This document shows, one piece after another, positions 1 through 35,449 of a stretch of 35,449 nucleotides of DNA. This DNA is from Nitrospirota bacterium (GTDB lineage Bacteria > Nitrospirota > Thermodesulfovibrionia > Thermodesulfovibrionales > UBA6898), in assembly GCA_003252075.1 (NCBI GenBank), contig QKDO01000004.1:1-35449 (forward strand). The letters are read 5' to 3'. Position 1 is the first letter of the stretch, and each line of letters starts with the position of its first letter. A program made the position numbers and the translations under genes. The notes beneath the pieces are model-generated. The model made no database searches. It saw only the letters and a list, made by a program, of their open reading frames with translations, and had not been told where the DNA came from.

Positions 1-1
1 A

Positions 2-85
2 GCGATGGGATATGTTGCTGACGTAGTCGGCGGATTGTCAAAGACGAAGATCGACGAGACCGCAGAGGCAAAAGCGCAGAACTAA
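2..85 (+). CDS. C-terminal end of an unidentified protein (partial)
   Basis: The frame is open from the left edge and ends at TAA 83-85, leaving only 27 residues (AMGYVADVVGGLSKTKIDET...). The tail is rich in Ala, Lys and Glu, and no family can be recognised from it. A strong intrinsic terminator begins about 20 bases after the stop, which supports this being the real 3' end of a rightward gene. The start lies outside the window. Confidence 0.5.
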   Translation, partial: AMGYVADVVGGLSKTKIDETAEAKAQN

Positions 86-106
86 TCCATTCAGATACCT
101 CCCCTG

Positions 107-143
107 GGCACCTGCAGGACACTGTCCGCAGGTGCCTTTTTTT
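107..143 (+). terminator. Rho-independent terminator
   Basis: Inverted arms GGCACCTGC (107-115) and GCAGGTGCC (128-136) enclose an inner GGAC/GTCC helix with a 3-nt loop and are followed by seven T (137-143). It ends the gene whose stop codon is at 83-85. The stretch from 144 to 307 holds no convincing gene. Confidence 0.9.
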
Positions 144-307
144 GGCCGGGAAAAATCCAAATTTTTCACAATAATAGGTTCAGATTAGCCTGCCCACTTA
201 ATCGAAGGTGAAATGCGCATCGTCATCATGCGTTTGCGTTAGGAGGTGGAAGAAGTCGAGAAATGCGTTGAAAGGCGTCGTAAAGACAAATCCTGTCTTC
301 TACATAT

Positions 308-347
308 AAAGAGAGGGGCAGGGAGAAATTCCCCCGCCCCTCTCTTT
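308..347. terminator. Bidirectional hairpin terminator after hsp20
   Basis: The 12-bp arms AAAGAGAGGGGC (308-319) and GCCCCTCTCTTT (336-347) form a very stable hairpin. It lies directly after the hsp20 stop codon on the minus strand. The A/T flanks on both sides let it act in either direction, closing the leftward heat-shock operon. Confidence 0.8.
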
Positions 348-350
348 CGG

Positions 351-806
351 TTATGAAATGTCAACCTTGATCTCGGCTGCCTTTGCCTCTTCCTTCTTCG
401 GGAATATCATCTCTAGCACACCGTTCTTGAAGGACGCCTGTGCCTTTGCTGAGTCTATATCCTGAGGAAGCTGGACTGTCCGCATATATGTGCCGTGGCT
501 CCGTTCCTGCACATAATAGTCCTCCGACCTGATCTCCTCTTCTTTCTTTGGCTCTGCCTTGAGGGTCAGCGTGTCCTTGGTAATCGATAGGTCAATGTGG
601 TCCTTCTCAATACCGGGCAGATCTGTCCGTATCACGATCTCGCCTTTGCGCTCGAAAATGTCGATGCTCGGCACGAGACTTGCCGGCGCGCCTTTTGAGA
701 TAAGGTGCGGCCGGGCAACCGGCTCTCCATACTCTCCGAACAGTTTGTCAAGGTTCCTTCTCATTTCCTCAAGTTCTCGTAAGGGACTCCATCTGATAAT
801 TGCCAT
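351..806 (-). CDS. Hsp20/alpha-crystallin small heat-shock protein
   Basis: A 151-residue ATP-independent holdase that binds unfolding proteins and hands them to the DnaK/ClpB refolding system. The N-terminal segment (SPLRELEEMRRNLDKLF) is typical of bacterial class A small heat-shock proteins. The alpha-crystallin domain spans about residues 46-137 and ends in the signature FKNGVLEMIFPK. A C-terminal IxV-type motif (EIKVDI, about 145-150) would dock into a neighbouring subunit during oligomer assembly. The start has an AAGGAG ribosome-binding site. The gene lies 94 bp downstream of clpB on the same strand and is the last gene before a hairpin terminator, so it is probably co-transcribed with the chaperone operon, perhaps with an additional internal promoter. 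Function is confidently assigned from the family. Confidence 0.95.
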   Translation of the reverse strand: MAIIRWSPLRELEEMRRNLDKLFGEYGEPVARPHLISKGAPASLVPSIDIFERKGEIVIRTDLPGIEKDHIDLSITKDTLTLKAEPKKEEEIRSEDYYVQERSHGTYMRTVQLPQDIDSAKAQASFKNGVLEMIFPKKEEAKAAEIKVDIS

Positions 807-822
807 GATCCAACTCCTTTAT

Positions 823-860
823 GTATTACCCCATCAGTGGTTCATCCTGTCAAAGACAGG
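823..860 (-). promoter_or_regulatory. Possible internal promoter and small hairpin before hsp20
   Basis: On the minus strand, TTGACA (848-853) and TAATAC (823-828) are separated by 19 nt, wider than optimal. The -35 overlaps a small hairpin CCTGTC-TTT-GACAGG (846-860). This could give hsp20 extra expression or mark an RNA processing site between clpB and hsp20. The evidence is weak. Confidence 0.3.
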
Positions 861-900
861 CAAATGTAAGACTGCATCACCTCCTCTGTTGCGCCATCTG

Positions 901-3540
901 TCATGATACGATCTCTGCGGGAACCTCCCTGCTGAATACGACCTGTTCGTTCTCCACATCCACTTCAACGGTATCTCCCTCCTGGAAGGTCCTGTCTAGG
1001 ATCTTTTTTGCCAGATCGTTCAGGATCATCTTCTGGAGCATCCTCTTGAGTGGCCGGGCTCCATAGATGGGGTCGAACCCTGTCTCGGCGAAGTATTCCT
1101 TTGCCCGCTCCGTAAGCTTCAGGTCAATGTTCTTTTCCCTGATGAACTTCTTCATCCTCTCGACCTGGATCTCAACGATCCTGGTGAGCAGGGTCTTGGT
1201 CAGCGGATTGAAGATGATGATCTCATCCACGCGGTTCAGGAACTCGGGCCTGAAAAACGCCTTCAGGTCCTCCATCACCTTTTCCTTAAACTCCTTGCCA
1301 GAGCTATCGACCCAGTAGGCGGCGGGCTTCCTTTCCCTTTCGAGCAACATATCCTGGATGTGTGAACTGCCAATGTTGGAGGTCATGATAACTACCGTGT
1401 TCCTGAAGTCAACGGTCTTGCCGTGGCTGTCCGTCAGCCTGCCGTCGTCGAGAAGCTGCAGTAAGAGGTTAAATACCTCGGGATGTGCCTTCTCGACCTC
1501 GTCAAAGAGCACTACAGCATAAGGTCTCCTCCGCACAGCCTCGGTAAGTTGACCGCCCTCCTCATAGCCGATATAGCCCGGAGGTGCACCGATAAGCCGT
1601 GAGACCGTATGCCGTTCCTGATACTCGGACATATCGATCCTGATCATCGCGTTCTCATCATCGAAGAGGAACTCGGCAAGCGCCTTTGCAAGCTCTGTTT
1701 TACCGACACCGGTCGGACCAAGGAATATGAACGATCCGATCGGTCTGTTCGGGTCCTGAATTCCAGCTCGCGCCCTCCGGACAGCATTCGAAACGGCTTC
1801 GATTGCCTCATCCTGTCCGACCACCCGCAGTTTGAGCCGTTCATCCATGTGGAGCAGCTTCTGCACCTCGCCTTCGAGCATCTTCGATACCGGGATGCCG
1901 GTCCATTTAGAGACAACCTCTGCGATATCCTCTTCGTCAACCTCTTCTTTCAGCATCTTCCTCTTTTCCTGCGCATCCCGGAGCCTAGCATTTGCTGCCT
2001 CCAGTGCCTTCTGCAGTTCGAGCTGCTTTCCGTATTTAAGCTCCGCCGCTCTGGTGAGGTCTCCTTCACGCTCTGCCTTTTCGGATTCTATCTTTGTTTG
2101 CTCGATTTGCTCCTTCAGGCTACGGATCCTGCTGATAATTTCCTTTTCGCTGAGCCACTGGGCCCTAAGCTCATCTCTTCTCGACTGGTGCTCTGCCATC
2201 TCCTTCCTGATCTTATTGAGTTTCTCCTTCGATTCCCTTGCATCCTCTTTCATCACTGCCTGTTTTTCTATTTCAAGCTGTCGGAGCTTGCGCTCGATCT
2301 CGTCAAGCTCAACCGGCATGCTATCGATCTCCATCCGGATCTTCGACGCAGACTCGTCAATCAGATCGATTGCCTTGTCAGGAAGAAACCGGTCTGTGAT
2401 ATAGCGGTGCGAAAGCACGGCGGCAGAGATAAGTGCAGCATCCTTGATCTTCACGCCGTGGTGCACCTCGTACCTGCCTTTCAGTCCCCGCAGGATCGAG
2501 ATGGTGTCCTCGACCGAGGGCTCCTTGATCAGCACCGGCTGAAAACGCCGTTCGAGCGCAGGGTCCTTTTCAATGTGTTTTCGGTACTCACCGAGCGTCG
2601 TAGCGCCGACGCACCGAAGCTCCCCGCGGGCAAGCGCGGGCTTGAGCATATTAGAGGCATCGATTGCTCCCTCTGCTGCTCCCGCTCCGACCAAGGTATG
2701 AAGCTCATCGATAAAGAGGATGACCTTTCCTTCTGACTCCTCGATCTCCTTCAGTACTGCCTTGAGCCTGTCCTCGAATTCTCCCCTGAATTTCGAGCCT
2801 GCAATGAGCGCCCCCATATCGAGCGAAACAACTTTCTTGTCCTTCAGGGTTTCGGGTACATCACCGGCAACAATCCGCTGTGCAAGCCCCTCTGCTATTG
2901 CAGTCTTCCCTACCCCCGGATCGCCAATGAGGACAGGATTGTTCTTTGTTCTGCGAGAAAGCACCTGGATGATCCTCCGAATCTCTTCGTCACGCCCGAT
3001 CACGGGGTCGAGTTTACCCTTTGCAGCGAGTTCCGTAAGGTCCTTGCTGAATTTCTTCAGCGCCTGATACTTTTCTTCAGGGCTCTGGTCAGTGACTCGC
3101 TGAGTACCCCTGATATCTCGCATGGCTGCAAGGAGTTTGCTCTGATCGACGCCGTATCGTTTCAGGATATCAGCCGCCGGACAGTCTACCCGGAGAACAC
3201 CGATCAGAAGATGCTCGACACTTACATACTCATCCTTCAGGTGCTCTGCCTCTTTCCGCGCGGCCTCGAGTACGTCCTTTAGTTTCTGTGTTATATAGAT
3301 CTGCCCTACAGGCGTCGCGCCGATCACCTTCGGCATCCGGTCAAGCACAACCTCGACGTCCTTCTTGAGGAGTGTTACATTAACACCGATCCGCTTGATG
3401 ATCTGCGCAGCAACACCTTCCTCGTCGTCCAGCAGAGACCAGAGGAGATGCTCGGCGTCAATCTGCTGATGCCCCTTGCTCTCCGCGAGTCTGTGTGCAC
3501 TCTGTACGGCCTCCTGGCTTTTTATGGTAAAGTTTTCCAT
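901..3540 (-). CDS. clpB: ATP-dependent disaggregase ClpB
   Basis: An 879-residue Hsp100 protein, normal length for the family, which extracts polypeptides from aggregates by threading them through a hexameric pore together with DnaK/DnaJ. The Clp N-domain covers about residues 1-145. AAA+ domain 1 has Walker A GDPGVGKT (206-213) and Walker B ILFIDE (274-279). The coiled-coil M-domain, diagnostic of ClpB against ClpA/ClpC, covers about 405-535. AAA+ domain 2 has Walker A GPTGVGKT (608-615) and Walker B VVLFDE (676-681). The start follows a near-perfect AAGGAGG site 4 nt upstream and is only 9 nt after the hspR stop, so it belongs to the dnaJ-hspR-clpB operon. No unusual substitutions were seen in the motifs. 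Confidence 0.98.
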
Positions 3541-3549
3541 AGTGCCTCC

Positions 3550-3903
3550 TTAATCATCTTCCCGCAGCGCTCTGCGTAATTTTTCTCTGAAATCCTTTCT
3601 TACCTCATCCTCAAGGCAGGCCATCATCTCTTCCATCTCCTGCTGGAGCACTTCCATGCGATGGCGCATCCTCAGGATTATGTCAACACCCGCCCTGTTC
3701 ACCCCGAGCTCCCGTGTGAGCTGGAGCACCAGGTTCAGCTTTTCGATATCGCTTTCTGAATACACCCTCTGCCTGTTTGCTCTTTTCGGCCGGATAAAGC
3801 CCTCCCGTTCATAGAGCCGCAAGGTCTGAGGATGGACATCCAGCAGTTTTGAGACAATGCTGATCAGGTATACCGGTTCGTCCTTGTCTCTTTTTCTCAT
3901 CAC
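3550..3903 (-). CDS. hspR: HspR-type MerR-family heat-shock repressor
   Basis: A 117-residue regulator with a MerR-type winged helix-turn-helix at about residues 10-75 ([21 protein letters not shown], then REGFIRPKR and [11 protein letters not shown]). A helical segment (about 85-117) follows in place of a metal-binding domain. The motif [12 protein letters not shown] and the size match HspR, which in actinobacteria and epsilonproteobacteria represses chaperone genes and uses DnaK as co-repressor. The start codon overlaps the dnaJ stop by 4 nt (ATGA), so translation is coupled, and clpB follows at 9 nt. Inferred role: autorepression of this operon through half-sites at the dnaJ promoter. It could be a divergent MerR regulator, but the operon context makes HspR the best call. 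Confidence 0.88.
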
Positions 3904-4985
3904 GTAACCATACCCTTTCTCGGCGACTCTCTGTAGAGCTTTTCTATCTCCTGTATTGCCTCCTTTTCCCTCTCAGACACCGTCTTCGGCACAGCGACCT
4001 TCATGGTGACGAACTGGTTGCCGCGTTTCCCGGTCCGTGAAGAGGGAAAACCCTTGCCCGAGAGCTTAAACTTCTGACCGCTCTGAGACCCGGCGGGAAG
4101 GGTCATGACCGTGGCGCCATCCATAGTAGGTACCTCGATCTTGGCGCCGAGTGCTGCCTCTCCAAAGGTAACGGGGAGATCAAGATACAGGTCATCCCCC
4201 TTGCGGGTGAAGAGGGAATGGGGGCGCACCGTGATCTCTATCTGAAGGTCTCCTGGTGTTCCCTTCCCCTCACCTGCCCCGCCCATACCCCGCAGTCTGA
4301 CGCGCGATCCACTATCCGCACCTGCAGGGATCTTTACCTTTATGGATTCCGTATGCAGGATCCTTCCTTTGCCATTGCAGGAGCTGCACTGCTTCGTAAC
4401 CTTCCTGCCGCTTCCCCCGCATGCACTGCAATGCTGGGACATTTTGAAGAAGCCCTTCGATGCCGTGACCTTGCCGGTCCCCTTGCAGGTAGAGCACTGC
4501 TGATAGGTTTCTGCGCCGGTGCCGCCACACGCACTACAGTTAATCTCGCGGTTGAAGGTTATGGGCTTCGTGACGCCATGGAACGCCTCATCCATGGTCA
4601 GCTCGATTCCCATGACAAGGTCAGGTCCGCGCAGGTCTGCCCCTTCGGATCCTCTGCCTGAACCGAACATGTCTGAAAAGATATCTCCAAAACCCCCAAA
4701 GTCGAACCTGTCGCCGGAGGTATATGTCCTATAGTCAAATCCGGGACCACCACTGTCAAAGGGTGACCTTCCAAACTGGTCATATTCAGCTCTCTTCTTT
4801 TCATCGCCAAGGACCTCATACGCTTCATTGAGCTCTTTAAACTTATGTTCGGCGGTCTTGTCGCCGGGATTGAGGTCTGGATGATATTTGCGCGCAAGCT
4901 TGCGGAATGCCTTCTTGATGTCATCCTGCGAGGCCTTCTTATCAATGCCGAGAATTTCGTAGTAATCCTTCGTGGTATTAGCCAT
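3900..4985 (-). CDS. dnaJ: DnaJ/CbpA-type Hsp40 co-chaperone with zinc fingers
   Basis: A 361-residue type I Hsp40. The J-domain (1-70) carries the HPD tripeptide at 35-37 that stimulates the DnaK ATPase. A Gly/Phe-rich linker covers about 73-118. Four CxxCxGxG zinc repeats lie at about 150-157, 164-171, 186-193 and 200-207. The C-terminal substrate-binding domains follow. The start has an AAGGAG site, and a consensus sigma70 promoter lies 18-47 nt upstream. It is the first gene of the leftward dnaJ-hspR-clpB-hsp20 operon. No dnaK or grpE is present in the window, so this may be a second, stress-dedicated DnaJ copy rather than the one linked to dnaK. Confidence 0.96.
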
Positions 4986-5003
4986 TCTATCTCCTTAGTT
5001 CAT

Positions 5004-5033
5004 ATAATATAGCTTTAGTCAAGTCATGTCAAG
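5004..5033 (-). promoter_or_regulatory. Sigma70 promoter of the dnaJ operon with HspR-like half-sites
   Basis: Read leftward, the promoter is TTGACA (5027-5032), a 17-nt spacer, and TATTAT (5004-5009), nearly consensus. The -35 is embedded in a direct repeat CTTGAC-ATGA-CTTGAC (minus strand, 5018-5033). CTTGA(C/G)T-like half-sites are what HspR binds in the known HAIR operator, but there the two half-sites are inverted, not direct. Repression of a strong promoter by the hspR product is therefore plausible but not proven. Confidence 0.75.
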
Positions 5034-5036
5034 AAG

Positions 5037-5059
5037 CTTTCTATGGCCCTTTCTATGGC
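5037..5059. repeat. Tandem 11-nt direct repeat upstream of dnaJ
   Basis: CTTTCTATGGC occurs at 5037-5047 and again at 5049-5059, one base apart, so the period is 12 nt (about one helical turn). It sits just upstream of the dnaJ -35 element. Same-face spacing would suit a dimeric regulator. No known binding-site consensus was recognised. Confidence 0.45.
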
Positions 5060-5109
5060 GGCAAGCATAGATATAGAATAATATTTCTTTTGTGTAAGAA
5101 ATACACAGG

Positions 5110-5138
5110 TTACGTTATGCAGATCATTAAGGTAAAAT
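5110..5138 (+). promoter_or_regulatory. Promoter of the HD-domain gene
   Basis: TTACGT (5110-5115), a 17-nt spacer and TAAAAT (5133-5138) precede the ATG at 5161. The predicted 5' leader is only about 16 nt and lacks a clear Shine-Dalgarno sequence. It is divergent from the dnaJ promoter. Confidence 0.55.
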
Positions 5139-5160
5139 AGAGAACATCTTTTGAGACATA

Positions 5161-5742
5161 ATGGACCCGCTTCAGATCATAGGAAAATACGCACCGTTCG
5201 GCTCACTTGCCTATAGTATGCTGGTGGCACACAGTTCCGTGGTCATGGAAAGAGCTCTTTTACTCTCGGAAAGCGTCAGGCACCTTAATCCGGACTGTGG
5301 ATTCATCAGGGAGGCTGCAATGCTCCATGACATAGGAATCGTCCTGGTTAATGAACCGAGGCTTGGCTGCAGCGGGAACGAGCCTTACATTTGCCACGGA
5401 TATCTTGGCCGCCGGATGCTTGAAGAGGAAGGCTATCCCCTGCACGCACTGGTATGCGAACGGCATATCGGCACAGGCATTACGGTCAGCGATATAGATG
5501 CCCAGAACCTTCCCCTGCCGAGACGCGATATGCAGCCCGTCTCTATCGAGGAGAAGATCATCTGTTATGCTGACAAGTTCTTTTCAAAAAGGGTCGGGCG
5601 GATACACGCTGAAAAATCCCTATCTGAAGTGAGAATTGAGATAGCTAAATATGGTGCAGACAGGTTGAAGACATTCGAAGAACTGCATGCCCTTTTCAGT
5701 AAAGGACCTGTTCCAGAAAAAGTCCCGAAGCAGGAGCTGTAG
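5161..5742 (+). CDS. HD-domain metal-dependent phosphohydrolase (TIGR00295-like)
   Basis: A 193-residue soluble HD-superfamily protein. It shows H24 (in AHSSVVME), the HD pair in AAMLHDIGI (about residue 56), H80 (CHGYLGRR), H101 (CERHIGTGI) and the late Asp in CYADKFFSK. This is the full set of metal ligands expected for an active phosphohydrolase. Small stand-alone proteins of this kind are annotated TIGR00295; their substrate is not established. The gene stands alone under its own promoter, divergent from the heat-shock operon. Its last 47 bp overlap the 3' end of truA on the other strand. The fold and metal site are clear; the substrate is unknown. Confidence 0.85.
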   Translation: MDPLQIIGKYAPFGSLAYSMLVAHSSVVMERALLLSESVRHLNPDCGFIREAAMLHDIGIVLVNEPRLGCSGNEPYICHGYLGRRMLEEEGYPLHALVCERHIGTGITVSDIDAQNLPLPRRDMQPVSIEEKIICYADKFFSKRVGRIHAEKSLSEVRIEIAKYGADRLKTFEELHALFSKGPVPEKVPKQEL

Positions 5743-6487
5743 GGCCCGCAGCAGTTCTGTCCTTTGAGGCAAAAATGGCCGGGATGTCCTCTGCTGACAT
5801 CCGTCCTCTTCCCACCTCAACAAGGGTGCCGACAATATTCCTTGCCATATGCCTGAGGAAGGCATTGGCTTCCATGGCTACTTTGATATAGCTACCCGGC
5901 ATGGAAATGGTCATGAAGTCGAGGGTATCGAGAACAGATATCCGGATCATACTGATCGTCCTGACGGTTGTCTTCGCGCTGCATCCCGAAGCCCTGAATG
6001 CAGAGAAGTCATGCTCTCCCGAAAAATACTCTGCGGCCTTCATCATGGCATGAGTGTTCATTCTTATCCGTATATTCCAGGTATAGCGGGAAAAGAATGC
6101 AGCTCCGGTCCCGTTTAACCGCAGAAGGTATACATACCGCTTTCTTAGTGCATCATAGCGTGGATGGAACGCACGAGAGCTATCATCTGCCGAAAGTATC
6201 CGTATGTCCTGCGGGAGCTTTGCGTTCAGCGCTCTCTTCAGCACGTCTGCAGGGAGATCCGATCCGGTAGTGAATACAGCGACCTGACCACAAGCATGCA
6301 CACCGGCATCCGTCCTGCTTGCACCGATAAGCCGTATACGCTCGCCGGTGATGCTCCCTATCGTTCCGCTCAGAGTGTCCTGAATCGTGATGCCGGAACG
6401 CTGTGATTGCCAGCCGTGATACGCAGTACCGTCATATTCCAGCAGAAGCTTGATGGATCTCATGCCGGCATCAGCTGCATACCCCAT
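5696..6487 (-). CDS. truA: tRNA pseudouridine(38-40) synthase TruA
   Basis: A 263-residue enzyme that isomerises uridines 38, 39 and 40 in the tRNA anticodon stem. The catalytic Asp is D60 in GASRTDAGVHACGQ. The N-terminal strand KLLLEYDGTAYHGWQSQ (about 13-29) and the C-terminal HMARNIVGTLVEVG motif are typical. Start choice is uncertain: the ATG used here adds 8 residues before MRSIKLLLEYDGT, and the internal ATG at 6463 would give the more usual N-terminus. Neither has a good ribosome-binding site. The 3' end overlaps the convergent HD gene by 47 bp. Confidence 0.95.
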   Translation of the reverse strand: MGYAADAGMRSIKLLLEYDGTAYHGWQSQRSGITIQDTLSGTIGSITGERIRLIGASRTDAGVHACGQVAVFTTGSDLPADVLKRALNAKLPQDIRILSADDSSRAFHPRYDALRKRYVYLLRLNGTGAAFFSRYTWNIRIRMNTHAMMKAAEYFSGEHDFSAFRASGCSAKTTVRTISMIRISVLDTLDFMTISMPGSYIKVAMEANAFLRHMARNIVGTLVEVGRGRMSAEDIPAIFASKDRTAAGPTAPASGLFLEQVLY

Positions 6488-6538
6488 ATCATAGGTTCAC
6501 TTTGATAACGCACTCCCCGACGCGCCCTGCCTGTCAAT

Positions 6539-7861
6539 CTATTTGATATGCTCGGGAGCTATTTCGCCCAAGAATACTTCTGTCAGGCGAGGATCGAACT
6601 GGGTGCCGGACTTCTCCCTCAGTTCTTCGATCGCAGCATCCAGACTCATGGGCACCTTGTAAGAAAGCGGGCTCGTCATCGCATCAAAGGCTTCAGCGAC
6701 CGCTATAATGCGGGCGTGTAGCGGTATCTCTTCTCCCTTGAGCTCCGAAGGAGGGTAGCCATAGCCATCGAACCGCAGATGGTGATACAGGATGACTGGT
6801 GCAATCCCAGCGTAAAAGGTGATCGGCTTGATCATCTCATATCCGATGACCGGGTGCTGCGTGTAGATGTCCTTGTTATACGCCTCATCAAGATCGATCC
6901 GGAGAAAACCGACATCATGGAGGAGGCTTGCCATATAGAGTTGCTTTTTTTCCTGTTCTGTCATCTCAATAGCCTTTGCTATGATATTACTGTACCGGGC
7001 AACTCTTCGCGCATGTCCGCGCTTTTCGGGCTGCTGGTAGTCGATTGTCTCGAGGAGCATGTCTGTCAGATGTATCTCATAGTTCTTTTGGTCTTCGGCA
7101 AATTGCGTCTTAAGGATCGATATGGCGGCCTGCGCTGCAAGATACCTAAGGATCTCCTCGTCCCGCAGCCGATAGGAAAACCCTCCTGTCTTGTTCAGGA
7201 GTTCAAGCACTCCGATAACGCCGTCCCTTGCCTTAAGGGGCACGCAGAGCATTGACTTCGTCTCAAATCCCGTTATGGCGTCTATATCCGGGTCGAACCG
7301 TTTCTCCTCCTTCACATTACTACAGCGCACCGGTTTGCCTTCCTGCGCCACCCATCCCGTAATTCCTTTTCCCATCCCGACGGTTGTCCCGATCAGCCGG
7401 GATGCCTTTCCGCCTCGTACAAGTTTAAACTCCAGCTCCTTGTTGTCATTAATCAGCAGCAGGGAGCCGGCTTCTGATTGGGTGATGTCAAGGGCATAAT
7501 CCATGATCTTTTCGAGCAATATATCCCCGTAGACCTCTTCCCTTAAGTCTTTCGTGATGTTGAGCATCCGCTCAAGCCTTTTACTGTAATCGGAAATGAT
7601 CCGCACGGTTTTGCGCGAAAGAAGAATGGAAAGATAGAGGCCGAGAACGGAAAGAAAGAAGACAATACCGACGATAATGGAGATCGAAACTTCAGGAATA
7701 AATTTCACAAAAGGTACTAGGGGAGACATCGTATACCGTACAAGAATAAGGAATAGAGACAAAATGACGACCGTCACGATGGCATTCAGGGAAGCCACCT
7801 TTTTACGGACCTCCTGGATTACGGTGTTCTTGTTCTCTTCGTAGGTCTCAGACATACCCAT
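6539..7861 (-). CDS. Membrane-anchored GAF / HD-GYP protein (c-di-GMP phosphodiesterase-like)
   Basis: A 440-residue protein with two predicted membrane helices (about 25-45 and 57-82), a GAF sensor domain (about 112-252) and an HD-GYP domain (about 265-435). The HD pair lies in ASLLHDVGF (315-316) and the signature is HHLRFDGYGYP (360-370). HD-GYP proteins hydrolyse cyclic di-GMP with a di- or tri-nuclear metal centre, and the GAF domain would set activity from a small-molecule or redox cue. The open frame extends to 8071, but those 70 residues overlap the upstream PLP-enzyme gene and are not family-like, so I chose ATG 7861 (an alternative ATG lies at 7855). No DNA-binding or receiver domain is present. 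A PilZ effector is encoded at 20996. Confidence 0.88.
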   Translation of the reverse strand: MGMSETYEENKNTVIQEVRKKVASLNAIVTVVILSLFLILVRYTMSPLVPFVKFIPEVSISIIVGIVFFLSVLGLYLSILLSRKTVRIISDYSKRLERMLNITKDLREEVYGDILLEKIMDYALDITQSEAGSLLLINDNKELEFKLVRGGKASRLIGTTVGMGKGITGWVAQEGKPVRCSNVKEEKRFDPDIDAITGFETKSMLCVPLKARDGVIGVLELLNKTGGFSYRLRDEEILRYLAAQAAISILKTQFAEDQKNYEIHLTDMLLETIDYQQPEKRGHARRVARYSNIIAKAIEMTEQEKKQLYMASLLHDVGFLRIDLDEAYNKDIYTQHPVIGYEMIKPITFYAGIAPVILYHHLRFDGYGYPPSELKGEEIPLHARIIAVAEAFDAMTSPLSYKVPMSLDAAIEELREKSGTQFDPRLTEVFLGEIAPEHIK

Positions 7862-7928
7862 AACTTTAAACCAGCAGGATTCAGATGTCAACGCAGATAT
7901 AGAAGAGAGATACCAGATGCAGCGGCAG

Positions 7929-9113
7929 CTATACTTTCTCCAACGCTCTGTCCAGGTCGGCAATGACATCCCGGACATCTTCGAGCCCCGTCGAAATCCG
8001 TACAAGGTCCGGCTCAATCCCGATCTTCCTGCATGCAGCATCAGTAAGCCCAGAATGGAACATGAGCGCATTGTTCATGACGAGGGTCTCGGTATCTCCG
8101 AGGCTCACGCCTATTTTACAGAGGTTCAGACGGTCAAGGAACTTTCTGCATGCTTCCCTGCTCCGCAGCCTAAACGATACCATGCCGCCGAATCCGCTCA
8201 TCTGTTTTCTGGCAATTTTGTGACCCGGATGGGCAGCAAGACCAGGATACAGTACGGTCCTTACCTTGCGATGCTTCGAGAGATAATCTGCGATAGCCGC
8301 TGCTGAGCGGCAGTGATGGTCCATACGCAGATGCAGGGTCTTCATCCCCCTAAGATAGAGCCATGCATGAAACGGGGAAAGGCACCCGCCTATATACAGC
8401 AACATGGTCTTCCTGAGCCGCGAAACTAAATCTGCCTTTCCCGCAACGATCCCGCCGATGGCATCACCATGCCCGCCTATATACTTCGTGGCTGAATGGA
8501 TAATACAGTCAATGCCGTGATCTAGGGGCTTCTGAAGATACGGGGTGGCAAAAGTGTTATCGATGACGCTGTAAATCCGGTGTCTTCTCGCCACCGATGC
8601 TACAGCCCTCATATCGATTATGCTCAGATCAGGATTCGATGGAGTCTCGAAAAAGATGACTTTCGTCCTGTTGTTCACAAGAAGTGATATCTGTTTTCTG
8701 ATATCCTCAAAAGGACTGAACTGCCGTACTGTGCATCCGAGCCTACCAAGTATCTGCTCAAAAAAACCGCGCGTACCCCCGTAGACCCGGCTGCCGGATA
8801 TCACCTCGTCGCCTGGCTTAAGAAGTTCAAGGAACACTGCTGAAAGCGCTGCCATGCCTGAAGCAAAGGCCACGGCAGCATCTGCGCCTTCGAGGACAGC
8901 AAGCTTCCGTTCAAAGGCATCAACGGTAGGGTTTCCGATACGTGAATAAACAAAGCCGTTTCGTGAGCCCTGCATAACCTTCGCAGCATCGGTGACGGCA
9001 TCGAAGGTATAGGTGCTTGTCTGGTAGATTGGTGTGCTCGACGGGTTGTGCAAGAATACGCCTTCTCCGGCATGCACGGCAAGCGTCGCGAATCTCTGGT
9101 CTTTTTGTTTCAT
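7929..9113 (-). CDS. Cys/Met-metabolism PLP-dependent enzyme (trans-sulfuration family)
   Basis: A 394-residue fold-type I PLP enzyme of the cystathionine gamma-synthase/gamma-lyase, methionine gamma-lyase and O-acylhomoserine sulfhydrylase group. Family markers are YSRIGNPT (57-64), ASGMAA (84-89), VIDNTFATP (183-191) and the PLP lysine K210 in HSATKYIGGHGD. The segment YGGTRGFF (111-118) lacks the Cys typical of dedicated methionine gamma-lyases (YGCT), so a synthase, lyase or sulfhydrylase role is more likely; the exact reaction cannot be fixed. The upstream frame extends to 9266, but this overlaps the ferredoxin gene, and ATG 9113 gives the normal N-terminus (KDQRFATLAVHAGE). cysK lies 21 kb away, so sulfur amino-acid genes are scattered. 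Confidence 0.9.
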   Translation of the reverse strand: MKQKDQRFATLAVHAGEGVFLHNPSSTPIYQTSTYTFDAVTDAAKVMQGSRNGFVYSRIGNPTVDAFERKLAVLEGADAAVAFASGMAALSAVFLELLKPGDEVISGSRVYGGTRGFFEQILGRLGCTVRQFSPFEDIRKQISLLVNNRTKVIFFETPSNPDLSIIDMRAVASVARRHRIYSVIDNTFATPYLQKPLDHGIDCIIHSATKYIGGHGDAIGGIVAGKADLVSRLRKTMLLYIGGCLSPFHAWLYLRGMKTLHLRMDHHCRSAAAIADYLSKHRKVRTVLYPGLAAHPGHKIARKQMSGFGGMVSFRLRSREACRKFLDRLNLCKIGVSLGDTETLVMNNALMFHSGLTDAACRKIGIEPDLVRISTGLEDVRDVIADLDRALEKV

Positions 9114-9162
9114 CTTCCCGCTCAGGCCTCCGGTTAGCAGTGCCGATAACCGAAAGTCAGGA

Positions 9163-9381
9163 TTACTCTTCCTTTTCCCGGTAAACCGTAATGGCAACTT
9201 CCGGGCACATGTTCGCGCAGATAGCGCATCCAGTGCATTTTTCAACGTGCTTTGGCACGGCAACAAAATATCCGGCCTTATTGAACTGACGGGTCATGAC
9301 AATGACATGAAGGGGACACCCCTCAACACAGTATCCGCACCCCTTGCAGAGTTCCCTGTCTATGGTTACCCTGCCCTTCAT
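9163..9381 (-). CDS. 2[4Fe-4S] ferredoxin, KorD/PorD-like
   Basis: A 72-residue protein with two complete CxxCxxCxxxCP cluster motifs, C12-C15-C18-C22 and C49-C52-C55-C59, so it should carry two [4Fe-4S] clusters. The opening KGRVTIDRELCKGCGYCVEGCP strongly resembles the delta subunit of 2-oxoacid:ferredoxin oxidoreductases. No alpha, beta or gamma subunit is nearby. Its ATG overlaps the recN stop by 4 nt, so it is translationally coupled to recN. It may be a free-standing electron carrier, or a subunit whose partners are elsewhere in the genome. Confidence 0.9.
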   Translation of the reverse strand: MKGRVTIDRELCKGCGYCVEGCPLHVIVMTRQFNKAGYFVAVPKHVEKCTGCAICANMCPEVAITVYREKEE

Positions 9382-11042
9382 TTCGTCCTCTCTAGAAGTT
9401 CCTCTGCATGCCTGCGTGAGATTTCCGTAACAGTCCCGCTCAGCATTCGTGCGATCTCTTCCTTCCGATCCGCACCGGAAAGCTCGTATACCGCAACGTG
9501 TACCCTGGCGTTCTTCTGTACCTTCTCGATCCTGAGGTGATGCGCAGCAAGGCTCGCTATTTGCGGCAGATGGGTAATGCAGAGAAGCTGATGCCTTGCA
9601 GAGACCTTGAGGAGCTTCCTGGCAACGCTTTCCGCGGTCTTGCCGCCGATGCCCGCATCCACTTCATCAAAGATCAGGACCGGCACATGATCAACATCTG
9701 CAAGGATGCTCTTCAGCGCAAGCATGACCCGTGAAAGTTCTCCGCCCGATGCAACTTTTGCGAGCGGCTTCAATGGCTCGCCGGCATTCGCGGAAATAAG
9801 AAACTCAACGCGGTCAATACCATTAAAGTTGATGCGGTAGTTCCCTTCCTCATCCCTGTCCTGAGCAACATCGATCCTGAAATGAACATTCATGAAAGCA
9901 AGGTCGTTCAGATTCTTTCCGATAATATCTTCCACTTTGCGGGCTGTCTTATTCCTCTTGTGGGAAAGTACCTCTGCAGCATGCAGGAGCAAATCAAGCT
10001 GTTTGCCGAGCGATCCGTCAAGGTTCTGGAGGCGCTCGTCCGACGCTTCAAGCTCCTTAAGCTCGGCAGCAGCAGCGTTTCGGTATGCAAGAATATCCTC
10101 AAGGCTGTTTCCGTATTTTTTTTCAAGTCGTCTGATGAGGTCGAGACGGGCCTCCACTTCATCGATCCGGATAGGATCAAGGGTATATTTTTCCCGGAAG
10201 CGCCGCAGTGAAATAGCAGCATCATCAAGCAGCGGCAGGGCGGACTCCAGCATCTCTAGAGTATCGGTTATCGCAGGGTCAACCGCCTGCATGTCGCGTA
10301 GCCTGCCGACCACCTTGGCGAGGCTATCCGTACATGAACCCTCTGCATCATAGAGAAGAGAATATGCTGTTTCCGTCGCTTCTTTCAGTTTGCTCAGGTT
10401 CAACAGTATCTTTCGCTCCTCTTCGAGCGACTTCTTCTCATAAGGATTCAGACCGGCAGAATCTATTTCACTGATCTGAAAGCTGAGAAGGTCAATCCGG
10501 TGGGCGCGTTCCTTTACTCTCTCAGTTAAGGCACTGAACTCTTCTCTGAGCGACTGCACCACTGTGTAAAGCTCGTGAACCTTTTCCAGCTCTTGATAAT
10601 GGCCACCGTAGGAATCGATGATCATACGCTGCTTTTCCGGCTGGAGCAGGCTCTGATGCTCGTGCTGGCTGTGGATATCGACAAGAGCTTTGCCCAAGTC
10701 AGAGAGCGTCTGGAGGGTCACCATCACATCGTTGATATACGCCCTGCTTTTTCCGCTGTTCGATAAAACCCTCCTGAGCATAATGCCACCAGAAATATCT
10801 ATGCCGGTCTCCGGAAGGGCGCTGGTATCCCCAATCTCAAAGAATGCCTGGACTGAGGCCTCCTTCTCTCCGGCCCTGATCATATCACTCTGAGCCCTGT
10901 CGCCAAGGGCAAGCCCGAGAGCATCCACAATAATAGACTTCCCTGCGCCGGTCTCCCCGGTAAGAACGTTGAAACCATCATCAAACTGAACTGTCAGGTC
11001 ATCAATGATCGCCAGGTTCTTTATGTTCATCTCTCTCAGCAT
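9378..11042 (-). CDS. recN: DNA repair protein RecN
   Basis: A 554-residue SMC-like ATPase of double-strand break repair. The N-terminal half-ATPase has LAIIDDLTVQFDDGFNVLTGETGAGKS with Walker A at 29-36. Long coiled-coil arms occupy about residues 160-390. The C-terminal half has the ABC signature KVASGGELSRVMLAL and Walker B VLIFDEVDAGIGG. Length is normal. An extended -10 element (TGC-TATATT) ends 10 nt before the ATG and no real Shine-Dalgarno sequence is present, so the mRNA may be nearly leaderless. The ferredoxin gene overlaps its stop. No LexA box was recognised. Confidence 0.96.
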   Translation of the reverse strand: MLREMNIKNLAIIDDLTVQFDDGFNVLTGETGAGKSIIVDALGLALGDRAQSDMIRAGEKEASVQAFFEIGDTSALPETGIDISGGIMLRRVLSNSGKSRAYINDVMVTLQTLSDLGKALVDIHSQHEHQSLLQPEKQRMIIDSYGGHYQELEKVHELYTVVQSLREEFSALTERVKERAHRIDLLSFQISEIDSAGLNPYEKKSLEEERKILLNLSKLKEATETAYSLLYDAEGSCTDSLAKVVGRLRDMQAVDPAITDTLEMLESALPLLDDAAISLRRFREKYTLDPIRIDEVEARLDLIRRLEKKYGNSLEDILAYRNAAAAELKELEASDERLQNLDGSLGKQLDLLLHAAEVLSHKRNKTARKVEDIIGKNLNDLAFMNVHFRIDVAQDRDEEGNYRINFNGIDRVEFLISANAGEPLKPLAKVASGGELSRVMLALKSILADVDHVPVLIFDEVDAGIGGKTAESVARKLLKVSARHQLLCITHLPQIASLAAHHLRIEKVQKNARVHVAVYELSGADRKEEIARMLSGTVTEISRRHAEELLERTK

Positions 11043-11052
11043 GAGCTACCTA

Positions 11053-11061
11053 AATATAGCA
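11053..11061 (-). promoter_or_regulatory. Extended -10 promoter of recN
   Basis: On the minus strand, TGC-TATATT (11061 down to 11053) is an extended -10 element whose end is 10 nt from the recN ATG. No good -35 is visible, as is usual for extended -10 promoters. Expected transcription would start about 3-4 nt before the start codon. Confidence 0.5.
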
Positions 11062-11099
11062 CAAACAACGCTGATTAGGGAGGAAGGCCGGAAGGTTCC

Positions 11100-12356
11100 T
11101 TACCGCGCCAAAATATATTGTATCCATGCAACCACAAGGATCGCGAGGCACGCCGGAACCGTTTTCCGGTAGATCCCGGAGAGTTCTGCAGCGAAGTATT
11201 CCCTCGTTAGAATCAGGCAGAGATGTACAGGCGACAGCAGCACGCCGACAAAGCCCGCTGCAAACGCTAGGGTAATCAGCGGCGGAGACGCCTTGTCCGC
11301 TACCGTGACAAGCAGTGGAAAAGTACTACCGACAAAACCGACCGTATGGCCGGTGAGCATACCGGCAATGAATGGTAATGCACAGAATATCGGCACGACA
11401 GGAACAGCATGTTGTATAAAAAGATCGCTCAGGTTCTTTACCGCACCTGATGCCTCAATGGTCTCCTTGAACAACATGATCCCGGCTATCATAACGACGA
11501 CCTCAGGCGAAAAGCCGTAGCGCAGGGTCTGGAGTATTGCGGCAGGCCGATAACGGTAGTAAACGAACAGCGGAATGAGCACGGCAATCAGCGCAACGTG
11601 CAGTTCAAGATGAGCTGCGATGACCAAGGCAAGAACAGCTGCGATGGGGAAAAAGTTCAGCCACGCCTTGCCTTTTCCCGTCAATGGTATATGATCCTTG
11701 CCTTTGCCTGCAATGATCGCCATGCCGGAACCTCTCATGCTGAAAAGAAAACCTGTAAAGACCATCATTACTGCACAGCTGATATTCGCAAGGATCAGCC
11801 GGTTTAGTGCAATGCCCGAGACAGCCGAGGCAAAGACAATCCCCGGATAAAGCGGAAGGATATATTCCCAGGGATGTCTGAACCAGTAGTTGATGAAGGC
11901 CTTTTCCTCGTTGCTCATGTCGGTACCTTCGGTAGCCTCCCTTACCATGGGGGCAGAAAAATATGCACCCCCAAGAGAAGGGAGCATTCCTATGAGCAGG
12001 GGCATGGATATCATAACTGCCTTCCTGAACCTGAACGAGTTCTTGATAATGCCCATCATCCCGTTGAGGATGTTCTGCTCCCTGAGGACCCTCTCAAAAA
12101 CTCTTATGAGTGAAAGCGCCAAAAGAAGCGTTATAGCAATATGTCCTGTTGCAGCCTTTCTTACCGCTAGAACCATTTCGGTGACATTCACACCATATAA
12201 AATGGCTAGAGCAAGGGATGAGATGAGCATTACATACCCAATCTTCACACGCTTCCTCAGCAGAAAGAGGATGATGCAGAGAATGAGCCCTATTTTTGAA
12301 AGATCGAGCACGATAAATTCTATCACAACTCCTTGAGGCATCATAATAATAGTCAT
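11100..12356 (-). CDS. DUF401 family integral membrane protein (transporter-like)
   Basis: A 418-residue, strongly hydrophobic protein with about ten or more predicted membrane spans. Visible segments include IGLILCIILFLLRKRVKIGYVMLISSLALAILYG and several glycine-rich loops such as MLPSLGGAYFSAPMVREA and LTGHTVGFVGSTFPLLV. These resemble the DUF401 family, which is related to the ion/anion-transporter (GntP/CitMHS-like) superfamily; no substrate is established. The start is uncertain: ATG 12356 and nearby ATGs lack a normally spaced ribosome-binding site. It is divergent from parA, and the parS sites lie in the gap between them. Confidence 0.8.
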   Translation of the reverse strand: MTIIMMPQGVVIEFIVLDLSKIGLILCIILFLLRKRVKIGYVMLISSLALAILYGVNVTEMVLAVRKAATGHIAITLLLALSLIRVFERVLREQNILNGMMGIIKNSFRFRKAVMISMPLLIGMLPSLGGAYFSAPMVREATEGTDMSNEEKAFINYWFRHPWEYILPLYPGIVFASAVSGIALNRLILANISCAVMMVFTGFLFSMRGSGMAIIAGKGKDHIPLTGKGKAWLNFFPIAAVLALVIAAHLELHVALIAVLIPLFVYYRYRPAAILQTLRYGFSPEVVVMIAGIMLFKETIEASGAVKNLSDLFIQHAVPVVPIFCALPFIAGMLTGHTVGFVGSTFPLLVTVADKASPPLITLAFAAGFVGVLLSPVHLCLILTREYFAAELSGIYRKTVPACLAILVVAWIQYILAR

Positions 12357-12475
12357 TATTGTGATTAATGATTCTTCATTGTCATCTAATGGGAAAAAAA
12401 GATGATTATCTCGTTAATATTCAATATTAATTCCGTTTTCTCTTTATTTTGTGTCAGTTCATTGTCGTATTCTCC

Positions 12476-12491
12476 TGTTCCACGTGGAACA
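12476..12491. other. parS centromere site 1
   Basis: TGTTCCACGTGGAACA is a perfect 16-bp palindrome matching the ParB-binding parS consensus (TGTTnCACGTGnAACA class). It lies upstream of parA-parB. Together with site 2 it forms a larger inverted repeat: 12471-12491 is the exact reverse complement of 12522-12542. Confidence 0.93.
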
Positions 12492-12521
12492 TGACGACTT
12501 CAGTCGTGATTCCGGATAGAG

Positions 12522-12537
12522 TGTTCCACGTGGAACA
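12522..12537. other. parS centromere site 2
   Basis: A second perfect copy of TGTTCCACGTGGAACA, 46 bp downstream of the first (start to start), ends 60 bp before the parA ATG. Between the two sites lies a third small palindrome, ACGACT-TC-AGTCGT (12494-12507). ParB loading here could both seed the segregation complex and influence parAB transcription. Confidence 0.93.
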
Positions 12538-12580
12538 GGAGAAATAAGCCACAAACTATATAATATGAACCAGCCGTCCG

Positions 12581-12589
12581 TGTTATAAT
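12581..12589 (+). promoter_or_regulatory. Extended -10 promoter of parA, probably leaderless
   Basis: TGT-TATAAT is a perfect extended -10 element ending 8 nt before the parA ATG. The intervening ACGTCGCC contains no Shine-Dalgarno sequence. Transcription would be expected to begin at or within 1-2 nt of the ATG. A second TATAAT at 12559-12564 would give a normal leader but has no recognisable -35. Confidence 0.55.
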
Positions 12590-12597
12590 ACGTCGCC

Positions 12598-13368
12598 ATG
12601 GGCAAGATAATTTCCATAGTTAATCAAAAAGGGGGCGTAGGGAAAACGACCACAGCGGTCAACTTGGCCGCATCTCTCGCGCTTTCCGGAGAAAAAATCC
12701 TGCTTATTGACTCTGACCCTCAGGGGAACACTACTTCAGGGCTTGGGATTTCGAGAGACGATATTGACAGATCACTTTATGAAGTCATGGCAGGGAGCTG
12801 CAGCTTGAATGACGCAACTGTGGGAACTGTCATCGAGCAGCTTCTTATTGTCCCATCAAGCATCGACCTGCTCGGAGCAGAGATAGAGCTTGTAGACAGA
12901 GAGGGCCGGGAGGCTATTCTGTCAAAATCTCTTGAGGATATCCGCGATACTTACCGTTATGTGTTAATCGACTGCCCTCCTTCATTGGGTCTGCTAACGC
13001 TGAATGCGCTGGTAGCGTCAGATTCCGTGATTGTGCCGGTACAGTGCGAGTATTATGCTCTTGAAGGGCTTAGCATGCTCACCAGAACGATCCAGCTTAT
13101 ACAGGATGCTTATAACCGTCAGCTCGAAATAGAGGGGATATTGCTGACCATGTTCGATATGAGAAACAACCTTGCCCATCAGGTTGCAACTGAGGTAAGG
13201 AGGCATTTTGGCCAGAAGGTCTACCAGACCATCATTCCAAGAAATATCGCTCTCGGAGAAGCTCCGAGCCATGGAAAGCCTGTCATGCTTTATGACATGA
13301 AGTCCCGTGGTTCCCAGAGTTATCTTGCCCTTGCAAAGGAGATATTGCGTGAAAACAGCCTTAGGTAA
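12598..13368 (+). CDS. parA: Chromosome partitioning ATPase ParA (Soj)
   Basis: A 256-residue P-loop ATPase with deviant Walker A KGGVGKTT (11-18), LLIDSDPQGN and VLIDCPPSLG. These are the hallmarks of chromosomal ParA/Soj, without the extra N-terminal DNA-binding domain of plasmid type Ia proteins. It forms ATP-dependent dimers on the nucleoid and moves ParB-parS complexes. The start matches the family exactly and sits just after an extended -10 element. It leads a tightly packed run parA-parB-THEP1 and overlaps parB by 20 bp. Two parS sites lie immediately upstream. Confidence 0.97.
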   Translation: MGKIISIVNQKGGVGKTTTAVNLAASLALSGEKILLIDSDPQGNTTSGLGISRDDIDRSLYEVMAGSCSLNDATVGTVIEQLLIVPSSIDLLGAEIELVDREGREAILSKSLEDIRDTYRYVLIDCPPSLGLLTLNALVASDSVIVPVQCEYYALEGLSMLTRTIQLIQDAYNRQLEIEGILLTMFDMRNNLAHQVATEVRRHFGQKVYQTIIPRNIALGEAPSHGKPVMLYDMKSRGSQSYLALAKEILRENSLR

Positions 13369-14170
13369 GGGGCTTGATGCCCTCATCCCGGATAAGGGAG
13401 AAAATATACTACAGATAGAGGTCAACAGGATACTTCCCGGCAAGCAGCAGCCAAGAAAGGTATTCAATGAAACTTCTCTCAAGGAACTTACTGCTTCCAT
13501 AATGGAGAAAGGCGTACTGCAGCCTATCCTTGTTTCGAGGACCGGGGATGGTTCATTCAATCTCATTGCTGGCGAGAGAAGATGGAGGGCGTCAGTACAG
13601 GCAGGGCTGAAAAAGATCCCGGCAATTGTTAAGAATGTAGACTCCCGTGACTCTCTTGAGATGGCACTGATTGAAAATATCCAGAGGGAGCAGCTAAACC
13701 CCATCGAGACCGCAGAAGGGTTCAACAGGCTGATGCAGGAATTCAGCCTTACGCAGGAAGAACTGGCAGACAAGGTAGGAAAGGAGCGGGCAACAGTCGC
13801 CAACTACCTCAGGCTCCTGAAACTCCCTGTAGAGATAAAGGACATGATCTACACAGGTAAGCTGAGCATGGGGCATGCTCGGGCATTGCTGGCCTTCGAG
13901 GGGCGTATCAGTCAGATCGAGGCTGCCAGGAAGATCATCAGGAATGGGCTGAGCGTCCGCGAGGCTGAATTAATGGCCAAAAAATCAATTAAACCTGCTA
14001 AAATACGGGCCGAGAAGGACCCCCAGATAACCTCTCTTGAGGAGAGACTTATTAGGGCTTTAGGAACCAAGGTCCATATTGTTCAAAATAATAAGAAGAA
14101 GGGGAAAATAGAGATAGAGTACTATTCTCTAGAGGAGCTGAACAGGCTGCTCGACATGTTACTGCAATGA
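13349..14170 (+). CDS. parB: Chromosome partitioning protein ParB (Spo0J)
   Basis: A 273-residue centromere-binding CTPase. The N-terminal CTP-binding region carries GERRWRA (75-81) and the ENIQRE box (about 109-114). The helix-turn-helix that reads parS is around FSLTQEELADKVGKERATVANYL. The C-terminal dimerisation segment ends in SLEELNRLLDMLL. Translation most likely starts at GTG 13349, which has an AAAGGA site 8 nt upstream and gives the standard KTALGKGLDALIP N-terminus. The open frame begins earlier, but the extra residues are unlike the family. It overlaps parA by 20 bp and the next gene by 4 bp. Confidence 0.97.
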   Translation: MKTALGKGLDALIPDKGENILQIEVNRILPGKQQPRKVFNETSLKELTASIMEKGVLQPILVSRTGDGSFNLIAGERRWRASVQAGLKKIPAIVKNVDSRDSLEMALIENIQREQLNPIETAEGFNRLMQEFSLTQEELADKVGKERATVANYLRLLKLPVEIKDMIYTGKLSMGHARALLAFEGRISQIEAARKIIRNGLSVREAELMAKKSIKPAKIRAEKDPQITSLEERLIRALGTKVHIVQNNKKKGKIEIEYYSLEELNRLLDMLLQ

Positions 14171-14691
14171 AAAACATACTAATCCATGGTCTTCCGGGCT
14201 CCGGCAAAACAACAATCATAAAAAGGCTTTGTGTAATATTCAAGGAGTTCAATCCAGTCGGCTTCATTACCTCTGAGATCTATGATGGTGAGAACAGGGT
14301 CGGGTTTGAGGTAGCAAACCTCTTTGGAGACAGCAGGACATTCGCTCATACAAAACTTAAGAGCAAGGTGATTGTCGGAAAATATAAAGTCGACGTAAGG
14401 GCGTTCGATGATTTGCTTGACAAGACTTTTTCAAAGGAAAAGAAGACTGGTCTTTATATGATCGATGAAATCGGCAGGATGGAATGCGCATCAAAAAAAT
14501 TCTCAAAGCTCATAATTGAACTTCTTGGCTCGAACAAGCCTCTTGTTGCGGTAATAGCAGAAAAAGGTGCAGATCTTATCAATAACATTAAGAAAAGGGA
14601 TGACGTAGCACTGTTTGAAATTACCGAGCAGAACCGGGATCTCCGTATTAAAGAGCTTACCATGGTGATCAGGGATCTACTACTCGACTGA
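14167..14691 (+). CDS. THEP1-family nucleoside-triphosphatase
   Basis: A 174-residue P-loop NTPase of the THEP1/NTPase_1 family (Aquifex and archaeal THEP1 hydrolyse NTPs to NDPs in vitro). Walker A is GLPGSGKTT (8-16) and the Walker B region is GLYMIDEIGRMEC, a sequence characteristic of this family. The opening MKNILIHGLPGSGKTTIIKRL is also typical. Its ATG overlaps the parB stop by 4 nt (ATGA), so it is translationally coupled to the partitioning genes. The physiological substrate is unknown, and placement inside a par operon is unusual. Confidence 0.88.
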   Translation: MKNILIHGLPGSGKTTIIKRLCVIFKEFNPVGFITSEIYDGENRVGFEVANLFGDSRTFAHTKLKSKVIVGKYKVDVRAFDDLLDKTFSKEKKTGLYMIDEIGRMECASKKFSKLIIELLGSNKPLVAVIAEKGADLINNIKKRDDVALFEITEQNRDLRIKELTMVIRDLLLD

Positions 14692-14716
14692 AAGTGCGAC
14701 TCCGCCACGCTGAACT

Positions 14717-15895
14717 ATGCCATCAATCGTCAAAAACGGCATTGATCTCCTTGAGAAAAAATGGCCTAGGCAACTGAGAAATGCCCGTGCCGGCCTGTTG
14801 GTTCATCCTGCATCCATAAACAGTAGCTTTTCACACTCAATAGACATATGCATGAAGTCTGACAGACTCACTGTTACATCTATCTTTGGACCGCAGCATG
14901 GATTGTGGGGGGAAACACAGGATAATATGATAGAATGGCAGGGCTTCCGGGATAAAAAAACAGGGCTTCCGGTCTACAGCCTCTATGGAAAGACCAGAAA
15001 ACCCTACCCCGAGATGCTCGACGGCATCGACGTCATGGTCATAGATCTCCAGGATGTCGGTAGTCGCTATTATACTTTTATATGGACCATGGCTCTTGTC
15101 ATGGAGGCATGCGGGGAGATGGGCAAGTCTGTAGTTATCCTTGACCGTCCCAACCCTATCACCGGATATCATATCGAAGGTCCCGTGCTCAGCCCAGAAT
15201 TCGCATCTTTTGTAGGTCTTCATAGGCTTCCGGTAAGACATGGTATGACCATCGGTGAGATGGGCCATTATCTCAAAGACTCTTATTATCCTGATCTGGA
15301 CTTCATTGTCTTGCCGATGCATGGATGGAAACGAACAATGTGGTTTGATCACACGCTACTCCCCTGGGTACTTCCATCTCCGAATATGCCCACTATTGAA
15401 GCAGCCACTGTCTACCCTGGCATGTGCCTCCTTGAGGGGACTAACCTGAGCGAGGGGAGAGGTACCACGCGTCCGTTTGAAATCTTTGGGGCTCCTTTCA
15501 TTGACCCTGCTGCTCTGGTGGAAAAGCTGCACAGCTACAGGCTTCCCGGTGTAATATTCAGGCCTCTTCATTTCCTGCCAACTTTTCAAAAGCATGCCGG
15601 CAAAGTCTGCGGAGGGGCCCAGATACACGTAATAGAAAGAGAAAAATTTAAGCCATTCAAAACTGCAACAGCCATACTGAAGGTCATTTATGGGTTGTAT
15701 CCCGATAAGTTCCGATGGAAAAGTCCTCCCTATGAATATGAAAAAAAGCTGCTGCCAATTGATATTCTGGCTGGAACTGACAGCCTGAGAAAGGATATCG
15801 AGAAAGGGAGAGACCTTGCCTCCATGGAATTATGGTGGAACAAAGGTCTGCATGCTTTTGATAAGAAGATCCGAAGCAGGTATCTCATCTATTAG
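14717..15895 (+). CDS. DUF1343 / NamZ-type exo-beta-N-acetylmuramidase (GH171-like)
   Basis: A 392-residue member of the family of Bacillus YbbC/NamZ, which releases terminal MurNAc from peptidoglycan fragments. Recognisable blocks are LLVHPAS, TSIFGPQHGLWGETQD (about 55-70), LPVYSLYG, DVMVIDLQDVGSRYYTF, VILDRPNPI and LLEGTNLSEGRGTTRPFE. No signal peptide or lipobox is visible, so this copy would act in the cytoplasm on imported muropeptide sugars, unlike the secreted B. subtilis enzyme. There is no ribosome-binding site. It follows THEP1 by 25 bp, and its stop codon overlaps the start of the MurU/AmgK-like fusion by one base, strongly suggesting one pathway. Catalysis is inferred from the family. 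Confidence 0.85.
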   Translation: MPSIVKNGIDLLEKKWPRQLRNARAGLLVHPASINSSFSHSIDICMKSDRLTVTSIFGPQHGLWGETQDNMIEWQGFRDKKTGLPVYSLYGKTRKPYPEMLDGIDVMVIDLQDVGSRYYTFIWTMALVMEACGEMGKSVVILDRPNPITGYHIEGPVLSPEFASFVGLHRLPVRHGMTIGEMGHYLKDSYYPDLDFIVLPMHGWKRTMWFDHTLLPWVLPSPNMPTIEAATVYPGMCLLEGTNLSEGRGTTRPFEIFGAPFIDPAALVEKLHSYRLPGVIFRPLHFLPTFQKHAGKVCGGAQIHVIEREKFKPFKTATAILKVIYGLYPDKFRWKSPPYEYEKKLLPIDILAGTDSLRKDIEKGRDLASMELWWNKGLHAFDKKIRSRYLIY

Positions 15896-17817
15896 TGGAA
15901 GCGATCACAGCATTCATACCCGCTGCAGGGCTTGGAGAAAGACTTAAGCCTATAACGGATAAGATACCAAAACCCCTTTTGCCCATCCTGGGCGAGCCGA
16001 TAATCGAGACAGTCCTTGCCAGAATTTCCCGGCTGTCACCGAGCGTCATAGCCGTGAATATGCATCATCTCTGGGAACAGATGCAGGCTTGGGCAGCCTC
16101 TTCTGCATACGCTCCGGTAATTTCTCTCTTTCATGAGAATCCAATACTCGGCACTGGCGGCGCAATTAAAAATGCATCTTCATCCCTGAAAAGTTCTGCA
16201 TTTATCGTGCATAATGCAGACATCCTTTCAGATATTGACCTATCATCCCTTATCGAGAAACATATAGAATCAGGCAATATCGCAACTCTTGCCGTGCATC
16301 ACCTTAATAAATTCAACAATGTCTGGATAGACAAACAAGGTAACCTGCATCATGTCGGCGCACAGATCCAGGGAACAGAAGCTGCATTATGTAAAATTGC
16401 ATTTATGGGAATAGCGGTATACTCTCCTGAATTTCTGGATTTTCTGCCGATAGGCCCATCGAGCGTAATCGATGCCTGGCTCAGGGCAATTGCAGCAGGG
16501 AAAACCATCGGCACCGTCGACTTCTCAGGCTCTGGCTGGTCAGATGTCGGCACGCCGAGTGCATACGCAGCAGCTGTCTTTGCTGCATTGAAGGAACAGG
16601 GCAAAACAGTTTATGCGCATGCTTCTGTCGACTGTGGCAAGGCTGAGCTGCAGGGGAGTGTCATTATCGAACAGGGAGGGTCGGTTGGCTTCGATGCCTT
16701 TGTCAGCAACAGCATTCTGCTGCCAGGTGCGCACGTCTCGCCTGGATCAAGAATAGAACATAGCATTTTAGGCGGGGGATTTCATGTTGCGCTGGATCCT
16801 GCCGACATCTTTGGCACCGTACCGGTTTCTGCGCCATTATTAAAGATGTGCGGCAATCAGGAGGGCAGGGTCAACGCAGTATGTATAGGCACCGGAGGTT
16901 CTGACAGAACCTATTATCGGATACCGTGCAGGGAAACCACATATGTTCTCATGAGCTGCACAGCGTCGGACAGAGACTATGAGCGTCATCTTGTTCTCTC
17001 CCAATTCTTAAGAAAACACGGGGTTCCTGTCCCGGAGATGTTTGGAACAGATAAACAAGAGAAACAGGCCCTCTTCGAGGACCTTGGTGATCTTTCGCTG
17101 TATTCTTGGCTCGCCTGCAGGCGACCGCCAGACCACATAATAAGCATGTACTGCAAAATTCTCGATCTCCTGGTGCTGCTTCATACCTCGGTCACGGACC
17201 ACGCTGCAGAGTGCACGCAATTACGGGAGCGGAACTTCGACCGGGAACATTTGAGATGGGAAAGCAGGTATTTCATGGAGAACTTTGTCGGCAGCATATT
17301 TCATATTCACGCAGGCGAACAGCTGCTTCTTAATGATGATTTTGAAAGTCTGGCCCGTACTGTTGCTGCGTTCCACAAGGTAGTCCTGCATAGGGATTTC
17401 CAGTCACAAAATATCATGATTGTGCACGGCAATGAGCCGCGCTTCATAGACTTCCAAGGTGCCCGTATGGGGCCTGCTGCGTATGATATCGCATCCCTGC
17501 TCTGGGATCCGTATTGCTGTCTACAAGACAGCATGCGCGACACATTGCTTTCCTACTACATCATGCGCATGAAAGAAACACAGACGGAATTTGGTGAGCG
17601 GGCATTTAGGGAAGCTCTCCTGCCCTGCGGACTTCAGCGCCACATGCAGGCACTCGGTGCCTACGGCTTCCTCTCTCAGGTAAAAGGAAAGAAATATTTT
17701 CTCCGGCATATTCCTCAGGCTCTGGCGTATCTGAAGCGGGAAAGCGAAGAAGCTCGTGACACATATCCTGCCCTTCACCGCCTGGTTGCGGCCATTCATG
17801 AAAAAACTGCATATTAA
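15895..17817 (+). CDS. Fused nucleotidyltransferase / sugar kinase, MurU-AmgK-like (MurNAc salvage)
   Basis: A 640-residue two-enzyme fusion. Residues 1-235 form an NDP-sugar pyrophosphorylase-type domain with AGLGERLKPIT (11-21), KPLLPILGEPI (26-36), GTGGAIKN (86-93) and NAD (107-109). Residues about 245-305 look like a short left-handed beta-helix. Residues about 325-640 form an aminoglycoside-phosphotransferase-like kinase with a Gly-rich GTGGSDRTYYRI loop (332-343), catalytic LHRDFQSQN (498-506) and IDFQGARMGPAAYDIASLL (518-536). In Pseudomonas the separate enzymes AmgK and MurU turn free MurNAc into UDP-MurNAc. The same two activities, adjacent to NamZ, make that role likely here. A hexose-1-phosphate pathway remains possible. 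Start GTG overlaps the namZ stop (TAGTG). Confidence 0.85.
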   Translation: MEAITAFIPAAGLGERLKPITDKIPKPLLPILGEPIIETVLARISRLSPSVIAVNMHHLWEQMQAWAASSAYAPVISLFHENPILGTGGAIKNASSSLKSSAFIVHNADILSDIDLSSLIEKHIESGNIATLAVHHLNKFNNVWIDKQGNLHHVGAQIQGTEAALCKIAFMGIAVYSPEFLDFLPIGPSSVIDAWLRAIAAGKTIGTVDFSGSGWSDVGTPSAYAAAVFAALKEQGKTVYAHASVDCGKAELQGSVIIEQGGSVGFDAFVSNSILLPGAHVSPGSRIEHSILGGGFHVALDPADIFGTVPVSAPLLKMCGNQEGRVNAVCIGTGGSDRTYYRIPCRETTYVLMSCTASDRDYERHLVLSQFLRKHGVPVPEMFGTDKQEKQALFEDLGDLSLYSWLACRRPPDHIISMYCKILDLLVLLHTSVTDHAAECTQLRERNFDREHLRWESRYFMENFVGSIFHIHAGEQLLLNDDFESLARTVAAFHKVVLHRDFQSQNIMIVHGNEPRFIDFQGARMGPAAYDIASLLWDPYCCLQDSMRDTLLSYYIMRMKETQTEFGERAFREALLPCGLQRHMQALGAYGFLSQVKGKKYFLRHIPQALAYLKRESEEARDTYPALHRLVAAIHEKTAY

Positions 17818-18331
17818 TTTTGATGAGATACAGAAAGCGGCTGAGGATACGGATCGCGAGGCCTTCGACTATTTTCTGGACCGGGAAACCGGTGAGATCA
17901 TTATACTTTCGGCTGAGATCATAGCGCTGGCCCAGGATATCCTGTCACAAAGCTATGATGACGATATTGCTGACTATGAAGATGTCGAGCCCGATGAAAT
18001 TCCCGGCATCCCGGAGTGGATAGAGGATGAGGTAGAGCTTGCTCTGCATGTTTTCCTCCAGGAGCAGGATCGCTATCAGCGGATACCTGAGCGGAAGAAG
18101 TCAGACACGTATTCAGCAATGAAGATATTCGCAGAAACGCTCGAAAACCGTCATTTGGGGGAACTGTTGGACCAGGCGCTCGACGGACAGGGCTCATTCA
18201 GAAAATTTAAGAACTTACTCGTACCTTACCCGAAAGAGCGGAAGCTCTGGCATACCTTCAATGCCAAGGCAGCAAAAAAAGAGATCGCATTATGGCTCGC
18301 ATCTCACGATATTGAGCCAGAAACTCCCTGA
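17798..18331 (+). CDS. UPF0158 family protein
   Basis: A 177-residue acidic, soluble protein beginning MKKLHINFDEIQKAAEDTDREAFDYFLDRETGEII, the typical opening of UPF0158 (PF03682). No enzymatic motif, membrane segment or nucleic-acid-binding motif is visible, and the family's function is unknown. The open frame starts at 17756, but ATG 17798 gives the family N-terminus and overlaps the upstream fusion gene by 20 bp. It is the last gene of the par/MurNAc run. No clear terminator follows; 18332-18470 holds nothing recognisable. Confidence 0.8.
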   Translation: MKKLHINFDEIQKAAEDTDREAFDYFLDRETGEIIILSAEIIALAQDILSQSYDDDIADYEDVEPDEIPGIPEWIEDEVELALHVFLQEQDRYQRIPERKKSDTYSAMKIFAETLENRHLGELLDQALDGQGSFRKFKNLLVPYPKERKLWHTFNAKAAKKEIALWLASHDIEPETP

Positions 18332-18473
18332 CATCATTGTCCTCTGCTTAGCGCATTGCTGACTGCTTTACTCCATACGGTCACCCCTCTTACTTCATTA
18401 CCCGCGAATCCACCGTTTGAATGCACCCAAGGTAGACATAGGACACTTCCAGGCAAATTTTTTTCCTGCCAAT

Positions 18474-18502
18474 TTGACAGGTCATTCTCCAAAGAATAAT
18501 AA
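18474..18502 (+). promoter_or_regulatory. Sigma70 promoter of the radical SAM gene, probably leaderless
   Basis: TTGACA (18474-18479), a 17-nt spacer and TAATAA (18497-18502) end 6 nt before the ATG at 18509. Transcription would start essentially at the start codon. No Shine-Dalgarno sequence is present. This is the clearest leaderless arrangement in the window because both boxes and the spacing are good. Confidence 0.65.
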
Positions 18503-18508
18503 TGAACT

Positions 18509-19441
18509 ATGAAGCGATATAATTCCTTCGGGGCATATATGCGAAAGACGTTTGGCACCACGGTCTACAAGGTGAACGTGGATGCTGGTTTTACCTGCCC
18601 CAACCGAGACGGCACGCTTGGCTTCTCGGGCTGCATATACTGCAACAACGACAGCTTCAGGCCGAACTCCTGCAAGCCCTCTATTTCTGTTTCCGACCAA
18701 ATAAGCAAAGGCATCACGCACACGAAAAGACGATTCAAGGCTAATAAATTTCTTGTCTATTTTCAGGCATACACCAATACCTACGCACCGGTCGATGAAC
18801 TGGACCGGCTGTACCGGGAAGCTCTTGCTGCCCCGGATGTGATCGGCCTCGCAATCGGCACGCGTCCGGATTCCGTTGACCTTCAAAAGATAGAACTTTT
18901 TGAGTCCCTAGCATCAAAATTCTTCATTCTGATCGAATACGGACTCCAGTCCATGTATAACAAGAGCCTTGAGTTTATCCAGCGTGGTCACGACTTTAGT
19001 GCGTTTCTCCGCGCTGTGGAGATGACGAGAGGAAGGGGCATACAAATCGGAGCTCACCTGATTGCGGGCTTTCCCACGGAGACCCGCGATGAAACACTTG
19101 CCATGGCCGGGGAGATATCACAGCTTCCCATAGGCTTCCTCAAAATGCATCAGCTCCAGATAATCAAGGACACGCCCCTCGCCGGACTCTACCGGGAAAA
19201 CCCGTTCCCTGTCTTTTCATACCAGGCATACCTCGATTTCGTCGCTGATTTTATCGAACGGACATCCCCGCACATCGTCTTTCAGCGGCTCTTTGCAACG
19301 GCGCCTGACGAAATCCTCATAGCGCCGGAGTGGGGTAGGAACAGACATCAGATCCTGCAGGATATAGAGAGGAACCTTGCGGCAAGGAATGCTGTCCAGG
19401 GAAGAATCTTCACCCCGCGTACCGTAACGGTCCGGGACTAG
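18509..19441 (+). CDS. TIGR01212 (YhcC-type) radical SAM protein
   Basis: A 310-residue radical SAM enzyme with the unusual wide cluster motif of the Elp3/YhcC group: C-x11-C-x2-C in FTCPNRDGTLGFSGCIYC (about 30-48). The opening YNSFGAYMRKTFGTTVYKVNVDAGFTCPNRDG, IEYGLQSM and GAHLIAGFPTETRDE are family blocks. It binds a [4Fe-4S] cluster and SAM; the substrate of this family is not known. The start chosen agrees with the family and lies 6 nt after a -10 box. It converges with the nitroreductase gene, and the two stop codons overlap inside a perfect palindrome. Confidence 0.93.
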   Translation: MKRYNSFGAYMRKTFGTTVYKVNVDAGFTCPNRDGTLGFSGCIYCNNDSFRPNSCKPSISVSDQISKGITHTKRRFKANKFLVYFQAYTNTYAPVDELDRLYREALAAPDVIGLAIGTRPDSVDLQKIELFESLASKFFILIEYGLQSMYNKSLEFIQRGHDFSAFLRAVEMTRGRGIQIGAHLIAGFPTETRDETLAMAGEISQLPIGFLKMHQLQIIKDTPLAGLYRENPFPVFSYQAYLDFVADFIERTSPHIVFQRLFATAPDEILIAPEWGRNRHQILQDIERNLAARNAVQGRIFTPRTVTVRD

Positions 19442-19447
19442 TCCCGG
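19432..19447. repeat. Perfect 16-bp palindrome spanning two convergent stop codons
   Basis: CCGGGACTAGTCCCGG is self-complementary over all 16 bases, and its central CTAG supplies the TAG stop codons of both the radical SAM gene and the opposing nitroreductase gene. There is no T-tract, so a classical terminator is unlikely. As RNA it forms only a loop-poor hairpin. Confidence 0.6.
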
Positions 19448-19941
19448 TAGACGATCAGTTCCTTCAACGTTTTTCGCTTTGTAGTTCGCGGCTTCTCAGC
19501 AGGCCAGCCAAGCGCGATAACGGCCATGAGTTCAAGGTCGTTCACAAGACCGAGAAGCTGCTTTAACAAGGCATTGCTCCTGATGATCTCTCCGAGCCAT
19601 ACTGCGCCCAAACCCAGAGAGTGGATCTCAAGAAGCATGTTCTGCAAGCAGGCGCCAATGCCCTGGATGTCCTTTTCCCGGTGATAGATCTTTTCCGTGG
19701 CGATAAAGACAGGTAGGAGCACCTGTGCCCCTCGAACCACTGTATCATATTGGGTTAGTTTCGATATCTCTGTGATGAGTTCCCTGTCCTTCACAACCGC
19801 AAACCGCCAAGGCTGGTTGTTCAGGCCTGACGGAGCCCACCTGCCGGCCTCAAGTATCCTATCGATCAGCTCATCGGATACCGGCTCAGACGTGAACCTT
19901 CTTACGCTGCGGCGTGACCTTATCTCCTCGATGATGTCCAA
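19438..19941 (-). CDS. Nitroreductase-family flavoprotein
   Basis: A 167-residue FMN-dependent NAD(P)H oxidoreductase of the small, one-domain nitroreductase type. Markers are the N-terminal IRSRRSVRRFTSEPV (about 7-21), which binds the FMN phosphate, LEAGRWAPSGLNNQPWRFAVV (31-51), the central GACLQNMLLEIHSLGLGAVWLG, and the C-terminal ALGWPAEKP. The physiological substrate cannot be read from sequence. The start codon is TTG with a GGAG site 5 nt upstream. It is divergent from the NifU-like gene and its stop overlaps that of the radical SAM gene. Confidence 0.92.
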   Translation of the reverse strand: MDIIEEIRSRRSVRRFTSEPVSDELIDRILEAGRWAPSGLNNQPWRFAVVKDRELITEISKLTQYDTVVRGAQVLLPVFIATEKIYHREKDIQGIGACLQNMLLEIHSLGLGAVWLGEIIRSNALLKQLLGLVNDLELMAVIALGWPAEKPRTTKRKTLKELIVYRD

Positions 19942-19954
19942 ACGTGCTCCAATC

Positions 19955-19963
19955 TGCTAAAAT
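19955..19963 (+). promoter_or_regulatory. Extended -10 promoter of the NifU-like/LOG operon
   Basis: TGC-TAAAAT (19955-19963) is an extended -10 element. The predicted start near 19970 leaves a leader of about 25 nt containing a good AAAGGAG ribosome-binding site (19985-19991) before the ATG at 19996. No convincing -35 is visible. Confidence 0.45.
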
Positions 19964-19995
19964 GACTTGTCAATTTCTTATGACAAAGGAGTTAC

Positions 19996-20256
19996 ATGGA
20001 GACTATAGAAAAAGACATCGAGAAAATCAAGCAGATCATCAATGAACTGAAGTCCCAATACACGAGCCTGGGAGGAGATATTGAGTTTGTGGACGTGAAA
20101 GACCATGACGTTCGGATACGGCCGACCGGCTACTGCTGGCGTTGACACATGACCCGCATGGACCTGGTCAGGGTCATACAGGAAAGGGTAAGGGCAGAGA
20201 TTCACTGGGTAAATATGGTTACTGTCGCACCCCAGAACACAACGTCCAAAAAATGA
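19996..20256 (+). CDS. Candidate NifU-like selenoprotein with in-frame TGA (CxxU)
   Basis: With the TGA at 20143-20145 read as selenocysteine, this is an 86-residue NifU C-terminal-type (Nfu) domain. Before the TGA comes SLGGDIEFVDVKDHDVRIRPTGYCWR, matching the family pattern GGD(V/I)E.VDV....V.(V/I)R.TG.C. The TGA falls exactly where the family has the second Cys of CxxC, giving C47-W-R-U50. After it, HMTRMDLVRVIQERV then RAEIHWVNMVTVA fits the family's helix and final strand. Evidence for readthrough: the frame continues for 36 codons, ends in an ATGA overlap with the next gene (which has no ribosome-binding site of its own), and a hairpin starts 3 nt after the TGA. The start has an AAAGGAG site. 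Alternative: a nonsense-inactivated gene yielding a 49-residue peptide. Nfu domains carry or transfer Fe-S clusters. Confidence 0.72.
20143..20177 (+). promoter_or_regulatory. SECIS-like hairpin after the in-frame TGA
   Basis: Three bases after the TGA (20143-20145), ATGACCC (20149-20155) pairs with GGGTCAT (20171-20177) as a 7-bp helix. An inner GAC/GTC helix (20161-20163 with 20167-20169) is capped by CTG. The apical loop lies 18 nt after the TGA, within the range of bacterial SECIS elements. The small loop is not an exact match to the E. coli fdhF GGU loop, so SelB recognition is inferred, not shown. Confidence 0.5.
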
Positions 20257-20705
20257 AGCAACCATTTCTGATCGCCGTAATCGGCGGACGCAAGGCAGGA
20301 CGCTCACTAAGAAAAGAAGCCGAAGAAGTCGGCAGACTTATAGCTCTTAACGGCAGCGTGCTCGTAAGCGGAGGCCTGCACGGCATCATGGCGTCGGCAT
20401 CAAAAGGGGCAAAAAAAGCGGGTGGACTCACAATCGGCATACTGCCGCAGGACCACAAGAGAAACGCAAACCCTTATGTCGATGTAGCTATCGCAACTGG
20501 ACTGGGTATCGGCAGAAATGTTATCATAGCGCGCACAGCAGATGCCCTGATTGCAGTGGGTGGCGAGTACGGAACGCTCTCTGAAATTGCCTTCGGACTC
20601 CAGATGAAAAAGCCGGTGGTCGGCATCGGCACGTGGGAAATCCGGGGCGTCATTCCTGCGAAAAATGCAGAAGACGCCGTTAGCAGGGTCTTTAAGCTGT
20701 TATAG
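20253..20705 (+). CDS. TIGR00725 family protein (LOG/Rossmann-like)
   Basis: A 150-residue Rossmann-fold protein related to the LOG (lysine decarboxylase-like, cytokinin-riboside phosphoribohydrolase) superfamily. It has IAVIGGRKAGR (8-17), VSGGLHGIMASASKGAKKAGG (38-58) and GGEYGTLSEIAFGL (103-116), the last corresponding to PGGxGTxxE of true LOG enzymes. Many members are of unknown function, so no substrate is claimed. Its ATG overlaps the stop of the upstream NifU-like frame (ATGA) and it lacks its own ribosome-binding site, which implies translational coupling to that frame. The open frame runs upstream to 20142, but those residues are a shadow of the NifU-like gene. Confidence 0.85.
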   Translation: MKQPFLIAVIGGRKAGRSLRKEAEEVGRLIALNGSVLVSGGLHGIMASASKGAKKAGGLTIGILPQDHKRNANPYVDVAIATGLGIGRNVIIARTADALIAVGGEYGTLSEIAFGLQMKKPVVGIGTWEIRGVIPAKNAEDAVSRVFKLL

Positions 20706-20761
20706 TTTATCTTTTCGCTGTTGATTTTTATCACTTTTTTCGTCGTTGCATTAGATATTAT

Positions 20762-20838
20762 GCCCCCTTAGCTCAGTAGGATAGAGCACAGGTTTCCTAA
20801 ACCTGGGGCCGCATGTTCGAATCATGCAGGGGGCACCA
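20762..20838 (+). tRNA. tRNA-Arg (anticodon CCT)
   Basis: A complete cloverleaf: acceptor GCCCCCT (20762-20768) with AGGGGGC (20828-20834), D-arm GCTC/GAGC, anticodon stem CAGGT/ACCTG around loop TTCCTAA with anticodon CCT at 20796-20798, T-arm GCATG-TTCGAAT-CATGC, discriminator A and an encoded CCA (20836-20838). It reads AGG codons. No integrated element or attachment-site duplication was seen next to it. Confidence 0.97.
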
Positions 20839-20995
20839 CCCATTCCTCTCGCTATGTAATGGTTTTCCGAGTATGTATTCAGTTACACAATCCCGATAGT
20901 AATACATATCTTCTTTTCTGAGCAACAAGAGCTAATTATCATTATTTATCATTAGGTTATATAACTAAAACGTTTAGGGCCATTAAGAGGGCAAT

Positions 20996-21850
20996 ATGGA
21001 ACAGGAATTGCTTGTTATAACAAATATGGGCTTGTTTCATAAAGTAAAGTCTCTCTGGCGATTCCCAAAGAAGGATGAACCCTTTTCAGAAGGAACCCGC
21101 TTCATTTTAACCCCTAAAACAGAGCAGGAAGACCGGAAGGAATCAAACACCGCGAACGCTATAGACAAGACAGACTACCTGAAAAAAAGGCAGTATACTC
21201 GTTATCCTGTGCAGGGAATGGATGTTCGGGCCCATTTACTCTTCACTGAGGAGATCGAGCTGTGCAACCTCAGTCTCAACGGTGCATGTATTCGTACCCA
21301 GGAAGACCCTCACGTGGGAGAAAAATATTTATTAAGGATCCGGGATGAAAAGATTTCGCGTGCTATCAGGTGCACTGTCGTCTGGAAACGTAAAATCAGC
21401 AGCAATGGCTCCATGCTTAAGGAATATACTGCCGGATTACAGTTTCACAATATTGCATCAGATGAGATTGTCATACTGAAGGATTATATGAGAAATTCCG
21501 GAACGCCAATCGCAACGAGGCTCAGCGATGAATTCAGAGCCAGTCCGCTGCGCTTTTCTTTCGTAACAAAAACAAAGGCGGTTCTGAAATGCCCGCGAGC
21601 ATTGAATGTAAAAACGATCAGTCTCGGCGGCATGTTAATAGAGAGCGAACGTTCCCCAAAAATTGAAGGCCATTACCTCATGAAGCTCCCTCTCCCCCGA
21701 GAATCTGAACCAATCAGGATCAAAGGAAGGATAGCCTCGGTCATACCGCGGAAAGAGGGCCATAACCTGCGCTTTGATATCGGCGTAGAGTTTCTTACGA
21801 TGGCAGATCCCGACAGGGTGCGGCTTAACAGCTTCATCCAAACGCTCTAA
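20996..21850 (+). CDS. Tandem PilZ-domain protein (putative c-di-GMP effector)
   Basis: A 284-residue soluble protein with two PilZ-like beta-barrels. The first (about 62-160) has RQYTR (65-69) and NLSLNG (91-96), matching the RxxxR...(D/N)xSxxG c-di-GMP-binding signature. The second (about 175-284) keeps the SLGGMLIES strand, but its first Arg motif is unclear, so it may be a non-binding domain like YcgR-N. The N-terminal 60 residues are variable. The start has an AAGAGG site. It could respond to c-di-GMP controlled by enzymes such as the HD-GYP protein at 6539-7861. The target process is unknown. Confidence 0.82.
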   Translation: MEQELLVITNMGLFHKVKSLWRFPKKDEPFSEGTRFILTPKTEQEDRKESNTANAIDKTDYLKKRQYTRYPVQGMDVRAHLLFTEEIELCNLSLNGACIRTQEDPHVGEKYLLRIRDEKISRAIRCTVVWKRKISSNGSMLKEYTAGLQFHNIASDEIVILKDYMRNSGTPIATRLSDEFRASPLRFSFVTKTKAVLKCPRALNVKTISLGGMLIESERSPKIEGHYLMKLPLPRESEPIRIKGRIASVIPRKEGHNLRFDIGVEFLTMADPDRVRLNSFIQTL

Positions 21851-21935
21851 GCAGAAACTCCTGTTTTCTTCACGTTAGACGCTGTGCTGCTGCCGCCACG
21901 ATATATACACCGAGAAGATGCATCATGCATGAAGC

Positions 21936-22334
21936 TTATTTTTTTCTCTTCTTCTCAGGAAATAGCAGTTCGGCAATATGGTAACGGTTGTCTGCAAACC
22001 AGCGGTAAAATGATTGGGAAATAGTCTCTGCACCAGGAAGATCGAAGAGTGCTGCTACTGTGCCATACCGCTTCATCCGCTTAAGGATTTCAGGGAGAGC
22101 CTTTTCTCCAGCAAGCACCTGCCCGTCAGAAAGGATGAGCTGCATTGCCTGCATACAGACAGCCTGTTCTATGGAAGGGAACCGCCGCCGGGCCTCTTCT
22201 GCCTGACAGGGAAGCATCTCAAAGGCATCTTTGCGCATGTTCTCCCTGATCCAAGCAACGGTCTTCCGGCATACAGGGCACTCACCATCATAGATAAGCA
22301 CAGCCGTTCCCGTCTTTCTTCCCTCATCGCCCAT
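21936..22334 (-). CDS. DCC-family (DUF393) thiol-disulfide oxidoreductase-like protein
   Basis: A 132-residue protein whose N-terminal LIYDGECPVCRKTVAWIRE (about 13-31) is the hallmark of the DCC/DUF393 family, a thioredoxin-like fold named for the DxxCxxC motif. The Cys pair is CPVC. AGEKALPEIL and the C-terminal YRWFADNRYHIAELLF are also typical. Family members are assumed to act in redox or electron-transfer chemistry, with no proven substrate. There is no signal peptide, and the C-terminus is Lys-rich. It converges with the PilZ gene across an 85-bp gap holding no clear terminator. Confidence 0.88.
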   Translation of the reverse strand: MGDEGRKTGTAVLIYDGECPVCRKTVAWIRENMRKDAFEMLPCQAEEARRRFPSIEQAVCMQAMQLILSDGQVLAGEKALPEILKRMKRYGTVAALFDLPGAETISQSFYRWFADNRYHIAELLFPEKKRKK

Positions 22335-22648
22335 CAGCTAATCCTCATATTTTCAATAATACCGCATTATGGAAAGTTCTGCAGCGCTGTTGATCAGGAA
22401 AGCCCTGAAAGGGTCAAAAACAATCGCCTCTCTTTCCATGAAAGTCCCGGCACCTTGCTGACCCCAGAAGCTATGACAGCGACCGCAAAAATTTTCCCTG
22501 ACCTATCTCGTTCGGGGCTTGAACATGAGTAGCGATATTCTGCTCACCCTCTGATGGTAATGGATATCTCCCTTCATCGGACTTACCCGCCCTGAAACAG
22601 CTATACTATAACAACAACTTAATTACTTGCCGGCATGACTACAAAACT
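22335..22648. other. Intergenic region, no gene supported
   Basis: This 314-bp gap lies between the divergent DCC and lipocalin genes. Short frames exist (for example an ATG at 22372 giving about 30 residues), but none has family-like sequence or a ribosome-binding site. TATACT/TATAAC boxes near 22600-22612 may serve the lipocalin gene, without a good -35. No repeat or strong hairpin was seen. Confidence 0.5.
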
Positions 22649-23206
22649 ATGAGATACCTTGGTGCGCACATATCGCTTATCGCAGGGCTGGCGGTCTTCT
22701 GCACGATGTCATCGGGATGCTCGTCTCCAGAAGAAAAGATGCCCCCTTTGGAGACCGTACCTTTTGTTGACCTGAACCGCTATACCGGCATATGGTACGA
22801 AATTGCCCGATATCCGAATAGCTTTCAGGAGGGCTGCGTGGGAAGCAGGGCAACATACTCTTTGCAGGCTGACGGCAGGATCGCTGTCCTGAATGAATGC
22901 TATGATCGATCATTCGTCGGCAGGATAAGATCTGCACGCGGCACGGCCCGGATCATGGACAAGTCCTCAAACGCAAAATTGAAGGTATCATTTTTCTGGC
23001 CATTCTTCGGAGACTACTGGATAATAGATCTTGGGAAAGAGTATGAATACGCCGCAATAGGACATCCAAAACGGAAATACCTATGGATCCTGAGTCGCTC
23101 ACCGCAGATGCAGGTATCGCTGCTAGAAGGAATGCTCACACGGTTGAAAGAGAAACACTATGATACCTCTCGCCTTATCATGACGCCTCAGATTAAAGGA
23201 GAATGA
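22649..23206 (+). CDS. Outer-membrane lipocalin lipoprotein (Blc-like)
   Basis: A 185-residue lipocalin with a type II signal peptide: a hydrophobic segment (8-20) and lipobox MSSGC with the lipidated C24. The lipocalin signature is LNRYTGIWYEIARYPNSFQEGC (42-63), followed by ATYSLQADGRIAVLNECY and the DYWIIDLGKEYEYAAIGHPKRKYLWILSR block typical of bacterial Blc, which binds fatty acids or lysophospholipids at the outer membrane. The start lacks a Shine-Dalgarno sequence. The next gene begins inside its last codons and is probably co-transcribed. Confidence 0.93.
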   Translation: MRYLGAHISLIAGLAVFCTMSSGCSSPEEKMPPLETVPFVDLNRYTGIWYEIARYPNSFQEGCVGSRATYSLQADGRIAVLNECYDRSFVGRIRSARGTARIMDKSSNAKLKVSFFWPFFGDYWIIDLGKEYEYAAIGHPKRKYLWILSRSPQMQVSLLEGMLTRLKEKHYDTSRLIMTPQIKGE

Positions 23207-23208
23207 TG

Positions 23209-23610
23209 ATGACATTGAAAGAATACTTTGGAAATACTTCTGGCATAGGGGTATTGTCCACAGCCGATGCAGAGGGAAGGTTAGATGCTGCCATCTATTC
23301 TTCCCCCCATGTCTTTGATGACGGGAACATCGCTTTTGTCATGCGCGAGCGCCTAACACACCGTAATCTGCAGTCAAATCCTCATGCTTTGTTTTTGTTT
23401 ATGGAACACGGCCCCGGTTACCGGGGAGTACGGCTTTTTCTCTGTAAAGAAAAAGAGGAGACTGACTCGGAGTTGATTGCCAGAATGACTCGGCGCGGCC
23501 TGACACCTGAGGAAGATAGGCAGAAAGGGCCTAAGTTCCTGGTCTATTTTTCGATTCAAAAGATCCTCCCGCTCATAGGCGGCGGTGAGGGCCATCTACC
23601 GCTGTCGTAA
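23209..23610 (+). CDS. Pyridoxamine 5'-phosphate oxidase-like FMN-binding protein
   Basis: A 133-residue split-barrel flavin-binding protein: MTLKEYFGNTSGIGVLSTADAEGRLDAAIYSSPHVFDDGNIAFVMRERLTHRN is the typical N-terminal half of the PNPOx-like superfamily. It is too short for true PdxH and probably binds FMN for an unknown redox reaction. Three ATGs stand in tandem (23203, 23206, 23209); the AAGGAG at 23196-23201 is best spaced for 23209. It starts at the very end of the lipocalin gene, suggesting an operon. Confidence 0.82.
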   Translation: MTLKEYFGNTSGIGVLSTADAEGRLDAAIYSSPHVFDDGNIAFVMRERLTHRNLQSNPHALFLFMEHGPGYRGVRLFLCKEKEETDSELIARMTRRGLTPEEDRQKGPKFLVYFSIQKILPLIGGGEGHLPLS

Positions 23611-23672
23611 GTGTATACATCTTACACTTCTGCTCTCCTGCCCGAGTCTTTCACGTCAACGTCGAGCGCGTC

Positions 23673-24154
23673 GGGAGAGCAAGCTTTGTCTTGAAGGCAG
23701 CACGGTATCTTCCCGTTTCACGCATGCGGGCATTTTCTTTTTTTGAGGATCCCCGCAATCTCTTTTCATAACACCGGACTGGCTTGATTTTCAGATGCAG
23801 GGTATAACTACCTCATCACCGGCGGTCACTGAGGGATCGGAATTTGATTATCGCATCCGCTGGTTAAGCATCCGGATGCCCTAGAAGAGCAGGATTGTGA
23901 ACTATCACCCACCGGAGGAATTTACGGATATCCTGATACAGGGGCCCTATAGGTTCTGGCAACATATTCACCGGTTTGAGATTATGAAGCAGGGAACGTT
24001 TATGACCGACGAGGTCCATTACTGCATACCATGTTCTCTTATGGGCGCGCTTGTTCATACGCTCCTCATCAAAAAACAGCTCATGGATATCTTCTGCTAT
24101 CGTGCTGCAAAGATACGTGCATGGGCCGACCAACAGAAAAAGAGCGTTTCGTAA
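23673..24154 (+). pseudogene. SRPBCC-family (ligand-binding START-like) protein, frameshifted and interrupted
   Basis: Homology-like sequence runs across two frames. The first part reads LKAARYLPVSRMRAFSFFEDPRNLFS (from about 23691). After a one-base loss near 23765-23768 the second frame continues ITPDWLDFQMQ, EGSEFDYRIRW and IRMP, then an in-frame TAG at 23882-23884, then KSRIVNYHPPEEFTDILIQGPYRFWQHIHRFE to the stop at 24152-24154. This is the normal block order of SRPBCC cyclase/dehydrase-like proteins (EVFxFFxDPxNLxxITPxWLxF ... GPYxxWxHxHRFE). The TAG sits where the family usually has a Trp (PLRW), so TGG to TAG is the likely mutation. No valid start is obvious. Two independent lesions indicate a decayed gene. 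Confidence 0.75.
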
Positions 24155-24226
24155 TCTTCCCTGCCATTATCCCTCGAGAATCCCGCTATTCAGATTCCTT
24201 GGTGATGCCGGGAACATCCATTTCCG

Positions 24227-24538
24227 CTATTCCTCAATTGCGGTCTGTAGCTTCCCTTCAGCATTCATGACGATGGAACCATGCCAGGCATCGGGTTCAT
24301 TGATCGGCCGGTCTGATACAAAAAGAAACCGTATCGGATCATCTGCCACTTCTCCTGCGCACGGCAGCCTTGTCTGGAGAGCTCCTCCCCTTCTGTATCT
24401 CAAGAGCGGTATACTATAGACATGAGGTATGCGCCGAAAGAAACCCATTATTCCGAAGCAACCGGCAAACTTCATATACTCTGTCCTCATCGCAACCTCA
24501 CGGGGATTTCCGTGCATGTGGTCATCAAGGAAGGACAT
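24227..24538 (-). CDS. Hypothetical ORF, doubtful
   Basis: A 103-residue open frame whose C-terminal half (LPCAGEVADDPIRFLFVSDRPINEPDAWHGSIVMNAEGKLQTAIEE) has protein-like composition, while its N-terminal part overlaps the better-looking opposite ORF at 24422-24628. It may be the remnant of a longer gene in this decayed stretch, or start internally near 24400 (TTG). No family was recognised and there is no ribosome-binding site. Confidence 0.22.
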   Translation of the reverse strand: MSFLDDHMHGNPREVAMRTEYMKFAGCFGIMGFFRRIPHVYSIPLLRYRRGGALQTRLPCAGEVADDPIRFLFVSDRPINEPDAWHGSIVMNAEGKLQTAIEE

Positions 24539-24628
24539 TGTTACCGCTCAAAACAATGCATGGTTCTTAACTGTAAGTTCAACGTCCTACAATCAGACAT
24601 TCAGTGCCTGCTTTCCCTCACCTGGTAG
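24422..24628 (+). CDS. Hypothetical small Cys-containing protein
   Basis: A 68-residue frame beginning MRYAPKETHYSEATGKLHIL and containing five Cys (about positions 21, 40, 46, 51 and 62). Codon use resembles neighbouring genes. A TATACT box ends 6 nt before the ATG, and AAGAGCGG lies further upstream, so it could be expressed as a leaderless message. No family was recognised. It lies between two decayed genes, so it may itself be a remnant. Confidence 0.4.
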   Translation: MRYAPKETHYSEATGKLHILCPHRNLTGISVHVVIKEGHCYRSKQCMVLNCKFNVLQSDIQCLLSLTW

Positions 24629-24720
24629 CCGCATGCTGACCCTTCGTCACTCTCCTGCTCTTCCCTGTACACACGTGCTCCTCACACCAGACATTGTCTG
24701 AAGCCTGCTACTTCCCGTAA

Positions 24721-25407
24721 AATATCACCATATGCAAATCCGAGATCTGCAGAACAGAGGAGATCATCATCTCCAGCCTTGATGCCCTGGACCAGCCGCT
24801 CACGGTCATTTCAGAAGAGGCAGGCACCGTACACCTTCACGGGGGCGGAAAGACTGTGCTCGTAGACCCCATCGACGGCAGCCGGAATGCTGTCCATGGG
24901 ATACCGTTCTATGGCACTTCTCTTGCAATTGTCGCGGTGGCATCTGTCCGGGATCTTTATCTGGCGTCTATTATAAATCTCGTCAATAGCGATGCCGTCT
25001 GGTCAGAAAAAGGTAATTACGCCTTTTGCCGTGGAAACTCGATGCGGGGTCACACAGGAGAAGAATTTTCTTTCGTCGCTTTTGAGGCGTCAACTCCCTC
25101 CCGGGATTCGTCGCCTATCATGCCCCTTCTTTCAGCAGCGAACAAAGTGCGCAGCATGGGAGCGACCGCTCGTGATCTTGCCTATGTTGCCTGCGGCGCT
25201 GTCAGCGTCTTTGCCGCCGCTTCTGCATCGCGTAGCTTCGATTTCGCAGGAGGGTATCTTCTCATAAAAGAATCCGGAAGCACCATTACGGACCTACAGG
25301 GAAATCAACTGGTCACGCTTGACCTGAAGCTGAAGGGAACAATGAGCTTGCTTGCTGCAGGAAATATCGGGCTCCACAAAAAAGCTCTTGCCCTGCTGCA
25401 CCGTTAA
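24721..25407 (+). pseudogene. Inositol-monophosphatase-like protein, 5'-truncated
   Basis: The frame is open from after the TAA at 24718-24720 and has no ATG. From about 24766 it reads EEIIISSLDALDQPLTVISEEAG, then the metal-site motif VLVDPIDGSRNA (about 24856-24891) and GIPFYGTSLAIVAV, and near the end FDFAGGYLLIKESGSTITDLQGNQL. These are conserved blocks of the archaeal-type IMPase/FBPase-like superfamily, including the SEE and DPxDGxxN metal ligands. About 45-50 N-terminal residues normal for the family are absent, and the nearest ATG (24732) is in another frame. A GTG at 24856 would omit the first metal ligand. Most likely an inactivated gene. Confidence 0.65.
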
Positions 25408-25412
25408 TCCCT

Positions 25413-25733
25413 GTGGGCCGTCTTGTTGTTCTTCAGTTGATAGCCGGAATAATCGGTGGCTTGATAGCTATAAAAAAAGGCCGCAATGCTCTTTTCTGGA
25501 CCCTGGCCTGCTTTCTCTTTCCCCTGCTCACCATTATCATATCCTTTCTGCCGTCACGTCTCCCTGAAACACTGATGAAACGCTGCCCGAACTGTTCACG
25601 CAGCCTCGGTCCTGATGAGAATGCATGCAGGAACTGCAGCGGGAAGAAACCTATCGATCTCGTACAATGTCGCGCTTGCGGAAGCTTTGTACCGGAAAAT
25701 ACTGCCTGCCCAGAATGCGGGGGGAAAAAATAG
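25413..25733 (+). CDS. Small membrane protein with double zinc ribbon
   Basis: A 106-residue protein starting at GTG, 5 nt after the preceding stop. Two hydrophobic helices (about 4-20 and 27-46) are followed by a cytoplasmic or exposed tail with four Cys pairs: CPNC (58-61), CRNC (71-74), CRAC (85-88) and CPEC (97-100), i.e. two zinc-ribbon modules. No ribosome-binding site is visible. The role is unknown; such proteins are widespread and usually annotated only as zinc-ribbon domain proteins. Confidence 0.7.
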   Translation: MGRLVVLQLIAGIIGGLIAIKKGRNALFWTLACFLFPLLTIIISFLPSRLPETLMKRCPNCSRSLGPDENACRNCSGKKPIDLVQCRACGSFVPENTACPECGGKK

Positions 25734-25742
25734 CAGGAGCAT

Positions 25743-27392
25743 TTATCTCAGGTATGCCTCGGTAACGTACCTTCGCATCATGCGGTGCGAGTTGAAATAG
25801 TAGGCGTTTTTGCCGATAGCATTCTGCATCATACGGATCCATGTGTGACGTTCCGTGTAGTAGATACGGATTGTTTCATGCTCAAGCTTGTGGTAGAGAT
25901 CTTCAGCGTCACGGGCATCTGCATCAGCCCCTGGCGTCAGCTCCTGAGGAGCCGGGCCTATAGACCATCCGGTGAAGCCCTCGATATGACCCTCAATCCA
26001 CCATCCATCAAGAACGCTGAAATTCATAACGCCGTTATGCGTTGCCTTCATACCGCTTGTGCCAGACGCCTCCAGGGGCCTGAGCGGCGTGTTCAGCCAG
26101 ACATCAACCCCAGACACGATCTTGAGTGCTATATCCATGTTATAGCCCGTCAGGTAGACGATCCTGATCTTGTCTTTGAGCTTTTCTTTGTAATCGAAGA
26201 TGTTCTGTATGAGTCGTTTTCCGGCCATATCCTTCGGGTGGGCCTTGCCGGCATAGACAAGCTGGAGTTTGCCTGTACCTATGGCCTCAAGCCGCTCCAG
26301 GTCACGGAACAGAAGGTCCGCCCTTTTATATGCGGTCGCTCTCCTTGCGAACCCAAGCGTAAGAATGTCCGGCAAGAGCTCAATCCCCGTCTGCTGTCGG
26401 ATATAGGCAAAAAGATGACGCTTTGCCTCCATATGTGCTTCCCAGATCTCATCGTCAGGAATGCGGCCAACCCTTACGAAAAGCTCCGGCTCATTCGCCC
26501 AGCCAGGGAGATACTTGTCGAAGATCTTTTTGAAGCTGTCGCATGTCCAGGTATACGAGTGAACACCGTTGGTGATTGCATTAATCTCATATCCCGGGAA
26601 CATGCTCATGGAGACCTCCCCGTGCTTCTTTGCAACGCCATTGATATATCGGCTGAGATTCAGTGCAAGAAGCGTCATGTTGAGGCCATCCCTCCCGGCA
26701 AGTTCCTCAAGGAGGGGAAGAGGAACGATCTCTCCCATGACCTTCATGACAAGATCGTAGGGAAACTTATCATGGCCTGCCTCGACCGGGGTATGGGTAG
26801 TGAAAACACAGAGGTTCTTAACCGCACGCTTGTCCCAGACAAGCTTTTCATCCCAAACGTCCTCTACCGGTTTCTTGAAGCGGTTAAGGAGTTCCAGCGT
26901 CAGAAAACTTGCGTGACCCTCATTCATATGAAATTTTCTGATTTCAAACTCCAGCGCATGCAGCATTCTTACGCCACCGAGCCCGAGGACGATCTCCTGT
27001 TTGAGACGGTATTCCGGGCCTCCCCCGTAAAGATGTGCCGTGATCTCGCGGTGCTCCGGTGCGTTGGCGGGAAGATCGGTATCAAGGAAAAATACCGGGA
27101 CACTGCCTCCGGTAAGACTCTTCACCGAGTAGAGCCAGGCCTGCACCTGAACATCCCTTTCTTCTATCTGCACCGTAACCCTGTGGGGAAGAAGTTTCAT
27201 ATACGCAGCAGGGTCCCACAGCACCGGCAGCTCGGTCTGCTTTCCCCCGCTATCCAGCTGCTGAGTGAAATACCCTTTCCTGCTCATGAGCGTGACCGCA
27301 ACCATGGGCAGCTTAAGGTCAGCGCCCGAACGGATCGTATCGCCCGCAAGCACCCCAAGGCCCCCGCTGTACGTCGGGATATCATTATGCAC
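25743..27392 (-). CDS. glgP: Alpha-glucan (glycogen/maltodextrin) phosphorylase, short N-terminus
   Basis: A 549-residue enzyme of the TIGR02094 group that releases glucose-1-phosphate from alpha-1,4-glucans using PLP. Conserved blocks are NDIPTYSGGLGVLAGDTIRSGADL, KFHMNEGHASFLTLELL, FTTHTPVEAGHDKF, NAITNGVHSYTW, RRATAYKRADLLF, VYAGKAHPKD and LEASGTSGMKATHNGVMNFSVLDGWW, whose Lys in SGMKA binds PLP. The start is GTG 27392 with a GGAG site 8 nt upstream. Homologues normally begin about 10-15 residues earlier with (I/V)AYFSMEIGL; here that strand is replaced by unrelated sequence, so activity is not certain. It has its own promoter. Confidence 0.9.
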   Translation of the reverse strand: MHNDIPTYSGGLGVLAGDTIRSGADLKLPMVAVTLMSRKGYFTQQLDSGGKQTELPVLWDPAAYMKLLPHRVTVQIEERDVQVQAWLYSVKSLTGGSVPVFFLDTDLPANAPEHREITAHLYGGGPEYRLKQEIVLGLGGVRMLHALEFEIRKFHMNEGHASFLTLELLNRFKKPVEDVWDEKLVWDKRAVKNLCVFTTHTPVEAGHDKFPYDLVMKVMGEIVPLPLLEELAGRDGLNMTLLALNLSRYINGVAKKHGEVSMSMFPGYEINAITNGVHSYTWTCDSFKKIFDKYLPGWANEPELFVRVGRIPDDEIWEAHMEAKRHLFAYIRQQTGIELLPDILTLGFARRATAYKRADLLFRDLERLEAIGTGKLQLVYAGKAHPKDMAGKRLIQNIFDYKEKLKDKIRIVYLTGYNMDIALKIVSGVDVWLNTPLRPLEASGTSGMKATHNGVMNFSVLDGWWIEGHIEGFTGWSIGPAPQELTPGADADARDAEDLYHKLEHETIRIYYTERHTWIRMMQNAIGKNAYYFNSHRMMRRYVTEAYLR

Positions 27393-27438
27393 ACCTATAG
27401 CTCCAACATGAGTTCTTGAAGTTCCGTCATAGGTGATT

Positions 27439-27467
27439 ATTGTAAGCTATTTCCGCAAGAGAAACAA
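27439..27467 (-). promoter_or_regulatory. Promoter of the alpha-glucan phosphorylase gene
   Basis: On the minus strand, TTGTTT (27462-27467), a 17-nt spacer and TACAAT (27439-27444) lie about 46 nt before the GTG start. Spacing is optimal and box quality moderate. Confidence 0.5.
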
Positions 27468-27490
27468 TCAATCGGGCGGCCTTTGACTGA

Positions 27491-28186
27491 TTAGACTATT
27501 ACTTTCCTGTCAAGGAACATGAGTTGGCCGAAGTCATCGATTGCAGGAAATCTGGAGGAAGCCCCTTTTTCCGACTGTGAACTGGCAATCGCCTTATAGA
27601 GAATATATCTGATCCCATACTGCTGTGCGGTAGTGAGTACCGCTTCCGTATCGTCAACGAAGAGGGTTGTTTCCCTGTCAAAGCCGAGCTTATTCTGAGC
27701 CTTTTCCCAGAAGGCGAGCATCTCCTTGGGATATCCTATCTCGCAGGACGTGAGAGCCGCATCAAAGTACTTTCCCAGTTCGGTCTTCCGGAGCTTCATT
27801 GCAAGGACCTTATAATGGGCATTCGTCACCAGAAACACTTTCTTTCTGTGCCTTCTGAGCATGCGGAGGAAATCCTCAACGTGGGGGTGTACCTCGATAA
27901 GGTGATGTATCTGTTCTTTGAGCGCCGGTATGTCAATGTCGACCTCGCGGGACCAGAAGTCTATATCCGTCCATTTCAATGTGCCCTCGTGCATCTTGTA
28001 TTTGTTCAGCAATTTTTCTTTTGCTTTTCCGAAGGATATATGGTTCTTTTCGGCATATTTTTCCGGGAGCAGATGTTCCCAGAAATAGTCGTCGAAATAT
28101 TTATCGAGAAGGGTTCCGTCCATGTCCAGGAGTACATATCGGATATCTTTCAGGGAAACCAGTTCCTGCTGCAGTTTCCTTTTCAC
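27491..28186 (-). CDS. HAD-superfamily phosphatase (YrfG-like)
   Basis: A 231-residue haloacid dehalogenase-type phosphatase. Motif I is LLDMDGTLLD (19-28, nucleophile D21), motif II LVTNA, motif III includes the Lys of GYPKEMLAFW, and motif IV TTLFVDDTEAVLTTAQQYGI. The helical cap insertion (about 30-105, YFDDYFWEHLLPEKYAEKN) resembles the GMP/IMP nucleotidase YrfG, but the substrate is not certain. The open frame extends into hisB; GTG 28186 is the best start, 13 nt after the hisB stop, although its ribosome-binding site is poor. Position after hisC-hisB suggests co-transcription. A histidinol-phosphatase role is possible from context but unproven. Confidence 0.85.
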   Translation of the reverse strand: MKRKLQQELVSLKDIRYVLLDMDGTLLDKYFDDYFWEHLLPEKYAEKNHISFGKAKEKLLNKYKMHEGTLKWTDIDFWSREVDIDIPALKEQIHHLIEVHPHVEDFLRMLRRHRKKVFLVTNAHYKVLAMKLRKTELGKYFDAALTSCEIGYPKEMLAFWEKAQNKLGFDRETTLFVDDTEAVLTTAQQYGIRYILYKAIASSQSEKGASSRFPAIDDFGQLMFLDRKVIV

Positions 28187-28199
28187 CGGAGTGTCTGGG

Positions 28200-28787
28200 T
28201 TACAGGGTTCCCTTGGTCGAGGGAACACCCTTAACCCGGGGATCAACGGAAACAGCCTGCTGCAGAGCCCTGCCGAGCGCTTTGAATACGGCCTCTATGA
28301 CATGATGCGTATTCCTGCCGTAGAAGAGATTAACATGGAGTGTTATGCCAGCACCTCCGGCAAAGGCCTGAAGAAAATCCTCGATCAGGTCCGGGTCAAA
28401 TTCCCGCAGCTTGCTCTTTTTAGGGAACGAAACATTGTAGACGAGATATTGCCTTCCGCTGATATCAAGACTTACCTGCGCCAATGCCTCATCCATCGGC
28501 ACGGAAGCCTGGCCATAGCGGACAATTCCTTCCATGTCTCCCAAGGCCTGCTTGATTGCCTTACCAAGTACTATCCCGGTATCTTCAACCGTATGGTGAT
28601 CATCTACCTCTACATCGCCTTTTGCCTTAAGCTTGATATCAAAGAGCCCGTGTTTACACATAAGGGTCAGCATATGGTCCATAAAAGGTATCGGTGTTTG
28701 TATCGCATATCTGCCTGTCCCGTCCAGATTTACTTCTGCACGAATCTGTGTCTCCCTGGTTTTTCTCTCAATCTTTGCCGTTCTCAT
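28200..28787 (-). CDS. hisB: Imidazoleglycerol-phosphate dehydratase HisB
   Basis: A 195-residue monofunctional enzyme for the sixth step of histidine biosynthesis, removing water from imidazoleglycerol phosphate to give imidazole acetol phosphate. Metal-binding motifs are PFMDHMLTLMCKHG, DDHHTVEDTGIVLGKAI and FYGRNTHHVIEAVFKALGRAL. The N-terminus KIERKTRETQIRAEVNLDGTG is typical. It lies 12 nt downstream of hisC, so both belong to one leftward operon. No phosphatase domain is fused, unlike the E. coli HisB. Confidence 0.97.
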   Translation of the reverse strand: MRTAKIERKTRETQIRAEVNLDGTGRYAIQTPIPFMDHMLTLMCKHGLFDIKLKAKGDVEVDDHHTVEDTGIVLGKAIKQALGDMEGIVRYGQASVPMDEALAQVSLDISGRQYLVYNVSFPKKSKLREFDPDLIEDFLQAFAGGAGITLHVNLFYGRNTHHVIEAVFKALGRALQQAVSVDPRVKGVPSTKGTL

Positions 28788-28799
28788 TAACTCTCCCCA

Positions 28800-29840
28800 T
28801 CATGAAGATTTCTCCATGCAGCTCCTGAGCGCATGCAGGAATTTTCTGTTCTCCCGAGGCGTCCCCACGGTCACCCTCAGGCAGCCCTCAACTGCGTCGG
28901 CAACATTCCGTATCAATATGCCCCTCCTGAGAAGCCCCGCATGAATCCTGTCAGGATCTGCAACCCGGAAGAGGATAAAGTTTGCTTCCGAAGGAAATGT
29001 TGTTATCGCGCTGATGCCTTCCATCGTGCGCATGAGCCGGTCCCTCTCCGCCGCAATCGTCCGGACAACTGTCCTCAGCGCCTTCCGGTCCTTCAATACT
29101 TCAAGAGCAACCGCCTGCGACAGCGCATTGACATTGAACGGCAGCCTGACCTTATTGACTTCATGGATGATCTCCTCATCAGCAACCAGAAATCCGAACC
29201 GCAACGCAGCAAGCCCGACTTTGCTCAGGGTTCTCATAATGACAAGATTCTTGTAGTCTTTCAACAACGGAAGAAAACCCTTATCACTCGCAAACGGCTG
29301 GTATGCTTCATCAACAACAACAATTCCCGGCGACGTTTCCACTATCTTCAGAATTCTGTCAGCAGAAAAACAGTTTCCCGTCGGGTTGTTCGGCGAGCTC
29401 AGAAACACCATCCGCGGCCTGTTCTTCCGGAGCGCCTGCAGCATCTTCCTTTCATCCAGGTCAAATTCCCTGTCAAGCGGCACGGAAACCGTCTTTTCTC
29501 CCAGAACCTGGCTGATGATCCCGTACATCAAAAATGTCGGCGTAGGATAGAATACCGGGCCGCCAAATGTGGCGACAAGATTGTAAATGATCTCGTCTGA
29601 ACCATTGCCCTGAAGGATGTTCTGTGGTCTCACTCCAAGCTCCCTTGCAAGGGCTGCCTTGAGTTTCTTGGCCTCAGGGTCCGGATACCGGTTTGTCCGG
29701 ATCGATGCAACCGCCCTGAGCGCCGCGCTAAAACCGTAGGGACTCTCATTAGCATCGAGCTTTACGCTGCAGGGAATCTCCTTTGCCTGATACGCCCTGA
29801 GCAAAGATACCTCTTTTTTCACGAGAAGTTTCAGATTCAT
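28800..29840 (-). CDS. hisC: Histidinol-phosphate aminotransferase HisC
   Basis: A 346-residue fold-type I PLP aminotransferase that transfers the amino group from glutamate to imidazole acetol phosphate. Markers are KLDANESPYGF (27-37), LQGNGSDEIIYNL (76-88), LSSPNNPTGN (147-156), VVVDEAYQPF (174-183) and the PLP lysine K207 in RTLSKVGLAALRFGFL. The start lies 10 nt after an extended -10 element, and no Shine-Dalgarno sequence is present. hisB follows directly. A family overlap with aromatic aminotransferases exists, but the hisB neighbour settles the call. Confidence 0.95.
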   Translation of the reverse strand: MNLKLLVKKEVSLLRAYQAKEIPCSVKLDANESPYGFSAALRAVASIRTNRYPDPEAKKLKAALARELGVRPQNILQGNGSDEIIYNLVATFGGPVFYPTPTFLMYGIISQVLGEKTVSVPLDREFDLDERKMLQALRKNRPRMVFLSSPNNPTGNCFSADRILKIVETSPGIVVVDEAYQPFASDKGFLPLLKDYKNLVIMRTLSKVGLAALRFGFLVADEEIIHEVNKVRLPFNVNALSQAVALEVLKDRKALRTVVRTIAAERDRLMRTMEGISAITTFPSEANFILFRVADPDRIHAGLLRRGILIRNVADAVEGCLRVTVGTPRENRKFLHALRSCMEKSS

Positions 29841-29850
29841 AATGTGGTGG

Positions 29851-29859
29851 ATTATATCA
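29851..29859 (-). promoter_or_regulatory. Extended -10 promoter of hisC
   Basis: On the minus strand, TGA-TATAAT (29859 down to 29851) is a consensus extended -10 element ending 10 nt before the hisC ATG. A start 6-7 nt downstream would leave a leader of only 3-4 nt. No his attenuator (His-codon leader peptide) or T-box is visible, and there would be no room for one. Confidence 0.55.
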
Positions 29860-29923
29860 CATAATTTTCAGTGAAAACCGCTAAACTACACCATGCAGTC
29901 CGAAGGGTCGATCTGTCGGAGCT

Positions 29924-30270
29924 TTGTCTTTTTGCAGTCTCGTCCTCTTGCTCTGCCTCATCATCATCTTCGCGGTCGTGACTATGACCAACAGGAAGCT
30001 CATGTATACGCAGACAAAAACCGAGGCCCGTCCGCTCTTTTATCGCGTAGTCATCACGAGAAAGTGGCACGCTGTTCACGGAGGAGTGTATGTAGAGAAA
30101 AAAGACGGAATGATCTCAAATCCCTACATCGAGGAACCTGGTATCATGTCAAGGGACGGGAGGTTATTTTCGAAAAAGAAGCCGGCGCCCTGAGACTTTT
30201 CGAGCTGAAAGAGAAGAAAACCTTTCACCTTGAGCAGCGGGGCAAGACTGTCTTTAAAATCATCCGTTGA
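29924..30270 (+). pseudogene. Remnant of a Tll0287-like (DUF3365) membrane sensor gene
   Basis: One frame encodes a membrane helix (LVLLLCLIIIFAVVTM) followed by EARPLFYRVVITRKWHAVHGGVYVEKKDG and ISNPYIEEPGIMSRDGRLF, a close match in order to the Tll0287-like domain (RKW..xGGVYVE...NPyl..Pdi...DG..). It meets a TGA at 30191-30193 where homologues continue NPALMTRE(I/L)S. Protein-like sequence then shifts to the other frame (EVIFEKEAGALRLFELKEKKTFHLEQ...) to 30270. No ATG suits the first frame. The kinase, HAMP or heme-binding parts found in intact homologues are absent. 30271-30368 holds nothing recognisable. Confidence 0.6.
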
Positions 30271-30368
30271 TGATCTATCTGTGAACGACCCTGTTCTCCG
30301 TGCAGACAACAGCCTCTACAAGACAAAGCGGGGGGCAGAAACCGGGCAGCCTCGTCCACCTCTGAGCA

Positions 30369-31298
30369 CTAGGGGGACTCAGGGGCAAAAAGCCCGGTAC
30401 TGAGGTACCGCTCTCCCCGGTCGGGAATGATTACGACCACCTTCTTTCCTGCACCCAGCTTTTGGGCAACTCTGATCGCCCCCCACATTGCAGCCCCCGA
30501 CGATATTCCGGGAAGAATGCCATCCTTATTTGCCATAAGACGTGCAGTCTCTGCAGCATCGGCGTCACTGACTCGGATGACTTCATCATAAATCTTCGTG
30601 TTGAGAACGCCGGGAACAAAACCTGCGCCTATGCCGGCTATCTTGTGTGGTCCTGCCTTGCCCCCCGATAGCACAGGCGATGCTGCCGGCTCGACGGCTG
30701 CAATCCATACCTCCGGATTCTTCTGCCTGAGGATAATGCCGACGCCCGAGATCGTGCCTCCGGTGCCTACCCCTGCAACAAATCCATCCGGAGCGCCGCC
30801 CAGATCATTCAGGATCTCTATCGCTGTCGTCCTCATATGCACTTCCGGATTTGCGCAGTTTTCGAACTGCTGCGGCATGAAATATGCGGGATGTTCCCGT
30901 TGGATTTCAGCAGCCCTTTCTACGGCACCTTTCATGCCCTTCTTTCCCTCGGTAAGCACCAACTCAGCACCGTAGGCCTGGAGCAGCTGCCGTCTCTCCA
31001 TGGACATGGTATCAGGCATGGTAAGGACAAGCCGGTAGCCTTTGATAGCCGAAACCATGGCAAGACCGATACCGGTATTGCCACTTGTCGGTTCAATGAT
31101 TGTGCCTCCGGGACTGAGCTTTCCCTCCCGCTCTGCGGTCTCGATCATGGCAAGTGCGATCCTGTCCTTGACTGAACCGCCAGGATTGCAGCCCTCGAGC
31201 TTTGCCCATATCTCGGCATCCGCCGGCCCGCTCATGTGTCGGACCCTCACCATCGGAGTATTACCAATAAGTGAAAGGACTTCCGGATAGAGCATCAT
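30369..31298 (-). CDS. cysK: Cysteine synthase A (O-acetylserine sulfhydrylase)
   Basis: A 309-residue fold-type II PLP enzyme that makes cysteine from O-acetylserine and sulfide. The PLP lysine is K44 in NPGGSVKDR, the substrate loop is PTSGNTGIG (70-78), and the phosphate-binding loop is [21 protein letters not shown] and [11 protein letters not shown] are typical of CysK. The first of two adjacent ATGs is used; a GGAGG site lies 6 nt upstream. Closely related CysM or cystathionine beta-synthase-like enzymes differ in the substrate loop, so CysK is favoured. Confidence 0.95.
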
Positions 31299-31349
31299 GA
31301 TCTTCCTCCCCTTCGCTATTTTTTTCGTTTCTTACTCACGCCTTGCTTA

Positions 31350-31358
31350 AGTATACCA
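31350..31358 (-). promoter_or_regulatory. Extended -10 promoter of cysK
   Basis: On the minus strand, TGG-TATACT (31358 down to 31350) is an extended -10 element giving a leader of about 45 nt with a normal ribosome-binding site before cysK. No clear -35 is visible. Confidence 0.45.
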
Positions 31359-31399
31359 CATGCTTGCATCATGGCTTTTCAGAAAAAATCTTAATAAGG

Positions 31400-31405
31400 T
31401 AAAAT
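31400..31405 (+). promoter_or_regulatory. -10 element of the ATP-cone gene
   Basis: TAAAAT ends 5 nt before the ATG at 31411. A weak -35 (TTTTCA at 31376-31381, 18-nt spacer) is present. The sequence AAGGTAAAAT is shared with the promoter at 5129-5138. AAGG at 31396-31399 could instead be a distant ribosome-binding site. Confidence 0.35.
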
Positions 31406-31410
31406 GTTAT

Positions 31411-32259
31411 ATGCCGGTCACCATCACAAAGGCCTCCGGTCGCAAGGAGGATTTTGACGTAAATAAGCTGATTACCTCCCTTATCCGTTCCGGTGCTCCG
31501 CAGCAGGTAGCCGAAGAGATCGCGCAGGAGGTTGAACAGCAGACAGCCCCCCATGCGCGCACCGGAGATATCTACCGCAGGGCTAAGAAGCTGCTCAGGA
31601 AATTCAACCATGCTTCAGGCATGCGGTACTCGATCAAGCAGGCGATCTTCTCGCTTGGCCCATCAGGATATCCCTTTGAAAAATTTTTCGGAAATGTCCT
31701 TTCTCATTACGGATACATTGTGGAAACAGACCAGTCGATCAACGGATTCTGTGTCAGCCATGAGGTCGACGTTATCGCCAGGAACGATGACACCTATACC
31801 TTCATAGAGTGCAAATATCACAGCGACGGCGGCAAAGCAACAGATGTCAAGACAGCGCTCTATGTCCATGCACGGTTTCAGGACATCAAAAAGGCTGTGG
31901 AAAAGGGAACCGGCGAACGCATGATTTTTCGTGACGGCTGGCTCGTCACCAATACGCGCTGTACGTCCGATGCCATACAATACGCTGAATGTGCCGGGCT
32001 CAGGATCATCAGCTGGAGGTATCCTGAAAAGGGCAGCCTGGAACGCATGATTGAAGACAAGCGGCTCTATCCGGTAACCATACTCCATTCCGTACGGAAA
32101 GGCATGCTCGATCCGCTGTTCCGCGCAGACATCATACTTGCACAGGATGTTGCAGACATGGATCTGCAAGCATTTGTCAGAAAGAGCGGTCTCGACGAAC
32201 ATGCCGCACGAATCCTGAAAAAGGAAGCTGATGCGGTATGTCCCTGCCCCAACTCTTGA
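31411..32259 (+). CDS. ATP-cone domain protein with PD-(D/E)XK nuclease-like domain
   Basis: A 282-residue protein. Residues 1-85 form an ATP-cone (VTITKASGRKEDFDVNKLITSLIRSGA, ending GMRYSIKQAIFSLGPSGYPFEKF), the nucleotide-binding module known from NrdR and ribonucleotide reductases. Residues about 95-200 look like a PD-(D/E)XK restriction-endonuclease fold: EVDVIARNDDTYTFIECKYH gives D120 and E133-x-K135. The C-terminal about 60 residues (DMDLQAFVRKSGLDEHAARILKKEADAV) are helical and may be a helix-hairpin-helix-type region. The open frame begins at 31360, but ATG 31411 gives the ATP-cone start. It is a nucleotide-gated nuclease by architecture; no activity is known for the combination. 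Confidence 0.82.
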   Translation: MPVTITKASGRKEDFDVNKLITSLIRSGAPQQVAEEIAQEVEQQTAPHARTGDIYRRAKKLLRKFNHASGMRYSIKQAIFSLGPSGYPFEKFFGNVLSHYGYIVETDQSINGFCVSHEVDVIARNDDTYTFIECKYHSDGGKATDVKTALYVHARFQDIKKAVEKGTGERMIFRDGWLVTNTRCTSDAIQYAECAGLRIISWRYPEKGSLERMIEDKRLYPVTILHSVRKGMLDPLFRADIILAQDVADMDLQAFVRKSGLDEHAARILKKEADAVCPCPNS

Positions 32260-32316
32260 TTAAGTGTGTCTCCGGGATGCATAATATCTCTAATCAAAAT
32301 TCGAAAGGAGCTGTTC

Positions 32317-33051
32317 ATGAGGGTATTCATATCGTTTGCATTGGTCCTGTTTCTTGCGGGCATTGCTTTTGCCGAGCCGCAGGCGTTCAAGTCAGAAAAG
32401 GAAAAGCTCAGTTACAGCATGGGGGTCGCAACGGGCACCCAGCTCAAACGGCAGGAGATAGATGCTGATGCAGACATGTTCGCAAAAGGCATAAAAGATG
32501 TTCTCTCCGGCGCACCGCTGATGCTGTCGGAACAGGAGGTCCAGGACACACTGACAAAATTCCAGAAAGATCTGGCAGCGAAGCAGGCTGAAAAGACAAA
32601 AGAGGCCGGCGAAAAGAACAAGAAAGAAGGGGAGACCTTCCTCGCAGAAAACAAGAAGAAAGAAGGAGTCAAGACCCTGCCGAGCGGCCTGCAGTACCGC
32701 GTTGTCAAGGAGGGCACGGGCAAAATGCCGAAGGAGTCTGATACGGTCACGACCAACTACCGCGGCAAACTGATCGACGGTACGGAGTTCGACAGCTCCT
32801 ATAAACGCGGTCAACCCGCCACCTTCCCGGTAAAAGGAGTGATCAAGGGTTGGACCGAAGCCCTCCAGCTGATGAAGGAAGGATCTACGTGGGAACTGTT
32901 CATCCCTTCTGATCTTGCCTATGGCGAGCGAGGCGCCGGATCGGTTATTGGACCGAATGCAACCCTGATATTTGAGGTCGAACTTATATCGATAAAAGAC
33001 GGCGCCGAACAGAAGACGCCCGCAGCAGAGCAAAATAAAGGGAAAAAATAA
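32317..33051 (+). CDS. Exported FKBP-type peptidyl-prolyl isomerase (FkpA/Mip-like)
   Basis: A 244-residue periplasmic folding catalyst. The N-terminal signal peptide is MRVFISFALVLFLAGIAFA with cleavage before EPQ. A helical dimerisation domain covers about 23-125 (KLSYSMGVATGTQLKRQEIDADADMFAKGIKDVL, then a Lys/Glu-rich helix). The FKBP domain covers about 130-228: GLQYRVVKEGTGKMPKESDTVTTNYRGKLIDGTEFDSSY, VIKGWTEALQLMKEGSTWELFIPSDLAYGERG and IGPNATLIFEVELI, with the usual active-site residues. The open frame starts at 32266, but ATG 32317 has an AAAGGAG site and gives the signal peptide. A strong terminator follows. Confidence 0.95.
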   Translation: MRVFISFALVLFLAGIAFAEPQAFKSEKEKLSYSMGVATGTQLKRQEIDADADMFAKGIKDVLSGAPLMLSEQEVQDTLTKFQKDLAAKQAEKTKEAGEKNKKEGETFLAENKKKEGVKTLPSGLQYRVVKEGTGKMPKESDTVTTNYRGKLIDGTEFDSSYKRGQPATFPVKGVIKGWTEALQLMKEGSTWELFIPSDLAYGERGAGSVIGPNATLIFEVELISIKDGAEQKTPAAEQNKGKK

Positions 33052-33052
33052 A

Positions 33053-33086
33053 AAAAGGGACGGGGGTGATTGCTCCCGTCCCTTTT
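33053..33086. terminator. Bidirectional Rho-independent terminator
   Basis: The 12-bp arms AAAAGGGACGGG (33053-33064) and CCCGTCCCTTTT (33075-33086) enclose a 10-nt loop, with A- and T-rich flanks on both sides. It lies between the convergent FKBP and serS genes and would stop both transcripts. Confidence 0.9.
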
Positions 33087-33098
33087 ATCTGACTCACC

Positions 33099-35115
<2,017 letters not shown>

Positions 35116-35237
35116 GTTTTTCTCCTTCAGAATAAATTTCTGTGCAGGGTATGCTCTTTGATAAAACCTCACTCTGTATGCGCCCTGTCCGTTGATTATA
35201 CCACAAGAAGTTTTCTGCAGCTGAGGTATCAATGAAG

Positions 35238-35269
35238 CGGGGCGGAGACCATTCTTCTTCCCCGCCCCG
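35238..35269 (-). terminator. GC-rich hairpin downstream of the right-edge gene
   Basis: CGGGGCGG (35238-35245) pairs with CCGCCCCG (35262-35269). On the minus strand it follows the stop of the right-edge gene by about 45 nt. The T-tract is poor (CTTCATT), so termination may be weak or partly Rho-dependent. Confidence 0.45.
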
Positions 35270-35314
35270 GTGTTCTGCTCCCTGAAACGCAGAGTGCCTT
35301 GTTGAAGGCTGTTG

Positions 35315-35449
35315 TTAATGCTTTTTGCTTTTTATCAGCTTCGAGTCTTTATCAAGCAGATCGTGCATCTTTTCCTCTTCTGCTGGGGTAAATTTACCAT
35401 CCTTGTTCAGCTCGGCATATTTTGCCTTCGCCTTGGCAAGGTTTTCCTG
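35315..35449 (-). CDS. C-terminal end of a leftward gene (partial), EF-hand-like segment
   Basis: The frame is open from the right edge to TAA at 35315-35317, giving 44 residues: YAELNKDGKFTPAEEEKMHDLLDKDSKLI in its central part. The string LNKDGKFTPAEEEKM has the spacing of a calcium-binding EF-hand loop (D-x-D/N-G...E), but only one partial loop is visible. The Lys-rich tail ends KSKKH. The start is outside the window and no function is claimed. Confidence 0.55.
   Translation of the reverse strand, partial: QENLAKAKAKYAELNKDGKFTPAEEEKMHDLLDKDSKLIKSKKH

Follow-up and report, generated by a model that had tools for sequence, protein, structure and literature searches.

The window, by which we mean the whole stretch of 35,449 nucleotides that was analysed, carries at positions 19996–20256 of the + strand a gene for a small Nfu-domain protein of 86 amino acids, here termed Sec-Nfu, which is interrupted by an in-frame TGA (20143–20145, + strand) at residue 50, the putative selenocysteine (Sec) codon. 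The start codon is the ATG at 19996, which is preceded by a ribosome-binding site graded as strong (Shine-Dalgarno sequence aaaggag, 19985–19991, + strand; a similar aaggag precedes the start in several relatives); the frame remains open for 36 further codons past the internal TGA and closes with a second TGA at 20254–20256. The internal TGA completes a CxxU motif, Cys47-Trp48-Arg49-Sec50 (20134–20145, + strand), with His51 immediately following, and a SECIS-like hairpin lies shortly downstream (20161–20175, + strand). Because translation table 11 gives only a truncated ORF of 49 amino acids, the gene is easily overlooked by standard annotation.

Upstream on the same strand is a gene for a radical SAM protein of TIGR01212 (18509–19441), a family whose current NCBIfam name is MnmL/YtqA, tRNA modification; between it and Sec-Nfu lies a nitroreductase-family gene on the opposite strand (19438–19941, − strand). 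The downstream gene encodes a TIGR00725/SLOG cluster 4 Rossmann protein (20253–20705, + strand) and begins with an ATG at 20253 that overlaps the Sec-Nfu stop codon (ATGA), as the initial annotation had described. A tRNA-Arg (CCT) follows just downstream of this gene (20762–20838). Elsewhere in the window (14717–17817) a NamZ-type exo-muramidase precedes a fused nucleotidyltransferase/APH kinase (MurU-AmgK-like), which combines MurNAc recycling activities in one protein of 640 amino acids.

Read through the TGA, the product is a complete Nfu/NifU C-terminal domain (PF01106; E=3.3e-13, 50 bits with a cut-off of 27), and this match and the alignment agree with the earlier proposal that the TGA stands in an Nfu-type domain at the second Cys of the CxxC. 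A PF01106 profile search of its own assembly (a metagenome-assembled genome, MAG, of 2.86 Mb in 146 contigs, 96% complete) recovered the Sec-Nfu locus at 42.5 bits, with '1 TGA' inside the match, together with three ordinary Nfu domains elsewhere in the genome. The TGA aligns with the second CxxC Cys of all three, and Cys occupies this position in every ordinary Nfu compared from the same and related genomes. Given the three other Nfu domains, Sec-Nfu supplements the ordinary CxxC proteins of this genome and is not their replacement. The predicted structure (U was replaced by C for this and for the tree and profile searches) has the Nfu fold with a pLDDT of 80 and a helix that begins at residue 48; its six best PDB matches are all NifU-like, the best being Arabidopsis CnfU and the human NFU1 C-terminal domain (CTD). 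The position of the CxxC at the start of this helix is filled at the aligned place in Sec-Nfu, in the form CxxU.

A protein search of 101 genomes, the window genome included, yielded 13 further full copies (48–90% identical), and a Sec-Nfu profile run over 396 genomes of the phylum added eight more from a different class, in which 8 of 14 genomes carry the gene. All have TGA at the motif codon. The resulting set of 22 full copies (14 from the first group and eight from the second class), all from Nitrospirota MAGs of these two classes, excludes a partial copy in genome G007 (L035, G007:C45, about 41019) that breaks off into Ns before the TGA, leaving the codon unreadable. Identity of the other 21 copies to that of the window ranges from 37 to 91%. 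No Cys, TAA or TAG was found at the Sec codon in any of the 22, and no Cys form of the subfamily was found among the 396 phylum genomes, the 101 relatives or the 14 second-class genomes. A pattern scan of 84,980 species genomes in which Cys or Sec was allowed returned ten records, all Nitrospirota MAGs with TGA and one of them labelled Thermodesulfovibrionales; the pattern was strict and missed the second class too, and divergent Cys forms are not excluded by it. Two weak tblastn matches considered as possible viral copies (L195, L196) were set aside; L195, the only one examined, looks like unrelated phage sequence.

That the TGA might be an assembly or sequencing error had to be considered for a single MAG contig, one of 146. 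The same TGA in 21 other, separately assembled genomes, named GenBank records among them, refutes this, and we regard the chance of such an error as negligible.

Residues C47, U50, H51, T53 and R54 are invariant in all 22 copies. The pN/pS ratio is 0.27 before the TGA and 0.36 after it (0.13 and 0.19, respectively, within the genus), indicating purifying selection on both parts of the gene. The family-like sequence that the initial annotation had noted over the 36 codons past the TGA is therefore conserved across genomes. These observations bear on whether the TGA is simply a stop codon, which would make the locus either a pseudogene or the source of a truncated half-domain, with translation reinitiating at the next gene. 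TGA is a usual stop in this genome and also terminates Sec-Nfu itself; against this, the TGA and the coding sequence beyond it are maintained under purifying selection in 22 genomes, and neither TAA nor TAG ever takes its place. Relatives with a real stop and random sequence after it, which had been named in advance as a finding that would refute read-through, were not what the comparison returned.

In a tree with 28 ordinary Nfu sequences, a branch supported at 97/94 sets the Sec copies apart, subject to the short alignment and long branches. The search for homologues with either Cys or TGA at this position, proposed with the initial annotation, thus gave TGA in every full copy and Cys in ordinary Nfu proteins; as far as the available sequences go, Cys/Sec exchange is demonstrated only against the latter, at 27–31% identity, with no Cys form seen in the same subfamily.

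The hairpin downstream of the TGA did not feature in the initial annotation and was found in this analysis. It reads GACCU-GGUCA-GGGUC, places its loop at a distance of 20 nt from the TGA and satisfies every criterion of the bSECIS model, namely a loop of 3–9 nt, a stem of 4–16 bp, a G in the first two loop positions, a spacing of 16–37 nt and an energy of −7.5 kcal/mol or lower (PMC13188914). The spacing of 20 nt and the G within the first two loop positions recur in all 22 copies, and the energy criterion is met in 21, the exception being G034 at only −5.7 kcal/mol. The stem is continuous over 4–8 bp in 17 copies and interrupted after 3 bp in the remaining five; within genus g1 the pairing is interrupted in four genomes other than that of the window.

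Across the 22-sequence alignment the hairpin has a covariation score of 0.296 versus a shuffled mean of 0.160, with 0 of 500 shuffles scoring as high, and controls in which the pairing partner was slid gave 0.003–0.096. One stem pair is A-U, G-C or C-G depending on lineage, and because both of its bases are second codon positions, the encoded amino acids change in step (Asp56/Val60, Gly56/Ala60 and Ala56/Gly60), which is how a coding sequence should behave if it is also constrained as RNA. Such covariation speaks further against a true stop at 20143. The 51-nt fold of the window copy is no more stable than its shuffles (z 0.04); the case for a SECIS element is one of comparison across relatives and not of fold stability in the window. 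The string GGACCUGG..CAGGU is present both after the Sec-Nfu TGA and after the UGA of selD. We considered whether selD shares the hairpin, and rejected this since the predicted fold at selD favours other pairings; the recurrence is only suggestive.

Machinery for Sec incorporation is encoded in the same genome. The selB (366 bits) and selA genes lie side by side on contig C9, and selD (341 bits; L152, G000:C5:2696–3616) carries a TGA in frame within the CAGU motif of its active site; the genome therefore encodes a second, classical selenoprotein, a Sec-containing selenophosphate synthetase. Of the tRNA-Sec gene (selC), this 96% complete assembly yielded only 3' fragments. Among the 22 carriers, however, tRNA-Sec was identified in 19 (12 other first-group genomes and seven of the eight from the second class), with ARAGORN in agreement for all six first-group carriers scanned, and it was not found in first-group carrier G011, whose assembly is 70% complete. 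SelB scored above the cut-off in 20 carriers (13 of 14 in the first group, seven of eight in the second class), and none of the 22 genomes lacked both. Thus the check for selA, selB, selC and selD proposed at the outset succeeded for three of the genes and found only selC fragments here, and the lack of selB and selC named as a refuting condition did not refute the proposal, selB being present in this genome and tRNA-Sec in 19 of the 22 carriers.

In some Nitrospirae tRNA-Sec is reportedly located inside or beside selB; it was not there in this genome. Searching the genome with the selC region of a relative likewise returned 3' fragments only, including a stretch of 65 bp on contig C71 (L122, G000:C71:29653–29717) that matches the 3' end of the relative's selC and its downstream flank at 88% identity. 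A second partial 3' copy was seen at L123 (G000:C123:31831–31861), and one of the two fragments lies near an apparent IS110-type transposase. The fragments look like remnants of the attachment sites used by elements that insert at selC, and we infer that the C71 stretch could be an attachment site duplicated by a mobile element; this could account for the assembly breaking off where the intact selC lies. Among the relatives, second tRNA-Sec-like genes were seen in G008 (L106, G008:C91:10675–10768; 57 bits) and G021 (L107, G021:C79:23364–23453; 54 bits), both of which hold a better one. Two SelB-family genes per genome are present in G066, G075 and G151, the second in G151 (L187, G151:C71:3540–4628) covering only the first 347 model positions at 329 bits.

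The absence of selC from this assembly is a further point in favour of a true stop, whereas SelA, SelB and SelD are all present; taken with the conservation and the covarying hairpin, we consider a true stop extremely unlikely. The conserved downstream sequence proves read-through as such and nothing more, leaving room in principle for decoding of the UGA by other means, such as a near-cognate Trp-tRNA or general UGA recoding. UGA cannot be generally recoded here, since genes including Sec-Nfu itself terminate with TGA, and the family residue at this position is Cys rather than Trp; with SelA, SelB and a Sec-containing SelD encoded and a hairpin that fits the bSECIS model, non-Sec read-through seems very unlikely. 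We are instead highly confident, in the absence of protein or selenium-labelling data, that the UGA at 20143 would be decoded as Sec, with the downstream hairpin, SelB and tRNA-Sec guiding the ribosome. The initial suggestion of a NifU-like CxxU selenoprotein is thereby supported by the TGA in 22 genomes, the covarying hairpin and the Sec machinery.

The gene neighbourhood is less uniform than the gene itself. The radical SAM gene is found upstream in 12 of 14 first-group loci; in f9 genomes and in G006 its end lies directly ahead of Sec-Nfu, so that a shared transcript is possible, whereas in most f1 genomes the two are separated by the reversed nitroreductase gene (eight loci). In the second class the upstream genes, recognised by eye from their sequence, are presumably rseP, ispG and proS. 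MnmL-type and IspG proteins are [4Fe-4S] enzymes, and such neighbours agree with a cluster-supply role for Sec-Nfu without proving it. The TIGR00725 gene is beside Sec-Nfu in only 5 of 22 loci. Coupling to this gene through the ATGA overlap had been offered as evidence of read-through; the overlap is real, but the arrangement is local and the argument is no longer needed.

The best reading of these data is that Sec-Nfu is a genuine new selenoprotein family, namely the Nfu cluster carrier in a CxxU form. It would be a stand-alone Nfu domain with Sec as the second cluster-binding ligand of the CxxC (GYCWRUH), which most likely dimerises like other Nfu proteins, holds a [4Fe-4S] cluster between the subunits by two thiolates and two selenolates, and passes it to anaerobic [4Fe-4S] enzymes, for example the neighbouring radical SAM MnmL-type protein. 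For such a dimeric carrier serving [4Fe-4S] enzymes, with cluster binding and transfer inferred from the family alone, we put the chances slightly above even.

As to function, the chief alternative is a true selenoprotein whose Nfu scaffold has given up cluster carriage and serves thiol-selenol redox chemistry instead, either through a CxxU selenenylsulfide pair or to detoxify peroxide or metals. Redox motifs of the CxxU type are common in prokaryotic selenoproteins (PMC13188914), the surroundings of the motif depart from ordinary Nfu with R49, H51, T53 and R54 conserved, a gene of the flavin nitroreductase family adjoins Sec-Nfu in eight loci, and ordinary Nfu proteins are present that could do the cluster carrying. 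Sec-Nfu nevertheless retains the Nfu domain in full, with its glycines and the two ligand positions, and its neighbours, the radical SAM protein MnmL and, for the second class, IspG (recognised by eye), are themselves [4Fe-4S] enzymes; a redox function remains possible but is the less likely of the two. To return to the cluster carrier, comparison across genomes shows a coding UGA conserved where ordinary Nfu have Cys, a SECIS-like hairpin under selection at the RNA level and a lineage equipped to decode Sec; Sec insertion, the mixed thiolate/selenolate cluster of a dimer and service to a subset of clients are inferred. A fuller version, for which we put the chances somewhat below even, is a dedicated SECIS-driven Nfu paralogue kept in two Nitrospirota classes alongside the ordinary CxxC Nfu proteins, with a bridging cluster held by selenolate and thiolate and a particular set of clients among radical SAM or other [4Fe-4S] enzymes.

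The Nfu family is among the most widespread of cluster carriers, from bacteria to human mitochondria, and Sec is rare in Fe-S assembly proteins. A selenol at a cluster-transfer site could alter the redox potential of the cluster, its lability and its response to oxygen; the small size of Sec-Nfu and its obvious Cys counterparts would open a natural selenolate cluster ligand to direct study. The initial annotation knew of no described NifU-like CxxU protein, and none emerged from the sources consulted: an inventory published in 2026, with 119 prokaryotic families and subfamilies of selenoproteins (PMC13188914), has no NifU/Nfu entry, and no NifU/Nfu selenoprotein appears in deep-Sep of 2025 (PMC12013277), a 2022 review (PMC9312934) or the GOS study (PMC2398784). 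Full-text literature containing NifU or Nfu with selenocysteine gave no relevant title, with subscription papers and preprints outside the scope of that search; unpublished database annotations could exist. Sec-Nfu thus appears to be a new selenoprotein family in which Sec incorporation is very likely, in advance of any bench data.

Sec-Nfu resembles the Nfu/NifU C-terminal family (PF01106; the NfuA C-terminus, human NFU1 CTD and Arabidopsis CnfU) in domain length, fold, conserved glycines and the position of the CxxC. It differs in its very short length, in standing alone, in the variable tail at its C-terminus and in its motif, GYCWRUHxTR with Sec for the second Cys, as opposed to GACxxCPxSxxT in ordinary Nfu, so that the residues past the motif also diverge (UHxTR versus CPxSxxT). 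Selenoproteins from Fe-S assembly families are known, as had been pointed out: the HesB-like selenoprotein (TIGR01911), related to A-type Fe-S carriers, is one, although its fold and family differ from those of Sec-Nfu and its motif is UxGP (PMC13188914). Sec is likewise predicted in the Fe-S-binding CopZ-like (2Fe-2S)-binding selenoproteins (cd10141) and the Fe-S cluster domain selenoprotein (NF005503) (PMC13188914), whose domains are unrelated to Nfu and whose motifs are GxUC, CU or UxxC. Finally, the CxxU motif itself is common to Sec-Nfu and thiol-redox selenoproteins of the SelW-like and AhpD-like types, but the folds differ, Nfu being neither thioredoxin-like nor of the AhpD fold.
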